Positions 1 through 64,000 of a DNA stretch of 64,000 nucleotides are shown here, one piece after another. A program made the position numbers and the translations under genes. Every line of letters starts with the position of its first letter. Position 1 is the first letter of the stretch. Location of the stretch: the NCBI RefSeq assembly GCF_019711495.1, contig NZ_JAIGNM010000001.1, positions 62,001 through 126,000 of the forward strand, in the 5' to 3' direction. The notes under the pieces are model-generated. The model had not been told where the DNA came from. It made no database searches and was given only the letters and a program-made list of their open reading frames with translations. The DNA is from Qipengyuania xiamenensis. Lineage in GTDB: Bacteria > Pseudomonadota > Alphaproteobacteria > Sphingomonadales > Sphingomonadaceae.

Positions 1-522
1 GACCAGCGTGATGTCATCGGTGAATGTGCGGATGAACTGGGCTTCGGCGGTGCCGTGGTCACCCGTACCGATCACCGCCACCTTCTTGTCGGTGACCTCG
101 AAACCGTCGCAGACCGGGCAATAGCGGATCAGGCCGCGTGACAGGGCCTCGTCATGGAGCTGCTCGTCGATGCCCTCGGGGCGGTTGTTGACCACGCCTG
201 TTGCGAGCAGGACGGTTCGCGCGCGGTATTCCTCGCCATCGCAGGTGATGGTGAAGCACTCGTCCGGCTTGGCAAGCTTCGTGACGCGCTTCGGTTCTCG
301 CATCGCGCCGTATTTCGCGGCCTGCTCGCGCATCCGGTCGAGCAGTTCTTCGCCGTTGATTCCCTCGGGAAAGCCCGCGTGGTTGTGGCTTTTCGGGATC
401 CAGCTTGCCCGGCTCGTTCCGCAATCGAACAGGCGGATGTCGAGATGGTAGCGAGCGAGATAGATTGCCGCTGTCAGGCCCGCGGGGCCCGCGCCCACGA
501 TGATGCAGTCATCAGGTTTCAT
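1..522 (-). CDS. Thioredoxin reductase-like NAD(P)/FAD-dependent oxidoreductase (3' end beyond window)
   Basis: A pyridine-nucleotide flavoprotein. The first 174 residues are visible and the C-terminus lies off the left edge. The N-terminal FAD-binding GAGPAG motif is at residues 10-15 and a second dinucleotide-binding GTGDHG motif at 152-157. Between them a CPVC pair at 135-138, followed by DGFE, occupies the place of the redox-active CxxC of thioredoxin reductases, whose usual form is CATC. The protein therefore probably transfers electrons from NAD(P)H to a disulfide substrate. Whether that is thioredoxin or another partner cannot be told from this half. It is transcribed away from the next gene across a 141-bp gap. 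The family assignment is secure; the exact substrate is an inference. Confidence 0.85.
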
Positions 523-663
523 TGCCTAGATACGCGCAAGGGAAGGGAAGGGTGCCAAAGTCGCTTGCAGATCGCTGTATTACGCATATAGAACGCCTCT
601 TGCCCGGTCCGGCCATGTCGGTCACGCTCCGGGCGGAATTCGAAGAAGACTGCAAGGGACCAC

Positions 664-966
664 ATGATGATCGACACCGCCGCATTCGTAATCGGGTCCT
701 ATGCCGCCATGAGCGCCAGCATGAGCGCTTTCGTGGCAAAGGTCTCGCCGACCATCGGTCCGCGCCTGCGCCACCTGTTCGCCGGCGCCTCGCCGCTCGC
801 AGTGCTGCTTGCCGTGCGCCTCGAAGGCGGGCCGAGCACGACGCTTGACGGCATGGACCTGTTGTCAGCTGGCGGGCTCGTGGCGCTGGGCGTCGTGACA
901 TCGAGCGTGGTCGGCAAGTTCGTTCCGACCGCCACCTCGGACAGGAAGAAACTGACCTCGCGCTGA
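664..966 (+). CDS. Small hypothetical membrane protein
   Basis: A 100-residue protein I do not recognise. It opens with two Met codons, so translation may begin one codon later. It holds hydrophobic stretches near residues 5-25, 38-50 and 66-88 and a basic tail (SDRKKLTSR). This suggests two or three short membrane segments in the inner membrane with no catalytic motif. It stands alone between the divergent flavoprotein gene and the nitrilase gene, 57 bp upstream of the latter. Third-position G/C bias is like that of its neighbours, which supports it being a real gene. No function can be proposed. Confidence 0.6.
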   Translation: MMIDTAAFVIGSYAAMSASMSAFVAKVSPTIGPRLRHLFAGASPLAVLLAVRLEGGPSTTLDGMDLLSAGGLVALGVVTSSVVGKFVPTATSDRKKLTSR

Positions 967-1023
967 GTGGCGATCTGCAACGCGGGATAGCCAAGCCTTG
1001 CCGCCCGCGCTAACCGCGTCGAC

Positions 1024-1977
1024 ATGACGACGCTCAAGGTAGCCATCGCGCAGGCCGCACCCGTTCCTCTTGCAATCGGCGACGGGATCGAAAAGGCCGT
1101 GCGCCTTGCCCGCGAGGCGATAGATGGCGGGGCGCAGCTGGTAGCTTTCGGAGAAACCTTCCTCGGCGGATATCCATTGTGGTTGGACGAGGCGCCCGGC
1201 GCGGCGTTGTGGGACCATCCCGGCACCAAGGCGCTGCACCGCATCATGCTGGAACAGGCGGTGGTGGCGCAGGACGAGCGGCTGCTGCCCTTGCAGGAGC
1301 TATGCGACGAGAGCGGCGCGGTCATCAGCATCGGCGCGCATGAGCGGGTGCGGCAGAGCCTCTACAACAACCAGATGACCTTCCGGCCCGGCCTGCCGGT
1401 GCTCGACCACCGCAAGCTCGTCCCTACGCATGGCGAGCGCCTTATCTGGATGCGCGGTGATGGCTCGACCCTGGGCGTGCACCAGGCGGAGTGGGGCAAG
1501 GTCGGCTCGCTGATCTGCTGGGAGCACTGGATGCCCCTCGCGCGCGCCGCGATGCACAACCTCGGCGAAAGCGTGCACGTCGCGGCATGGCCCACCGTGC
1601 GCGAGGAATACGCGCTCGCCTCGCGGCACTACGCGATGGAGGGCCGCTGCTTCGTTTTGGCAGCAGGACTTGTGCAGGCGAAGGAGGACCTGTTCGATGG
1701 ACTGGAGCGCGCTGGCGGCGATGATGCGGCGAAGGAACTGATCGAGGCGATCGAGGGCGACGCGCTCAATCGCGGCGGATCGATGATTATCGCACCCGAT
1801 GCGCGGATCGTGGCGCAGGCGGGGGAGGGAGAAGAGACGCTATTTGCTGACCTTGACCTAGGCGAAATCGGGCAAGGGCTGGCGAGCCTCGATACCGATG
1901 GGCATTATTCTCGGCCCGATGTTTTCGAGCTCACCGTAGATACGCGGCCAAAGGGAGGGGTGAAATGGTCGTCTTAG
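1024..1977 (+). CDS. Nitrilase / carbon-nitrogen hydrolase family protein
   Basis: A 317-residue cytoplasmic enzyme of the nitrilase superfamily, which hydrolyses nitriles or amides through a Glu-Lys-Cys triad. The three residues are visible as E44 in GETFLGGYP, K131 in HRKLVPTHGE and C165 in LICWEHWMP. The CWEHWMP context and the length are typical of true (branch 1) aliphatic or aryl nitrilases rather than omega-amidases. The natural substrate is unknown. The 3' end overlaps the next small gene by 13 bp, so the two are probably cotranscribed. The neighbours give no pathway clue. Confidence 0.9.
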   Translation: MTTLKVAIAQAAPVPLAIGDGIEKAVRLAREAIDGGAQLVAFGETFLGGYPLWLDEAPGAALWDHPGTKALHRIMLEQAVVAQDERLLPLQELCDESGAVISIGAHERVRQSLYNNQMTFRPGLPVLDHRKLVPTHGERLIWMRGDGSTLGVHQAEWGKVGSLICWEHWMPLARAAMHNLGESVHVAAWPTVREEYALASRHYAMEGRCFVLAAGLVQAKEDLFDGLERAGGDDAAKELIEAIEGDALNRGGSMIIAPDARIVAQAGEGEETLFADLDLGEIGQGLASLDTDGHYSRPDVFELTVDTRPKGGVKWSS

Positions 1978-2306
1978 AAAGCATTCTCTTGCCTGCGGCA
2001 GTTGTCGCCGCTGTTGTAAGTGCATTTTCCATTATTTTTGCAGTATGTTGCTGGGGGATAGTACGCAGCGCGTGGCCAAATTCTGAGTCCAGGAGGACGC
2101 TACTTTTGGCCACCGGACTGATTCCCATTGCCTTAGCGATGCTCTCAATTTTTGTGACTGCGCATATGTTCAGCGAAGCGGCCCGGGACTCTGATCGACT
2201 TGGCTTCGCGACGATTGTCACCGTAGCGTCGCTTTCCATCGTAGTTTCATGGCCTGTAGCCTACCAAGCAGCGAAGCGGATTACCGGGGTTGGCAAAGAA
2301 CAATGA
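1965..2306 (+). CDS. Hypothetical membrane protein with three predicted TM helices
   Basis: A 113-residue protein of unknown function, with hydrophobic helices at roughly residues 8-32, 45-68 and 80-100 and short charged loops between them. It starts inside the end of the nitrilase gene and its stop codon forms an ATGA overlap with the trmD start, which implies translational coupling on both sides. Base composition is visibly lower in G+C than either neighbour, with many A/T third positions such as att, ttt and gca, so it may be a recent insertion or a fast-evolving gene. I recognise no family motif. Confidence 0.6.
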
Positions 2307-3145
2307 CCTTCGAAGCCGCCATCTTGACCCTTTATCCCGAGATGTTTCCCGGGCCGCTGGGCGTGTCGCTTGCGGGCAAGGCGTTGGAGCGGGGGGACTG
2401 GTCGTGCGAGACCGTCCAGATTCGCGATTTCGCCACCGACAAGCATCGCACGGTCGATGATACGCCGGCTGGTGGCGGGGCGGGCATGGTGCTCAAGGCG
2501 GATGTGCTTGGGCGTGCGCTCGCAAGTATCCTCCCCGGTACGGGGAGGGGGACCGTCGAAGACGGTGGAGGGGACTCTGCGGCAATCGCAGGCGCTGAGG
2601 GCAAATCCCCTCCGTCAGATGCTGCGCATCTGCCACCTCCCCGAACCGGGGAGCCGTTACCAATCCTCGCCATGACGCCGCGGGGCAAGCCCATTACGCA
2701 GGCGCGCATTCGCGAGATTGCCGCCGGGCCCGGTGTGGCCATCCTGTGCGGTCGGTTCGAGGGCTTCGACGAGCGGATTTTCGAGGCTTTCCCGCAGATC
2801 GAACAGGTCAGCCTCGCCGATATCGTCCTGTCGGGCGGAGAGACTGCCGCGCTGGCCATACTCGACGCTTGCATTCGGCTGCTTCCCGGAGTAATGGGCG
2901 CGCCCGATAGCGGAGTCGAGGAGTCCTACGAGAACGGGCTCATCGAATATCCGCAATACACCCGACCTCAGGAATGGGAAGGGCGCACGATCCCTGAAGT
3001 GCTGCGATCGGGGGATCATGCGAAAATCGCTGCTTGGCGCAAGGCAAGGAGCGAGGAAGACACACGGTTACGCAGGCCGGACCTTTGGGATCGCTACAGT
3101 GGCGATCGGGACCAGTCTGCCTCTGATGCGCGGCAAAAGAAGTAG
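2303..3145 (+). CDS. trmD: tRNA (guanine-N1)-methyltransferase TrmD with an in-frame repeat insertion
   Basis: TrmD methylates G37 at N1 in tRNAs reading CNN codons, using S-adenosylmethionine, and prevents +1 frameshifting. Family signatures are present: LYPEMFPG near the N-terminus, [15 protein letters not shown], the SAM-knot segment [21 protein letters not shown], and the C-terminal YTRPQEWEG and HAKIAAWR. The start is the ATG overlapping the upstream stop; an earlier in-frame Met would lie inside the upstream gene. At 280 residues it is longer than E. coli TrmD (255). The excess, about residues 76-117, is a proline/glycine/acid-rich stretch encoded entirely by a palindromic repeat (see the repeat entry). 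All motifs flanking it are intact, so the protein is probably functional. rplS follows by 13 bp, the classic trmD-rplS order, but rpsP and rimM are not immediately upstream. Confidence 0.95.
2531..2653 (+). repeat. REPIN-like inverted pair of palindromic repeats inside trmD
   Basis: The two ends are related sequences in inverted orientation. The left end begins CTCCCCGGTACGGGGAGG. The right end, read on the minus strand, begins CTCCCCGGTTCGGGGAGG. Each end is itself a hairpin. Further in, GGAGGGGA at 2567-2574 pairs with TCCCCTCC at 2606-2613, so the whole element can fold into one long imperfect hairpin. The architecture matches REP doublets (REPINs or BIMEs) known from many bacteria and normally found between genes. 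Here it sits in a coding frame with no stop codon and keeps the downstream frame. Mobilisation of such elements usually depends on a RAYT transposase; none lies in this window. Confidence 0.8.
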
Positions 3146-3158
3146 GAAGACCAGGCAA

Positions 3159-3527
3159 ATGAACCTGATCCAGCAGCTCGAAGCCGAAGCTATTGAAAAC
3201 CTCGGCAAGGACATTCCCGAATTCCGCGCAGGCGACACCGTCCGCGTCGGCGTGAAGGTTGTCGAAGGCACCCGCGAGCGTGTCCAGAATTTCGAAGGCG
3301 TTGTCATTGCCCGCTCGAACCGCGGCATGGGCAGCAACTTCACCGTCCGCAAGCTTTCGTTCGGTGAAGGCGTGGAACGTGTGTTCCCGCTGTATTCGCC
3401 GATCGTCGACAGCATCACCGTGGTCCGCCGCGGTATCGTGCGTCGTGCGAAGCTTTACTACCTGCGCGGCCGCACCGGCAAGCGCGCGCGTATCGCGGAA
3501 CGCCGCGACAACGCGCCCAAGGCGTAA
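3159..3527 (+). CDS. rplS: 50S ribosomal protein L19
   Basis: L19 sits at the 30S-50S interface of the ribosome. The 122-residue product begins [10 protein letters not shown] and carries the family hallmarks [42 protein letters not shown] and the C-terminal [15 protein letters not shown]. The start was chosen by homology; the open frame extends further upstream into trmD but lacks family sequence there. It follows trmD by 13 bp in the conserved order and ends in a strong rho-independent terminator. Length is normal and nothing is unusual in the protein. Confidence 0.98.
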
Positions 3528-3549
3528 GCTTCTCGCAAGAGACAAGGGA

Positions 3550-3578
3550 AGGGCGGTCCTCACGGGCCGCCCTTTTTC
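3550..3578 (+). terminator. Rho-independent terminator of the trmD-rplS operon
   Basis: About 22 bp after the rplS stop, AGGGCGG pairs with CCGCCCT around a short loop and is followed by TTTTTCGTT. A GC-rich stem with a U-run in the plus-strand transcript is a textbook intrinsic terminator for rplS. Confidence 0.88.
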
Positions 3579-3593
3579 GTTGTGCTGTGCGGA

Positions 3594-3724
3594 AACGTAA
3601 AAAGGGCAGTGCGCCTGAACGCACTGCCCCAAACCCCGCAAAAGTAAAAAGGGCGGTGCGCCTGAACGCACTGCCCCAAACCCCGCAAACGTAAAAAGGG
3701 CAGTGCGCCTGAACGCACTGCCCT
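3594..3724. repeat. Three tandem 47-bp repeats, each holding a perfect-stem hairpin
   Basis: Three direct copies with a period of exactly 47 bp; stems start at 3604, 3651 and 3698. Each contains a 10-bp stem, GGGCAGTGCG with CGCACTGCCC, around the loop CCTGAA, preceded by GTAAAAA and (in copies 1 and 2) followed by CCCAAACCCCGC. The middle copy has one stem change (A to G) that still permits a G-U pair. Read on the minus strand, each hairpin is followed by a run of Ts, so the array looks like three minus-strand intrinsic terminators in series, although no minus-strand gene lies to its right. Confidence 0.9.
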
Positions 3725-3961
3725 TGTCACGTGGGGATCATGATGAGCCGAAATTGGCTCGGTCTTGATGCCTCCGGGAAACCTGTGAGCCGGAAAAGGG
3801 CCTCCCGTTGACAAGACAGGTTCTGGCAGCAGGTTCTTAAGGGGGTTTAAGGAAGCGCACTTAACCCGAAATTAGGCATAAAAACTTCTACGGCCACGCT
3901 CCGCCTTGCAATCGGGGCGAGGCATTGCGAGGACGCGGCGACAAGATTTTCGGGAGAGAAC
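3725..3961. other. Intergenic leader upstream of the S9 peptidase gene
   Basis: About 240 bp without a credible gene, the remainder of the 434-bp gap between rplS and the peptidase. It holds a small hairpin (GAGCC/GGCTC at 3745-3760) and a perfect TTGACA hexamer at 3808-3813 for which I find no good -10 at the usual distance. A GGGAGAG ribosome-binding site lies just before the peptidase start. The promoter for the peptidase/permease pair is presumably here but I cannot place it. Confidence 0.5.
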
Positions 3962-6211
3962 ATGAAGTCGCTTCGCCTCGCCGCAGCCCTCGCGCTCGGC
4001 ACCAGCCTCGTCTCGCCGGCCATGGCAGACAATCAAGCCAATTCGCAGGAGACTGCCGCCATGGACCTTACCTTCGAGCGCGTCTTCGCCTCGCCCGACC
4101 TCGACGGGCCGAGCCCGCGGCAGGCCAAGCTTTCGCCCGATGGCCGCTATCTCACCGTGCTGCGCAACCGCGAGGATGACCTGGCGCGCTACGACCTCTG
4201 GGCCTTCGACCGCGAGACCGAGGAATGGTCGATGCTCATCGACAGCGAAGCATTGGGTTCTGGCCGCGAATTGTCGGAAGACGAGAAAATGCAGCGCGAA
4301 CGTGCGCGTGTCGGCAGCCTCAAGGGCATCATCTCCTACGAGTGGACCTCCGACGGTACCGGTGTCCTCGTCCCGCTCGACGGCGATCTCTACCTTGCGC
4401 AGATCGGCGGCGATGTGCTGCGGCTCACCGATACTGAGGAAAGCGAACTCAACCCCTCGCTCTCAAAGAAGGGCGCCTATGTCTCCTTCGTGCGCGACCG
4501 CCAGCTGTGGGTCGGCGAGGTCGGCGGCGAGGCCGCTCCGATCACACCGAAGGAAGGCGACGCAATTCGCTGGGGCGAGGCCGAGTTCGTTGCTCAGGAA
4601 GAAATGGCCCGCATGGACGGTTACTGGTGGGCTCCCGACGATAGCCGCATCGCGGTCGAGCGCTTCGACGAAAGTGGCGTCGGCATCGTGACGCGTGCAG
4701 CGATCGGCGCGACGGGGACCAAGGTTTTCGACCAGCGCTATCCCGTGGCCGGCAGCGACAATGCCGTGGTCGAACTCTATGTTATGGACCCCGACGGCCA
4801 AAACCGCGTGAAGGTTGATCTGGGCGATGATCCCGACATCTATCTCGCCCGCGTCGATTGGGCCGGAAACGATCTCTACGTGACCCGCCAGAACCGCGAG
4901 CAGACGGTCATGGACATCCTGCGGGTCGATCCGGCGACTGGCGAGAGCCAGGTCCTCTTCACCGAGAACGCGGCCGTCGAGGACTACTGGATTAACCTCG
5001 GCAGTGACTACAAGTGGCTTGAGAACGGCAAACTCGTCTGGTGGTCCGAACGCGACGGCTTTGGCCACCTCTACCTGCTCGATGAAGCGGGAAAGACGGG
5101 CTGGACGCAGCTCACCAGCGGCGAGTGGGTCGTCACCAAGCTTGTCGGTGTGGACCAGCAGGCGGGCCGCGTGTTCTTCACCGGCACCAAGGACGATGTG
5201 CTGGAACAGCACGTCTACTCCGTGGACCTCGCCAATCCGGGCGAAATCACCCGCCTGACAGAGCTGGGCTATACCCACTCCGCCAGCATGGACGGGAAGG
5301 GCCAGACGCTGCTCATTTCGCGCTCCAACGACGATAATCCGCCGCAGAGCTACATTGCCGATGCCACGGGCAAGCGCCTTGCCTGGATCGAGGAAAATGC
5401 GCTCGACGGCGACCATCCCTATGCGCCTTTCCTCGCCAGCCACAGGCCGACGAAATACGGTACGATCCCCGCAGAAGACGGCACGCCGCTCTACTGGGAA
5501 ATGGTCACACCCGAGATGGAGCCGGGCAAGAAGTACCCAGTCTATTTCTACCACTATGGCGGGCCGGGTCCGCAGGTCGTCAACAAGGGCTGGAACGGCG
5601 GCCTCAGGCAGGCGATCGTCGACAAGGGCTACATCTGGTTCGCGCTCGACAATCGCGGCAGTGCCAATCGCGGCGTAGCATTCGAACAGCCTATCTACCG
5701 CGCTATGGGCGGCGTCGAGGTGCGCGACCAGAAGGCGGGCGCTGAATACCTCAAGACGCTCGATTTCGTCGATCCGGACAAGATCGCCATCGATGGCTGG
5801 TCCTATGGCGGCTACATGACATTGAAGCAGCTGCAGGCCGATCCAGGGCTCTACGCTGCCGGCATCTCCGGCGCGCCAGTGACCAAGTGGGAGCTTTACG
5901 ATACCCACTATACCGAACGCTATATGGGTACGCCGCAGGATGATGCCGAGGCTTATGAAGCCGCTTCCGCCATTCCCGATGCCACCAAGATCGTCGATCC
6001 GCTGCTGCTGATCCACGGGATGGCCGACGACAATGTCGTGTTCGAGAATGCGACCGAGATCATTTCGTTGATGCAGGAAGCCAATGTGCCGTTCGAGATG
6101 ATGCTCTATCCCGGCTACACGCACCGCGTGTCGGGCGAACAGATTTCGCCGCATCGCTACAACACCGTGTTCCGGTTCCTTGAAAGCCACGGAGTGACCC
6201 CGCCGGAATGA
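3962..6211 (+). CDS. S9 family dipeptidyl peptidase (DPP IV-like), exported
   Basis: A 749-residue prolyl-oligopeptidase-family enzyme that probably releases N-terminal dipeptides, preferentially X-Pro or X-Ala, from peptides outside the cytoplasm. An N-terminal signal peptide (MKSLRLAAALALG...SPAMA) is followed by the DPP IV beta-propeller domain up to about residue 480, with the EE-type substrate-anchoring segment AQEEMARMDGYWW. The alpha/beta-hydrolase domain follows. The triad is visible as S614 in GWSYGGYM, the Asp pair 689-690 in MADDNV, and H721 in GYTHR. A GGGAGAG site precedes the start. The stop overlaps the start of an amino-acid permease by 4 bp, which fits a peptide-degradation and uptake unit. 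Confidence 0.93.
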   Translation: MKSLRLAAALALGTSLVSPAMADNQANSQETAAMDLTFERVFASPDLDGPSPRQAKLSPDGRYLTVLRNREDDLARYDLWAFDRETEEWSMLIDSEALGSGRELSEDEKMQRERARVGSLKGIISYEWTSDGTGVLVPLDGDLYLAQIGGDVLRLTDTEESELNPSLSKKGAYVSFVRDRQLWVGEVGGEAAPITPKEGDAIRWGEAEFVAQEEMARMDGYWWAPDDSRIAVERFDESGVGIVTRAAIGATGTKVFDQRYPVAGSDNAVVELYVMDPDGQNRVKVDLGDDPDIYLARVDWAGNDLYVTRQNREQTVMDILRVDPATGESQVLFTENAAVEDYWINLGSDYKWLENGKLVWWSERDGFGHLYLLDEAGKTGWTQLTSGEWVVTKLVGVDQQAGRVFFTGTKDDVLEQHVYSVDLANPGEITRLTELGYTHSASMDGKGQTLLISRSNDDNPPQSYIADATGKRLAWIEENALDGDHPYAPFLASHRPTKYGTIPAEDGTPLYWEMVTPEMEPGKKYPVYFYHYGGPGPQVVNKGWNGGLRQAIVDKGYIWFALDNRGSANRGVAFEQPIYRAMGGVEVRDQKAGAEYLKTLDFVDPDKIAIDGWSYGGYMTLKQLQADPGLYAAGISGAPVTKWELYDTHYTERYMGTPQDDAEAYEAASAIPDATKIVDPLLLIHGMADDNVVFENATEIISLMQEANVPFEMMLYPGYTHRVSGEQISPHRYNTVFRFLESHGVTPPE

Positions 6212-7395
6212 ACAAGTCGGGCGACGACAAGGGCGAGCTCGGTCTCCCCGCCGTTTGGGCCATCGCCGTTGGCGGGATGGTGGGCGGCGGGATTTTCTCC
6301 ACGCTTGGCGTCGTCATTTCCAACGCCGGACACTGGGCTGCGCTGAGCTTCATCCTCGGTGGGCTGGTGGCATATGCCACCGGGCACAGCCTCGCCGCGC
6401 TGACGATCGCCAAGGACGAAGCTGGTGGCATCTACAGTTTCCTGCGCGATCTCGGCTTCCTGCGCCTCGCAAAATGGAGCGCATGGGTCCTGCTGGCGGG
6501 CTATGTCCTTACCTGCGCAGTCTATGCCTACACTTTCGGTGCTTACCTCGGGAATGCCATTGGCGGACCCGGCTGGTTGCCGCCCGCAATGGCCGCGCTC
6601 GCGATCCTGTCGATGACGGCGATCAATCTGCGCGGTGCAGGGCAGGCAGCCGGTGTCGAAATCGCCATCGTCGTAATCAAGCTGGCGATCCTTGCGGCGC
6701 TTGCGGCGTTCGGCCTGTCGCAGTTCGATGTGGCCAAGCTGGAGATACCCTCCCAACCGGGGTTGATCGGAGTGATCATCGGCGCTGCAAGCGTCTTCAT
6801 GGCCTATGAAGGCTTCGAACTTGTCGCCTACGATTACGACGAAATGAAGGATCGCAAGCGGGTCATGGCGCGCATCATGCCCCTCGCGATCGGAAGCGCG
6901 GCATTGATTTACGTCCTTGTGGCCCTTGCCGTACCCATGCTGACGGGGACGAAGGCGGTGATCGAGGATGGCGAGGTGGCGCTCAGCCAGGCTGGCCAGG
7001 CGGCGCTTGGTACTCCGGGCCTGATTGCCGTGACGATCGCCGCAGCACTATCGACCGCCAGCGCGATCAACGCGACGCTGTTTTCGTCGGCGCGCCTAGC
7101 CCGAGAAGTGGCGGAAGACGGCGCGCTTCCGGAACGGCTGGGAAAGCGCAATGCAGCAGGATCGCCGCAATGGGCGGTTCTATCGCTGGCCGCATTGGCC
7201 CTGGCACTCGCCGTGCTCGGAGGTCTGGACGGGCTGGTGAGCGGCGCAAGCGTGGTTTTCCTGCTGGTCTTCGGTACGCTCAACGGCCTCGCGCTGAAGG
7301 AGAATGTCGGCAAGCGCTGGATCACTTTGCCCGGAACCGTCATGGCCTTTGCAGCCTTGGCAATATTGCTCGCTCATTTCGCAGGGCTTGTCTGA
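6208..7395 (+). CDS. APC-family amino-acid permease
   Basis: A 395-residue inner-membrane transporter with about 11-12 hydrophobic helices. The N-terminal glycine-rich segment VGGMVGGGIFSTLGV matches the first, broken helix of amino acid-polyamine-organocation transporters, where the substrate backbone binds. EGFELVAYDYDEMKDRKRVM resembles the conserved helix 6-loop region of the YhdG/cationic subgroup. It is translationally coupled (ATGA) to the dipeptidyl-peptidase gene upstream, so importing amino acids freed by that enzyme is a reasonable inference. The exact substrate is unknown. The length is shorter than the common 450-500 residues, with a trimmed C-terminus. Confidence 0.85.
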   Translation: MNKSGDDKGELGLPAVWAIAVGGMVGGGIFSTLGVVISNAGHWAALSFILGGLVAYATGHSLAALTIAKDEAGGIYSFLRDLGFLRLAKWSAWVLLAGYVLTCAVYAYTFGAYLGNAIGGPGWLPPAMAALAILSMTAINLRGAGQAAGVEIAIVVIKLAILAALAAFGLSQFDVAKLEIPSQPGLIGVIIGAASVFMAYEGFELVAYDYDEMKDRKRVMARIMPLAIGSAALIYVLVALAVPMLTGTKAVIEDGEVALSQAGQAALGTPGLIAVTIAAALSTASAINATLFSSARLAREVAEDGALPERLGKRNAAGSPQWAVLSLAALALALAVLGGLDGLVSGASVVFLLVFGTLNGLALKENVGKRWITLPGTVMAFAALAILLAHFAGLV

Positions 7396-7479
7396 GCTTT
7401 AGCGCCCGCAATCGAATGTGCGCTTGCGGGCGCGGCGGCAATCGCTATCTCGGCGGCGAATACTGATTGGAGAAATGCA

Positions 7480-8505
7480 GTGGGTTATCGTGTTGCCGTG
7501 GTCGGCGCGACCGGGAATGTCGGACGCGAAATGATGCAGGTCCTTGCCGAGCGCGAGTTTCCCTGTGACGAAGTTGCGGCCGTAGCCAGCAGCCGTTCGC
7601 ACGGCACCGAGGTCGAATTCGGCGACACCGGCAAGATGCTCAAGTGCAAGAATATCGAGCATTTCGACTGGTCCGGCTGGGACATCGCCCTGTTCGCGGC
7701 TGGTAGCGGTCCGGCAAAGGAATATGCGCCCAAGGCTGCCGCTGCCGGCTGCGTGGTGATCGACAACAGCTCGCTCTACCGCATGGACCCCGACGTGCCG
7801 CTGATCGTACCCGAGGTGAACCCGGATGCGATCCACGACTACAAGAAGCGCAACATCATCGCGAATCCCAACTGCTCGACTGCGCAGCTGGTGGTTGCGT
7901 TGAAGCCGCTGCACGATGCCGCAACGATCAAGCGCGTGGTCGTCTCGACCTACCAGTCGGTTTCCGGCGCAGGCAAGGCGGGCATGGACGAGCTCTTCCA
8001 GCAGAGCCGTGCGATTTTCGTCGGCGACCCGATCGAGCCGGTGAAGTTCACCAAGCAGATCGCCTTCAACGTCATTCCGCACATCGATGTCTTCATGGAT
8101 GACGGCTCGACCAAGGAAGAGTGGAAGATGGTGGTCGAGACCAAGAAGATCCTCGATCCGAAGATCAAGCTCAACGCCACCTGCGTGCGCGTGCCGGTCT
8201 TCGTGGGTCATTCGGAGAGCGTGAACATCGAGTTCGAGAACGAACTCTCGGCGGAACAGGCACAGGAAATCCTGCGCGAGGCGCCCGGCATCATGCTGAT
8301 CGATAAGCGTGAGGACGAAGGTTACGTTACCCCGGTCGAAAGCGCCGGTGACAGCGCCACCTACATCAGCCGCGTGCGCGACGACCCGACGGTCGACAAC
8401 GGCATCGCGCTGTGGTGCGTGTCGGATAACCTTCGCAAGGGTGCGGCTCTTAATGCCGTGCAGATTGCGGAACTCCTCGGGCGCGAATGCCTTAAGAAGG
8501 GATGA
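7480..8505 (+). CDS. asd: Aspartate-semialdehyde dehydrogenase
   Basis: Converts L-aspartyl-4-phosphate to aspartate semialdehyde with NADPH, the branch point to lysine/diaminopimelate, threonine and methionine. The 341-residue product shows the NADP-binding GATGNVGREM at residues 9-18, the catalytic cysteine C132 in NPNCSTAQ, the substrate-binding SGAGKAG region, and the histidine in PVFVGHSE. It starts with GTG behind a GGAGA site; the ATG five bases earlier is out of frame. The 3' end overlaps the next lipoprotein gene by 4 bp. Essential and intact. Confidence 0.97.
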   Translation: MGYRVAVVGATGNVGREMMQVLAEREFPCDEVAAVASSRSHGTEVEFGDTGKMLKCKNIEHFDWSGWDIALFAAGSGPAKEYAPKAAAAGCVVIDNSSLYRMDPDVPLIVPEVNPDAIHDYKKRNIIANPNCSTAQLVVALKPLHDAATIKRVVVSTYQSVSGAGKAGMDELFQQSRAIFVGDPIEPVKFTKQIAFNVIPHIDVFMDDGSTKEEWKMVVETKKILDPKIKLNATCVRVPVFVGHSESVNIEFENELSAEQAQEILREAPGIMLIDKREDEGYVTPVESAGDSATYISRVRDDPTVDNGIALWCVSDNLRKGAALNAVQIAELLGRECLKKG

Positions 8506-9065
8506 TCAAGAAGACACTCCTCCTCGCTCTGCCCTTTGCTCTGTCTGCTTGTGGTTCGCCGCAAGAGAGCGACGAACCTGCGGCAGATGCCAACGCAGAT
8601 ACCAACGAAGTCTGGGATTCCGCGACTTTGGTGGTGGGCGAAAACGGTATGCAGAAGCGTTTCGGCGATGCCGTGGGGCACGCGAATTTCGGAGATTCGA
8701 GAGAATCTGCCGACAAACTCCTTGAGGTCGCCTTCGAGACGGCACCCGAGCAAAGCTCGAACGAGGAGTGCGGCGCTGGCCCGATGGACTTCAGTGGCGT
8801 CGGTCCGCTTCAGGTCGCGTATCAGGACGACAGGTTCGTGGGCTGGTTCCTGCGCGCATCCGACGATGTCATGACCATCGACGGTGTGCAGCCCGGTGTC
8901 ACGAAGCTGTCTGAACTTAAACAGCAATTCCAAGTTCGTGAAATCGACTCCACACTTCCCGGAGAGTTCGAATTCACGACCAGCCAGTACGGCACCATCC
9001 GGGGGTTCAGCGAGGCTGACGAGATCACCGCGCTCCAGGCGGGAATGAGCTGCTTCTTCCGTTAA
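8502..9065 (+). CDS. Hypothetical lipoprotein
   Basis: A 187-residue exported protein of unknown function. A type II signal peptide ends in the lipobox LSAC with the acylated cysteine at C17, followed by an acid- and alanine-rich linker (residues 18-40). The mature domain has two further cysteines (ECGAGPMDF and near the end MSCFFR) that could form a disulfide. It may resemble the DUF1131/YfeY group of envelope lipoproteins, but I cannot support that firmly. The ATGA overlap with asd implies coupled translation, although the two products work in different compartments. Codon use matches the neighbours. Confidence 0.75.
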   Translation: MIKKTLLLALPFALSACGSPQESDEPAADANADTNEVWDSATLVVGENGMQKRFGDAVGHANFGDSRESADKLLEVAFETAPEQSSNEECGAGPMDFSGVGPLQVAYQDDRFVGWFLRASDDVMTIDGVQPGVTKLSELKQQFQVREIDSTLPGEFEFTTSQYGTIRGFSEADEITALQAGMSCFFR

Positions 9066-9092
9066 GCCGCGTCGGATGTATAACCGCGGTCC

Positions 9093-9740
9093 ATGACCTT
9101 GACCGCAGAGCTCTATTTCAGCTTCCGCTCGCCCTACAGCTATCTGTCTGTCGGCCGTTATCGCGCCATGACGGAGGAGTATGACCTCAATATCGCGTTG
9201 AGACCGGTCTACCCGCTTGCGATACGCCAACCCGATTTCTTCGAGCGCAATCATCCCAACTGGATTGGCTACACCATGCGCGACATGATCCGCGTGGCGC
9301 AGTTCCATCAAATTCCCTTCGGCGCGCCGAAGCCCGATCCGATCATCCAGGACATGGCGACGCGCAAGATCGCGGAAGACCAGCCCTATATCCGGCGCGT
9401 CACCCGCATGGGGCAGGCGGCTGCCCGACGCGGTGCCGGCCTTGTTTTCGCGGCAGAGGCAGGCCGGATGATCTGGGGTGGGCAGGAAGACTGGCACGAG
9501 GGCGGCCATCTGGATCGCGCTCTCGAAGCGGCAGGTCTCGGTGTCGAGGAGATCATCGCCGAAGTGCAGAGCGAGGCCGAGGCGCTCGACGCGGAAATCG
9601 CGGCCAATCAGGATGCGCTGGAAAAGGCGGGGCACTGGGGCGTGCCAACGCTCGTATTCGACGGCGAGCCCTTTTTCGGGCAGGACCGCATCGAAATGGC
9701 CAAATGGCGGATGGAGCAACAGGGGCTCACGAAGCGATGA
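9093..9740 (+). CDS. 2-hydroxychromene-2-carboxylate isomerase / DsbA-like kappa-GST family protein
   Basis: A 215-residue thioredoxin-fold protein of the HCCA isomerase family, related to kappa-class glutathione transferases. The N-terminal YFSFRSPYSYL carries the Ser (S13) that activates glutathione in this family, followed by LRPVYPLAI, the cis-proline strand near GVPTLVFDGEPFFGQDR, and the typical C-terminal FFGQDRIEM. HCCA isomerase itself acts in naphthalene degradation, but no other aromatic-degradation gene is nearby, so another glutathione-dependent isomerisation is likely. The gene overlaps the next (a GFA-family protein) by 4 bp, making a possible glutathione-linked module. Confidence 0.87.
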   Translation: MTLTAELYFSFRSPYSYLSVGRYRAMTEEYDLNIALRPVYPLAIRQPDFFERNHPNWIGYTMRDMIRVAQFHQIPFGAPKPDPIIQDMATRKIAEDQPYIRRVTRMGQAAARRGAGLVFAAEAGRMIWGGQEDWHEGGHLDRALEAAGLGVEEIIAEVQSEAEALDAEIAANQDALEKAGHWGVPTLVFDGEPFFGQDRIEMAKWRMEQQGLTKR

Positions 9741-10186
9741 AAGACAGGACCACGCAGGAGGGTGGCTGCCAGTGCGGCCGCGTGCGCTATGAGGCGACCT
9801 ACGATCCCGAGAATGCCTATTTGTGCCACTGTCGCATGTGCCAGCGCGCGACCGGCGGGGTTTCGATCGCCTTCCTGAGCCTTGCCAAGGGCAACCTCAC
9901 GTGGAAGTCCGAGCCCGAATGGTACGCCAGCTCGAGCTTCGCAAAGCGCCCGTTCTGCAAGGAATGCGGCACGCCGCTGGGCTTCCAGTTCGATGAAGGC
10001 CGCAACATGGACCTCGCCATTGGCACGCTCGACGACCCTTACGGGATCGAACCGCAATGGCACTTCGGCGTCGAGCGGATGCACGAGGCCTGGCTCGACA
10101 CCACCCATCTTCCCCGCAAGCGCGCCGACGAGGATGAGACCCTTGTCGCCAAGTGGCGGGAATCCACCGGCGAGATGCCCGAATGA
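9737..10186 (+). CDS. GFA family protein (glutathione-dependent formaldehyde-activating enzyme-like, CENP-V fold)
   Basis: A 149-residue zinc protein. The family's cysteine constellation is complete: C11 and C13 in GGCQCGRVRY, C30, C32 and C35 in CHCRMCQR, and C74 and C77 in FCKECGTPLGF. In Gfa of Paracoccus these residues bind zinc and the fold promotes glutathione-formaldehyde adduct formation, but most paralogues have no proven activity. The start is the ATG overlapping the isomerase stop; earlier Met codons lie in the upstream gene. The 3' end overlaps a hydrolase gene by 4 bp. Its placement after a kappa-GST-like gene supports a glutathione-related role by inference. Confidence 0.9.
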   Translation: MKDRTTQEGGCQCGRVRYEATYDPENAYLCHCRMCQRATGGVSIAFLSLAKGNLTWKSEPEWYASSSFAKRPFCKECGTPLGFQFDEGRNMDLAIGTLDDPYGIEPQWHFGVERMHEAWLDTTHLPRKRADEDETLVAKWRESTGEMPE

Positions 10187-10938
10187 GAACCGAAATTTTC
10201 GAAAGCTTCGACGGCACGAAGCTTGCCTTGCATCGTGTGGGCGAGGGGCGTCCGCTCGTCCTGCTGCACGGCCTCTTTTCCAGCGCCGAGATGAACTGGG
10301 TGAAGTGGGGCCATGACCAGCGCATCGCGCAGGAAGGCTTCGAGGTCCTGATGCTCGACTTCCGCGTGCACGGCCAGAGCGAGGCGCCGCGCGAGCCGGA
10401 GGCCTATCCGCAGAATGTGCTGGTGCGCGATGTCGCGGCGCTGGTCGATCATCTGGCGCTCGGAGACTACGACCTCGGCGGCTTCTCGCTAGGAGCGCGG
10501 ACCTCGCTTCATGCCGTGGCGCATGGCGTATTGGAGCCTAAGAACCTCGTGATCGGCGGGATGGGCACGGCGGGCCTTGGCGAATGGGCCAAGCGTTCGG
10601 CCTATTTCAAGCGCGTTATCGACGAATTCGAGAACATCCCGCGCGGCGACCCGGCGTATTTCTCGATGCAGTTCCTGAAGTCGCAGGGTGTCGATCGCGT
10701 TGCGGCGCGCCTGCTGCTGGACACGATGCCCGACCTCGATCTCGCCAAGCTTTCCAACATTACCATGCCGACGCTGGTCGTGTGCGGCGACGAGGATCGC
10801 GACAACGGCTCGGCAGAGGAACTCGCCGCGCTGATAGCGAACTCGGACTTCGTCGAAGTGCCCGGCACGCATATGGGCAGCGTGACCAAGCCGGACCTCG
10901 GAATCGCCATTGCCGAGTGGCTGGCGGCGCACAAGTGA
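10183..10938 (+). CDS. Alpha/beta-fold hydrolase
   Basis: A 251-residue serine hydrolase. The oxyanion-hole segment LLHGLFSS (from about residue 27), the nucleophile elbow GGFSLGA with S102, a late Asp in VVCGDEDRDN and the histidine in GTHMGS make a complete catalytic triad. The overall form resembles small esterases and lactonases of the AB-hydrolase-1 group; S-formylglutathione hydrolases belong to another subgroup, so a formaldehyde pathway with the upstream GFA gene is only a loose possibility. No signal peptide is present, so it acts in the cytoplasm. ATGA and GTGA overlaps bind it to both neighbours. The substrate is unknown. Confidence 0.88.
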   Translation: MRTEIFESFDGTKLALHRVGEGRPLVLLHGLFSSAEMNWVKWGHDQRIAQEGFEVLMLDFRVHGQSEAPREPEAYPQNVLVRDVAALVDHLALGDYDLGGFSLGARTSLHAVAHGVLEPKNLVIGGMGTAGLGEWAKRSAYFKRVIDEFENIPRGDPAYFSMQFLKSQGVDRVAARLLLDTMPDLDLAKLSNITMPTLVVCGDEDRDNGSAEELAALIANSDFVEVPGTHMGSVTKPDLGIAIAEWLAAHK

Positions 10939-11453
10939 GCCTGCGCCGGGCATTCCTCTGGACCTGGGTCGGGGGCCTCGTGCTCTTCGCCATCGTCATC
11001 GCGCTCGGAATGCCGCTGGTCCTGACCGAGGTTCCGGGAGGCATTCTCGATCACCAGGCGGCTGGGACTGCGGCAGAGGTGGACCGTATCCAGTCTGCGT
11101 GGCGGGCCGCAGGGCTTTGGAACCAGGCCACGCTGGCGATGATGGGCGATCTCCTGTTTATCGGTGTCTATGGCATCGGGTGCGTCCTCGGTGGCCTTTA
11201 CTTCCGGCGGTCGGCGCAAGGATGGATGACGGTCGCGGGTAGCATCGCGCTGGCCAGCGGCGCGGTATTCCTGCTCACCGATTATGCCGAAACGATCAGC
11301 CAGATCGTGCAGTTGTGGCGCTTCGAAGGTGATGACGGGCTTGCGGGCCTCGCCGCGACGGTGCGTCCGTGGAAGATTGGCAGCTGGATTCTGGCGACTC
11401 TGACGATCATCGCCTGTCTGTTGGGCGGGTGGAAGGCGCGTCGCAGCGCTTGA
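10935..11453 (+). CDS. Hypothetical four-helix membrane protein
   Basis: A 172-residue membrane protein of unknown function, read from a GTG that overlaps the hydrolase stop (GTGA). The same frame is open far upstream, but that part lies inside the hydrolase gene and shows no family sequence. Hydrophobic segments lie near residues 9-30, 68-90, 98-118 and 148-166. An extracytoplasmic loop between the first two is rich in charged residues. No catalytic motif is visible. It closes the isomerase-GFA-hydrolase string; 67 bp separate it from the M2 peptidase gene. Confidence 0.72.
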   Translation: MSLRRAFLWTWVGGLVLFAIVIALGMPLVLTEVPGGILDHQAAGTAAEVDRIQSAWRAAGLWNQATLAMMGDLLFIGVYGIGCVLGGLYFRRSAQGWMTVAGSIALASGAVFLLTDYAETISQIVQLWRFEGDDGLAGLAATVRPWKIGSWILATLTIIACLLGGWKARRSA

Positions 11454-11520
11454 TTCCACGCCCCAGCAAGTGCAATCCGTCCGCATTGACGGACAACCCT
11501 GTACGGGAAGAGGAATCACA

Positions 11521-13383
11521 ATGAAATTTGCCCCAGTCGCACTGTCTGCGCTCGCCATCTCGCTTGCCGCATGCTCGCCTGCCAATTCGCAGACCGTAGC
11601 CAGCACTCCTGTTGCTCCTGCTGCAGCGGAAGATCCCTATCCGATGACGCCGCAGGGTGCCGCCGACTGGGTCGCGATGGTCGAGAAGGACCTGTTCGAT
11701 TTCTCGGTCGAATACGGCCGCGTGCTGTGGCTGAATTCCACTTACATCGTCCACGACAGCAACATGCTGGCTGCGAAATACGGCGCGGTTTCGACCGAGA
11801 AGTCGGTCGCCTATGCCAACAAGGCTGCCGAATACGCCCGCGTCGACGGGCTCGATCCCGAAGTCGCTCGCAAGCTCGACATGCTGCGCAACGGCATCGT
11901 GATGCCCGCTCCCGTCCGCGATGGCGCAGCGGCAGAGCTTGCACGCATCTCGACCGAGCTTGGCTCGCAGTACGGGCAGGGTCGCGGCACGCTGAACGGC
12001 GAGGAAATCAACGGCTCGGATATCGAGGCCGCGATGGGCGACCTCGACCTCACGCCTGCGCAGAAAGCGGAAATGTGGGAGAGCTGGCACAACAATGTCG
12101 GCGCCCCGATGCGCACCGATTACCAGCGCATGATCTCGATCGCCAACGAAGGCGCGCAGGAGCTCGGCTTCGATGACCTCGGTGCGATGTGGCGTTCGAA
12201 TTACGACATGGACCCCGACCAGTTCGCCGCCGAGACCGAGCGCATGTGGCAGGAAGTGAAGCCGCTCTACATGGCGCTGCACACCTATGTCCGCGGCAAG
12301 CTCAACGAGAAGTACGGCGACGAAGTGCAGCCGGCGACCGGCCCGATCCGTGCCGACTTGCTCGGCAATATGTGGGCGCAGGAATGGGGCAATATCTATC
12401 CGCTCGTCGCGCCCGAAGGGGCTGGCGACATCGGCTATGACCTCACCGAGCTGATCGAGCAGAAGGGCTACGACGAAAAGCAGATGGTTCGCGTGGGCGA
12501 AGACTTCTTCTCCTCGCTGGGCTTTGCACCGCTGCCCGACACCTTCTGGGACCGCAGCCAGTTCACCAAGCCCGCCGATCGCGAAGTGGTCTGCCACGCC
12601 AGTGCATGGGACGTGGACAATGTCGACGACCTGCGCATCAAGATGTGCATCAAGCGCAACGCGGATGACTTCATCACCATCCACCACGAGCTCGGCCACA
12701 ACTACTACCAGCGCGCCTACAACCAGCAGGACTACCTGCATTTGAACGGCGCGAACGACGGTTTCCACGAAGCCATCGGCGACATGATCGCGCTGTCGAT
12801 CACGCCCGAATACCTCGTCCAGATCGACATGCTCGACGAGAGCGACGTGCCGAGCGCGGACAAGGACATCGGCCTGCTGCTGCGCCAGGCGATGGACAAG
12901 ATCGCCTTCCTGCCCTTCGGCCTGATGGTCGACCGTTATCGCTGGGGCCTGTTCGACGGCTCGATCCCGGCTGACGGTCTCAATCAGGGCTGGAACGACC
13001 TGCGCCTCGAATACCAGGGCATCACCCCGCCGGTGGCCCGTGATGAGAGCCAGTTCGATGCTGGCGCGAAGTATCACATCCCGGGCAACGTGCCGTACAC
13101 GCGCTACTTCCTTGCGCGGATCCTGCAGTTCCAGTTCTACAAGGCCGCCTGCGACCAGGCGGGCTGGGAAGGGCCGCTGCACCGCTGCTCGTTCTATGGC
13201 AATGAGGAAGTCGGCAAGAACCTCAATGCCATGCTCGAAATGGGCGCCAGCAAGCCGTGGCCCGACGCGCTCGAAGCCTTCACCGGCGAGCGCCAGATGA
13301 GTGGCAAGGCGATGGCCGAGTACTTCGCGCCGCTGAAGGAATGGCTCGACGAACAGAACGAAGGCATGGAGCAGGGCTGGTGA
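11521..13383 (+). CDS. M2 family metallopeptidase (angiotensin-converting-enzyme-like peptidyl-dipeptidase), lipoprotein
   Basis: A 620-residue zinc peptidase of the ACE family, which removes C-terminal dipeptides from oligopeptides. The start behind AGAGGAATCAC gives a type II signal peptide with lipobox LAAC (C18), so the enzyme is anchored on the periplasmic side of a membrane. The zinc site is HHELGHNYYQ with H389, E390 and H393; the third ligand is the glutamate in FHEAIGDM about 24 residues later. C-terminal YHIPGNVPYTRYFLA and FQFYKAAC match substrate- and chloride-site segments of ACE. It is the first gene of an overlapping operon with a beta-propeller lipoprotein, a RimB-like protein and RimK. 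Length is typical of single-domain bacterial ACE homologues. Confidence 0.94.
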   Translation: MKFAPVALSALAISLAACSPANSQTVASTPVAPAAAEDPYPMTPQGAADWVAMVEKDLFDFSVEYGRVLWLNSTYIVHDSNMLAAKYGAVSTEKSVAYANKAAEYARVDGLDPEVARKLDMLRNGIVMPAPVRDGAAAELARISTELGSQYGQGRGTLNGEEINGSDIEAAMGDLDLTPAQKAEMWESWHNNVGAPMRTDYQRMISIANEGAQELGFDDLGAMWRSNYDMDPDQFAAETERMWQEVKPLYMALHTYVRGKLNEKYGDEVQPATGPIRADLLGNMWAQEWGNIYPLVAPEGAGDIGYDLTELIEQKGYDEKQMVRVGEDFFSSLGFAPLPDTFWDRSQFTKPADREVVCHASAWDVDNVDDLRIKMCIKRNADDFITIHHELGHNYYQRAYNQQDYLHLNGANDGFHEAIGDMIALSITPEYLVQIDMLDESDVPSADKDIGLLLRQAMDKIAFLPFGLMVDRYRWGLFDGSIPADGLNQGWNDLRLEYQGITPPVARDESQFDAGAKYHIPGNVPYTRYFLARILQFQFYKAACDQAGWEGPLHRCSFYGNEEVGKNLNAMLEMGASKPWPDALEAFTGERQMSGKAMAEYFAPLKEWLDEQNEGMEQGW

Positions 13384-14390
13384 TGCCATTGCGCGCAGGC
13401 TGGCTGGCGCTACCGCTGCTGGCGGCCTGCGCACCCGTGTCCGAGGACACATCTGTGCAGCCGACACCGGACAAGGTGTCGGGTGCGCTCTTCGTGGCGG
13501 GCAAGTTCGGCAACACGCTCGCCAAGGTCGACCTGTCGACCGGCGAGGAAGTGCTGCGGGTGGACAGTTGCGCCAATCCGCACGAGCTGGCGACCTCGCC
13601 CGATGACAAGCATGTCGCGCTGGCCTGTTATGGCGGGACCAGCGTCGACATTTTCCGCACCGACACGCTGGCGAAGATCAAGAGCATCGAGCTGGGCGAG
13701 AATGCGCGCCCGCATGGCATCGTCTGGCATCCGAACGGTAACCTCTATTCCACCGCGGAAGGCCGCCAGTCGGTCTTCGTGATCCGCGATCCCCTCGGCG
13801 AGACCGAGACCTTCGAATATTCGACCGGCAAGCGCGGTAGCCACATGATCGCCGTCTCGCCCGATACGCAGCATGCCTGGACGACCGACCTTGGCGACAA
13901 GACAGTCACGCGGATCGATCTCGTGACCCGCCGCGCACCGCTGTCGGCGACGATCGGCGAGGAGCCGGAGGGCATCGCCCTGACGCCCGACGGAGAGACC
14001 CTGTGGGTTTCGGCACGCGGGTCGGACATGGCCTATGCGCTCGACCCGCAGAGCCTGAAACGCATCAAGGACGTGCCCGTCGGCGATTTCCCGCTGCGGA
14101 TCGTGCTCCGCCCGCAGGGCGACTACGCGGTGACCTCAGACCTCGCCGATGGCGGCCTTTCGGTGATCGACACGGCGACGGGCGCCAAGGTCCGCTCGAT
14201 CGCGGTTTCGAGCCGCGATGAAGCGGAGGCCAAGACGCAGGTCACGATCCTGTTCTCGCCCGATGGCGAGCGCATCTATGTCGCCGAAACCATGGCCAAC
14301 ACCATCGCCGAAGTCGATTTCGAGACCGGTGAAGTGCTGCGCCGCCTGCCGGGCGAGGGCGGGGGCGACGGGATCGCGATCATCGAATGA
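13383..14390 (+). CDS. YVTN-type beta-propeller lipoprotein
   Basis: A 335-residue exported protein with lipobox LLAAC (C16) and repeated blades of the YVTN/YncE class: GALFVAGKFGNTLAKVDLSTG, ELATSPDDKHVALAC, GIVWHPNGN, MIAVSPDTQ, GIALTPDGETLWVSARG, RIVLRPQGDYAV, and VTILFSPDGERIYVAETMANT. The blades number about seven, making a closed propeller that probably binds a partner in the periplasm; no enzyme activity can be assigned. Its start overlaps the peptidase stop by one base (TGATG) and its end overlaps the RimB-like gene by four, so the four genes should be cotranscribed. Confidence 0.88.
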   Translation: MPLRAGWLALPLLAACAPVSEDTSVQPTPDKVSGALFVAGKFGNTLAKVDLSTGEEVLRVDSCANPHELATSPDDKHVALACYGGTSVDIFRTDTLAKIKSIELGENARPHGIVWHPNGNLYSTAEGRQSVFVIRDPLGETETFEYSTGKRGSHMIAVSPDTQHAWTTDLGDKTVTRIDLVTRRAPLSATIGEEPEGIALTPDGETLWVSARGSDMAYALDPQSLKRIKDVPVGDFPLRIVLRPQGDYAVTSDLADGGLSVIDTATGAKVRSIAVSSRDEAEAKTQVTILFSPDGERIYVAETMANTIAEVDFETGEVLRRLPGEGGGDGIAIIE

Positions 14391-14851
14391 GCAAGGAACC
14401 GAAAGTCCTGCCCGCCGTCGGCTGGCGCGAACTCGTGCACCTGCCGGAACTCGGCCTGCACGCCATCCCCGCAAAGATCGACACCGGTGCGCGCACCTCG
14501 TCGCTGCATGGCGAGGTAATCGAGGAATTCGAGCGCGACGGGCAGAAATACGTCCGTTTCGCGGTCGATTTCGAACAGCAGCATGTCCGCCAGGTGTGCG
14601 AGGCCGTGCATGTCGACGTGCGCGGTATCACCAGTTCGAATGGCGAGACGCAGTACCGCTATGTCATCAAGACGCCGCTCAAGATCGGCGACGTCGAATT
14701 TCGCGCCGAGATCAGCCTCGCGAACCGCCGCGATATGAAATTTCCCATGCTGATCGGCCGCTCATCGCTGCGTCGCCGGTTTGTCGTGGATTCGGGATAT
14801 TCCTGGCTGCAAACGCCGGAAATGAAGGTCAAGAAAGGCCATAAACCATGA
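14387..14851 (+). CDS. RimB-like retropepsin-fold protein (Zn_protease / DUF785 family)
   Basis: A 154-residue cytoplasmic protein of the family long labelled 'ATP-dependent zinc protease' and later recognised as having a retropepsin-like fold. The catalytic aspartate signature [11 protein letters not shown] has its Asp at residue 32, followed by beta-rich sequence and the [13 protein letters not shown] segment near the C-terminus. In Pseudomonas the homologue RimB, encoded beside rimK, processes poly-glutamate tails added to ribosomal protein S6 by RimK. The same pairing, with a 4-bp overlap into rimK, supports the same role here. It also overlaps the propeller lipoprotein gene, an unusual upstream neighbour. 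Confidence 0.9.
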
Positions 14852-15753
14852 AAATCGCCATGCTTGCCCGCAACCCTAATCTCTATTCGCACAAGCGTCT
14901 GGTAGAGGCTGCGGAAGAGCGCGGGCATACGCTCGATATCCTCAACACCACGCGTTGCACCGTGCACATCGCGAGCCACCGGCCCGAAGTCTATTACAAT
15001 GGCGAGCCCTGCGTCGGTTATGACGCGGTAATTCCGCGTATCGGTGCTTCGATTACCAATTACGGCCTCGCCATCCTGCGCCAGTTCGAGATGCGCGGCT
15101 GCTGGCCCTTGAACGAGAGCGTCGCCATCGGGCGCAGCCGCGACAAGTTGCGCAGCATGCAGATCCTCGCCAAGCATGGTCTCGGCCTGCCGCTGACGGC
15201 CTATGCCAACGATCCCAAGCAGGCCGAAGAGATCATCAAGGCGGTCAAGGGGCCGCCGGTGGTCATCAAGCTGCTCGAGGGCACGCAGGGCATCGGCGTC
15301 GTGCTTGCCGAGACCATGTCTTCGGCAAAGTCGGTGATCGAGGCCTTCCGCGGCGCCAATGTGAACATCCTCGTGCAGGAATTCATCAAGGAAGCGGGCG
15401 GCACCGACATCCGCGCCCTCGTCGTCGGCGGCAAGGTCGTCGCGGCGATGAAGCGGACCGGCGCGGCAGATGATTTTCGCAGCAACCTCCACCGCGGCGG
15501 CAGCGCGCAGCTGATCAAGATTACGCCGGAGGAACGCTCCACTGCGGTTCGAGCTGCCAAGCACATGGGCCTGAACGTATGCGGCGTCGACATGTTGCGC
15601 AGCAATCACGGCCCGGTCATCATGGAGGTGAACTCATCGCCCGGCCTTGAGGGAATCGAGAAAGCGACCGGCAAGGACATCGCCGGAATGATCATCGATT
15701 ACATGGCCTCCAATGCGAAGGTCGGAAAGACGAAGACGAAGGGGAAGGGGTAA
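14848..15753 (+). CDS. rimK: RimK-type ATP-grasp ligase (ribosomal protein S6 glutamate ligase)
   Basis: A 301-residue ATP-grasp enzyme that in other bacteria adds glutamate residues to the C-terminus of ribosomal protein S6, and in vitro makes poly-alpha-glutamate. The RimK N-terminal domain begins [18 protein letters not shown]. The ATP-grasp core shows [56 protein letters not shown], and the metal site [15 protein letters not shown]. The length matches E. coli RimK (300). It is the last gene of a four-gene operon and converges on an SDR gene 8 bp away. Ribosomal S6 (rpsF) is encoded about 3.5 kb downstream, but its C-terminus lacks the usual Glu-Glu. Confidence 0.94.
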
Positions 15754-15761
15754 TCCCTTCC
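15743..15761. terminator. Possible bidirectional hairpin between convergent rimK and SDR genes
   Basis: GGAAGGG and CCCTTCC form a 7-bp stem around a short loop that contains the rimK stop codon; the SDR stop codon follows at once. There is no clear U-run on either strand, so it may be a weak or rho-assisted terminator. Support is limited to the stem and its position. Confidence 0.35.
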
Positions 15762-16535
15762 TCAAGCATTCCGCGCCATCAGCCCGCCATCGACCGGGAT
15801 TACAGCACCCGTAATGTAGCTCGCCGCCGGTAGCACCAGCGAGAGCGCAACCTGCGCCACTTCCTCAGGCTCGCCATAACGCCTCAGGGCTGTGCGACGC
15901 TTGGCGAAGATAGTCTTGTGCTCCTCGGGCACGGCATCGGTCATCGCGGTGCGGATCGGGCCGGGGCAGATGCAGTTCACCGTGATGCCCTCGGGCCCGA
16001 GATCCACAGCGAGACCGCGCGTAAGGCCGGTAACACCGGTTTTTGCCGCGACATAGGGCGTATCGCCGGGGGTCGCGCCGAGGCCTTCGGTAGAGGCGAA
16101 GTTGAGGATGCGGGGCGCATCGCTCTGGCGCAGGTGAGGGAGGGCAGCGCGCACCATACGCTGGTGCGAGGTCAGCATCACGGCGAGCGCACGGTGCCAG
16201 ATTACCTCGTATTCCTCGTCCGCATCGAGCGCGCAGAACGCCGAGATGCCAGCATTGTTCACGAGGATATCGACGCCGCCGAAATCCTCTGCGATCCGCC
16301 CGACGACCGCTTGGATCGCATCCTTGTCCGACACATCGAGCGCATAGGCGCGGGCATCACCGCCGCACTCCTCCGCAACCGCCTCGTAGGCAGCAAGGTC
16401 GAGATCGGTGACCGCCACCTTTGCCCCCTCAGAGGCAAAAAGCCGCGCCATCGCGCGTCCCATTCCGCTCGCGGCCCCGGTAATGATGGCGACGCGGCCC
16501 TCGATCGAACGCGAGCGGTTGGGTAATTCGGCCAT
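15762..16535 (-). CDS. SDR family oxidoreductase
   Basis: A 257-residue classical short-chain dehydrogenase/reductase. The NAD(P)-binding motif TGAASGMGRAMA lies near residue 20, NNAGIS near 90, and the catalytic Ser-Tyr-Lys set in FASTEGLGATPGDTPYVAAK. The C-terminus ends in YITGAVIPVDGGLMARN, the usual substrate-loop end. The Asp at the end of the second strand (VTDLDL) favours NAD over NADP. The start has a GGGAGAG site. It follows the AMP nucleosidase gene by 27 bp on the same strand, so the two may be cotranscribed, but no shared pathway is apparent. The substrate cannot be told. Confidence 0.9.
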   Translation of the reverse strand: MAELPNRSRSIEGRVAIITGAASGMGRAMARLFASEGAKVAVTDLDLAAYEAVAEECGGDARAYALDVSDKDAIQAVVGRIAEDFGGVDILVNNAGISAFCALDADEEYEVIWHRALAVMLTSHQRMVRAALPHLRQSDAPRILNFASTEGLGATPGDTPYVAAKTGVTGLTRGLAVDLGPEGITVNCICPGPIRTAMTDAVPEEHKTIFAKRRTALRRYGEPEEVAQVALSLVLPAASYITGAVIPVDGGLMARNA

Positions 16536-16562
16536 GGTTCTCTCCCTTGTGGGAGAAAGTTC

Positions 16563-18002
16563 TTACCTGAACGGCGGCTCGTTGAAAGCGCGCAACTTGC
16601 GGCTGTGAAGCTTGGGGCCTTCCTGGCGCAGCAGATCGCAGGCGGTGACGCCGATCTGCAAGTGGGCAGCGATGGCTTCCTCGTAGAACTTGTTGGCCTG
16701 GCCCGGCAGCTTGATTTCGCCGTGGAGCGGCTTGTCCGAAACGCACAGAAGCGTGCCGTAGGGGACGCGGAAGCGGTAGCCCTGTGCGGCGATCGTGGCG
16801 CTTTCCATGTCGATGCCGACAGCGCGGCTTAGCGAGAGGCGGCGGGCAGAGCTGGTGTAGCGAAGCTCCCAGTTGCGATCGTCCGTGGTCACGACCGTTC
16901 CCGTGCGCATGCGCTTCTTGAGGTCGCTGCCGTGTTCGCCCGAAACTGCTTCGGCTGCCCCGGCAAGAGCCTGCTGGACCTCCGCGATGGCGGGAAGGGG
17001 GATCTCGGGCGGAAGGACCGGGTCGAGCACGTGATCGTCACGCAGGTAAGCGTGCGCGAGCACATAGTCGCCGATCTTCTGGCTCGGGCGCAGGCCGCCG
17101 CAGTGGCCGATCATCAGCCAAGCCTCGGGACGCAGTACCGCAAGGTGGTCGCAGATGGTCTTCGCGTTGGACGGGCCGACGCCGATGTTCACCAGCGTGA
17201 TGCCGCCGCGGTTTTCACCGACGAGGTGATAGGCGGGCATCTGGTGGCGGCGCCATGCCGTGTCGGAGAGCTGGCCGCGCGCGTTTTCGGTCGGCTCGGT
17301 CAGCATCATGCCGCCGGCACCGGCAAGTGCCGTGAAGCCGTTCTTGCCGAGCTGGGCACCCGCCCAGTCCACGAATTCGTCGACATAGCGGTGGTAGTTC
17401 GTGAACAGGATAAAGCGCTGGAAGTGCTGGACGTCGGTGCCGGTATAGTGGGCGAGGCGCGCAAGGCTGAAATCGGTGCGCAGGCCGTCGAACAGCGACA
17501 GCGGGATCGGATCGTCCGGGTTGTCCAGTTCGATACCGTCGGCCAGTTCGTCACCGATATCGGCGAGGTCGGTCGAAGGGAAATGGCGTGCAATCTCGTT
17601 GGGGTCGATCCCGGCCAGCTCGGCGCCGGCCTGTCCGTCGAGGACATAGGGGAACGGGATTTCCTGGCGCGAGGAACCGACCTCGACCTCGACCTCGTAA
17701 TTGCTTTCGATCAGCTCGATCTGTTCGCGGATATAGTCGCGGAACAGGCTCGGCTTCGTAACGGTCGTCGAATAGAGGCCCGGCGTGTTCAGTCGGCCGA
17801 ATGCCCGGCTCGCGCCTTCGGGCATTTCCCCGCCGCGAAACAGGATGCGCAATTCGGGATAGGCATAGCTACCATCCTTGCGGCGTTCGGCGGGGGGAAG
17901 GGTGCGGTCGCGCCCGAAGGCGATGACATCGTCACGCAGCCGCGCGGTCGCGGCATCATAGACGGTCTGAAGCTTGTCGAGAATCTGTTCGATTGTATCC
18001 AT
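16563..18002 (-). CDS. amn: AMP nucleosidase
   Basis: Hydrolyses AMP to adenine and ribose 5-phosphate, adjusting the adenylate pool. The 479-residue protein begins MDTIEQILDKLQ and carries the proteobacterial Amn N-terminal regulatory domain, then the nucleoside-phosphorylase-like catalytic domain with NIGVGPSNAKTICDHLAVLRPEA, MIGHCGGLRPSQKIGDYVLA, the GIDMESATIAAQGYR ribose/base site and VSDKPLHGEIKLPGQAN. Length agrees with E. coli Amn (484). An AGGAGA site precedes the ATG. It lies downstream of rplI across 124 bp that contain the rplI terminator, so it probably has its own promoter. Confidence 0.95.
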   Translation of the reverse strand: MDTIEQILDKLQTVYDAATARLRDDVIAFGRDRTLPPAERRKDGSYAYPELRILFRGGEMPEGASRAFGRLNTPGLYSTTVTKPSLFRDYIREQIELIESNYEVEVEVGSSRQEIPFPYVLDGQAGAELAGIDPNEIARHFPSTDLADIGDELADGIELDNPDDPIPLSLFDGLRTDFSLARLAHYTGTDVQHFQRFILFTNYHRYVDEFVDWAGAQLGKNGFTALAGAGGMMLTEPTENARGQLSDTAWRRHQMPAYHLVGENRGGITLVNIGVGPSNAKTICDHLAVLRPEAWLMIGHCGGLRPSQKIGDYVLAHAYLRDDHVLDPVLPPEIPLPAIAEVQQALAGAAEAVSGEHGSDLKKRMRTGTVVTTDDRNWELRYTSSARRLSLSRAVGIDMESATIAAQGYRFRVPYGTLLCVSDKPLHGEIKLPGQANKFYEEAIAAHLQIGVTACDLLRQEGPKLHSRKLRAFNEPPFR

Positions 18003-18069
18003 ATGGGCCTTTTTCTCCTGGCTCTTTTCGTTTTCGTGACCCCCTCTGCCACAGGAGGGCGCCTGTTAC

Positions 18070-18103
18070 AAAAAGGGCGCGGGGACCGAAGTCGCCGCGC
18101 CCT
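18070..18103 (-). terminator. Intrinsic terminator of the rpsF-rpsR-rplI operon
   Basis: On the minus strand GGGCGCGG pairs with CCGCGCCC across a 12-base loop and is followed by TTTTTG. It starts 24 bp after the rplI stop, a standard rho-independent terminator position. Confidence 0.88.
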
Positions 18104-18126
18104 TGATGTCTGGTGTGCGAAAAGCC

Positions 18127-18795
18127 TCAGGCTTCGTCGCCTTCCGGCTTGGTCGCTTCGATGAGGGCTTCCGTTTCGGTGGTGCCTTCTTCGGTGCTGA
18201 CGCCGTCTTCGAGCATGTCGGCGGGGATTTCACCCGGCTCGAGGGTCGGATCGACGGCATTGGCAGCAGCCATTTCCTCGATCTCGGCCTGCTCTTCTTC
18301 GAACATCTGGGCAAGAACGTCGACGCCCTGCGTCTGCAGTTCTGCTTCGTCGTCCGAACGGGCAACGTTTGCCTTCACGGTGACCGAAACCTCGGGGTGG
18401 AGGTCGATGCGCACGTCATGCATGCCGATCGTCTTGATCGGGTTACCCATGATGACCTGCTTCTTGTCGATCTCGTGACCCTTGTCGGCGAGGCCGTTGA
18501 CGATGTCACGAACGTTGACCGAACCGTAAAGCTGGCCGGTGTTCGATGCTGCGCGGATCAGGATGACTTCGACGCCATCGACCTTTTCGCCGTTCTTTTC
18601 GGCTTCGGCGCGACGTTCGGCGTTTTCCTTCTCGAGGCGCTCGCGGTTGGCTTCGAAGACCTTCTTGTTGGCTTCGTTGGCGCGCAGGGCCTTCTTCTGC
18701 GGAAGAAGGAAGTTGCGAGCGTAGCCGTCCTTCACGGTGACGACGTCACCGATCGTGCCGAGCTTTTCGATACGCTGGAGGAGAATGATATCCAT
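18127..18795 (-). CDS. rplI: 50S ribosomal protein L9 with long acidic C-terminal extension
   Basis: L9 binds 23S rRNA near the L1 stalk. The N-terminal domain is canonical: [33 protein letters not shown], then the long connecting helix. The C-terminal domain follows, with [10 protein letters not shown] and [15 protein letters not shown]. Family members are about 150 residues long; this one has 222. The extra 70 or so residues after VARSDDEAE are strongly acidic and rich in Glu, Asp and Thr, and look disordered. Extended L9 proteins also occur in related alphaproteobacteria. It is the last gene of the S6-S18-L9 operon and ends at an intrinsic terminator. A GGGGAAG site precedes the start. Confidence 0.96.
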
Positions 18796-18807
18796 GATGT
18801 CTTCCCC

Positions 18808-19032
18808 TTACTTCACGATGTACGGCAGCAGGCCGATGTGGCGAGCGCGCTTGATGGCCTTGGCCAGTTCACGCTGCTTCTTCGCACTTACGGCGGTGAT
18901 GCGGCTGGGGACGATCTTGCCACGCTCGGACATGAAGCCCTGGAGCAGACGAACGTCTTTGTAGTCGATAGCCGGCGCGTTCTTCGCGGAGAACGGGCAG
19001 GTCTTGCGGCGGCGGAAAAACGGACGTGCCAT
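18808..19032 (-). CDS. rpsR: 30S ribosomal protein S18
   Basis: A 74-residue small-subunit protein that forms a heterodimer with S6 on the 30S platform. It begins [15 protein letters not shown] and contains the signatures [25 protein letters not shown] and [20 protein letters not shown]. The single N-terminal cysteine is retained and no four-Cys zinc site is present. The start overlaps the rpsF stop by one base, and rplI follows by 12 bp, the standard order. Nothing is unusual. Confidence 0.98.
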
Positions 19033-19397
19033 CAGTTACGCTCCTCGCGATCCTTGCGCTTCTTCGAATCGCGCTCGTTCTTGCGCATCATCACCGAGGG
19101 ACCTTCTTCGTGCTCTTCGACACGGATGGTCATGTAGCGGATGACGTCTTCGTTGATACGCGTCTGGCGCTCGAGCTCGGAAACAACGGAGCCGGGGCCC
19201 TCGATGTTGAGCATGACGAAGTGCGCCTTGCGGTTACGGTCGATCTTGTAGGCGAGGTTCTTGAGACCCCAGGTCTCGGTCTTGGTGACCTTGCCGTCGT
19301 TGTTTTCGACGATTTCGGTCGCCGTGGCAGCGAGCTGGTCGACCTGAGCCTGGCTCAGGTCCTGTCGCGCCAAGAAAACATGCTCGTAGAGAGCCAT
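19032..19397 (-). CDS. rpsF: 30S ribosomal protein S6
   Basis: S6 pairs with S18 on the 30S platform. The 121-residue product has the family pattern [46 protein letters not shown], and the RNA-binding [14 protein letters not shown]. The C-terminal tail after that is basic and Lys/Arg/Glu-rich ([10 protein letters not shown]) and ends in Asn, without the terminal Glu-Glu that RimK extends in E. coli S6. This matters because rimK is encoded nearby. It is the first gene of the operon, preceded by an AAAGGAC site and a recognisable promoter. Confidence 0.97.
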
Positions 19398-19497
19398 GCT
19401 CTTGTCCTTTCACATGTGGCCGATCGCTGGCTTGTCCGCGGGATTGCGGGGCCCCTCCGGCTTTCTTCATACCCCACGCCGAAGCGAGGGATGCGCG

Positions 19498-19525
19498 CAC
19501 ATAGCCTGATTTGGCGAGAATGCAA
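19498..19525 (-). promoter_or_regulatory. Candidate sigma-70 promoter of rpsF-rpsR-rplI
   Basis: On the minus strand a TTGCAT hexamer is followed after 16 bases by TATGTG, close to the -35/-10 consensus, about 100 bases upstream of the rpsF start. The leader between promoter and gene has room for the S6:S18 autoregulatory RNA seen in many bacteria, but I could not draw that structure with certainty. Confidence 0.5.
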
Positions 19526-19597
19526 GCGATCATCCGGCTTGCCGCGGCGGAACGGGCGGGGCAGGGGGTCGTTGGCCTTCAAAACAGGAGATAATGC

Positions 19598-20542
19598 GTG
19601 CCCGGCGGACTTGTAGCCCTTCTCGACGACGTTTCGGTGATTGCGCGGACTGCCGCTGCGTCGGTCGATGACATCACCGTTGCTGCCAGCAGGGCCGGAA
19701 GCAAGACCGCCGGCGTCGTGATCGACGATGCTGCCGTGACGCCGAGCTATGTCACCGGGCTCGATCCCAGCCGCGAACTGCCGATCATCGGCAAGATCAC
19801 GGTCGGAAGCCTGAAGAACAAGTTCCTGATCCTGCTGCCGGGCGCATTGCTGCTGAGCTGGTTCCTGCCGCAGGCGATCATCTTCATCCTGATGATGGGC
19901 GGCGCCTACCTCTCCTACGAAGGCGCGGAAAAGGTGATGGAGAAGCTTGGCGGCAAGAAGCACGGCAAGACGCTGGAGGACCAGATCGTCGATCCGGTCA
20001 AATTCGAAGAGCAGCGCGTGAATGGCGCGATCCGCACCGACCTGATCCTTTCGGCCGAAATCATGGCGATCATCCTCAGCGAAGTCGCTGACGAGAGTTT
20101 TATCGTGCGTGCAGGCGTGCTCGCGATCGTCGGCCTTGCGGTCACGCTGTTCGTCTACGGAGCGGTCGCGGTCATCGTGAAGCTCGACGATATCGGCTAC
20201 CACATGGTCGAAAAGAATTCGGCATTCGCGGAATCGATCGGTCGCTTCCTGCTCAAGTCGGTCCCTCTCTTGCTTGTGGCCTTGTCGTTCATCGGCACGA
20301 TCGCGATGCTCTGGGTCGGCGGCGGGATCATCGTTCACGGGACGCATGAGCTGGGCTTCGACCTGTTCTACGATATCGCGCATGGCGCCGAATATGCGGT
20401 GAAATCTGCGACCGGCGCGCTGTCCGGCTTCCTCGGCTGGGTCACTTATGCGGCCATTTCGGCAATCATCGGCCTCGTGCTGGGCGCGATCCTCGCCGTT
20501 GTGATCCACAAATTCATGCCCGAGGATCGCGAAGCCCACTAG
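19598..20542 (+). CDS. DUF808 / YedI-family membrane protein
   Basis: A 314-residue inner-membrane protein aligned by eye with E. coli YedI. The N-terminus LVALLDDVSVIARTAAASVDD is followed by KTAGVVIDDAAVTPSYVTGL, the RELPIIGKITVGSLKNK segment, and four to five hydrophobic helices. One conserved stretch reads GAIRTDLILSAEIMAIIL; the C-terminal stretch is VGGGIIVHG. The function is unknown; some family members are annotated as putative metal or solute transporters without proof. Translation begins at GTG behind CAGGAG. It is divergent from rpsF and stands alone. Confidence 0.9.
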   Translation: MPGGLVALLDDVSVIARTAAASVDDITVAASRAGSKTAGVVIDDAAVTPSYVTGLDPSRELPIIGKITVGSLKNKFLILLPGALLLSWFLPQAIIFILMMGGAYLSYEGAEKVMEKLGGKKHGKTLEDQIVDPVKFEEQRVNGAIRTDLILSAEIMAIILSEVADESFIVRAGVLAIVGLAVTLFVYGAVAVIVKLDDIGYHMVEKNSAFAESIGRFLLKSVPLLLVALSFIGTIAMLWVGGGIIVHGTHELGFDLFYDIAHGAEYAVKSATGALSGFLGWVTYAAISAIIGLVLGAILAVVIHKFMPEDREAH

Positions 20543-20663
20543 GTTCCGCACTTTCAGGATCTCGTCCCGAAACGGGACCACTGCCCCCTGCGCGCTGGTT
20601 TGCCATCTCGCTTGCGCGGATAAGCCGTTGAAGCAATAGCAATGGCTGTCACCAGGGGGAGAC

Positions 20664-22334
20664 GTGGGCCGAAGAGCGTTCGCATGGCTGTGGGGCATGC
20701 TGGCTGTCGTGTTGTGCGGCATCGCCACTCCCGCGTCTGCGCGCGATTACCATCTCGAAGACCTGCTGTGTGTCGGCGGCGCGGTGAGCGCCAGCGAGGC
20801 ATTCGACCTGCCCGCCCATGCTCTCGACTGCAGCAATACGAGATTTGCCAACCGAAGTCCGTTCCTGCGGACCCATGCAGATGTCGTCGGACTGATCCCA
20901 TCGGGGGAAGGCGCACTGTTCTGGCAGACCGACCCCTCGAGTTTCGATAGCATGCTGCTGCTCTTCACATACGACAATGGCGAGCAGCGGCTGGTCGACG
21001 TCGATCCGCAGATGGCTGCACGAAACTGGTTCGTACGCACCCGTTTCAGTGTGCCGGTGCCCGAAGTGGGCGCCGAACTGATCGCCATCGATGCTGTCAT
21101 CGAGCGACCGCGGACCTATGCAACCGCTCGCGACGTCAGGCTTGTCGCGGTGAGCGAGGCGGTCGACCAGCAATATTCGAGGTCGCTTGTCTACGCGCTG
21201 ATCTGCGGACTGCTGATCGCTCCGCTGGTGTTCGACCTGCTGTTCCTGCGCATGCTGCGATCGCGCTTCATCCTGTGGCACATGGGTCTTACCTTCGGTC
21301 TGCTTGGCTTCGTCTATTCCAATTCGGGACTGGTGTTCGCGTCCTTCCCCGATTTCCCGCTCGATGCGCGCTACCAGCTCAATACGCTGACGCTTGCCTT
21401 CGCGACCGCCTGTGCGGTGATGTTCGCGCTCGATATTATCGAGGAAGGCTTTGTGGCGGCCCGCATCCGCAAGGCCCTCATGGCGCTGGTCACCTTCATG
21501 CTGGTGATCCGCTTTGCCATGATGCTGGATCTCGAGATCTGGCGCATGAACGACCACAATCTCTATCTGTTCAGTATCCTGCCCGTTTCGCTCGCGCTCC
21601 TGGCGGCGATTTTCTGCGCGTTCAGGCGGGGAAGCCGCGTCGCGATCTACCTGCTGGCGGCATTTTTCCCGATCCTGGTCGGCGGAGTAATACGCCTGCT
21701 CATGGAGTTCACGGTCGTCTCCAAGGAATTCCCGATCGACGATCTGCTCTTCCTGGCAATGGTGCTGCTGGTCCTCGGAACTTCCGCGGCAGTGGGCGAC
21801 CGTTTCATGGTGCTGCGTGTCGAACGGGACCGTGCACGCATCAATGCCCTCAAGATGCAGCGCATGGCGCATAGCGACGCGCTGACCGGCGTAGCCAACC
21901 GGCGCGCTTTCGACGCACTCGAACGGATCGAAGACGGCCAGGCACTCATCATGGCCGACATCGATCACTTCAAGGCGATCAACGATGCGATGGGCCATAC
22001 GGTGGGCGATGCGGTCCTTGCCGATACGGCCGGGACATTCCGGCGGGCCTTCAGCAATGACAAGTCGGCGCGGATATACCGCCTCGGCGGCGAGGAATTC
22101 GCGATCGTGTTCGATTGCTGGGACCAGCAGACCCTGCGCGATACGGCAGAAGCGGTTCGCCGCAAGGTCGGTGGCGTCAAGAGGCGCCGCGAAGGCGACC
22201 TCCCGAATGTCACGATCAGCATCGGTGGCACGCTGGGGCGCGGCCGTTCGCTGGCGCGTGTTTACGAGGAAGCCGACAAGGCTCTCTACCGCGCCAAGCA
22301 GGCGGGCAGGAACCGCGTGGTCATCTCAGGCTAG
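20664..22334 (+). CDS. Membrane-bound GGDEF diguanylate cyclase with a 7TM (7TMR-DISM-like) sensor
   Basis: A 556-residue protein likely to make cyclic di-GMP. A signal peptide (ending near PASA) precedes a periplasmic sensory region of about 140 residues with two or more cysteines. Seven hydrophobic helices follow (about residues 175-380), and then a cytoplasmic GGDEF domain starting LTGVANRRAFDAL. The active-site loop is GGEEF (residues 475-479), a form compatible with activity. No RxxD product-inhibition motif precedes it (the corresponding bases encode NDKSARIYR), so feedback inhibition is probably absent. Translation starts at GTG directly after AGGGGGAGA. Its last nine bases overlap the convergent Mur-ligase-like gene. 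Confidence 0.9.
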   Translation: MGRRAFAWLWGMLAVVLCGIATPASARDYHLEDLLCVGGAVSASEAFDLPAHALDCSNTRFANRSPFLRTHADVVGLIPSGEGALFWQTDPSSFDSMLLLFTYDNGEQRLVDVDPQMAARNWFVRTRFSVPVPEVGAELIAIDAVIERPRTYATARDVRLVAVSEAVDQQYSRSLVYALICGLLIAPLVFDLLFLRMLRSRFILWHMGLTFGLLGFVYSNSGLVFASFPDFPLDARYQLNTLTLAFATACAVMFALDIIEEGFVAARIRKALMALVTFMLVIRFAMMLDLEIWRMNDHNLYLFSILPVSLALLAAIFCAFRRGSRVAIYLLAAFFPILVGGVIRLLMEFTVVSKEFPIDDLLFLAMVLLVLGTSAAVGDRFMVLRVERDRARINALKMQRMAHSDALTGVANRRAFDALERIEDGQALIMADIDHFKAINDAMGHTVGDAVLADTAGTFRRAFSNDKSARIYRLGGEEFAIVFDCWDQQTLRDTAEAVRRKVGGVKRRREGDLPNVTISIGGTLGRGRSLARVYEEADKALYRAKQAGRNRVVISG

Positions 22335-23753
22335 GCGCGCAAATAGCCTGCGCGCGAATTCGGACAGCGTATCGTCGCGCGCACCCATGATGACGATCCT
22401 GTCGCCGGGGCGTGCGAGATTGACGAGCCGGTCCTCGATCGACTTGCGTTCCGGAATGTACTCCGCGACCTGACCGGCATCCTCGATCAGGCGCACGATC
22501 CGTTCGCTGCCTTCGCTGCGATCGACCGTGCCCCCGAAATAGACCGGGTCGCACATCAGCACGATGTCGTCTTCGGCGAGTTCGCGGGCGAAGACCTCGG
22601 CCAGTTCCGCGCCCATCTGGCGCAGCGGACCGTAGCCATGAGGCTGGAAGAAGGCGATGACGCGGCCGGGGTGAGCGCGCAGTGTGCGCAGGGTCGCGCC
22701 GCATTTCTCCGGATTGTGCCCGAAGTCGTCGATTACGGTGATGGCGGCGTGATTGGTGCCGACGATATCGAAGCGTCGTGCGAGCCCCTCGAACGATGCC
22801 AGCGCTTCCACCGAAGCCGATACCGGCACACCCGCCGCAGCCGCACCGGCAATCGCGGCGAGGGCATTCGACAGATTGTGCCGCCCGGGCATGTTCAGGC
22901 GCAGGGCGTGCTGGCTTCCGTCATGCCGGTCTACGACCATTGCAGCCTGGCGCACCGGCCCTTCCGCGATACTGCCGGGGACGATGCCGATCTGCGCCTT
23001 TTCCTGCTCGACGCCGAAGGTAATCGTTTCCTTCGCATGGGGCAGGAGGGCAAGCGCTTCGGCGTCGTCGGCATTGATGACCGAGATTCGGCTGCGCGAA
23101 AGATAGTCGCCGAACAGCTGGCGCAGCTCTTCCATGCTCTTGTGGTCGAGGCTGACGTTGAGCAGAACGCCGACCGCAGGCCGGTAGAGCGCAATGGAAC
23201 CGTCGCTTTCGTCGACTTCGCTGACGTAGAGGCTTTGCCCGCCGACCACGGCGCTGGCGAAAGGGCGTTCCGGTGAGACGAAGTTCTTCATCACCGCGCC
23301 GTTCATGATGGTCGGTGCGCGCCCGGTGGCCTCCATGATCCAGCCGAGCATTCCGGTCACGGTCGACTTGCCACTGGTCCCTGCCACCGCGATCCCTGCG
23401 CCGCTGGTGTTGAACAGGATGGAGTTAAGTTCTGCACGCGTGAGGCGCAGGCAGCCGAGGTCGTTCGCCTTGCCGATTTCCGGCACGGTGTCCTCGATGG
23501 CAGCCGAGGCGACGACGATCTGGTCGCCTGAAATGATCCCGCTGCCATCCTGCGGATGAAGTTCGAAGCCCTGCTTTTCCAGCGCTGCGAATTTCTCTGG
23601 CGTGCGTCCCTGGTCGAAGCTGCGATCCGAACCCGCGACGGTTGCTCCGCGACCTTTCAGGATCTGCGCGAGCGGCAGCATTCCGGATCCGCCGATACCG
23701 ACGAAGAAGAACGGACGGGTGAAAAGTTCATCGGGGCTGGGGAAGTCGGTCAT
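22326..23753 (-). CDS. Mur ligase family protein, probable UDP-N-acetylmuramate:murein-peptide ligase (Mpl-like)
   Basis: A 475-residue ATP-dependent ligase with the MurC/Mpl layout. The N-terminal nucleotide-sugar domain has FVGIGGSGMLPLAQ; the central ATPase domain has the P-loop GTSGKST (usual form GTHGKT) and EVDESDGS; the C-terminal domain has DDFGHNPEKCGATL and MGARDDTLSEF. Mpl joins recycled murein tripeptide to UDP-MurNAc. I favour that role because the divergent gene, 42 bp away, encodes an LD-carboxypeptidase, the enzyme that makes tripeptide from tetrapeptide. A MurC paralogue, or a ligase with another acceptor, remains possible. The frame is open upstream, but the start at MTDFPSPDEL is the only sensible one. 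The 3' end overlaps the cyclase gene. Confidence 0.82.
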   Translation of the reverse strand: MTDFPSPDELFTRPFFFVGIGGSGMLPLAQILKGRGATVAGSDRSFDQGRTPEKFAALEKQGFELHPQDGSGIISGDQIVVASAAIEDTVPEIGKANDLGCLRLTRAELNSILFNTSGAGIAVAGTSGKSTVTGMLGWIMEATGRAPTIMNGAVMKNFVSPERPFASAVVGGQSLYVSEVDESDGSIALYRPAVGVLLNVSLDHKSMEELRQLFGDYLSRSRISVINADDAEALALLPHAKETITFGVEQEKAQIGIVPGSIAEGPVRQAAMVVDRHDGSQHALRLNMPGRHNLSNALAAIAGAAAAGVPVSASVEALASFEGLARRFDIVGTNHAAITVIDDFGHNPEKCGATLRTLRAHPGRVIAFFQPHGYGPLRQMGAELAEVFARELAEDDIVLMCDPVYFGGTVDRSEGSERIVRLIEDAGQVAEYIPERKSIEDRLVNLARPGDRIVIMGARDDTLSEFARRLFARLA

Positions 23754-23795
23754 TGCGGTCTCGCTATGCAGTTGTAAGCGCGATGACAAGCGGGC

Positions 23796-24632
23796 ATGGT
23801 CCCATGCGTGCACCGACCCATCCGAAAAGTAGCCGTTTGCGCACCTGCCACGCCGCTCAAGCGCGAATATGCAGAGGCCGTCACAACTCTTGCTGCGACA
23901 GAATTTCCCGAAATCGATTTGCATTTCCACGAACAATGCTTCGTGGAGGAGGGGCACTTTGCCGGGTCGGACGAGGTCCGCCTCGAGGCCTTGCTCGAAT
24001 GCGCGAATTCGCCGGATTTCGAAGCCGTGTGGTTTGCCAAGGGTGGGTATGGCTCGAACCGGATCGCGCCCGAATTTCTTGGCAAGGCGTCGTCCGAGGC
24101 GGGGCATAAAACCTACCTTGGCTATTCCGACTGCGGCACGCTGCTCGGCGGCCTCTACCGCGCCCGCATTGGTCGTCCCGTGCATGCGCCGATGCCGGTC
24201 GACATCAAGCGCGAGGGCGGTGACGAGGCGATCCGCCGCGTGCTGGGCTGGATGGGCGGCGACACCGAAGGGCTGGAGCAGGGGCTGACGGGCAGGCCGG
24301 CCGCCGCATTCAATCTCTATACGCTCGCCATGCTGGTCGGCACGCGGCTCATGCCTGCACTCGACGGGCACGAGCTCCTGATCGAGGAAGTCGGCGAATA
24401 TGAATATGCCATCGACCGGCTCATGTTTCACCTCGTGGAGCACTTGCACGACGTCGCCGGCATCCGGCTTGGCGAGGTGACCGCCGTACCCGAAAACGAC
24501 CGCCCCTTCGGCGCCGATGCCGAACAGATCGTGCAGTATTGGTGCGAGAAGAGCGGCATTCCTTACCTCGGCCGCGCCGCCATCGGCCATAGCTCTGCCA
24601 ACAGGATCGTGCCCTTCGGTCTTGAGGCTTGA
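23796..24632 (+). CDS. LD-carboxypeptidase (peptidase family S66, LdcA-like)
   Basis: A 278-residue cytoplasmic serine peptidase that removes the terminal D-Ala from murein tetrapeptides during cell-wall recycling. Family marks are VAVCAPATPL at the N-terminus, FAKGGYGSNRI, the nucleophile motif GYSDCGTLL with S111, HAPMPVDI, and the late acid-rich LIEEVGEYEYAIDRLMFHL, which supplies the Glu of the Ser-Glu-His triad. The length is slightly below E. coli LdcA (304). It is divergent from the Mpl-like ligase across 42 bp, a layout that would allow joint control of a recycling pair. The fabD gene follows after 40 bp. Confidence 0.92.
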   Translation: MVPCVHRPIRKVAVCAPATPLKREYAEAVTTLAATEFPEIDLHFHEQCFVEEGHFAGSDEVRLEALLECANSPDFEAVWFAKGGYGSNRIAPEFLGKASSEAGHKTYLGYSDCGTLLGGLYRARIGRPVHAPMPVDIKREGGDEAIRRVLGWMGGDTEGLEQGLTGRPAAAFNLYTLAMLVGTRLMPALDGHELLIEEVGEYEYAIDRLMFHLVEHLHDVAGIRLGEVTAVPENDRPFGADAEQIVQYWCEKSGIPYLGRAAIGHSSANRIVPFGLEA

Positions 24633-24672
24633 GCCGCTCGCGCCTAAGCGCGCTGCCGACAAGGAGAGTTAC

Positions 24673-25611
24673 ATGACTGCATTCATCTTCCCCGGACAGG
24701 GCAGCCAGAAAGTCGGCATGGGCGTCGATCTCGCCGAAGCCAGCGTCCATGCACGTGAGGTCTTCGAGGAAGTCGACGAGGCGCTGAAGCAGAAGCTGTC
24801 GTCGGTGATGAAGGACGGCCCCGAAAGCGAACTCACGCTGACCTCCAATGCCCAGCCGGCGATCATGGCGAATTCGATTGCCACCCTCCGCGTGCTGGAG
24901 AAGGAATTCGGGATCGCGCTGGCCGACAAGGCCGATTGCGTCGCGGGCCACTCGCTGGGCGAATACAGCGCGCTGTGCGCTGCCGGTGCCTTCGGCCTTG
25001 CGGAAACCGCCAAGCTGCTGCGCCTGCGCGGTATCGCCATGCAGGATGCCGTTCCCATCGGCGTCGGCGCCATGGCTGCGCTGCTCGGTGCGGATATCGA
25101 AAAGGCAACGGCGCTCGCAGAAGCTGCCGCCGAGGGCCAGGTTTGCGAAGTGGCGAACGACAACGACCCGACGCAGGTGGTCATCTCGGGTCATGCCGAA
25201 GCCATCGACCGCGCTATCGAGCTTGCCAAGGAACACGGCATCAAGCGCGGCATCAAACTGCCCGTTTCCGCTCCCTTCCACTGCTCGCTCATGGAACCAG
25301 CGGCGAAGCGCATGAAGATCGCTCTCGATGAAACCTCGCCGAGCGCATTCACCGTACCGCTGTTCGCCAATGTGACCGCAGCGCGAGTGACCGATCCGGC
25401 AGAAGAGCAGGCATTGCTCGTCGACCAGGTCACCGGCCGTGTGCGATGGCGCGAAAGCGTCCTCGCCATGCGTGAAGCGGGCGTGGAGCGCTTCGTCGAA
25501 CTCGGCGGCAAGGTTCTCGGACCGATGGTCGGCCGGATCGACAAGGAAGCGACCACGGTCAGCCTCGTGACCATGGAAGACCTTGAGAATTTTGCGAAGG
25601 AAAACGGATAA
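24673..25611 (+). CDS. fabD: Malonyl CoA-acyl carrier protein transacylase
   Basis: Transfers malonyl groups from CoA to acyl carrier protein to start fatty-acid elongation. The 312-residue product begins MTAFIFPGQGSQKVGMG behind an AAGGAGA site; a longer open frame upstream overlaps the carboxypeptidase and is not needed. The nucleophile is S94 in AGHSLGEYSAL. The catalytic His lies in PVSAPFHCSLM, and the malonyl-binding Arg in LRLRGIAMQ. Its stop overlaps the fabG start by one base. The usual partners fabH and acpP are not in the window. Confidence 0.97.
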   Translation: MTAFIFPGQGSQKVGMGVDLAEASVHAREVFEEVDEALKQKLSSVMKDGPESELTLTSNAQPAIMANSIATLRVLEKEFGIALADKADCVAGHSLGEYSALCAAGAFGLAETAKLLRLRGIAMQDAVPIGVGAMAALLGADIEKATALAEAAAEGQVCEVANDNDPTQVVISGHAEAIDRAIELAKEHGIKRGIKLPVSAPFHCSLMEPAAKRMKIALDETSPSAFTVPLFANVTAARVTDPAEEQALLVDQVTGRVRWRESVLAMREAGVERFVELGGKVLGPMVGRIDKEATTVSLVTMEDLENFAKENG

Positions 25612-26363
25612 TGTTCAGCCTCGAAGGTAAAACCGCTCTCGTAACCGGCGCCAGTGGCGGTATCGGCAGTTCGATCGCCTATGCTCTCGCCCGCCAGGGT
25701 GCACGGCTGGCGCTTTCGGGCTCCAATGGCGACAAGCTGCGTGCCTTCCGCGAACAGCTGAACGCGGACACCGGCGGCGACCACGTCGAGATCACCTGCA
25801 ACCTGTCCGACACGACGCAGGTCGAGGAACTCATCCCGGCAACCGTCGACACGCTCGGCAGCATGAATATCCTCGTCAACAATGCGGGCATCACGCGCGA
25901 CAATCTCGCGATGCGCATGAAGGACGAGGAATGGGACGATGTGATCCGCATCAACCTCGAGGCGAGCTTCCGCCTGATGCGCGCCAGTGCGCGTCCGATG
26001 ATGAAGGCCAAGGGCGGCCGCATCATCTCGATCACCAGCGTCGTCGGCCACACCGGCAACCCCGGCCAGATGAACTACGTCGCGGCCAAGGCGGGCCTCA
26101 CCGGCATGTCGAAGAGCCTCGCGCAGGAACTGGCCAGCCGCAATATCACCGTGAACTGCGTGGCTCCGGGCTTCATCCGTACCGCGATGACAGATGCGCT
26201 CAATGACGACCAGAAGGCCGCGATCAACAGCCGCATTCCGATGGGCCGGATGGGCGAGGGTGACGAGATCGGCGCTGCAGTGGCCTATCTCGCCAGCGAC
26301 GAAGCTGCATACGTCACGGGGCAGACGCTCCACGTGAACGGCGGCATGGCGATGCACGGCTAA
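25611..26363 (+). CDS. fabG: 3-oxoacyl-[acyl-carrier-protein] reductase
   Basis: An NADPH-dependent reductase of fatty-acid elongation, 250 residues, of the SDR superfamily. Motifs: TGASGGIGSSIA near residue 13, NNAGITRDNLAMRM (the FabG-specific continuation after NNAG), the Ser in ITSVVGHTGNPGQ, and the Tyr-Lys of NYVAAKAG. The C-terminus ends YVTGQTLHVNGGMAMHG. It is translationally coupled to fabD through TAATG. Together they form the fabD-fabG pair of a standard type II system. Confidence 0.96.
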   Translation: MFSLEGKTALVTGASGGIGSSIAYALARQGARLALSGSNGDKLRAFREQLNADTGGDHVEITCNLSDTTQVEELIPATVDTLGSMNILVNNAGITRDNLAMRMKDEEWDDVIRINLEASFRLMRASARPMMKAKGGRIISITSVVGHTGNPGQMNYVAAKAGLTGMSKSLAQELASRNITVNCVAPGFIRTAMTDALNDDQKAAINSRIPMGRMGEGDEIGAAVAYLASDEAAYVTGQTLHVNGGMAMHG

Positions 26364-26372
26364 GCCCAGGTC

Positions 26373-26897
26373 ATGGGTCGCAAAATCCTAGCGTTGATGG
26401 CGCCGTTGATGGCGCTGGCAGTGCCCGCACAAGCGCAAGACGTGCCGATCGCGGATATCTGCATCGAGACCCCCGAAGCGGCAGAAGCTGGCGAGAGACT
26501 GCTGGATGCGTTTCTCGCTCGGATGGGGAAGGGCACTGAGGAAGTTGATCCAAGCGTTCTCTTTTCGGAGCACTACTCGCAGTGCTCGGCTGGTCTGGAA
26601 TTGAGCGAAGATCAGGATACGCACTACCGCGAGCTGGTGCTTCACTCGCTCATAGCCCGCTCCAGCCGGCTGAGGCTGAAGACCAAGGGCGTGAGCGATG
26701 AGTTCGTCGAAGGTGTCCTCGATCTGGAACGGTCCGGGGTCGAAGGTGAAGCTCACACCGAGGCGCTCATGGAACTTTACCTGAGCGAAACCCGGCAGGG
26801 TAAGCTCAGCGCGGAAGCCGAAGAAGTCGCTGCCGAACTGCTCGCAATCCATTCCTCCGCGGTCATGGCCGTCGAGCGGCTTCGATCCGAGCCCTGA
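26373..26897 (+). CDS. Small secreted protein of unknown function
   Basis: A 174-residue protein with a clear signal peptide (MGRKILALMAPLMALAVPAQA). The mature part is mostly helical and strongly acidic, with two cysteines (ICIET and QCSAG) that could pair. No family was recognised. It begins 9 bp after fabG and so may be part of that operon. 157 bp separate it from dnaN. Codon use is similar to the neighbours, supporting a genuine gene. Confidence 0.65.
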   Translation: MGRKILALMAPLMALAVPAQAQDVPIADICIETPEAAEAGERLLDAFLARMGKGTEEVDPSVLFSEHYSQCSAGLELSEDQDTHYRELVLHSLIARSSRLRLKTKGVSDEFVEGVLDLERSGVEGEAHTEALMELYLSETRQGKLSAEAEEVAAELLAIHSSAVMAVERLRSEP

Positions 26898-27054
26898 AGT
26901 TTTGCGAAAGTGATGGTTATCCCCAAGGGAAATCCGCGCTTTGGCGGGTGAACCTTGCCCGTCATGACAGCATGGCTAAGGTCGTTATCCGTATTCCGGC
27001 GCTTGTGGGGCGATTCCGGCCTTCACAACGCCCAAAAGGGACGAAAGAAGGACC

Positions 27055-28179
27055 ATGAAGGCCACAATCGAACGCGCGACGCTGCTGCGCTGTCTCTCTC
27101 ATGTTCAGTCGGTGGTCGAACGCCGCAACACCATCCCCATTCTCTCGAACGTGCTGATCGAGGCCGAGGGTGACGGGCTGCGCGTGATGGCGACCGACCT
27201 CGACCTGCAGGTCGTCGAGCACATGGATGCCGCCAGCGTCGAGAGCGAGGGATCGATCACCGTTTCCGCGCACCTGTTGTTCGATATTGCCCGCAAGCTG
27301 CCCGAAGGCAGCCAGGTCAGCCTCGAAACCGCCGAAAACCGCATGGACGTGAAGGCCGGCCGCAGCCGCTTCAAGCTGCCGACGCTGCCGCGCGACGATT
27401 TCCCGGTGATCGTGGAAGGCGACCTTCCGACCAGCTTTTCGCTTCCGGCAAAAACGCTCGCCGAGATGATCGACCGTACGCGTTTCGCGATCTCGACCGA
27501 GGAAACCCGTTATTACCTCAACGGCATCTTCCTGCACGTATCGGATGAAGACCAGCCGGTGCTGAAGGCCGCCGCGACCGACGGACATCGCCTCGCACGT
27601 TTCACGCTGGCGCGCCCCGAGGGTGCAGAGGGCATGCCCGACGTGATCGTCCCGCGCAAAGCCGTTGCCGAGCTGCGCAAGCTGCTCGACGAGAAGATGG
27701 ACGGCGACGTCCAGATCGACCTGTCGGCCAGCAAGATCCGCTTCACGCTCGGCGGTGAAGGTGGCGTGGTCCTGACCAGCAAGCTGATCGACGGCACCTT
27801 CCCCGATTACTCGCGCGTCATTCCCACCGGTAACGACAAGCTGCTGAAGATCGACCCGAAGAGCTTCTTCGCCGGTGTCGACCGCGTGGCGACCATCGCC
27901 ACCGAGAAGACCCGCGCGGTCAAGATGGGCCTCGACAAAGACAAGGTCACGCTGACCGTGACCTCGCCCGACAACGGCACGGCATCGGAAGAACTGGCTG
28001 CCGAATACGGCTCGGACGGGTTCGAGATCGGCTTCAATGCCGGCTACCTCAAGGACATCCTCAGCCAGATCGACAGCGACCAGGTGGAAATCCATCTCGC
28101 CGACGCCGGTGCTCCGACGCTGATCCGCAAGAATGACGACAGCCCGGCACTCTACGTGCTGATGCCGATGCGCGTCTGA
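27055..28179 (+). CDS. dnaN: DNA polymerase III subunit beta (sliding clamp)
   Basis: The beta clamp encircles DNA and tethers replicative polymerase and other enzymes. The 374-residue protein has the three repeated clamp domains, with MKATIERATLLRCLSHVQSVVERRNTIPILSNVLIEA at the N-terminus (given only for its start), MIDRTRFAISTEETRYYLNG in domain two, and the C-terminal hydrophobic-pocket end LYVLMPMRV, where clamp-binding peptides dock. The length is normal. The gene stands away from any dnaA and lies between two small secreted-protein genes, an arrangement that gives no evidence for a replication origin here. Confidence 0.98.
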   Translation: MKATIERATLLRCLSHVQSVVERRNTIPILSNVLIEAEGDGLRVMATDLDLQVVEHMDAASVESEGSITVSAHLLFDIARKLPEGSQVSLETAENRMDVKAGRSRFKLPTLPRDDFPVIVEGDLPTSFSLPAKTLAEMIDRTRFAISTEETRYYLNGIFLHVSDEDQPVLKAAATDGHRLARFTLARPEGAEGMPDVIVPRKAVAELRKLLDEKMDGDVQIDLSASKIRFTLGGEGGVVLTSKLIDGTFPDYSRVIPTGNDKLLKIDPKSFFAGVDRVATIATEKTRAVKMGLDKDKVTLTVTSPDNGTASEELAAEYGSDGFEIGFNAGYLKDILSQIDSDQVEIHLADAGAPTLIRKNDDSPALYVLMPMRV

Positions 28180-28184
28180 TCGCG

Positions 28185-28592
28185 ATGAAAAATGCAATAA
28201 TCGCGGCTGCGACCGGCCTCATGCTGGCGGCCACTCCGATGCAGGCGCAGGAAACCGCGCCTGCTCCTGCCGGGCCGACGATGCAGGACGATCTCGATTG
28301 CGCGATCTTCCTCGCTTACGTCCTCGGCACCATGGAACAGGCGCAAGCTACCGAAGAGGAAAAGACCGGCGTGATGGTCGGCATGATCTTCTTCATCGGC
28401 CGCTACGAGGGTGCCGGAGGCGATGATATCGAGGGCGCCATGGTGGAACGCTTCAAAGAATTCCAGCCAAGCGATCTCGACCGCCTGAGGATGCCATGCG
28501 CGGCGCGGATGGAAAGCATGGGCTCGCGCCTAATCAGCGCCGGGGATGCCATTACCCAGATCGAGAAGCGCCGGGCCAAGACCGGCCAGTAA
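28185..28592 (+). CDS. Small secreted protein of unknown function
   Basis: A 135-residue protein with a signal peptide (MKNAIIAAATGLMLAATPMQA) and a mature helical domain with two cysteines (DCAIFLAYV and MPCAARMES). The region TGVMVGMIFFIGRYEGAGGDD is well defined, but I cannot link it to a named family. The gene follows dnaN by only 5 bp and is probably cotranscribed with it. Its general pattern (short signal, Ala-rich linker, two Cys) recalls the protein just upstream of dnaN, but I see no convincing sequence identity between them. Confidence 0.68.
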   Translation: MKNAIIAAATGLMLAATPMQAQETAPAPAGPTMQDDLDCAIFLAYVLGTMEQAQATEEEKTGVMVGMIFFIGRYEGAGGDDIEGAMVERFKEFQPSDLDRLRMPCAARMESMGSRLISAGDAITQIEKRRAKTGQ

Positions 28593-28658
28593 GCGCGAAT
28601 TTGGGCCTCGCTTTCGCTGGCCTGCGCACCTAGTGTCCCTTGCAAGAGGAGAGACGCT

Positions 28659-29738
28659 ATGCAGCAGGTTCATGTCGAAAAATCACAGCTGACCAATGCC
28701 GAACTGGTCGACGTTGACGAGGGTAAACTCGCCGACGGCGCAGTGCGTCTCGCCATCGAGAGCTTTTCGGTCACGGCCAACAATGTGACCTATGCGGTCG
28801 TCGGTGACGGCTTCGGCTACTGGAATTTCTTCCCTGCACCTGAGGGCAAGGGGATCGTCCCCATGTGGGGCCATGCGAAGGTGGTCGAAAGCAACCACCC
28901 CGAATTGGCGGTGGGCGAGCGCGTCTACGGGTACCTCCCCATGGCGACGCATCTCGACGTGATGCCGGGCAAGGTGACCAAGGGCGGTTTCGTCGACATG
29001 GCCGAGCATCGCCAACCGATGAGCCCGATCTACAACCAGTATTCGCGCCTTGCCGCCGATCCCGAGCATGATCCTTCGCGCGAGGGCGAGCGGATGATCT
29101 TCGGCCCGCTTTTCAAGACGGGTTTCCTGATCGAGTACTTCATGCGCAGCGAGGACTGGTTCGGGGCAGGGCAGGTAATCCTCACCAGCGCCTCGTCCAA
29201 AACCGCCATGGGTCTCGCCAGCGTCGCAAAGCGCCGCTCGCCGCAGGTCAAGCGCATCGGCCTGACCTCGGCCGGCAATATCCAGTTCGTGAAGGACAGC
29301 GGCCTCTATAACGAGGTGCTCGCCTATGACGCTGTGGGCGACATCGCGGGCGAACCGAGCGTCACGGTCGATTTCGCGGGAAATGCGAAGCTGCTCGGTC
29401 AGCTGCATCACCACCTCGGCGACAACCTGAAATATTCCTGCCTTGTCGGCGCGACCCATATCGAAGAGCGCGGTTCGGGCATGGGTGGAGGCGGCGACCT
29501 GCCCGGACCGACGCCGACGTTGTTCTTTGCCCCGGACCACGCGGTTGCGCTGTTCAAGGAGCACGGGCCGGAGAAGGCAGGCGCAATGGTGGCCGAGAGC
29601 TGGCACGGCTTCCTCGAAGATGCAGGTGGCTCGATCGATATCGAGCGTCACACCGGACTCGAAGCGGCTCGCAGCGTCTTTGTCGAAATGCTCGGAGGCA
29701 AGATCGATCCCGCCAAGGGGATCGTGATCGAGCCTTAA
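28659..29738 (+). CDS. DUF2855 family protein
   Basis: A 359-residue cytoplasmic protein of the DUF2855 family, distantly like medium-chain dehydrogenases without the zinc site. Typical segments are NNVTYAVVGDGFGYWNFFP, GIVPMWGHAKVVES, GERVYGYLPMATHL, FLIEYFMRSEDWFGA and LTSASSKTAMGLA, the last in the place of the nucleotide-binding strand. The activity is unknown. An AGAGGAGAG site precedes the ATG. It converges on a quinone-oxidoreductase-like gene with a 4-bp overlap of the stop codons. Confidence 0.9.
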   Translation: MQQVHVEKSQLTNAELVDVDEGKLADGAVRLAIESFSVTANNVTYAVVGDGFGYWNFFPAPEGKGIVPMWGHAKVVESNHPELAVGERVYGYLPMATHLDVMPGKVTKGGFVDMAEHRQPMSPIYNQYSRLAADPEHDPSREGERMIFGPLFKTGFLIEYFMRSEDWFGAGQVILTSASSKTAMGLASVAKRRSPQVKRIGLTSAGNIQFVKDSGLYNEVLAYDAVGDIAGEPSVTVDFAGNAKLLGQLHHHLGDNLKYSCLVGATHIEERGSGMGGGGDLPGPTPTLFFAPDHAVALFKEHGPEKAGAMVAESWHGFLEDAGGSIDIERHTGLEAARSVFVEMLGGKIDPAKGIVIEP

Positions 29739-30745
29739 ATTTCGATCGCTATCTTTCCGAAGTGTCCGCCGCTTTCCTGATGGCGGAAGGCATCGGCGAG
29801 GTTTTCGAGCGCGAAGGTGTCACTGATTTCCGGGCGGATGCCGTTCGCCTCGATCGCCGCGATCATGTCCTGCTGCATCTTGCGGCTTCCGACCGTAAGG
29901 CCCTGGACCGTAAGGTTTTTCGAGAACAGCAGCGCGGTCTGCACCGGCCCTGCAAAGCCCGCAAGCACGCCGATTAGCGCCACATGGCCGCCGACACGGG
30001 TCGCCAGCATCGACTGGTCGAGCGTTCCCGCGCCGCCGATTTCGACCACGCAGTCGACTCCGCGGCCGCCGGTGATTTCCAGCGCCTTGGGTCCCCAGGC
30101 TTCGACTTGCTTGTAGTTGATGAGGTGGTCGGCCCCGAGCGCTTTCACACGCTCCAGCTTTTCGTCCGAAGAACTTGTGGCGATCACCGTTGCACCCGCT
30201 GCCTTGGCGAATTGCAGCGCGAAGATCGAAACGCCGCCTGTGCCTTGTACCAGCACCGTGTCTCCGGGCTTGAGCGTGTAATCCACGAAGAGGGCGCGCC
30301 ATGCCGTCAGCCCTGCACAGGTCAGCGTCGCCGCCTCGGCATGGCTGAAACCGGCAGGCGCGCGGGTGAACCAGTGCGTCGGCGCGGTGATTGCCTCGCG
30401 CGCGTAACCGTCGATCCCGTCGCCCGGCACGCGGGTAAATGCGGTTTGCGGCGGTTCGCCGTCAAGCCAGTCGGGGAAGAAGGTGCTGACGACATGGTCG
30501 CCGACAGCGAACTCGGTCACCCCATCGCCGACGGCGGTCACCACGCCCGCGCCGTCGGACATCGGAATGCGCCCTTCGGTGGTAGGAATCATACCTTTCA
30601 CGACCGCGTAGTCGTGATAATTCAGTGAGCTGGCCTTGATATCTACCGTGATTTCTCCCGCTCCGGGAGCGGCGGCATCGTCGATATCGACATAGGCAAG
30701 GGCATCGAGAGTGGAGGGCGTTGCGCCGGTGCGGATCGCCTTCAT
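29735..30745 (-). CDS. Zinc-independent medium-chain dehydrogenase (quinone oxidoreductase-like)
   Basis: A 336-residue MDR-superfamily NAD(P)-dependent oxidoreductase. The N-terminal GroES-like domain has SLNYHDYAVVKG and the GD/V pattern MSDGAGVVTAVGDGV. The Rossmann part has VLVQGTGGVSIFALQFAKAAGATVIAT, LGADHLINYK and VGGHVALIGVL. The catalytic-zinc residues of alcohol dehydrogenases are absent (no Cys-His pair in the first domain), which places it with quinone/enoyl reductases. The start is the ATG that overlaps the preceding amidohydrolase stop; longer open sequence upstream belongs to that gene. The two genes therefore form an operon. Confidence 0.9.
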   Translation of the reverse strand: MKAIRTGATPSTLDALAYVDIDDAAAPGAGEITVDIKASSLNYHDYAVVKGMIPTTEGRIPMSDGAGVVTAVGDGVTEFAVGDHVVSTFFPDWLDGEPPQTAFTRVPGDGIDGYAREAITAPTHWFTRAPAGFSHAEAATLTCAGLTAWRALFVDYTLKPGDTVLVQGTGGVSIFALQFAKAAGATVIATSSSDEKLERVKALGADHLINYKQVEAWGPKALEITGGRGVDCVVEIGGAGTLDQSMLATRVGGHVALIGVLAGFAGPVQTALLFSKNLTVQGLTVGSRKMQQDMIAAIEANGIRPEISDTFALENLADAFRHQESGGHFGKIAIEI

Positions 30746-32493
30746 TCGGCAGCCTCCGCCAGCTCGGCACGCTGCGGCCCGCGGATCAGCCCGCCCGGGG
30801 TCTCGCCCGTCCATTCGCCCTCGCGGAAGGTGACTGCGCCGTTCTTGATCGTTGCGACATAGCCCTCCGCCTTCTGCAGCAGGCGTTTGCCGCCCGCCGG
30901 AAGATCGAAGGCGAGCCATGGCTTGCCGAGCTTGAGGCGTTCCATATCGATGATGTTGATGTCGGCAAGGTAGCCCGGTGCGAGCACGCCGCGATCCTCG
31001 AGGCCGTAGAGCCGCGCGGTATCGGCGCACTGGCGCTTGATCGCATTCTCGAGGCTGATGGTACCGCGCGAGCGGTCACGCACCCAGTGCTGCAGCATGA
31101 AGGTGGGCGAAGCCGCATCGCAGATCGTGCCGCAATGCGCGCCGCCATCAGACAGCGAGTTCACCGTATCGTCCGACTGCTGGAGATCCTTGAGAAAATC
31201 GAGATTGCCGTCTGCGTAATTGAGGATCGGAAGGTAGATGAAACCCTTGCCATCATCGCTGCACAGCAGGTCGTAGGCGTATTCATCGCCCGAAACGCCT
31301 GCTGCCTTGGCGCGTTCGAGAATGCTCTCGGCCGCGGTCGGTTCGTAGTTGAAGTCCGGGTCCATCTCGAACTGCATGTTCCAGCCGCCACACACGACCA
31401 TGATTAGGCCGATGATGTCCTGGTTCACCTCGGAAAAGTCGTGCTGTTCGGCGAGCATCTTGGCCTTGAATTCGGGATCGAACAGCTTCGCTTTCTGCTC
31501 TTCCCACGGCAGGTCCTCGATCTCCTTCCAGCTCGGCTTGAGGCGGAAGGGATGCACGGTGCCCTGCCACGCCATGACGATGCCGTTTCCGCGCAGGGCG
31601 ATCTGGGCGACGATGTTCGCGCCGTTGTCGTTCTCCGCACGCATGGAGGAAATCTGCTCGTCGAGCGGCATTTCCTTGGCGATCGACTGGAGTGCGGCGA
31701 AAGTGACGGGTAGGCCGGTTTCGCGGCTCATCTTGCCCATCCATCCGAATTCGTCCCATTCGCGCATCATGTCGCTGGCCATCTCGAAAACGCCGTGACC
31801 TGCGCGGCCCATGGCGCGCCCGATGGCGACCAGTTCCTCCGCAGTCGCAGTCGTGCCGGGCACGACCTCGCCATCGACATCGCGGTGGAGGACCGTGCGC
31901 GAGGTCGAGAAACCCAGCGCGCCTGCGCGCACGCCTTCCTCGACGATTGCGGACATCTGTTCGATATCTTCGTCGGTCGGGACCGCGCCGGGGCGCTCAC
32001 GGTCGCCGAGCACATAGGCGCGCACCGAGCCATGCGGAACGTGGGTGCCGACATCGACGGTACGCGGCAGCTTTTCGAGGGCGTCGAGATATTCGGGGAA
32101 GGTCTCCCAGTCCCAGCTCATGCCCTCGGCAAGCGCGGTGCCGGGAATATCTTCGACCCCTTCCATCAGGCCGATCAGCCATTCGTGCTTGTCGGGCTTG
32201 GCAGGCGCGAAGCCCACACCGCAATTGCCCATCACGACCGTGGTCACGCCGTGCCAGCTGCTCGGGGCCATTTCCTGGTCCCAGGTCGCCTGCCCGTCGT
32301 AATGCGTATGGATGTCGACGAAGCCGGGCGTCACCAGCAGCCCGCTCGCATCGATCTCCTCAGCCGCATCGCCCGAAACGTTGCCGACCTGTGCGACAAG
32401 TCCGTCTTTCACTGCGATGTCTCCGGTGAAGCGCGGCTCACCGGTTCCGTCGACGATGGTACCGCCACGGATGATTAGATCGAATGCTGGCAT
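30742..32493 (-). CDS. D-aminoacylase-like amidohydrolase (N-acyl-D-amino-acid deacylase family)
   Basis: A 583-residue metal-dependent amidohydrolase. The N-terminal [17 protein letters not shown] is the hallmark of D-aminoacylases and dihydroorotase-like enzymes; the metal-binding HTH pair is at H62 and H64 (DIHTHYDGQ), and a conserved cysteine ligand appears in [11 protein letters not shown]. Later sequence includes [18 protein letters not shown], with the catalytic Asp-Gly-Gly-Ala-His region. The likely reaction is hydrolysis of N-acyl-D-amino acids or a similar amide. The start MPAFDL lies 36 bases inside a longer open frame. It overlaps the downstream dehydrogenase by 4 bp. Confidence 0.9.
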
Positions 32494-32553
32494 GATGTGG
32501 CTCCTCTCTCGAAAGAGAAGGTTCCACATTGCAACCTATGAGTCCAGTACGGA

Positions 32554-34035
32554 CTAGGCGGAGCGTTGCGGCATCCGGACAGTCAGCAGGAATCCCAAAC
32601 CGATGAAGAAGAGCAGGTTGATCGAAAGCATGCCGATGCGCTGGCTATCCGACCACAAGGTGAAATACTCTACCAACAGCGGCCCCATCCAGACAGTGAT
32701 TGTGCCCGCGATGGCATAAAGGCCGAAGAATTCCCCGCTGCGGCCCGGCGGTGCGAGGGCGACGAGCATTGTCCTGCCGGATGAAATGCTGGCCGTAATC
32801 GTCATGGCGCCGATGCTCACCGAGGCGAGATAGACGAGGTCCGACAGCGTTTCGAAGATCAGGCTATCCCAGATCACCCGGTTTTCGACGAGGCCGAGGA
32901 AGAGGCTCTGCTGGGTGATTGACAATTGGAAGAGACCAACGAGAACGATGGCTACTATCTCGAGTGCAAGCGCACGCTTCACGCCGATTTTGCTTTCCAG
33001 CCAACCACCGATGATACCGCCCAGAAACGCGAAGACACTTGCGAAGATCGCGTAGCAAAGCATCTCGAGGAAATTCCACTCGAGAAACAGCGCGACATAT
33101 ACCGCTCCAAGCGCGAGCGCGGCTGCCATGCCATCGGCATAGAACATCCGCGCGAGGAGGAATTTCATCAGCTCGCGATACTTGGCCGCCTCGCGCAGGG
33201 TTTGCATGACGCTTCGTGCGCCATCCCGGAAGGCGAGGGGCCAACTGGCTCCTGGCGTCCCGGGGTCCTTCGCGTTGAGGAAAAATACGATCGAGAAGCC
33301 GGCGAGCCAGACGGCGCAAATCGGCCCGGCGAGCCTCGCGTGCTCGAACTTTGCGAGGTCCACCCCGAACTGGGGTTCGGCAAATGGCCAGCCAATCAGT
33401 CCCGGCAGGACGAACAGCACGGCAAGACCGATAAAGATCAGCGAAGAAGCGAGATTGCCAAGCGCCAGGCCGAGGCCAGAGATCATGGCCAGTCGACCGG
33501 GTGAGCCAGCCACGCTCAGCATCGAATTATGCGTCACTTCAGAATAGGTGAAGGTTACATAGGCGGCCACGAGCAGCGCCATGATGACCGGCACCGAGAG
33601 GCCCCGTCCGCCCGGCTCGGCGAACCACAGCATGGCCGAACACAGGGTTATGGTGCCAAGGAAAATGGCGAGGATCGGTTTGAGCCTGCCTCCGCGATCC
33701 AGAGCGGCACCGAGGAAGGGCGCCGTGAGCGCGGCGATCAATCCTGCCCATTTGGTGACCGAGGCGATTGTGGCCTGTCCCTGCGCATTGGCAGAGGCCT
33801 TTGCCGCATTAGGCGCCAGGTGATCGAGCTCTCCACTCGCGAGGAGGTCGGCACCGATGATGTCGCGCGCGAAATAGGGCGCGAAGATGTAGATGACGAT
33901 GAGGATGTAATAGGGATTGCGGGCCCATTCGAAGACCGCCCAGGCAAATCCCGTTTTTCCCAGCGCGCCGCCATCGCCGTGAGCCGGTCTCGCCGCCAGC
34001 GGACGGACGAGAGGGTCGGGCGCGGCGCTTTCCAT
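32554..34035 (-). CDS. MFS transporter, UMF1/Atg22-like
   Basis: A 493-residue inner-membrane carrier with about 12 hydrophobic helices. The sequence FAWAVFEWARNPYYILIVIYIFAPY (given in part) in the first helix is characteristic of the UMF1 group of the major facilitator superfamily, which includes yeast Atg22. GAALDRGGRLKPIL fits the loop 2-3 signature. A hydrophilic insertion (residues about 65-85, rich in Ala and Asn) separates helices 1 and 2. Substrates of bacterial members are unproven, amino acids being the usual guess. The gene lies 18 bp downstream of phaZ and 60 bp upstream of the amidohydrolase gene, on the same strand. Confidence 0.88.
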   Translation of the reverse strand: MESAAPDPLVRPLAARPAHGDGGALGKTGFAWAVFEWARNPYYILIVIYIFAPYFARDIIGADLLASGELDHLAPNAAKASANAQGQATIASVTKWAGLIAALTAPFLGAALDRGGRLKPILAIFLGTITLCSAMLWFAEPGGRGLSVPVIMALLVAAYVTFTYSEVTHNSMLSVAGSPGRLAMISGLGLALGNLASSLIFIGLAVLFVLPGLIGWPFAEPQFGVDLAKFEHARLAGPICAVWLAGFSIVFFLNAKDPGTPGASWPLAFRDGARSVMQTLREAAKYRELMKFLLARMFYADGMAAALALGAVYVALFLEWNFLEMLCYAIFASVFAFLGGIIGGWLESKIGVKRALALEIVAIVLVGLFQLSITQQSLFLGLVENRVIWDSLIFETLSDLVYLASVSIGAMTITASISSGRTMLVALAPPGRSGEFFGLYAIAGTITVWMGPLLVEYFTLWSDSQRIGMLSINLLFFIGLGFLLTVRMPQRSA

Positions 34036-34053
34036 CAGCCGCTTATGCCGTGA

Positions 34054-34914
34054 TCAGGCTGCTGCACGGTCCTCGCCATCCGGTGCATCGAGGAATTCGC
34101 GAAGCGCTGCGACGCTTTCATCCGCGTGGGTCAGCAGGAACAGGTGGCCGCCGCCCTCGATCACCTCGAGGCGCGAATTACGGATGGCGGTGTTGAGGAT
34201 CTTGCCATTGATCAGCGGAACGATCTGGTCGTCATCGCCCATCATGATCAGAACTTCCTTGCTCATGAAGGGCAGGGCGGGAAGGCTGGTCCAGCCGAGC
34301 ATGGCGATGAGCTGGTAGAAATAGCCACGCGGGGAGGGCGGCTTGAGACGGCCGATATGGCTGTCCTTCTGGTGTGCCGCCCCGTCCTTGTCGACCCCGC
34401 CATAGAGCGTCTGGAAGTGCTCGTTCATGAACTTGGGGTCGATGTAACGGCGCGGGTTCGCCATTTTGGTGAGCGCAGCCGGATTGCCCGGCACCATCAG
34501 CATGCCTGCGGTGGTTGCGACGAGCACGAGGCGCCGGGTGCGGCCCGGATACTGGAGCGCATAGTGCTGCGCCATCGCGCCGCCCCAGCTGACACCCATC
34601 ACGTCTACTTCTTCGAGGCCGAGACGATCGAGGATCTGCGTCGCCGTCCAGCTCATAGTGAAGGGATTGTAGGGGATGGTCGGATCGGGGCTTTCACCCG
34701 TGCCCGGCATGTCGAACATGACGAACGCTCGCTCGGTAAGCATTTCGGCAAGCGGTGCGACCGCTTCGATATTCGCGCCGATGCCGTTGAAGAACAACAG
34801 GGGAGGGTGGTCGCTCGGCATGTCGAGCCGCCAATGGGCCACCCGCAATGTACGGCCGCCAACGTCCATCATTTCGACCGTGGCGGTCATGTCGTTCTTC
34901 GTTTTTGCATTCAC
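34054..34914 (-). CDS. phaZ: Intracellular poly(3-hydroxyalkanoate) depolymerase
   Basis: A 286-residue alpha/beta hydrolase closely resembling the medium-chain PHA depolymerase of Pseudomonas. Shared features are LLFFNGIGANIE at the oxyanion hole, the nucleophile elbow GVSWGGAMAQ with S109, LVLVATTAGMLMVPG, NPRRYIDP, YYQL-type FYQLIAMLGWTS, the Asp in MGDDDQIVPLIN and the His in GGGHLFLLTH. It releases hydroxyacids from storage granules. It follows the PHA synthase gene by 21 bp on the same strand, so polymer synthesis and mobilisation are encoded together. A second possible start lies eight codons in. Confidence 0.92.
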   Translation of the reverse strand: MNAKTKNDMTATVEMMDVGGRTLRVAHWRLDMPSDHPPLLFFNGIGANIEAVAPLAEMLTERAFVMFDMPGTGESPDPTIPYNPFTMSWTATQILDRLGLEEVDVMGVSWGGAMAQHYALQYPGRTRRLVLVATTAGMLMVPGNPAALTKMANPRRYIDPKFMNEHFQTLYGGVDKDGAAHQKDSHIGRLKPPSPRGYFYQLIAMLGWTSLPALPFMSKEVLIMMGDDDQIVPLINGKILNTAIRNSRLEVIEGGGHLFLLTHADESVAALREFLDAPDGEDRAAA

Positions 34915-34935
34915 GCGATTTGTCCCGAATGGCCC

Positions 34936-36624
34936 TTAGCAGGCTTCCATAACGTACAGGCCCGGGGCGGGGTCCAGAGGCGGATATGCCTTGTTCCCCG
35001 TTTTTGCCGGTGCCTTCTTCTTGTCGCCCGAGCGTTCCTGCACCCAGTTCATCCAGTAGGGCCACCAGGAGCCCGCGACCTCTTCCGTGCCCTCGAGCCA
35101 TTGGTCGGCGGTCTCGGGCAGCTTCTTCTTCGGGTCCTTCTGGATGTAATACTTTGCCTTGGGGTTACCCGGAGGGTTCAAAATCGCCTGCATGTGCCCG
35201 GAATGCGACAGGACGTAGGTGATGTCCTTCGATCCAAAGAGGCGGGTGGAGCGATAGGTCGCCTTCCACGGGGTGATGTGGTCGGTCACGCCGCCGAGTA
35301 TGAAGAGGTCGCTCGTCACCTTCGACAGGTCGATCTTGTGGTCGACCATCTCGACCTCGCCCTGCTTGGTGAAGGCGAGTGTTTCGAAAACGGTCAGGAA
35401 GTCGCCCATAAGCGCGCCCGACAGATTGGTCGCATCGGCATTCCAGAACAGCACGTCGAAGGCCGGCGGGTCCTGCCCAAGCAGGTAGTTGTTGATCACG
35501 TAGTTCCAGATGAGGTCATTGGGGCGCAGCCACGCGAAGCCGCGGGCAAGATCGTCGCCCTTGATGACGCCTTTCTTGGAGGCGCGGCGGCGGGCCAGTT
35601 CGAGACCGTTCTCGCTCACCAGCGAGCCTGCCTCGATGTCGTTCTGTTTCGGGTGCAGCACGCAGACCATCAGAGTGAGCGTGCCGAGCAGGTCGTCGCC
35701 GTCGGCGGCCATCTTGCTGGCCAGCATCGAGGCGGTCTGGCCGCCCGAGCAACCGGCAGAGACATTGACCTTCTTGCTGCCAGTGATCTTGCTGACCGCC
35801 TCCATTGCCTCGCGGCAGGAGCGGACATAATCGGCCATGTCCCAGCTGCCCTGTTCCTTGGTCGGGTTCTTCCAGCTGATGACGAAGGTCTGGATGCCGT
35901 TGTCGAGCTGGTACTTCACGACCGACTTCTCCGGCGAGAGGTCGTTGATGTACATCTTGTTGATCTGCGGCGGGATGGTCAGCTGCGGGATCTCGTAGAC
36001 CTCGTCGGTCGTGGGTGCGTAATGCACCAGTTCCATCATCTCGGTGCGCAGGACGACATCGCCTTTCGAGGTCGCGATATTCTCGCCCAGCTTGAAGGGC
36101 TTCTTGTCGACCTGGCTGACCATGCCCTTGTTGTTGACCATGTCGTCATAGGCATTCTTCAGGCCCTTCACGAGGGAGAGGCCGCCGCTGGTGATGGCCA
36201 TTTTCTGCGCGCTGGGGTTGCCGACCAGCGTATTCGTCGGGGCAAGGCTGTCGATGATGATGTTCGAGATGAACCGCGCGCGGTCCTTTTCCAGCTCGTC
36301 CAGTTCGAGATCTTCAAGCCAGCGCGAGGCGCCTTTCTGCACCGCGAGGTAATACTGCATGCCGGCACGCATGAAGGGATTGTACTGCCAGGTCGGGTCC
36401 TGGAAGCGGCGATCCTTCGGGTCGGGCGCAAGATCGCTCTTGCCGGTCATGATCTTGATCATGTCCTCGCCCATTGCCTGGCTGTGCTTCATGAGGCGCT
36501 GCGGATCGGATGCGGTTTCGCGGAGCATGACGGCGACTGCGCCGAAGATATCCTCCCGGGTCAGACCGATGAGGGGTCCGAGGGCGCTGGTGTGCTGGGC
36601 GGCTTCATCTTCGAGCTTGGGCAT
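34936..36624 (-). CDS. phaC: Poly(3-hydroxyalkanoate) synthase
   Basis: Polymerises hydroxyacyl-CoA into PHA. The 562-residue protein has the lipase-like box GCSGGQ with catalytic C292, the Asp in GGVTDHITPW and the His in SHSGHMQA, the full Cys-Asp-His triad. Other marks are NPLVGNPSAQ-like TLVGNPSAQK, IPPQINKMYINDLSPEKS, FVISWKNPTKEQGSWDMADYV (in part) and WWPYWMNW near the end. The ATG was chosen over an upstream TTG because the GAGAGGA ribosome-binding site overlaps that TTG. Length and NP-type motifs are closer to class II than to class I enzymes, so medium-chain monomers are plausible. No phasin or phaR gene is nearby. Confidence 0.93.
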   Translation of the reverse strand: MPKLEDEAAQHTSALGPLIGLTREDIFGAVAVMLRETASDPQRLMKHSQAMGEDMIKIMTGKSDLAPDPKDRRFQDPTWQYNPFMRAGMQYYLAVQKGASRWLEDLELDELEKDRARFISNIIIDSLAPTNTLVGNPSAQKMAITSGGLSLVKGLKNAYDDMVNNKGMVSQVDKKPFKLGENIATSKGDVVLRTEMMELVHYAPTTDEVYEIPQLTIPPQINKMYINDLSPEKSVVKYQLDNGIQTFVISWKNPTKEQGSWDMADYVRSCREAMEAVSKITGSKKVNVSAGCSGGQTASMLASKMAADGDDLLGTLTLMVCVLHPKQNDIEAGSLVSENGLELARRRASKKGVIKGDDLARGFAWLRPNDLIWNYVINNYLLGQDPPAFDVLFWNADATNLSGALMGDFLTVFETLAFTKQGEVEMVDHKIDLSKVTSDLFILGGVTDHITPWKATYRSTRLFGSKDITYVLSHSGHMQAILNPPGNPKAKYYIQKDPKKKLPETADQWLEGTEEVAGSWWPYWMNWVQERSGDKKKAPAKTGNKAYPPLDPAPGLYVMEAC

Positions 36625-36694
36625 CTGCGGGGAATTTCCTCTCAACTACTATTCTTTGCCTATCGAACGAGCGGCGCGGGGCGGCCGTTCCGCC

Positions 36695-38002
36695 TCAGCC
36701 ACGTGCGGCAATCATGCTTTCGATATCGACGAATTTCTCTCTTGGCGAGCCATCGCGTGCAGCGGCGGCTTCGGCCTCCTCGATCTTCTGCCAGTCGCGG
36801 AAGGTCACGATGTCGAGCCCGCGCTGCTCTGCCAGTTCATCGAAACCGTCGCGGCCGCGCTTTCGCGAGCCGTTGCCGATGTCTTCAGCAACGAGATCGA
36901 TCACTGCATACCCATCGGGCCGGTTGGTGCCGATCGTGCCCGTCGGTCCGCGCTTTGCCCAGCCGACGCAATAGAGGCCAGGCAGGATGCGCCCCTCGTC
37001 GTTGGCGAAGCGTCCCGCGCGTTCGTCGAAGGGCACGCCCTCGATCGGCGACGAGCGGTAACCGATACAGGTGATTACGATATCGGCGGGAATTTGATAG
37101 GTCTCGCCGGTGCCGACGGCGCGCCCCTTCTCGATGGTCGTCCGCTCGACCTCGACTGCCTTTACCTTGCCGTCATCGCCGAGGAAGGCGTTGGGGTTGG
37201 CGAAGAAGTCGAACCCGATGGTGATCGGCGTTTCGCCGTGGATACTCTCGGGAATGGCCGCGAAATCGCGCAGCAGGGTGACCGATTTGCGCAGGCCCGG
37301 TTCGAGGATAGCGTCATCCCCCTCGGGTGGCAGGTCGTCCTTTTCGACCTGCGGACTGGCACGTTCGAGATGCATGAGCTCGCCCAGCTCCTTCGGCGTC
37401 ATCATGATCTGGTGCGGGCCGCGTCGGCCGAGGATGGTGATGGTCTCGAGATTGGAGCCCTTCAGCGCATCGAGCGCATGGCTCACGATGTCCGACCCTG
37501 CGAACTCGGCCTCCGTCTTGGAGAGGATGCGCGCGACGTCCAATGCGACATTGCCCATGCCAACGACCACGGCGTGCCTGCCGGATAGGTCGGGCGCGAG
37601 CGAGGCAAACTGCGGATGGCCGTTGTACCAGCCGACAAAGGCTGCGCTGCCGATGACGTTGCCGAGGTCTTCGCCCTCCAGCCCGAGCTGGCGGTCATGC
37701 GGTGCGCCGGTCGCGAAGATCACGGCGTCGTAGAGTTCCTGCAGGTCACCGACCGAAACGTCCTTGCCGACTTCGACATTGCCGACAAATCGCACGTTGT
37801 CGGTCAGGGCGGTCTTTTCATACCGCATCGAGACCTTCTTGATCGACTGGTGATCGGGCGCGACGCCGGTGCGGATCAATCCGTAGGGGACGGGCAGGGT
37901 ATCGAACACATCGACCCTCACATCATCGCCCCACAGCTTTGCCGCAGCCTCGGCCGTGTAGTATCCGGCCGGCCCCGATCCGACGATGGCGATATGGCGC
38001 AT
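36695..38002 (-). CDS. Ferredoxin-NADP+ reductase, adrenodoxin-reductase/FprA type
   Basis: A 435-residue flavoprotein that moves electrons between NADPH and a ferredoxin. The start MRHIAIVGSGPAGYYTAEAA (in part) places the FAD motif GSGPAG at residues 8-13. Further marks are LPVPYGLIRTGVAPDHQSIK, FVGNVEVG, the NADP-binding VVGMGNVALDVARIL, and the C-terminal GLYCVGWAKRGPTGTIGTNR typical of FprA. Open sequence continues upstream, but the family begins at this Met. It is divergent from a c-di-GMP gene across 189 bp. The partner ferredoxin or cytochrome P450 is not in the window. Confidence 0.92.
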   Translation of the reverse strand: MRHIAIVGSGPAGYYTAEAAAKLWGDDVRVDVFDTLPVPYGLIRTGVAPDHQSIKKVSMRYEKTALTDNVRFVGNVEVGKDVSVGDLQELYDAVIFATGAPHDRQLGLEGEDLGNVIGSAAFVGWYNGHPQFASLAPDLSGRHAVVVGMGNVALDVARILSKTEAEFAGSDIVSHALDALKGSNLETITILGRRGPHQIMMTPKELGELMHLERASPQVEKDDLPPEGDDAILEPGLRKSVTLLRDFAAIPESIHGETPITIGFDFFANPNAFLGDDGKVKAVEVERTTIEKGRAVGTGETYQIPADIVITCIGYRSSPIEGVPFDERAGRFANDEGRILPGLYCVGWAKRGPTGTIGTNRPDGYAVIDLVAEDIGNGSRKRGRDGFDELAEQRGLDIVTFRDWQKIEEAEAAAARDGSPREKFVDIESMIAARG

Positions 38003-38191
38003 GAAAGGCGTCTCCCCCGCAATTTCCAGCACAATGCAGCGACCGGTTGCGCGAGGCAAGCTTAGAGACTCCCGCATACGCTGGATTGATATGGTTATGC
38101 GTTTGGTAAGGGTTTCCACGTATGCGCTCTCCCAGTGCCAAAAGGCACATGAATTCGGGTCGCGAAATCAGGGGCGCTAGGGTCGAGGAAT

Positions 38192-40405
38192 ATGGGAGCC
38201 ATGGGCGGATTCTTTAACAGGAGTGCGCGCTCTTCACGTGACGGTGACGGGCAGCGCGAGGCTCCGCTGGTTCCGATCCTGCCGACCGATCACGAACGCC
38301 GTGTCGAACTTCTCGACAGTTTCGAGAATGCGGGTCTCGGCTGGTTCTGGGCGACCGATGCTCATGGGCGCCTGATCTATCTTTCGCAAAACGCCATCGA
38401 CAAGCTCGGTCTGGACGAGGGCGAGACGCTGGGCAAGCCGCTGACGGACCTCTTCGTGCCATGCCGCATTACCCGCGACGAGAAGGCGGAACAGCAGGAC
38501 AGGCCGCTCACCTTCTATCTCGCAGCGCGCAATTCGATCTCTCAGCTCCAGGTCCGTCTCGCGCTCCCCGATCACGAGGTCTGGTGGGAGATCGCCGGGA
38601 AGCCCCAGTTCGACGAGCGCAATGAGTTCACCGGCTATCGCGGCAGCGCGAAGGACGTCACTGTCACCCGGGAATCGCAGAAGGACGCCGAAAGGCTGTC
38701 GCAATATGACTCGCTGACCGGTCTTTCGAACCGCCACCGCATGAAGAAAGAGCTGACCGCAAAGCTCAAGGCTTACCGCAGCTCGAAACGCGTTTGCGCG
38801 CTCCTGATGCTCGATCTGGACCGCTTCAAGCAGGTCAACGATACGCTCGGCCATCCGGCTGGGGATGAATTGCTCAAGCAGGTGGCTGCCCGGCTCAATG
38901 CCATTCTTGAAACTCGCGGTGAAATCGGCCGTCTGGGCGGTGACGAATTCCAGGTGATCCTGCCGGACATCGATGATCGCGGAGAGCTCGGCGATATCGC
39001 CGCCCGCGTGATCCAGATGCTGGCGCAGCCCTATTCGATCAACGGTTCGCGCGCGATTATCGGCGTTTCGCTGGGCATTGCGATCGCACCATACGACGGG
39101 CTTGAGACGGACGATCTCGTCAAGGCAGCCGACCTTGCGCTCTATGCAGCAAAGGGCGGGGGACGCGGTCAGTACCGCTTCTATTCAAGTGACCTCGAGG
39201 AAGGCGCGAAATTGCGCCGCCTGCTCGAGGAAGACTTGCGCGACGCGCTGGATCGCGACGAGTTGACGATGCACTACCAGCCGATCGTCAAATCGGACAC
39301 GTACAACGTTGCCGCTTTCGAATCCCTGATCCGCTGGGAGCACCCGGAACGTGGCTTCGTTTCGCCCGAGGAATTCATCGCGGTTGCCGAAGATCTCGGC
39401 ATCATCAACCAGATCGGTGAATGGGCTCTGCGCAAGGCCTGCATGCAGGCCGTCGAATGGCCGGTCGATCTTCGGGTCGCCATCAATGTTTCTGCCACGC
39501 AGTTCGTGCAGGAGGGCTTTGTCGATCAGGTAAAGAGCGCGCTGCAGGCCTCGAAGCTCAAACCCGAACGGTTGGAGCTCGAGATTACCGAAAGCGTCTT
39601 CATCGGCGATGCCGCGCAGACCCAGAAGACCTTCCTCGAATTGAAAGAGCTCGGCGTTCGACTGGCACTGGACGATTTCGGGACCGGCTATTCTTCGCTC
39701 AGCTATCTGCAGCACGCGCCGTTCGACAAGATCAAAATCGACCAGAGCTTCGTGCGCGGCGCTACCGATCCGGACAACAACAACGCCGCTATCATGAGCG
39801 CCATCGTTGGTCTTGCCGATGCGCTGAACATGGAAACCGTTTGCGAAGGCGTCGAGACGAAGGACGAGCTCAAGCTCGTGACTGCTCGCGGCGCGACGCA
39901 TATCCAGGGATACCTTTTCTCGCGCCCGATCCCGCACGAGGAGGCGATCGAAAGCCTCTCCAAAGGAGACCTCAAATACGAACCGCGCGGACCGGAACGT
40001 TCGCGTTCGGAACGCAAGACGGTTTTCCGTACGATCGGCGCCATTCACGACGATCACCGCTATCAGGTGGTGCTGCGCAATATCTCCAAGACGGGTGCCC
40101 GGATCGAGGGGCTGCTCGACGTACCTGTCGGAACGAATTTCGTGCTCGACTTCGGTGCCGGTCAACTGGCCGTGGCGGTAGTGCGCCGTTCGTCCAAGCA
40201 AACGCAAGGGGTCGAGTTCGAGACCCCGCTCATCAGCGACGGTGCCGATGGCTTCTGCACGCGCCACCGCGTCTCGCCCTACGCGATCGAGGCTGCCGGA
40301 AGGCCGCTCTCTGCACTGCCGCAGGACGCTTATGGCATGCTTACGGGGGAAAGTGGCGGCCGCTCCATTCCGGCATTTGCCGAAGCGAAGGTCGTGAAGC
40401 CCTGA
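38192..40405 (+). CDS. PAS-GGDEF-EAL-PilZ cyclic-di-GMP protein (first of a tandem pair)
   Basis: A 737-residue soluble multidomain regulator. A PAS sensor (about residues 36-160) precedes a GGDEF domain with the canonical loop GGDEF at 249-253, an EAL phosphodiesterase domain (about 345-590) and a C-terminal PilZ domain (about 605-700, RNISKTG motif at 629-635). No inhibitory RxxD precedes GGDEF. In the EAL domain the signature reads ESL (377-379), but the metal and catalytic residues look intact: DDFGTG 494-499, KID 515-517, GVET with E555, and QGYLF. It may therefore both make and break c-di-GMP and also bind it. A GAGG site precedes the start. A paralogue with the same MGAM start follows 104 bp downstream. 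Confidence 0.93.
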   Translation: MGAMGGFFNRSARSSRDGDGQREAPLVPILPTDHERRVELLDSFENAGLGWFWATDAHGRLIYLSQNAIDKLGLDEGETLGKPLTDLFVPCRITRDEKAEQQDRPLTFYLAARNSISQLQVRLALPDHEVWWEIAGKPQFDERNEFTGYRGSAKDVTVTRESQKDAERLSQYDSLTGLSNRHRMKKELTAKLKAYRSSKRVCALLMLDLDRFKQVNDTLGHPAGDELLKQVAARLNAILETRGEIGRLGGDEFQVILPDIDDRGELGDIAARVIQMLAQPYSINGSRAIIGVSLGIAIAPYDGLETDDLVKAADLALYAAKGGGRGQYRFYSSDLEEGAKLRRLLEEDLRDALDRDELTMHYQPIVKSDTYNVAAFESLIRWEHPERGFVSPEEFIAVAEDLGIINQIGEWALRKACMQAVEWPVDLRVAINVSATQFVQEGFVDQVKSALQASKLKPERLELEITESVFIGDAAQTQKTFLELKELGVRLALDDFGTGYSSLSYLQHAPFDKIKIDQSFVRGATDPDNNNAAIMSAIVGLADALNMETVCEGVETKDELKLVTARGATHIQGYLFSRPIPHEEAIESLSKGDLKYEPRGPERSRSERKTVFRTIGAIHDDHRYQVVLRNISKTGARIEGLLDVPVGTNFVLDFGAGQLAVAVVRRSSKQTQGVEFETPLISDGADGFCTRHRVSPYAIEAAGRPLSALPQDAYGMLTGESGGRSIPAFAEAKVVKP

Positions 40406-40509
40406 TCACCTCTTCGGCATGCTTCCGAAAGCGCCCGGCGTTAGTCTAAAAATAACCATTTCTCGCTAGGCCAGATGAACCAAACTGGCTTTGACGAGGT
40501 CTAGCGAAC

Positions 40510-42726
40510 ATGGGGGCCATGCCCTTCACCGAATTCTTCAAAGGCCGCAAAACGTCCGATTCCTCGCATGGACCGGACGCGATAATGCCTCTCGCACCCG
40601 AGTTTTCGGGTGAAGAGAAGCTGGCCATTGTCGAACAGCTCGAAAGCTCGGGTGTTGCCTGTTTCTGGGCGACCGATGCCAAGGGCATGCTTACCTACCT
40701 CAGCCCGGCCATTTTCGAAGCGATGGGCCGCCAGGCCGCCAATGCCTTCGAGATTCCCTTTCAACACGTCTTCGCCCCCGTGGCGGGTGATGGCGATGCG
40801 CGTTCGCTGGGTCTGAAGCTCGGTACGCGAAAGAGCTTTTCCGGCCTTACGGTCGAAACCGGTGACGATACATCGGACCTCGTGGTGCGCCTTTCGGGTC
40901 GCCCGATGTACGACAAGGCTGGGGACTTCCTCGGCTTCCGCGGAACCGCCAGCGACATCACCGACGAATTCCGTGCCGAGGAGGAGGCAAGCCGCCTCGC
41001 CAAGTTCGATTCCCTGACCGGCCTCGCCAACCGTCACCGGATGGAACAGCGCATCGATTCCACGCTGCAGACCTTCCGTAGCGCCAAGCGTGCAGCTGCG
41101 CTGATGATGCTCGACCTCGACCGGTTCAAGCAGGTCAACGACACTCTCGGTCATGCAGCTGGCGACCAGCTTCTCCAGCAGGTTGCCGAACGGCTGAATT
41201 CGGTCGTCGCGGGTCGCGGCGAAATCGGCCGACTTGGTGGTGACGAATTCCAGATCCTCATCCCCGACATGGACGACCGCGGCGAACTGGGCGAGCTCGC
41301 GAAGAAGATCATCCAGATGCTCTCGCAGCCCTATTCTGTCGAAGAAGGGCGCTGCTCCATCGGATGTTCGGTTGGCGTTGCGATCGCGCCTTACGACGGC
41401 CTCGAACGCGAAGACCTTACGCGTGCCGCCGACCTCGCGCTTTACGCCTCGAAGAACGGCGGCCGTGGCCAGTTCCGCTTCTATGCTGCCGACCTCGAAC
41501 ACGAGGCAAACCTGCGCAAACGCATGGAAGAAGACCTCGCCCAGGCCATCGAGGCGGGCGACTTCAAGCTTGAATACCAACCGTGCGTCGCGCTCGATTC
41601 CAACAAGGTCGTCGCACTCGAAGCACAGTTCTGCTGGGAAGACGAGGACCGGGGTCGTGTGCAGCCGGAAACCTTCGTCCCGGTGGCAGAGGGCAGCCGC
41701 CTCATCATTCCCATCGGCGAATGGGCCCTGCGCAAGGCCTGCGAGCAGGCCAAGGACTGGCCCGAAAGCCTGCGCCTCTCGATGAATATCTCTCCCGTCC
41801 AGTTCGAGGCCAACGGCTTCGTCGAGATGGTCGAGAGCGTGCTAGAGGAAACCGGGATGGATCCGGCGCGCCTCGACCTGGAGCTCAACGAATCCGTCCT
41901 TCTCGGCGATGCCAGCAAGGTCGACGCCGCCCTTGGCGCCCTTTTCAAGCTTGGCGTGCGCCTGACGCTCGACCAGTACGGTACGGGCCTTTCTTCGCTC
42001 AGCTACCTGCGCCGCGCACCGTTCAATTCGCTCAAGATCGGGGCGAACTTCTTCGAGCCCGTCATGGGCAACGATCTCGGGGACATGGAGCTGGTCCGCG
42101 CAGTGGTCGCACTTGCCGGCGCCATGGGCATGGAAACGGTCGCCAACGGCGTCCACGCGATGGACCTGATGGCCGAGCTGAAGAAGATCGGCGTGAGCCA
42201 TGTGCAGGGCTTCGTTTTTTCCGAAGCGATCAGCCACGAGGCGGTCCTCGAAGACATCGCGAACGGCGACTGGACGCTGGAGCCGACCGATCAGGGCAGC
42301 CAGCGCGCAAGCCGCCGCACGGTCTTCCGCAAGATCGGCCTGATCCACGAAGATCACTATTACGACGTGACCCTGCGCAACCTCTCGCGTTCGGGTGCCA
42401 TGATCCAGGGCCTCGAGGACGTGCCTGTCGGGACGCAGTTCGTGCTCGACTTCGGTCAAGGCCAGCTGGCTGTCTGCACCGTGCGCCGCACGATGGATGA
42501 CACGCAGGGCGTTGAATTCGAACAGGAACTGGTCGACGACGGGGCAGGGGGACTGTGCACCCGCCACCGTGTCAGCCCGTATGAACTGGCCGCCGCCGGC
42601 GCTCCGCTCACAGCACTTCCGCCGGGCAAGTACAGCCAGGCACCCGAGGCTGCGCCGGGCAGCTATGCGCAGTTCAAACTCTCGTCGAATGCACCCAAGC
42701 AGGGCACCGGTCCGCAAGAAGGATAG
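40510..42726 (+). CDS. PAS-GGDEF-EAL-PilZ paralogue with degenerate EAL domain (second of a tandem pair)
   Basis: A 738-residue homologue of the preceding protein with the same domain order. PAS lies at about 36-160, GGDEF at 243-247, and PilZ at the C-terminus (RNLSRSG). Its EAL domain has lost key residues: EAL reads EAQ (371-373), DDFGTG reads DQYGTG (488-493), KID reads KIG (509-511) and GVET reads GVHA (547-550). These positions bind the metals or act in catalysis in active enzymes, so phosphodiesterase activity should be absent, leaving a cyclase with a possible ligand-binding EAL. No RxxD motif precedes GGDEF. The gene presumably arose by duplication of its neighbour, followed by specialisation. 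Confidence 0.93.
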   Translation: MGAMPFTEFFKGRKTSDSSHGPDAIMPLAPEFSGEEKLAIVEQLESSGVACFWATDAKGMLTYLSPAIFEAMGRQAANAFEIPFQHVFAPVAGDGDARSLGLKLGTRKSFSGLTVETGDDTSDLVVRLSGRPMYDKAGDFLGFRGTASDITDEFRAEEEASRLAKFDSLTGLANRHRMEQRIDSTLQTFRSAKRAAALMMLDLDRFKQVNDTLGHAAGDQLLQQVAERLNSVVAGRGEIGRLGGDEFQILIPDMDDRGELGELAKKIIQMLSQPYSVEEGRCSIGCSVGVAIAPYDGLEREDLTRAADLALYASKNGGRGQFRFYAADLEHEANLRKRMEEDLAQAIEAGDFKLEYQPCVALDSNKVVALEAQFCWEDEDRGRVQPETFVPVAEGSRLIIPIGEWALRKACEQAKDWPESLRLSMNISPVQFEANGFVEMVESVLEETGMDPARLDLELNESVLLGDASKVDAALGALFKLGVRLTLDQYGTGLSSLSYLRRAPFNSLKIGANFFEPVMGNDLGDMELVRAVVALAGAMGMETVANGVHAMDLMAELKKIGVSHVQGFVFSEAISHEAVLEDIANGDWTLEPTDQGSQRASRRTVFRKIGLIHEDHYYDVTLRNLSRSGAMIQGLEDVPVGTQFVLDFGQGQLAVCTVRRTMDDTQGVEFEQELVDDGAGGLCTRHRVSPYELAAAGAPLTALPPGKYSQAPEAAPGSYAQFKLSSNAPKQGTGPQEG

Positions 42727-42781
42727 GCGCACGCGCTTTGCTGCTGACAGGGCGCAAACGCGCGGCTAAAGGGCGGTCGCA

Positions 42782-44599
42782 ATGACCGACCTTTCCAAGA
42801 TCCGTAACTTTTCGATTATCGCCCATATCGACCACGGCAAGTCCACGCTTGCCGACCGGTTGATCCAGCATTGCGGCGGCCTGACCGAGCGCGAGATGTC
42901 CGAGCAGGTGCTCGACAACATGGACATCGAGAAGGAGCGCGGCATCACCATCAAGGCGCAGACCGTGCGCCTTAACTACACCGCGCGCGACGGCGAGACC
43001 TATGAGCTGAACCTCATGGACACGCCCGGCCACGTCGACTTCGCCTATGAGGTCTCCCGCAGCCTCGCCGCCTGCGAAGGCGCGCTGCTGGTGGTCGACG
43101 CCGCGCAGGGCGTGGAAGCCCAGACGCTCGCCAACGTCTACCAGTCGATCGAGCATGACCACGAGATCGTGCCCGTCATCAACAAGATCGACCTGCCCGC
43201 CGCAGAGCCCGACAAGGTCAAGGCGGAGATCGAAGACATCATCGGCCTCGACGCATCGGATGCCGTCCTCACCAGCGCCAAGTCCGGCATCGGCATCGAG
43301 GACACTCTCGAAGCCCTCGTTGCCCGCATTCCCGCCCCCAAGGGCGACCGCGATGCACCGCTCAAGGCCATGCTCGTCGACAGCTGGTACGACCCCTACC
43401 TCGGCGTCGTCATCCTCGTGCGCGTGATCGACGGGGTCATCAAGAAGGGCCTCCAGGTCAAGTTCATGCAGGGCGGCACGCAGCACCTGATCGACCGTGT
43501 GGGCGCCTTCACCCCCAAGCGCGTCGACCTGCCCGAAATCGGCCCCGGCGAGATCGGCTTCATCACCGCGCAGATCAAGGAAGTCGAACAGGCCCGCGTC
43601 GGTGACACGATCACCACGGTGAAGGGCGGGGCGGAAAAGGCGCTGGCAGGCTACAAGGAAGTCCAGCCCGTGGTCTTCTGCGGCCTCTTCCCGGTCGACG
43701 CCGCCGATTTCGAGAAACTGCGCGAAAGCATCGGCAAGCTGCGCCTCAACGATGCCAGCTTCAGCTACGAGATGGAAAGCTCCGCCGCGCTGGGCTTCGG
43801 CTTCCGCGCCGGCTTCCTCGGCCTGCTGCACCTCGAGATCATCCAGGAACGCCTCAGCCGCGAATACGACCTCGACCTCATCACCACGGCCCCGTCCGTA
43901 GTCTACCGCGTCCACCTCGCCCACACGAAGAACGAGGACGCCGCCGTCGTCGACATCCACAACCCCGCCGACTGGCCGGACGTAAACCGGATCGACGCGG
44001 TGGAGGAACCTTGGATCAAGGCGGTGATCTACACGCCCGACGAATACCTCGGCGCGATCCTCAAGCTGTGCCAGGACCGCCGCGGCATCCAGACCGACCT
44101 CACCTATGTCGGCGGCCGCGCGCAGGTGACCTACGAGCTGCCGCTGAACGAGGTGGTGTTCGACTTCTACGACCGGTTGAAGAGCATCAGCCGCGGCTAT
44201 GCCAGCTTCGATTACGAGCAGATCGGCCTGCGCGAAGGCGACCTCGTGAAGATGAACATCCTCGTCAACAATGAGCCGGTCGACGCGCTATCGCTGATCG
44301 TCCACCGCTCGGTCGCCGAAGAGCGCGGCCGCGGCATGTGCGAGCGCCTGAAAGACCTCATCCCGCGCCACCTGTTCAAGATCCCGATCCAGGCCGCGAT
44401 CGGCGGCAAGATCATCGCCCGCGAAACCATCGCCGCCCTGCGCAAGGACGTCACCGCCAAATGCTATGGCGGCGACATCTCGCGCAAGAAAAAGCTGTTG
44501 GAAAAGCAGAAGAAGGGCAAGGCAAGGATGCGCGAGTATGGCAATGTGAGCATTCCGCAGGAGGCGTTTATTGCTGCGCTGCGGATGGGGGAGGAGTAG
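42782..44599 (+). CDS. lepA: Elongation factor 4 (LepA)
   Basis: A 605-residue translational GTPase that binds ribosomes and affects initiation or back-translocation. The G domain has [14 protein letters not shown] (G1), the switch I region [20 protein letters not shown] (G3) and NKIDLP (G4). Domains II and III follow, and the LepA-specific C-terminal domain includes [22 protein letters not shown]. Length is standard (E. coli 599). Third codon positions are strikingly C-rich through most of the gene. It ends 3 bp from a convergent orphan gene. Confidence 0.98.
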
Positions 44600-44602
44600 A
44601 GA

Positions 44603-44998
44603 CTACTTCACCGGCTGCGCTACGAACTCCCCTGTTTGCTCATCAAGGCGGGTCAAGCGCATCACAACGTCCGGATCAGGTTCGCGCTGCTTGATCGCAC
44701 GTGGAATGGCTTTTGTGTCGACCGCAGTCAGGCGCACTACCCGAAACTCCCCATCGCAATGATCGCGTGCGTGGATCAGGTCCTTGATGCGGAAGCGATT
44801 GCCGATCTGGGTCTTCCAACGATCGACCTTGGGGTGGCCGAAAAAGTCGACTGACCCATCGGCAGCGATCTCATCGCCCCAGAGAGTAACGACTACTGTC
44901 TTGCCATCTTTGCTGACCGCTGACCAAGACCATCGCGGGTTTCGGATCTCTGCTCCGAAAAAGGCATATGAATCCGTGAGGGTTGAAGTTTTCGGCAT
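44603..44998 (-). CDS. Orphan hypothetical protein
   Basis: A 131-residue cytoplasmic protein I cannot place in a family. The most distinctive part is near the N-terminus, AFFGAEIRNPRWSWSAVS, followed by KTVVVTLWGDEI and then a charged middle with FFGHPKVDRWKTQIGNRF. This looks like a small mixed alpha/beta domain with conserved-looking Trp residues. The start MPKTST was chosen because sequence upstream of it is poorly coding. Base composition is lower in G+C than its neighbours, and 260 bp of non-coding DNA lie behind it, suggesting a small acquired segment between lepA and the chemoreceptor gene. Confidence 0.6.
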   Translation of the reverse strand: MPKTSTLTDSYAFFGAEIRNPRWSWSAVSKDGKTVVVTLWGDEIAADGSVDFFGHPKVDRWKTQIGNRFRIKDLIHARDHCDGEFRVVRLTAVDTKAIPRAIKQREPDPDVVMRLTRLDEQTGEFVAQPVK

Positions 44999-45259
44999 TG
45001 CGCAATGATCCCGGTCAGATTTGGCTCTTTGCCTACCTGCGCGCGACTCGGCTGCGATTGCAAGTGTGAGGGCTTCGCACGTTTCCTTCAGAGACCTCAC
45101 CGGCTACGCCCTCGGTCCGGGCAATCGATTCCACCCCAAGAACCGCGCAATCTCGCGCCTTCGGCCCCCAAATCGAAGAGCAAAACTTTTCCGCCCTAGA
45201 CCGTGTTCCATCCGTTCCACCCTGTAGGACGGCGGCATGGTTGAAGCGGCGGACCCGGC

Positions 45260-46597
45260 CTAGGCTGCGATGTCGCGGAGGAAGTTGGCGACGGCTTTGT
45301 CGAGGTCGATGAGGTGCTCGTTGACGTTGCCGAAGGCCTTGTCGACGAGGCTCGCCTGTTCGTCCACGGCCTCGGCATTGCTCTTAATGACGTTGACCGT
45401 GTCGGCCATCGCGCGGGCGGTCATGGCGGTTTCGTCGATCATGCTGGCGATCGTGGTGACCTGGCCCGTCTGTTCCTGCATAGTGCGCTCGAAGGCGTCG
45501 CTCGAGGAGCTGACGGCGCCGATGTGATCGGTGATCGAGCGGTTGGCCTTGATCGTGCGGTCGCCCGAGGCCTGGATCTCGGCAATGCGGCGGACGATGT
45601 CGTCGGTCGCGCTTTCGGTCTGGCGGGCGAGGGCTTTGACTTCCTCTGCCACCACGGCGAACCCGCGGCCGGCATCGCCTGCGTGAGCGGCCTCGATGGT
45701 GGCGTTGAGGGCGAGCATGCGGGTGAGGTCGGCGACTTCGCGGATGACGTCGACCACATGGGCGACTTCGCGTGTGTCCTTGCCGAGTGCGTCGATGACT
45801 TCGCTGGCATGCTGGGCCTGTCCGGCGGCATCTCGGCTTGCGCGGCTGATCTCGCCGACGGAACCGCGCACGTTCTCGATGCTCTGGACGAGGTCGCCGC
45901 TTTCGCGCGCGGCATTGCCCATGACCTGCGCCGACTGTTCGGCGGCGGCGGCGATCTCGACCGCGTTGTCGACGAGGCCCTTCGTGGCGCTCTTGGCGCG
46001 GCTTGCGAGCTTGCCGATGGCGGCGGAGCGGCGGGTGGTCTGCGCGACGAGTTCGGCGATGGAAGACTGGAACTGCGCAGCGATCTCTGCGCGGCGCGAT
46101 TCCTCGATACGCCGGGTGATGCGATTGAGGCGGGCTACCATGAGCTCGGCCGTCATCCGGTCGATCGCGCCGAGGACGAGCATGCGGGCTTCGCGGTCTT
46201 CCTTGTCGGCTGCGTGGGCGCTCGCAAGCTGCGATGCGCGGGAGAACACGTGGTGCAGCACGGCAACCACGCGATAGGGCACGGCGCCGTTCTCATGCGT
46301 CCAGTTACCGACGGTGGCAGCGGCTTTCATCCACATTTCGTCGACCGGCTGCGTGAGGCGGTTGACCATCCACTCGCGGAAGATCGCACAGGTGCCGTCG
46401 ATGTCGCAGCTGGCGGAAAGGTGATCGCTGTCGCGCATGTTCAGCAGGGCAGGCTTGAGCGGCTCGAGGATCCAGTCGACCTCGCCAACGATCTCTTCGC
46501 CGATCCGCGCGAGCAGCTGCTTCTCGTCCGGACCGATCCCGAAAGCGTCGAGACGACCGTTCACTTCGATACGGTTCTTGCCAGTATTCGCAGCCAT
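45260..46597 (-). CDS. Soluble globin-coupled methyl-accepting chemotaxis protein (aerotaxis-type)
   Basis: A 445-residue cytoplasmic chemoreceptor without membrane segments. The N-terminal domain (about residues 1-165) resembles the sensor globin of HemAT-type receptors: [18 protein letters not shown] at its start and [17 protein letters not shown], where the His (residue 101 with this start) is the likely haem-binding proximal histidine. The rest is a long coiled coil with the signalling tip [27 protein letters not shown] (in part), which contacts CheA and CheW. It probably senses oxygen or another gas. The start nine codons inside the open frame is preferred for its GGGGG site. No che genes are nearby, and it lies 82 bp downstream of proA. 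Confidence 0.87.
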
Positions 46598-46604
46598 GCG
46601 GCCA

Positions 46605-46634
46605 GAGCCCCCAAATTCGTTCATTCGGGGGCTC
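46605..46634. repeat. Inverted repeat at the 5' end of the chemoreceptor gene
   Basis: GAGCCCCC and GGGGGCTC form an 8-bp perfect stem around 14 bases. It includes the GGGGG that probably serves as the ribosome-binding site of the chemoreceptor gene, so folding of the mRNA could hide it. It could equally be an operator. Confidence 0.5.
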
Positions 46635-46679
46635 TAGCGCGAGGGATTTACCTTATGGTTAACGAGATTTTGCGCTCAC

Positions 46680-47945
46680 TTACGGGCGCGTCTGACCATT
46701 ACCGTGCACAAGGTATTTGAAGCTGCACAGCTGTTCGAGTCCGACAGGACCGCGGGCGTGCATCTTGCCGGTCGCGATGCCGATTTCCGCGCCCATGCCG
46801 AATTCGCCGCCGTCGGCAAACTGCGTGCTGGCGTTGCGCATGACGATCGCGCTGTCGATCGAGGTCATGAACCGGCGTGCGGCCTCGTCGTCCTCGGTCA
46901 TGATCGCGTCGGTGTGATGCGAAGAGTGCGTGTCGACCCAGTTGATGGCTTCGTCGAGGCCATCCACGACCTTCACGCTGGCGATCGGATCGAGATACTC
47001 GGTGTTCCAGTCGGCATCGGTGGCGGGCCTGATGCTGCCATCGATAGCTACTGCTTCCTCGTCACCGCGCAGTTCACAGTCGCTGCCCATGATCGAGGTG
47101 AGGCGCGGAATGAATTCCTTCGCCACGGCCCGGTCGACCACGATGCTTTCGGTGGCGCCGCAGACGCCGGTGCGGCGCAGTTTTGCGTTGCGGATGACTT
47201 CGGCGGCCTTGTCGAGATCGGCTGCTTCGTGGACGTAGCTATGGCAGTTGCCGTCGAGGTGGAGGAGCGTGGGGACGCTTGCCTGGTCCCGCACCAGTTC
47301 CACCAGTCCGCGGCCACCGCGCGGGATCACGAGATCGACGAACTCATCCGCCTTGAGGAGGGCTGCCACGGCTGCACGGTCGGTCGTTCCGACCGTCTGC
47401 ACGGCGTTTTCCGGCAGACCTGCAGCCTTGAGGCCTGCACGCATGCAATCGACAATCACGCGGGTCGAATGGCGGCTTTCGCTGCCACCGCGCAGGATCA
47501 CGGCGTTACCGCTCTTGAGGCACAGCGCACTGGCGTCCGCGCCGACATTGGGGCGGCTCTCGTAGATCATGCCGATGACGCCGATCGGAACGGCGACGCG
47601 CTGGATGGTGAGACCGTTGGGCCGCTCGAACGTGGCGAGCTCGCGTCCGACAGGATCGGGCAGCTCGGCGATTTCCTCAAGCGCGCCGGCCATGCCTTCA
47701 ATGCGGTCTTTGGTCAGGCGCAGGCGGTCGATGAAGCTTTCGGGTTTCTTGCCCTCGACGCTCTTCACGTCTTCGGCATTGGCTTCGAGCAATTCGGCAG
47801 TCGCGTCACGCAGGGCCTTGGCAGCTTCGCGCAGGGCAGCGTTCTTGGCGTCCGTGCTGGCGGACAGGAGGCCGCGTGCGGCGTCGCGCGCATTGCGGCC
47901 CAGCGTTGCTACGTGGATCTGCGGATCAAGTGTCTGGTCGTTCAT
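46680..47945 (-). CDS. proA: Glutamate-5-semialdehyde dehydrogenase (gamma-glutamyl phosphate reductase)
   Basis: The second step of proline synthesis: NADPH-dependent reduction of gamma-glutamyl phosphate. The 421-residue protein has the catalytic Cys in [48 protein letters not shown] and [20 protein letters not shown]. The C-terminus is [26 protein letters not shown] (in part). Length is normal. It lies 44 bp downstream of proC on the same strand; proB is divergent on the other side of proC, so the three proline genes form one compact locus. Confidence 0.97.
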
Positions 47946-47989
47946 AAAATCTCTCTGATGTTTCTTGGGGACGGGAGGCGCGACAGTCG

Positions 47990-48775
47990 TCAGCGCAGCT
48001 CTACCGCCCGGTCATAGGCAGCCTGCAATGTAGCATGCAGGCGGGTGGAAAGGCCATCGTCGCCGTTGAGGGCATTGAGACCGGCGGCGGTGGTGCCGCC
48101 CTTGCTGGTCACGGAGTTGCGCAATTCCTCAAGATCGGGAGCGCTCGGTTCGCTGGCCATGGCGATGGCGCCGCCGATGGTTCCGAGGACCATGTCGCGT
48201 GCCTCTTCCTCGTCGAAGCCCTGCGCGATTGCGGCTTCGGCATAGGCTCGTGCGATCTCGAATACGTAGCCGGGGCCCGAGCCGGCTACCGCAGTCACAC
48301 GATCGAGTTTCTCCTCGCTGTCGACGGTGATCGTCGATCCGGCGCGGCGCATGAAGGCCTCGGCATGGGTCATGTGACCGGCAGCGGCATGGGGGCCGGG
48401 GCAAATGCCGCTGACGCCGCGACCGATTGCCGCTGGCAGGTTGGGCATGGTGCGAACGACGGGGGCATCGCCCATCAGTTTCGACAGGCGTGTCGCGGAA
48501 TAACCCGCCGCGATCGACAGGACATATCCGCCGGATGCGAGGTTTGCCGCGTATTCGGGCATGATATCGTCGATCATCTGCGGCTTTACGGCAGCCACAA
48601 TGCAGTCGAAGCGTTGATCCGAGACCTGGCTGCGGTCGCTGACGAGCGTGACGCCTTCCGGCAGATCGCTGGCCATTGGATCGACGACAGTGATGGATTC
48701 GCTTCCGCTGATCCACTGGGAAAGTAATGCGGAGCCCATCTTTCCGCATCCGACAATAAGAATAGAATTTACGAT
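47990..48775 (-). CDS. proC: Pyrroline-5-carboxylate reductase; 5' end uncertain, no canonical start before the NAD(P) motif
   Basis: Reduces pyrroline-5-carboxylate to proline. Sequence from MGSALLSQW onward is typical Pro[54 protein letters not shown] and [16 protein letters not shown]. The first ATG (at 48739) would remove the Rossmann strand and glycine motif, yet that motif ([10 protein letters not shown]) is encoded just upstream in the same frame. No ATG, GTG or TTG occurs between it and the in-frame stop further upstream. I place the start provisionally at an ATC codon; ATT codons are also available, as in infC. Alternatives are a sequencing error or a damaged start. Confidence 0.85.
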
Positions 48776-48985
48776 CTTAGAATTCCGTTTCCGCGCTCTT
48801 GGCGCTATGTGTAATTCTTCAATTAGGTCTAAATCGAAATAAGCGAATTTCTATTTATAGATTATACTTGATATAATACTTAGAAAGACTTGCGCATTCG
48901 ATATTTTAAAAAAGGCGGTTGTGCAGTGCACCATCTCTATCTACATTGTATGACAGAAATTTCAAGGTAGACAGATTTTCATTAT
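48776..48985. promoter_or_regulatory. AT-rich divergent promoter region between proC-proA and proB
   Basis: About 210 bp that are far richer in A+T than the rest of the window. Perfect TATAAT hexamers occur back to back on both strands: plus strand at 48872-48877, minus strand at 48866-48861. Neither has a convincing -35 at 16-18 bases. An 11-bp palindrome, GTGCAGTGCAC, lies at 48921-48931 on the proB side and could be an operator. proB itself has no clear ribosome-binding site. Confidence 0.55.
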
Positions 48986-50134
48986 ATGACCAAGAAACGT
49001 AATATTGTTGTCAAAATCGGTTCGGCGCTCCTCGCCAATCAGGAATTGCTGACTCCGCGTTACGGTTTCCTCCAGCGCCTCCTCGAAGATGTCGCCCAGC
49101 TGCGGTCGGAGGGTAACGACGTGATCCTTTGTTCGTCCGGATCGGTCGCTCTCGGGCTACGTATCATCGGTGAAACGCCCGAAAGCGCGGGAATATCCGA
49201 CAAGCAGGCCGCCGCCGCTTGCGGAATGCCGCTATTGCTCAATGCCTATAAGCAGGTCGGACACGAATTCGGTTTCGAGATCGCGCAGGTGCTGTTGACG
49301 CTCGGCGACTTCGAAGACCATCGCCGCTTCCTCAACACGCGCAACACAGTCGCGCGCCTGCTCGAAGCAGGGGTGATGCCCATCGTGAACGAGAACGACA
49401 CGATCACGACCGAGGAAATCCGTGTCGGGGATAACGACCGTCTCGCGGCAAAGGTTGCCCAGATGGTTGGCGCTACCGATTTCATCATCCTGACGGGTGT
49501 GGACGGTCTTTACGATCGCAACCCTGACGATCCGGATGCCGTTTTCATTCCGGAAGTGACCGACGTCGGTCCCTATATGGATGCGACCAAGGGCAAGAGC
49601 ACACTGGGTACCGGAGGCATGGAAACCAAGCTTCAGGCAGCCAACATGGCGCAGGAAGCCGGCGTCACGACCTGGATCGCACAGGGCGAAGTCGACCGTC
49701 CGCTGTCCACCGTCCTCAACGGTAGCCGCCGTGCGACCAAGGTCATCCCGAACCCCAACCCGCTGTCCGGCTGGGATAGCTGGATTGCCAACCGGCTGCA
49801 GATGGCCGGAAGTCTCGTCATCAGCGAAGACACCGCCAATGCGATCGCCAATGACAACAGGCCGATCCGGCGTGACGACATCGTGTCGATGGATGGCGAT
49901 TTCTCGCGCGGCGACGTCCTCCATATCTATGACAGCAAGGGCATCGAGCGGGCGAGGGGACTGAGCGACTTCACCTCGGAGGAGCTGCGGGTTTTGACCA
50001 ACAATCCCGATACCGATGCTGAGCAATTGCTCGGGTACAAGACGCGCGGCGAGATCATTCGCGGAAACAATCTCGTCATGCTCGAGACGCGCCACCTGCT
50101 GTGGGATGCACCTCCTGCCATTACCGAGGCGTGA
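48986..50134 (+). CDS. proB: Glutamate 5-kinase with C-terminal PUA domain
   Basis: Phosphorylates glutamate to gamma-glutamyl phosphate, the first and feedback-inhibited step of proline synthesis. The 382-residue protein shows the amino-acid-kinase fold: IVVKIGSALLANQ at the N-terminus, LCSSGSVALGLRI, NENDTITTEEIRVGDNDRLAA (in part), LTGVDGLYDRNP and GTGGMETKLQAA. A PUA domain of about 90 residues follows, with SLVISEDTANAIANDN and FSRGDVLHIYD. The first codons are AT-rich and no Shine-Dalgarno sequence is evident, so translation may be leaderless or weak. It is divergent from proC. Confidence 0.96.
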   Translation: MTKKRNIVVKIGSALLANQELLTPRYGFLQRLLEDVAQLRSEGNDVILCSSGSVALGLRIIGETPESAGISDKQAAAACGMPLLLNAYKQVGHEFGFEIAQVLLTLGDFEDHRRFLNTRNTVARLLEAGVMPIVNENDTITTEEIRVGDNDRLAAKVAQMVGATDFIILTGVDGLYDRNPDDPDAVFIPEVTDVGPYMDATKGKSTLGTGGMETKLQAANMAQEAGVTTWIAQGEVDRPLSTVLNGSRRATKVIPNPNPLSGWDSWIANRLQMAGSLVISEDTANAIANDNRPIRRDDIVSMDGDFSRGDVLHIYDSKGIERARGLSDFTSEELRVLTNNPDTDAEQLLGYKTRGEIIRGNNLVMLETRHLLWDAPPAITEA

Positions 50135-50203
50135 TCGCACACGGGGAAATCGCGCAGAACTTCACTTGGCGTTCAGCAGGGTGCTGGCTATAGGCTCCCC
50201 CCT

Positions 50204-51004
50204 ATGACGACCACTTCGCGCTTTCGCCGCCTGCCCGCCTTCGGCACCCTTGTCGCCGCAACCGTCCTGACTGCGGCCTGTGCCGGTACCGGCAGCGCGC
50301 CGAAGGACACCGCCTATGTGGCGCGCGATGTGGAGACGCTCTACGCAGAAGCGAAGGACCGGCTGGATCGCGGCAACGCCCCGCTCGCCGCCGCCCTGTT
50401 TGACGAAGTGGAGCGTCAGCACCCCTATTCGCCCTGGGCCCGCCGCGCCCAGCTGATGAGTTCCTTCAGCTATTACGTCGCGCGCGATTACAACAAGTCG
50501 ATCCAGGCGGCGCAGCGCTTCCTGTCGATCCATCCGGGTAACAATGACGCGCCCTACGCCTATTATCTGATCGCTCTCAACTACTACGAGCAGATCAGCG
50601 ACGTGCAGCGCGACCAGAAGATCACCGAACAGGCGCTGCTCGCCCTGCGCGAAGTGGTGCGCCGTTTCCCGCAGACCGAATATGCGGCCGATGCGCGCCT
50701 CAAGATCGACCTCGTGCAGGATCACCTTGCAGGCAAGGAAATGGAAATTGGTCGCTATTACCAGCGCTCGGGCAAGTGGATCGCCGCCCAGATCCGTTTC
50801 CAGAACGTGGTCGACGACTACCAGACCACCAGCCATGCTCCCGAGGCGCTCTATCGCTTGACGGAAAGCAGCCTTGCGCTCGGCATCCCACAGGAAGCGG
50901 TGAAGTATGCTGCCGTTCTTGGTGCGAACTATCCGGGCAACGAATGGTACGAGAAGGCCTACGAGCTTATCGAAGACCACGCGGCAGGCGTTTCCGCCAG
51001 CTGA
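50204..51004 (+). CDS. bamD: Outer membrane protein assembly factor BamD
   Basis: An essential lipoprotein of the BAM complex that inserts beta-barrel proteins in the outer membrane. The 266-residue precursor has a signal peptide with Cys at 26 (TAAC). Five TPR-like repeats follow, typified by ETLYAEAKDRLDRGNAPLAAALFDEVERQHPYSPWA (in part), the conserved HPYSPWARRAQLM segment, and VVRRFPQTEYAADARLKIDLVQDHLAGKEMEIGRYY (in part). Length is normal. In many alphaproteobacteria recN and ligA come next; here they are separated from bamD by DUF465, nhaA and terC genes. Confidence 0.96.
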   Translation: MTTTSRFRRLPAFGTLVAATVLTAACAGTGSAPKDTAYVARDVETLYAEAKDRLDRGNAPLAAALFDEVERQHPYSPWARRAQLMSSFSYYVARDYNKSIQAAQRFLSIHPGNNDAPYAYYLIALNYYEQISDVQRDQKITEQALLALREVVRRFPQTEYAADARLKIDLVQDHLAGKEMEIGRYYQRSGKWIAAQIRFQNVVDDYQTTSHAPEALYRLTESSLALGIPQEAVKYAAVLGANYPGNEWYEKAYELIEDHAAGVSAS

Positions 51005-51242
51005 TTTGCCGCGGCGGGCCAGCCGGCCCGGAAAAATTTTCTTCGAATCCTTGAAACCGGATCGATCCTGTCGCATTTAGTCAATGCGGACCGGGCCCCT
51101 CTGGCGTGCGCTTTCCAGCCCACGTGATGTCGGACCGCATCGGACAACCGATGCGTGCTGGCGGGCCCTCTTCCCCATCCCCCTCCCAGCCTGACGGCCC
51201 ATCGGTTGTTCGATCCTTTTCGTTTCGAACAAGGAGACCGAG
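51005..51242. other. Intergenic region between bamD and the DUF465 gene
   Basis: About 240 bp with no credible coding frame. It contains a TTGAAA hexamer at about 51050 followed after 17 bases by CATTTA, a weak promoter candidate. A hairpin GCATCGG/CCGATGC lies near 51139-51153, and an AAGGAG site just before the DUF465 start. The composition is normal. Confidence 0.4.
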
Positions 51243-51416
51243 ATGACGGCCCGAACTTTCAGACTGACCCAGATTCACCAGCGGATCGACGAGCGGCTGC
51301 GCATGGAGATGCGCAAGCGATCACCCGACACGCTGGAAATATCCCGCCTCAAGAAGATGAAACTGCGCGCCAAGGACGCGCTGCATCGTATGCTCCGCCG
51401 CCCTGCCGGCGCCTGA
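51243..51416 (+). CDS. DUF465 / YdcH-family small protein
   Basis: A 57-residue helical protein with the arrangement of the YdcH family: an N-terminal helix TQIHQRIDERLRMEM, a short break, then the conserved LEISRLKKMKLRAKDALHRML, in which the Leu-Lys-Lys-x-Lys-Leu pattern is the family hallmark. The proteins are basic, form helical hairpins and have no proven function. An AAGGAG site stands eight bases before the ATG. It lies 79 bp upstream of nhaA on the same strand. It is short, but family pattern, ribosome-binding site and codon use agree. Confidence 0.8.
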   Translation: MTARTFRLTQIHQRIDERLRMEMRKRSPDTLEISRLKKMKLRAKDALHRMLRRPAGA

Positions 51417-51495
51417 GCGAGCGCAACGTCGCGGCATGGCCGAAACGTCGGCGTGCCGCGACGCTCATCTAACGTAAGACTTGAGGGAAAATTCC

Positions 51496-52692
51496 ATGGT
51501 CAGAGCAATCGCTCCCATGCTGCGCGACTTCCTGCAGAAGGAATCGGCGGGCGGCATCGTCCTTATTTTCGCAGCAGCGCTGGCGCTGGCTGTGGCGAAC
51601 TCGCCGCTGGCGTCCGCCTACACCGGCCTGCTCGACATTCCCGTCGTCGCCGCAATCGGAAGCTTCGTAATCGACAAGCCTTTGCTGCTGTGGATCAACG
51701 ACGGCCTGATGGCGGTGTTCTTCTTCCTCGTCGGCCTCGAGGTGAAGCGCGAGGTCCTCGAAGGCCAGCTCTCCAGCTGGAACAAGGCCTCTCTGCCCCT
51801 GATCGCCGCAATCGGCGGCATGGCGATTCCCGCCCTCGTGTTCATCGGCCTCAACCTCGATAGCCCCGAGAATATCCGGGGCTGGGCTATCCCTGCTGCG
51901 ACCGACATCGCTTTTGCGCTTGGTATCCTGTCGCTGCTGGGCCCGCGCGTACCGGTAGCGCTCAAGGCATTGCTGCTTGCTATTGCCGTGATCGACGACA
52001 TCGGAGCGATCGCGATCATCGCGCTGTTCTATTCGGGTGAGCTCGACACCGGCATGCTGGGCGCGGCCGCCGTTGTTTTCGTGCTGATGCTCGCGGTGGG
52101 GCGTGCGAAGGTCCAGTCGACAATTCCCTACATCCTGCTGGCGATCCTGATGTGGGCATTCGTGCTCAAGTCGGGTGTCCACGCGACGCTGGCCGGTGTG
52201 GCAGCGGCGATGACCATCCCGCTCGACAAGGACAGCGACCACGGCCCGCTGGAGCGGATGGAGCACGCGCTGCATCCATGGGTTGCCTTCCTCGTCATCC
52301 CGATCTTCGGCTTCGCCAACGCGGGCGTGACCCTCGTCGGCATCGAGCCTTCGGCCCTGTTCGACCCGCTGCCTCTCGGCATCGCGCTCGGCCTGCTGGT
52401 TGGCAAACAGCTCGGGATCTTCGGCTTTGCCTGGCTGGCAGTGAAAACCGGTCTCGCGAAGCTGCCCGACGAGGTGAACTGGCGCCAGATCCACGCCCTC
52501 TCGCTCCTCGCCGCGATCGGTTTCACGATGAGCCTGTTCATCGGCAACCTCGCCTTTGCGACGCCCGAGCAGATCGACGCCGTCAAGCTGGGCGTGCTGT
52601 CCGGATCAACGATGGCGGCTCTGGCTGGATACTTTCTCCTCAAGATCGCGCTGCCGCAAACGGCTGCGCCCATTGAAAGCTACAAAGAATGA
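51496..52692 (+). CDS. nhaA: Na+/H+ antiporter NhaA
   Basis: Exchanges sodium for protons across the inner membrane and protects cells from Na+ at alkaline pH. The 398-residue protein has about 12 helices. The ion-binding aspartates of E. coli NhaA are all present: D137 in PAATDIAFALGIL and D167-D168 in AIAVIDDIGAIAI. DGLMAVFFFLVGLEVKRE near residue 69 is also diagnostic. The ATG with GAGGGA eight bases before is preferred to an in-frame TTG that overlaps that site. Its stop overlaps the terC start, so the two are translationally coupled. Confidence 0.96.
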   Translation: MVRAIAPMLRDFLQKESAGGIVLIFAAALALAVANSPLASAYTGLLDIPVVAAIGSFVIDKPLLLWINDGLMAVFFFLVGLEVKREVLEGQLSSWNKASLPLIAAIGGMAIPALVFIGLNLDSPENIRGWAIPAATDIAFALGILSLLGPRVPVALKALLLAIAVIDDIGAIAIIALFYSGELDTGMLGAAAVVFVLMLAVGRAKVQSTIPYILLAILMWAFVLKSGVHATLAGVAAAMTIPLDKDSDHGPLERMEHALHPWVAFLVIPIFGFANAGVTLVGIEPSALFDPLPLGIALGLLVGKQLGIFGFAWLAVKTGLAKLPDEVNWRQIHALSLLAAIGFTMSLFIGNLAFATPEQIDAVKLGVLSGSTMAALAGYFLLKIALPQTAAPIESYKE

Positions 52693-53714
52693 TGGAGCTT
52701 CTCACACAGGACTGGCTCGGAACCCCCGTATGGTTCTGGGCCGCCTTCATGGTGATCGTGATCGCGCTGACCGCATTCGATCTCGGCATACTGCACAAGG
52801 AGGACCGCGAGCTCGGGATTTCGGAAAGCCTCAAGCTCAGCGCCTTCTACATCGGTGTGGCGATGCTGTTCGGCGTATGGGTCTGGTTCGCGCGCGGCGA
52901 GCAGTCGGGCATGGAATATTTCACCGGCTTCTTCATCGAGAAGGCGCTGTCGATCGACAACGTCTTCGTGATCAGCCTGATCTTCACCTACTTCGCGATC
53001 CCGCCCAAGTACCAGTACCGCGCGCTCCTTTGGGGCATCATGGCGGTGATCGTCCTGCGCGGCCTGATGATTGCGGGCGGTGCGGCCTTGCTCGCGCAGG
53101 CTTACTGGGTGCTGTACATCTTTGCAGCATTCCTGATCGTGACCGGCATCAAGATGTTCTTCGCCGGGGACGAGCCGATGGACGTCGGAAAGAACCCGGT
53201 GATCCGCTGGATCAGCACGCATATGCGTGTGACGAAGGAACTCCACGACCAGCACTTCTTCGTGAAGGTGGAGGACGAAAAGACCGGCAGACTGGTTCGT
53301 GCGGCAACCCCGCTGTTCCTCGCGCTGGTGGTTATCAACCTTGCCGACCTCGTGTTCGCGCTCGACAGCGTGCCTGCGATCTTCGCGATTACGACCGATA
53401 CCTTCATCGTCTACACATCGAACATCTTCGCGATCCTCGGCCTGCGCGCGCTCTACTTCGCGCTCGCTGCGATGGTGCACCGTTTCCACTATCTGAAGTA
53501 CGCGCTGGCCGCCGTGCTGGTGTTCATCGGCAGCAAGATCTTCGTCACCGATTTCCTGCTCGATGGCGGCAAGCTGCCCGCATGGATCAGCCTCGGCGTG
53601 ACCTTCGGCCTGATCCTTGCGGGTATCCTCTACTCGCTATGGAAGACGAAGGGACAGGAAGAGGCGGACTGGCCCGCACAGCCTGAGGAGAGTACGGCGC
53701 GCCCGCCTGTTTGA
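52689..53714 (+). CDS. TerC family membrane protein (Alx-like)
   Basis: A 341-residue inner-membrane protein with seven to nine helices. Family signatures are IALTAFDLGILHKEDREL, GFFIEKALSIDNVFVISLIF (in part), NLADLVFALDSVPAIFAITTD (in part), TSNIFAILGLRALYF and the acidic cluster in the membrane that may bind metal. E. coli Alx, a close relative, is induced at high pH and exports manganese; the fusion-like overlap with nhaA here fits a joint role in alkaline or cation stress, which is my inference. A second Met next to the first may be the true start. recN follows after 54 bp. Confidence 0.93.
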   Translation: MMELLTQDWLGTPVWFWAAFMVIVIALTAFDLGILHKEDRELGISESLKLSAFYIGVAMLFGVWVWFARGEQSGMEYFTGFFIEKALSIDNVFVISLIFTYFAIPPKYQYRALLWGIMAVIVLRGLMIAGGAALLAQAYWVLYIFAAFLIVTGIKMFFAGDEPMDVGKNPVIRWISTHMRVTKELHDQHFFVKVEDEKTGRLVRAATPLFLALVVINLADLVFALDSVPAIFAITTDTFIVYTSNIFAILGLRALYFALAAMVHRFHYLKYALAAVLVFIGSKIFVTDFLLDGGKLPAWISLGVTFGLILAGILYSLWKTKGQEEADWPAQPEESTARPPV

Positions 53715-53768
53715 AACTGCACGCGAGAGGATGACGGGCGGGCGCGGCTGGGCTAGGAAAAGCCTGAA

Positions 53769-55433
53769 ATGCTGACCCGCCTGTCCATCCGCAACATCGT
53801 GCTGATCGAGGCGCTCGACCTCGATTTCGGGCGCGGTCTGGGCGTGCTCACCGGCGAGACCGGGGCGGGCAAGTCGATCCTGCTCGATTCGCTCGGTCTC
53901 GTACTGGGCAACCGCGCCGATAGCGGGCTCGTCCGCGGCGGGGAGGAAAAGGCCAGCGTCTCCGCCAGTTTCGAGTTCGCCCAGCTTCCCAAGGCAGTCG
54001 CCGAGGCGCTCGACGATGCCGATATCGAGATCGAAAAGGGCGAGCCGCTGATCATCCGCCGCCAGCTCAAGGCGGACGGGGGCAGCAAGGCCTTCATCAA
54101 CGACCAGGGCGTGGGCGTGGCTCTGCTGCGCGAGGTCGCGGGCGCATTGGTCGAACTCCACGGCCAGCATGACGATCGCGGTCTGGTAAACCCACGCGGC
54201 CATCGCGCGCTGCTGGATCGCTTTGCAGGTGCCGACACGGCCCGTGTCGAACAGGCGCATGCCAAGTGGCGCGAAGCCGAAGCACGACTGGGCGAAGCGC
54301 GTGATGCGCTCGAACAGGCGAAGCTCGACCAGGACCTTTTGCTGGCACATCTGGCCGAACTGACCACGCTCGAACCGCAAGCGGGCGAAGAGGCACGGCT
54401 CGCCGAAGCGCGCGCCGACATGCAGAAGGGCGAGCGGCTTTCTGGCGATCTTGAGGAACTGCGCCACCTTTGGGAGGGTTCGGATTCCCCGCTGGCCTCT
54501 CTTCGCGCAGCGGCCCGCAAGCTCGACAGGATCGCTCCCGAACATGCGCTTCTCACCGAGGCGCTTGCAGCCCTCGACCGCGCGGTGATCGAAGCGGGCG
54601 AGGCCGAGGAAAAGCTGGAGGCTGCCGCAGAGGCGCTGGTCCACGATCCTGCTGCGTTGGAGCAGGCAGAAACGCGCCTGTTCGAACTACGCGCTCTCGC
54701 CCGCAAGCACCGCTGCGAGGTGGACGAGCTGCCCGAGGTCATGCGTACAATGCGCAGCCAGCTCGATTCCATCGAGGGTGGAGAAGCCGAACTGGATGCG
54801 CTGGAAGCAGCAGCGACGGATGCCGGCAATCGCTACCGCGCAGCGGCTGAGGCACTGCATGCCAATCGCGTGGCAGCTGCGATGCGGCTAGACGAAGCGG
54901 TTGCGCGCGAACTGGCGCCGCTGAAGCTCGATGCAGCGCGCTTCCACACGGCCGTTGCCGAACTGCCGGAGGAACGCTGGGGACCTCACGGCATGGACAG
55001 CGTCGAATTTCTCATAGCCACCAATCCGGGCGCGGACTTCGCACCGCTGAACAAGATCGCCAGCGGGGGCGAACTCTCGCGTTTCATCCTCGCGCTTAAG
55101 GTTGCTTTGGCCGAGCAGGGCGGAGCGGCAACTGTGATCTTCGACGAGATCGACCGCGGCGTGGGCGGGGCGGTGGCCAGCGCCATCGGCGAACGCCTCG
55201 CACGGCTGGCATCGGACGGACAATTGCTCGCCGTCACGCATAGCCCGCAGGTCGCCGCGCGCGGGCGCACGCATTACATGATCGCCAAGAGCTCTGACGG
55301 CACGGTAACGCGTACCAGCGTGGCCCTGCTGGATCAGGCAGGCCGTCAGGAAGAGATCGCGCGGATGCTGTCGGGTGCGGAAGTCACGCCCGAAGCGCGT
55401 GCGCAGGCCGATCGATTGCTCGAAGGCGTCTAG
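53769..55433 (+). CDS. recN: DNA repair protein RecN
   Basis: An SMC-like ATPase that helps repair double-strand breaks. The 554-residue protein starts MLTRLSIRNIVLIEALDL, with Walker A GETGAGKS at residues 29-36. A coiled-coil middle rich in Ala, Glu and Arg (about 160-365) follows. The C-terminal ATPase half has LNKIASGGELSRFILALK (the ABC signature), VIFDEIDRGVGGAVA (Walker B) and LAVTHSPQVAARG (His switch). Length is close to E. coli RecN (553). LexA control is likely in general, but I see no clear box in the 54-bp gap upstream. Confidence 0.97.
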   Translation: MLTRLSIRNIVLIEALDLDFGRGLGVLTGETGAGKSILLDSLGLVLGNRADSGLVRGGEEKASVSASFEFAQLPKAVAEALDDADIEIEKGEPLIIRRQLKADGGSKAFINDQGVGVALLREVAGALVELHGQHDDRGLVNPRGHRALLDRFAGADTARVEQAHAKWREAEARLGEARDALEQAKLDQDLLLAHLAELTTLEPQAGEEARLAEARADMQKGERLSGDLEELRHLWEGSDSPLASLRAAARKLDRIAPEHALLTEALAALDRAVIEAGEAEEKLEAAAEALVHDPAALEQAETRLFELRALARKHRCEVDELPEVMRTMRSQLDSIEGGEAELDALEAAATDAGNRYRAAAEALHANRVAAAMRLDEAVARELAPLKLDAARFHTAVAELPEERWGPHGMDSVEFLIATNPGADFAPLNKIASGGELSRFILALKVALAEQGGAATVIFDEIDRGVGGAVASAIGERLARLASDGQLLAVTHSPQVAARGRTHYMIAKSSDGTVTRTSVALLDQAGRQEEIARMLSGAEVTPEARAQADRLLEGV

Positions 55434-55436
55434 AAC

Positions 55437-58089
<2,653 letters not shown>

Positions 58090-58094
58090 CGCAG

Positions 58095-58262
58095 ATGAAC
58101 GCACGAGGCATTTCGCTCGGGCTCGTCTTCGGCGTGCTTTTCGGGATCATTTTCAAGAACGTCGGCATCGGCCTGGCGCTGGGCGTCGCATTCGCAGCCG
58201 CCTTCAGCGCCTCGTATGGCAAGTCCGAAGACGAGGATGACGACGAACCGAATGGCGTGTGA
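58095..58262 (+). CDS. Small membrane protein with acidic tail
   Basis: A 55-residue protein with one or two hydrophobic segments rich in Gly, Ala and Phe (GLVFGVLFGIIF and GLALGVAFAAAF), then a strongly acidic end (KSEDEDDDEPN). The glycine-spaced repeats suggest two packed short helices, like small glycine-zipper proteins. It begins 5 bp after ligA and may be cotranscribed. The family is not recognised. Support comes from codon bias, the amphipathic design and its tight spacing. Confidence 0.6.
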   Translation: MNARGISLGLVFGVLFGIIFKNVGIGLALGVAFAAAFSASYGKSEDEDDDEPNGV

Positions 58263-58303
58263 AAACTTCGGGAAACCATTGTCTTATCTGCCGTTAGGTT
58301 GAT

Positions 58304-59410
58304 GTGAACCGTTCCCCGATCCTGATCCTCACCGTGCTGATTGTCGGCGCTTTCCTCGTTCTTGCGACTGCCGTCAGTACGCCTGCCGAAACGCCGCAGG
58401 ATTTCGAAAAGCGCGTGATGCCGCAAGTGGTGGAAGATCCGCCCGAGCCGCCGCGGCTGACCGATGCCCAGCTCGCATTGCAGGAAGAACTTAAGGGCAT
58501 AGGTGAGGGCTTCGAGGGAGCTGCCGGTATCTCCGTGACCAAGGCAAGCGATCTCGCCACCATCTCCTATCAGGGCGAAACGCCATTCCCGCAGCAAAGC
58601 GTGAGCAAGCTGTGGGTTGCGATGACCGCGCTCGACCTTGCCGACGAGGACGCTCTTTCGCTCGATGAGATGGTAACGATCCGCCAGCGTGACCTGACCG
58701 TGTTCCACCAGCCGATCCGCGATATCGTGAAGCGTCGCGGGGCATTCACCAGCGACTATCGTGACCTGCTGGACCGCGCCATCACAAAGAGCGACAATAC
58801 CGCGAATGACCGTCTGTTGCGCCGTATCGGCGGTCCGCAGGCGGTCGAAGGATTCCTCAGGCGTAATCGCATCGAGGGTGTGCAGTTCGGCACTGACGAG
58901 CGCAACAAGCAGAGCGCAATTGCGGGCCTCGAATGGCGGCAGGCCTATTCGACCGGCAACGCGTTTTACGAGGCGCGCGACAGGGTGCCGGAAAACGAGC
59001 GGCGGCAGGCCTTCGAGGACTACCTCTCCGACCCGATCGACGGCGCAACGGCAGAGGGTATCTCAATGGCACTGGCGAGGCTGGCGCGCGGAGACCTTTT
59101 GTCTCCCAATTCGACCAAGCTCCTGCTCGCGACACTGGAAGAGACCAAGAGCGGGCCGAAGCGCCTCAAGGGCGGCGTTCCCGCAGGCTGGAGCTTCGGG
59201 CACAAGACCGGGACCGGCCAGTATTTCGATGGGGTGCAATCGGGCTACAACGATGTAGGCATACTCACCGCGCCTGACGGCACGACGTACACGATCGCGG
59301 TGCTCATCGGGCGCACGACCACATCCTATGCAGCGCGGTTCGAGATGATGCAGTCGGTCACCCGCGCAGTAGTCAGCTATCACGAGGGGCTGGACGGCGA
59401 CGTCGCCTAG
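58304..59410 (+). CDS. Class A beta-lactamase-like serine hydrolase
   Basis: A 368-residue exported protein of the penicillin-binding/beta-lactamase fold. An N-terminal hydrophobic segment (residues 5-24) is a signal or anchor. The class A motifs are in order and correctly spaced: S99-V-S-K102, S163-D-N165, and K301-T-G303. E199 lies 36 residues after S163, matching Glu166 relative to Ser130, while the Asn170 position is Gln (203). The chain is about 80 residues longer than ordinary class A enzymes, partly through a charged insertion near 215-245. It may be a true beta-lactamase or a related peptidase/esterase. Translation begins at GTG; the gene converges on the TIGR02117 gene with a 4-bp overlap. 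Confidence 0.85.
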   Translation: MNRSPILILTVLIVGAFLVLATAVSTPAETPQDFEKRVMPQVVEDPPEPPRLTDAQLALQEELKGIGEGFEGAAGISVTKASDLATISYQGETPFPQQSVSKLWVAMTALDLADEDALSLDEMVTIRQRDLTVFHQPIRDIVKRRGAFTSDYRDLLDRAITKSDNTANDRLLRRIGGPQAVEGFLRRNRIEGVQFGTDERNKQSAIAGLEWRQAYSTGNAFYEARDRVPENERRQAFEDYLSDPIDGATAEGISMALARLARGDLLSPNSTKLLLATLEETKSGPKRLKGGVPAGWSFGHKTGTGQYFDGVQSGYNDVGILTAPDGTTYTIAVLIGRTTTSYAARFEMMQSVTRAVVSYHEGLDGDVA

Positions 59411-60105
59411 TCGGCAGTCGGATCGTCCACCCATTTCATCACGCCGCCTGCCAGCGGCGTCCAGTATCCCATGCGTACTCCTGACCGCGCGAGCACATCT
59501 CCGACCCATTGGTTGCAGGTGTTCGAGAGCGTATAACGGCCGCGCGCATCGTAATTGCGTGCACCCACTTCGAAGCTCTCGTAACTGAACCGTTCTTCGT
59601 TCTCGGGCAAAGGGGGAAGGGCAGCCTCGATCTCGCTGACGAGCCTGCGATACTCTTCCGGGCGCAGGGTCAGGTAGCGGTGATATTCGGAGGGGCGCGG
59701 GTTCACGTAGTGGCCGACGCGCATCAGCCCGTCACCGCCCATGAAAGCGATGCGCAACGCAGTGCTGGCCTTGAGGTCACCCCAAGTGGGTGTGTTGAGA
59801 AAGACCTCTTTTTCGCCCCAGCCAATCGCGACATGGGTCGGCAACCAGCCATCACGCTCGCGCGGCATTCCTGCGGAGGGGAAGGTCTCGCGCCAATCCT
59901 TCTCGGAGCTGACGATCGGCATGACGATCCCGGTGTGGATGCCGTTGCTTTCCACCATAATGCGGATGCCGTCCTCCGGCTCCGACCAGTCGGCATTTCG
60001 CGGGATGGAGCTGCCGACCCATGCTGCAAGCAGGAACAGGCCGAGGGCGATCACGGGCAGGGCGATGATGCCACCAACCCATGCAAGCACCCGCCTGCGG
60101 GTCAC
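59407..60105 (-). CDS. TIGR02117 family protein (DUF2459)
   Basis: A 232-residue protein with one N-terminal membrane helix (about residues 5-32) and a domain outside the cytoplasm. Family segments are ESNGIHTGIVMPIVS, HVAIGWGEKEVFLNTPTW, MRVGHYVNP, EYRRLVSEI and, near the end, LSNTCNQWVGDVLARSGVRMGYWTPL (in part). The His, Cys and Asn positions there suggest a papain-like or NlpC-like catalytic set, but activity is unproven. I start it at the GTG that overlaps the prmA stop (GTGA, with GGAG upstream); an alternative GTG lies 24 bases further upstream. It is the last gene of the SDR-MBL-prmA operon. Confidence 0.85.
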   Translation of the reverse strand: MTRRRVLAWVGGIIALPVIALGLFLLAAWVGSSIPRNADWSEPEDGIRIMVESNGIHTGIVMPIVSSEKDWRETFPSAGMPRERDGWLPTHVAIGWGEKEVFLNTPTWGDLKASTALRIAFMGGDGLMRVGHYVNPRPSEYHRYLTLRPEEYRRLVSEIEAALPPLPENEERFSYESFEVGARNYDARGRYTLSNTCNQWVGDVLARSGVRMGYWTPLAGGVMKWVDDPTAD

Positions 60106-61004
60106 CGCGTATGGCTCCGGCGGAGCCACAGGATCGACCAGTCACCGTTCGTGACGCGCCGGGCCAGGCGAAAGCCCTGCCTCAGGTAAGCGGTGCGCAC
60201 TTCGGCCTCCTGCGTTCGGAGCAGACCGGCCAGCAGAAGGCTGCCGCCGCGTTTCGTCACTTCGGCAAAGTCGGGTGCCAGTCCGACAAGTGGCCCTGCA
60301 AGGATGTTGGCAATCAGCAGGTCATAGGGCGCGCGCGCCTGTATCAGCGCGTCGTCGGTCCCCGGTGCAATGACCATTGTCAGTTCGCCCGAACCAGCGC
60401 CCATTGTGATGCCGTTGAGGTTGCAATTGTCCTCGACCACGCCGGCGCAGACGTGGTCGATGTCGGAGGCAGTAGCCTTGGCGTCTGGCCAGAGATGCAT
60501 GGCCGCAAAGGCGAGCAGGCCCGTTCCGGTCCCGATATCGGCGTGATTGCGAACCACCAGCCCTTCGCGCTTCATCTGGTCGAGCATGGCGAGACAGGCC
60601 GCGGTGGTCTCATGTTGGCCCGTGCCGAAGGCCTGGCTGGCGGGTATCACGAAGTCGACGAGATCCGGATCGGCGGGATGTTCCGGCGTTCGAACATGGA
60701 AGCGGCCCGCACGGATAGGGTCGACGCCCAGCTGGCTCAGCGTGACCCAATCCTGTTCGGGAAGTTTCTCGGCTGAGAAGTCTGGCGCTTTCCCGACGAA
60801 GAGCGATGCGACCGCACGCTTGTCCGCTGCCGTGGGCTTGTGGTCCAGCCACACCTCCAGGATCCAGTCGTCGGGCTTGTCCTCAGCAATTTCGCGGCCG
60901 GAGACGACAAGTTCATCGGGGAAGTCCCACGCATCCTCATGTGCAAGCAGCGCCGCCTGGACGGTCTTTTTGTCGGCCTCACCCGAAAGTTTCCACGCGC
61001 TCAC
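60102..61004 (-). CDS. prmA: 50S ribosomal protein L11 methyltransferase
   Basis: Trimethylates lysines and the N-terminus of ribosomal protein L11 with S-adenosylmethionine. The 300-residue protein has the PrmA substrate-recognition N-terminal domain, then the core SQAFGTGQHETTAACLAML (in part), the SAM-binding HADIGTGTGLLAFAA and the catalytic NILAGPLVGLA in place of NPPY. Translation starts at GTG overlapping the metallo-beta-lactamase stop. Length is normal. The operon setting is odd: a cytoplasmic ribosome-modifying enzyme coupled to a periplasmic resistance-type enzyme. Confidence 0.94.
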   Translation of the reverse strand: MSAWKLSGEADKKTVQAALLAHEDAWDFPDELVVSGREIAEDKPDDWILEVWLDHKPTAADKRAVASLFVGKAPDFSAEKLPEQDWVTLSQLGVDPIRAGRFHVRTPEHPADPDLVDFVIPASQAFGTGQHETTAACLAMLDQMKREGLVVRNHADIGTGTGLLAFAAMHLWPDAKATASDIDHVCAGVVEDNCNLNGITMGAGSGELTMVIAPGTDDALIQARAPYDLLIANILAGPLVGLAPDFAEVTKRGGSLLLAGLLRTQEAEVRTAYLRQGFRLARRVTNGDWSILWLRRSHTR

Positions 61005-61936
61005 TCGGCCGCCTCCTTGGCCAGTCGCGCATCGAGCCGCTGGCTCAGGGCGTCGGCATAGCGCTGGCATTCTCCCGGTTTGCCGTAGGTGCCCTCGCGC
61101 CAACGCTCGATCATGTTGCTTGATGACGGGTGCGGCGTGGTCAGGATATCGCACGGCAGGAAACGCACCTTGTCGATACTTGTGCGGAAGGCGCGGACCA
61201 TCTCGGGGTGATCGGTAAAGCGGTACTCGTCCGCGGAGACAGCGGAGAGACTGTCGGCATAGACGATCCGGCTACAGACCGGCGGTTGATCGGGCGGGGT
61301 GCAGGACCACCAGCTCCAGCTCAACGCACCCGGCGTGTGCCCCGGAGTTTCGTGCGCGGTGATGCTGAGATTGCCCAGCTCAACGGTCTCGCCCTCGGAC
61401 ACGACCTTGCCGACCTCGACCGGCGTCATGTCCGGATGCCCGGAAGCGGCTTGCGGATCGTCGGCTGCGACCTTGCCGCTTTCCAGCACGGGGGCGGCTC
61501 GCTCGGATGCCACGATCTGCGCGCCGGTTGCCTTCTGCAATTCGGCATGACCGCCCACGTGATCGAAATGTTCGTGGCTCATCAGGATGTAGCGGATATC
61601 GGCCGGATCGAAACCGAGCGACCTGATGCTGGCAAGCACATGCGGAGCAGCCGCGTCCACACCGCTGTCGATGAGGATGTGCCCGTCTTCGCCGGTCACC
61701 AGAATCGCAGATATCCCGCAGGTTCCGACATACCAGCTATTGCCCATGAGCCGGAACGGCTGCGCCGGCTTGGCCCATTCGTCCCATTTCTCGCAGGCAT
61801 CCACAAACCGTTCCGACGGGACCTCCGGATGCGGGGCTGTGGTGCCAGCCAGCTCGTCCTGAGCAGGCGCATCGACCTGTGCACTGGCGCAAGCAGTCAG
61901 CGCAAAGGAGAGGGGGAGCAGGTATCTAGCGTACAT
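61001..61936 (-). CDS. Subclass B3 metallo-beta-lactamase, predicted lipoprotein
   Basis: A 311-residue zinc hydrolase predicted to inactivate beta-lactams. The zinc ligands of subclass B3 are present: H121-E-H123-F-D125-H126, H200 in TPGHTPGALSWSW and H269 in CDILTTPHPSSSN. Middle sequence such as ILIDSGVDAAAPHVLASIRSLG (in part) also follows the B3 pattern. The signal peptide ends in LTAC with C16, so the enzyme is probably membrane-anchored. B3-type enzymes occur naturally in Erythrobacter-like bacteria, so it is more likely resident than acquired. Its start overlaps the SDR stop by 11 bp and its stop overlaps the prmA start. Confidence 0.92.
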   Translation of the reverse strand: MYARYLLPLSFALTACASAQVDAPAQDELAGTTAPHPEVPSERFVDACEKWDEWAKPAQPFRLMGNSWYVGTCGISAILVTGEDGHILIDSGVDAAAPHVLASIRSLGFDPADIRYILMSHEHFDHVGGHAELQKATGAQIVASERAAPVLESGKVAADDPQAASGHPDMTPVEVGKVVSEGETVELGNLSITAHETPGHTPGALSWSWWSCTPPDQPPVCSRIVYADSLSAVSADEYRFTDHPEMVRAFRTSIDKVRFLPCDILTTPHPSSSNMIERWREGTYGKPGECQRYADALSQRLDARLAKEAAE

Positions 61937-62636
61937 AGCTCGCCCCGTTCGCATCCAGCGTCGCTCCCGTCATGCTGGGCGGGGCGTCCAATGCACAGAA
62001 TTCGATGATCTTCGCGATTTCTTCGGGCTCGGCGACCCTGCCTAGCGGGATGTCCGCGAGCAAGCCGTCACCGCCACGGCTTTCCAGATAGTCACCTGCC
62101 ATAGATGTATCGGTGAAGCCCGGTGTGATCGCGAAGCTGTAGATCCCTTCGTGAGCGTATGCTCGCGCAATGCTCTTGTGCATCGCCAGCATTCCGCCCT
62201 TGCTTGCGGCATAGTGCCAATGCGCTGGCGAATCGCCGCGATGCCCTGCACGGCTGGCGACATGGACGATCCGGCCTTCACAGCCGCGCGCACGCCAGTG
62301 CTTGATGGCAAAGCGGCTGAGCTGGGCCGAAGCGGTCAGGTTGATGCGCATGGTGTCTTCCCACGCATCGAGCCATTCGATGTCGGAGCGGTCGATCGGG
62401 TTAGGGGCGAACAGGCCGGCATTGTTGACGAGGACGTCGATCTTGCCGCCGGCGCGGGCGAGGGCGGCTTGCCACAATTCCTGCGGCGCGAAGGGCTCGC
62501 AGAAGTCAGCAGGAACGGTGTCGGTGGTGTCGCTGGAGGTCGCCTGGCCGATCACGGTAGCGCCGCGGGCTTCGAGCGATGTCTTCGCCGCTGCGCCAAT
62601 CCCGCGCGACGAGCCGGTGAGTAGAATGCGTGTCAT
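61926..62636 (-). CDS. SDR family oxidoreductase
   Basis: A 236-residue short-chain dehydrogenase. The coenzyme motif is TGSSRGIGAAAK near residue 7, NNAGLF marks strand four, and the catalytic set is the Ser in HVASRAGHRGDSP plus Tyr-Lys in HYAASKGG. The C-terminus is the usual TGATLDANGASYVR. Ser-Arg after TGS favours NADP. The substrate is unknown. It heads a minus-strand operon with the metallo-beta-lactamase, prmA and TIGR02117 genes, and is divergent from sdhC. Confidence 0.9.
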   Translation of the reverse strand: MTRILLTGSSRGIGAAAKTSLEARGATVIGQATSSDTTDTVPADFCEPFAPQELWQAALARAGGKIDVLVNNAGLFAPNPIDRSDIEWLDAWEDTMRINLTASAQLSRFAIKHWRARGCEGRIVHVASRAGHRGDSPAHWHYAASKGGMLAMHKSIARAYAHEGIYSFAITPGFTDTSMAGDYLESRGGDGLLADIPLGRVAEPEEIAKIIEFCALDAPPSMTGATLDANGASYVR

Positions 62637-62745
62637 GCATCACGCTATTCGAAACTTTGCGTCAAATGTCGAGGCCGCGCGCCTTGCGTGGGACGCCAGC
62701 TTCGCTAAGTAGGCGCCAGAAATTCATGGCAACGGACGTAAACGC

Positions 62746-63126
62746 ATGGCAAACCGCCCGCTTTCACCGCATCTGCAAATCTGGAAATGGGGCCCGCACA
62801 TGCTGGTCTCGATCCTCCACCGCGTCACCGGGGACGGAATGGCCATCGTTGGCCTCGGCGTCCTGCTCTGGTGGCTGGGTGCGATGGCTGGCGGTGCCGG
62901 CACTTATGCGACCTTTGCCGAGTTCATGGGCTCGCCCATCGGGATGATCGTGCTGGTCGGTCTCAGCTGGGCGTTCTTCACGCACATGATGAGTGGCCTG
63001 CGGCACTTCGTGCTGGATATCGGCGCGGGTTACGAGCTCGATCTCAACAAGACCTGGTCGATCCTGTCGCCCATCATCGCAATCCTTCTGACGGCGGGCT
63101 TCTGGGCCCTCGTCCTGCTTCGCTAA
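62746..63126 (+). CDS. sdhC: Succinate dehydrogenase cytochrome b556 subunit
   Basis: A membrane anchor of complex II that binds haem b and ubiquinone. The 126-residue protein has the N-terminal signature RPLSPHLQIWKWGPHMLVSILHRVTG (in part) containing the quinone-site Ser/His residues, three membrane helices, and HMMSGLRHFVLDIG with the haem-ligand histidine. sdhD follows 12 bp later and sdhA overlaps that, the normal order. It lies 109 bp from the divergent SDR gene. Confidence 0.96.
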   Translation: MANRPLSPHLQIWKWGPHMLVSILHRVTGDGMAIVGLGVLLWWLGAMAGGAGTYATFAEFMGSPIGMIVLVGLSWAFFTHMMSGLRHFVLDIGAGYELDLNKTWSILSPIIAILLTAGFWALVLLR

Positions 63127-63138
63127 GGGGCCGCAATC

Positions 63139-63525
63139 ATGGCACACGACACCCCCATCAAACGCGTGCGCGGGCTGGGCTCGGCGCATGAAGGCGCACA
63201 CCACTGGCTGGTCCAGCGCTTCACCGCCATCGGCAATCTGGTGCTGATGCTGTTCCTCGTGACCAGCCTCGCCCTGCTGCCGGGCTACGACTATGCGACG
63301 ATGTCCGGCTGGGCTTCGCAGACGCTGCCCGCTACCGCGCTGGCACTGCTGATCGTCAGCGTTTTCTGGCACGCACGTCTCGGCCTTCAGGTGCTGATCG
63401 AGGACTATGTCCACGATGCCGGCACGAAGTTCGCCACGCTTACCCTTCTCAACCTTGCAACCATCGGCGGCGGCGCATTCGGCCTTGTCTCGATCGCCCG
63501 TATCGCCCTTGGAGGAGCTGCCTGA
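63139..63525 (+). CDS. sdhD: Succinate dehydrogenase membrane anchor subunit
   Basis: The second small membrane subunit of complex II, 128 residues with three helices. The N-terminus [25 protein letters not shown] (in part) is typical, as are the haem-ligand region [19 protein letters not shown] (in part) and the short tail. It is coupled to sdhA by a TGATG overlap. Confidence 0.95.
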
Positions 63526-64000
63526 TGGCACACAGCGACACTTTCGAAATCGGCGGTCGCAGCTACCCCATCGTCGACCACACCTATGACACCGTCGTCG
63601 TCGGCGCCGGTGGTTCGGGCCTGCGCGCCACCATGGGCAGCGCGGAAGCCGGCCTCAAGACGGCCTGCATCACCAAGGTCTTCCCGACCCGTTCGCACAC
63701 CGTTGCGGCGCAGGGCGGTATTGCAGCCAGCCTCGGCAACAACACGCCCGACCACTGGTCGTGGCACATGTACGATACCGTGAAGGGCTCCGACTGGCTT
63801 GGCGACCAGGACGCCATCGAATACATGGTCCGCGAAGCCCCGCAGGCGGTCTACGAGCTGGAGCACGCAGGCGTGCCCTTTAGCCGCAACAAGGACGGCA
63901 CGATCTACCAGCGCCCGTTCGGCGGCCACATGCAGAACATGGGCGAAGGCCCGCCGGTGCAGCGCACCTGTGCCGCTGCCGACCGTACCGGCCACGCGAT
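63525..64000 (+). CDS. sdhA: Succinate dehydrogenase flavoprotein subunit (5' part; 3' end beyond window)
   Basis: Oxidises succinate to fumarate with covalently bound FAD. The first 158 residues are present: the FAD motif GAGGSG at 27-32, the flavin-linking His (H58) in [11 protein letters not shown], and [21 protein letters not shown] (in part). The segment [20 protein letters not shown] (in part) also matches SdhA. The rest of the gene, and presumably sdhB, lies to the right of the window. Confidence 0.97.

Follow-up and report, generated by a model that had tools for sequence, protein, structure and literature searches.

The Rickettsia palindromic elements (RPE) are, as PMC10969869 presents them, palindromic repeats of about 150 bp that belong to several families and lie in frame within conserved genes; one is described inside TruB of R. 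conorii (PMC3733652). PMC3733652 also describes GTAG- and CGTC-tagged REPs, which form inverted dimers. Some of these REPs lie in frame within DnaE2, tRNA synthetases or TruB, and for the synthetases and TruB such copies are known from 'E. lithoralis' and S. alaskensis as well. The CGTC repeats are apparently without a dedicated transposase, and TrmD is not named in the main text of that paper. In-frame palindromes in genes are already known (PMC3733652), also for 'E. lithoralis'. Neither for the repeated use of one TrmD loop as a hot spot nor for copies that carry a nuclease gene between their palindromes did we find a report in the literature searched, which had supplements and most subscription journals outside its scope.

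The element described below resembles RPE as originally predicted, being a palindrome in frame in a conserved gene, with TruB among the hosts in both systems. The likeness is one of layout; unlike RPE, the hosts here are free-living Erythrobacter and Qipengyuania and their kin, a single TrmD loop appears to have been hit by about eight types, and there are long copies bearing a nuclease. With the GTAG/CGTC REPs our elements share the inverted dimers and the hosts of their in-frame copies (DnaE2, tRNA synthetases, TruB), but type A, the type found in this trmD, shows no terminal GTAG or CGTC tag, and here a nuclease gene stands between the halves of the long copies. REPINs, which are tied to RAYT transposases, are likewise built of two inverted palindromes around a short spacer; in contrast, our element has no Y1/RAYT match in its genome, is intragenic and is present as a single copy. 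Like MITEs it is short, non-coding, bounded by terminal inverted repeats and probably derived from a longer coding element, although the presumed parent carries a gene for a nuclease (GIY-YIG or DUF559) in place of a transposase gene. In homing endonuclease genes, such as those of the GIY-YIG class, a small nuclease gene is the only coding content of the mobile unit, and it is likewise the sole coding content of our long copies, which differ in having palindromic ends, many nuclease-less short counterparts and no recognised intron or intein.

An in-frame palindromic element in the TrmD loop

The window, that is, the whole stretch of 64,000 nucleotides analysed here, comes from a 2.8-Mb Qipengyuania xiamenensis genome in five contigs. 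It contains trmD, the essential gene for tRNA (guanosine(37)-N1)-methyltransferase, as an open frame of 280 aa on the + strand (2303..3145) that includes the translated insert. The protein scores 269.2 bits against NCBIfam NF000648 (cut-off 220) and 224.1 bits against TIGR00088 (cut-off 195), which places it above the cut-off of both NCBIfam TrmD equivalog models, and it is the sole TrmD match in its genome. The original prediction that the insert is translated without a frame break, with the flanking TrmD motifs intact, agrees with this open frame and these scores.

The whole element is a 123-bp double palindrome at 2531..2653 (+). Its left half (2531..2573, + strand; CTCCCC-GGGGAGG-hairpin-GGAGGGG) and its inverted right half (2607..2653, matched on the - strand) were delimited by pattern matches and are separated by a 33-nt spacer (2574..2606, +). 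Two inverted copies of 44 bp each had been predicted; the inversion stands, and the actual lengths are 43 and 47 nt. The outer arms (2531-2551 and 2633-2653) are 21 nt each and 90% complementary. The 136-nt stretch 2525-2660 has a fold energy of −80.9 kcal/mol versus a shuffle mean of −55.8 (z −6.74), and none of 200 shuffles reached the native value. No Rfam family matches anywhere across 2400-2800, and inspection of both halves found neither a terminal GTAG nor a terminal CGTC tag, CGTC being present in them only inside a stem. The element has terminal inverted repeats and no gene of its own, as MITEs do; across it, the curated family matches of the frame are to TrmD models only.

At the protein level the insert had been placed at about residues 76-117, with a gain of about 40; the element corresponds to residues 77-117, and its net gain over uninserted relatives, most of which have a short loop here, is 39 residues. 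The Pfam match of the window TrmD is split into two stretches around the insert, as are 25 of the 27 PDB sequences matched. The best of these, 9ue5_A, pairs the flanks of the insert with its residues 2-75 and 80-222, and five other PDB matches resume at query residue 103, inside the insert. AlphaFold, run with 27 sequences, gave a model of poor confidence on the whole (mean pLDDT 63), in which residues 80-115 lie below pLDDT 50, likewise residues 54-61, 199-223 and 268-280; in this low-confidence model the insert is bordered by helix 66-76 and strand 121-130. The best 50 Foldseek matches listed are all TrmD structures.

The loop was read in 59 of the 60 genus genomes (G013 has no TrmD match), of which 14 have an insert and 45 do not, including two (G010 and G062) whose uninserted loops exceed the usual 25 residues by 9-10. 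A family survey matched 294 of 298 genomes, with single-hit genomes counted as uninserted without individual reading, and at least 37 genomes outside the genus gave split hits. We fetched 33 of these 37 (all except G206, G225, G310 and G344) and found 29 complete inserts in 14 genera, two cases at a contig edge (G241 and G257, which start inside the insert and are excluded from the 43 inserts treated below) and two with none. By eye, G005, G022, G072, G147 and G187 are without an insert, and none was seen in G311.

The 43 complete inserts add 30-91 residues, all at one loop. They were assigned by eye to about eight palindrome types, A (nine inserts), B (two), C1 (nine), C2 (six), D (11), E (four), F (one) and G (one); a relationship among B, C1, C2 and G is possible, and the main types have, in our reading, no obvious common sequence. 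With 14 of 59 genus TrmDs inserted and 29 more in 14 other genera, the insert is not the one-species event that it had been suspected to be. These sequence comparisons mark the TrmD loop out as a repeatedly used landing site within this bacterial family, one that about eight types appear to have occupied. A set of named strains was collected with the inserted window protein and is therefore biased towards that protein, besides sharing some genomes with the family survey; in it, the loop exceeds 35 residues in 21 of the 77 loops parsed (80 in all, L295, L300 and L310 being unparsed). Carriers of a long loop there include Erythrobacter longus DSM 6997, E. colymbi, Citromicrobium bathyomarinum, Parerythrobacter lacustris and Novosphingobium jiangmenense. 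The 43 inserts have a mean fold z of −4.5, with 32 below −3, versus a mean of −0.03 and none below −3 for equal-length downstream stretches of the same trmD genes. At one locus (L165 in G283, counted as type E) an E element is followed by two D elements, all in frame; counted from GGGAGMV up to the following strand, this loop has 116 residues. At another (L032 in G005) trmD lies across three reading frames in the assembly, which may be a sequencing error or a broken gene.

Copies of the palindromes and the nuclease genes between them

A search of the source genome with the 123 bases of the element returned the element itself and 11 matches of 14-31 bases; the type-A half pattern matched the trmD pair only, and the D, C1 and E half patterns had no match there. 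Across the genus, the type-A half pattern occurs in 22 of 60 genomes (21 of 59 besides the source genome), and the same pattern read backward gave one match over all 60. Type-D halves occur in at least 26 of the 60, with up to 51 in one genome (G020) among the matches listed, type-C1 halves in 17, and type-E halves in at least 16, with up to 146 (G073) among the matches listed. The original prediction took a lack of other genomic copies to speak against a repeat; in this genome there are indeed none, yet relatives carry copies, and for that reason the window element is a lone relic in its genome rather than something other than a repeat.

Most facing pairs of halves lie about 40-130 bases apart, start to start, and some genomes have one pair per type at 330-431 bases. 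There are at least 26 such long-spaced pairs (L384-L409), 12 of type A, seven of C1, five of E and two of D; a possible further one (contig C17 of G073, C1 halves at 46857 on the + strand and 47269 on the - strand, with a third half between them) is outside the 26. When fetched, all 26 proved to enclose an open frame above the Pfam nuclease cut-off, the ORF having been picked by motif before hmmscan in L397, L398, L404 and L405. The nuclease class follows the palindrome type, with DUF559 in A and C1 (19 of 19) and GIY-YIG in D and E (7 of 7). RNA genes were considered for the long-spaced loci and rejected, the first ten being without an Rfam family, tRNA or tmRNA.

Clustering of flanks assigns the 26 long copies to eight distinct places: four for type A (in seven, three, one and one genomes), two for C1 (six and one), one for E (five) and one for D (two). 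Because the 26 fall at only these eight, many or most long copies are inherited residents and not 26 independent cases. That count, together with the single place shared by all five E copies and the single place of both D copies, leaves some room for the nucleases being unrelated to movement, as resident small genes around which palindromes settled. We regard this as somewhat unlikely, given that a nuclease is found at 8 of 8 places, that the two classes are sorted by palindrome type, and that type A stands at four separate places and C1 at two; four palindrome types and two nuclease classes are paired at the eight places without exception.

Short and long copies could be compared most closely for type D. 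The long D copy of G020 is 357 bases in length, with 35-base terminal repeats that are 89% identical, and 18 of the 19 aligned short type-D elements of that genome share extra bases past the halves with it. The joint extension at the inner edges averages 23.3 bases versus 2.0 for shuffled interiors, the observed value being the better of two orientations and the control a single one, with 41 as the largest of 950 shuffles. As bases beyond the halves are common to both, the sequences suggest that short D elements are internal deletion products of the long D copy. Inner edges were compared for type D only; for type A the possible kinship of short and long copies lies in their common halves, which flank DUF559 genes in 12 genomes at four places. 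In our reading, the number of short type-A copies shows no clear rise where a nuclease copy is present. The tails of some nuclease frames are peptides that are also found in TrmD inserts, STSSART for D, VSTSLDTNG for E and PPTPSPEGEG for C1.

We consider it probable that trmD harbours a palindromic mobile element of type A, short and non-coding, which is a relic of palindrome-nuclease-palindrome elements and is tolerated in TrmD. Its ends occur in relatives also as palindrome, DUF559 nuclease gene, palindrome, and the short form would be a MITE-like deletion derivative of such a long nuclease copy; judging from their association, the nuclease would mobilise the palindromes. The element would have gone into, or been exchanged at, a permissive TrmD loop between helix 66-76 and strand 121-130, and insertion in a stop-free frame would have let a flexible passenger loop be translated without stopping the essential enzyme, the longer TrmD presumably being made and active. 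In this genome trmD would hold a lone fossil, because the searches of it turned up neither a further type-A copy nor a nuclease copy flanked by such halves.

A wider proposal, which we advance tentatively and rate as possible rather than probable, is a new kind of bacterial mobile element with palindromic ends and one small nuclease gene (a DUF559 PD-(D/E)XK or a GIY-YIG nuclease, recruited separately) that spreads, in trans, many palindromes lacking the nuclease. As its ends can be read through, in-frame insertion into loops of essential RNA-handling enzymes would be survivable, with the TrmD loop as a favoured refuge. If this is true, nuclease elements would be the missing mobiliser for REP- and RPE-like repeats that have no transposase, and for the movement of in-frame palindromes, known since Rickettsia, the nuclease link offers a direct and testable candidate. 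PMC1829167 mentions methyltransferases that are joined to such nucleases, one of E. litoralis to GIY-YIG and others of alphaproteobacteria to DUF559, and these fusions would fit in-frame insertion of long copies. Among our own long copies, the nuclease frames of L387 (G020) and L388 (G061) run without a stop into an S4-domain protein, and that of L403 (G005) into tryptophan synthase alpha.

Gain, loss and exchange at the TrmD loop

On a LepA tree of 78 genomes (LepA has no match in G062 and G077 and a partial one in G002 and G073), the presence of an insert needs at least 20 changes, 14 of them forced by well-supported branches, and the palindrome type needs 26. Absence is weakly clustered on this tree, with 29 of 500 shuffles as low, and the source genome (type A) has G083 and G006, both uninserted, as neighbours. 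When the tree is built from the trmD core instead (113 rows, without the loop), presence needs at least 24 changes, 13 of them forced, and type needs 37; absence is clustered on this second tree, none of 500 shuffles being as low. Transfer of inserted trmD alleles is unlikely to be the only cause, given that the trmD-core tree, too, requires no fewer than 24 changes of presence.

Some trmD-core clades are wholly inserted with differing types (for example genus g28; g45 with g110; and G000, the source genome, with G020, G033, G080 and G082), and G180 (type A) and G289 (type C1) have the same upstream junction sequence. These cases, and the clustering of absence on the trmD-core tree, are what one old insertion in the family ancestor would leave behind if it was later overwritten by other types through recombination and lost many times. 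We think such a history rather improbable as the general explanation, in that 45 of the 59 genus genomes have no insert and very many clean losses would be needed. Separate insertion and overwriting may both occur, and the wholly inserted clades of differing type keep insertion, loss and exchange from being told apart completely. Inspection of 16 comparisons between sisters by eye showed no target-site duplication, the flanks being too divergent for proof.

The insert in its reading frame and in other host proteins

The dN/dS of the TrmD core is 0.08-0.19 in every pair computed, and that of the insert is 0.39-1.36 in the seven pairs compared, which are short alignments with a few flanking codons, two of the seven possibly joining non-orthologous inserts. 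Because the core values are low and the insert values near neutral, we read the insert as a tolerated passenger loop that would evolve nearly freely within a conserved enzyme. The predicted placement in a tolerant loop fits these values, and the suggestion that the insertion had been domesticated is not supported by them, the insert being nearly free to evolve in the seven pairs. Occupied by different elements in different species, the TrmD loop amounts to a natural experiment on the tolerance of an essential enzyme for 30-91 inserted residues.

Selection of the translated frame for hydrophilic or disordered peptides was rejected: it has the lowest hydropathy in only 8 of the 43 inserts and is the richest in disorder-promoting residues in only 17. 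An alternative forward frame is also open in some of the inserts (+1 in 20 of 43, +2 in 7 of 43). By eye, all 11 type-D TrmD inserts are read in one frame, and among the type-D copies of G020 this frame is open in 29 of 38 readings versus 21 of 38 for the second frame.

Retention of the insert for a function, either as an mRNA hairpin modulating how strongly trmD/rplS are expressed or as a peptide that changes TrmD, would suit its very stable fold and the repeated occupation, in many species, of one and the same loop, but we hold it to be very unlikely, with main types that have no obvious common sequence, near-neutral dN/dS, two type-D inserts (G079, z +1.4; G106, z −1.0) that lost the unusual fold and kept the frame, and most genus relatives without any insert. 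The term REPIN-like, used in the original prediction, holds for the layout of two inverted units with a short spacer and fails for the link to RAYT: the Y1 transposase (PF01797) has no match in this genome (G000), for which reason we rejected it as the mover here, and the element is unrepeated in its genome and lies inside trmD instead of being extragenic. A true REPIN that was moved by a RAYT and jumped into trmD once in the lineage thus has little to recommend it beyond that layout and the Y1 matches in 5 of the 60 genus genomes (one protein with 66.9 bits against a RAYT model cut-off of 80), when the other 55 have none, G020 has 51 type-D halves among the matches listed and no Y1, a tested palindrome motif is near only 1 of the 10 Y1 loci scanned (L106), and the halves carry no terminal GTAG or CGTC tag.

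In-frame copies were found in six further host genes by the half patterns and by a search with the D peptide, the latter favouring one frame by design (loci L365, L375, L366, L349, L368, L371, L367, L252, L254, L258 and L262). The hosts are valyl-tRNA synthetase (G023 and G364, same model position), isoleucyl-tRNA synthetase (G020 and G075, same flanks), the glycyl-tRNA synthetase beta chain (G036 and G079, same model position), TruB (G008 and G027, same flanks), DnaE2 (G021 and G027, same flanks) and HrpB (G082); all but HrpB have the same site in two species. The G020 isoleucyl-tRNA synthetase and both DnaE2 pieces are fragments under the curated cut-offs, and each remaining host protein passes one. 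RNA-handling enzymes appear conspicuous among the hosts found, as they are in PMC3733652. The D-peptide search led to 20 fetched loci, nine scanned with NCBIfam and 11 judged by eye, whose frames are short, antisense-looking or terminal. In a frame-blind set made up of 20 type-D pairs from G020, two or more are in frame with conserved proteins (isoleucyl-tRNA synthetase and YciB). Copies at the N terminus of YciB, coproporphyrinogen oxidase and an oxidoreductase may precede the true start.

As to the neighbourhood of trmD in the window, the usual genes before it are rpsP-rimM, and the order here differs: 1024-2306 holds a 317-aa frame that resembles, as we take it, a nitrilase-type hydrolase, and a 113-aa frame with a 4-base overlap with the trmD start. 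Downstream, trmD is adjoined by an open frame at 3159..3527 (+) that from its sequence is presumably rplS, for ribosomal protein L19. Just 3' of rplS, at 3590-3730, is a tandem array of three 47-nt units, each a strong hairpin (GGGCAGTGCGCCTGAACGCACTGCCC).
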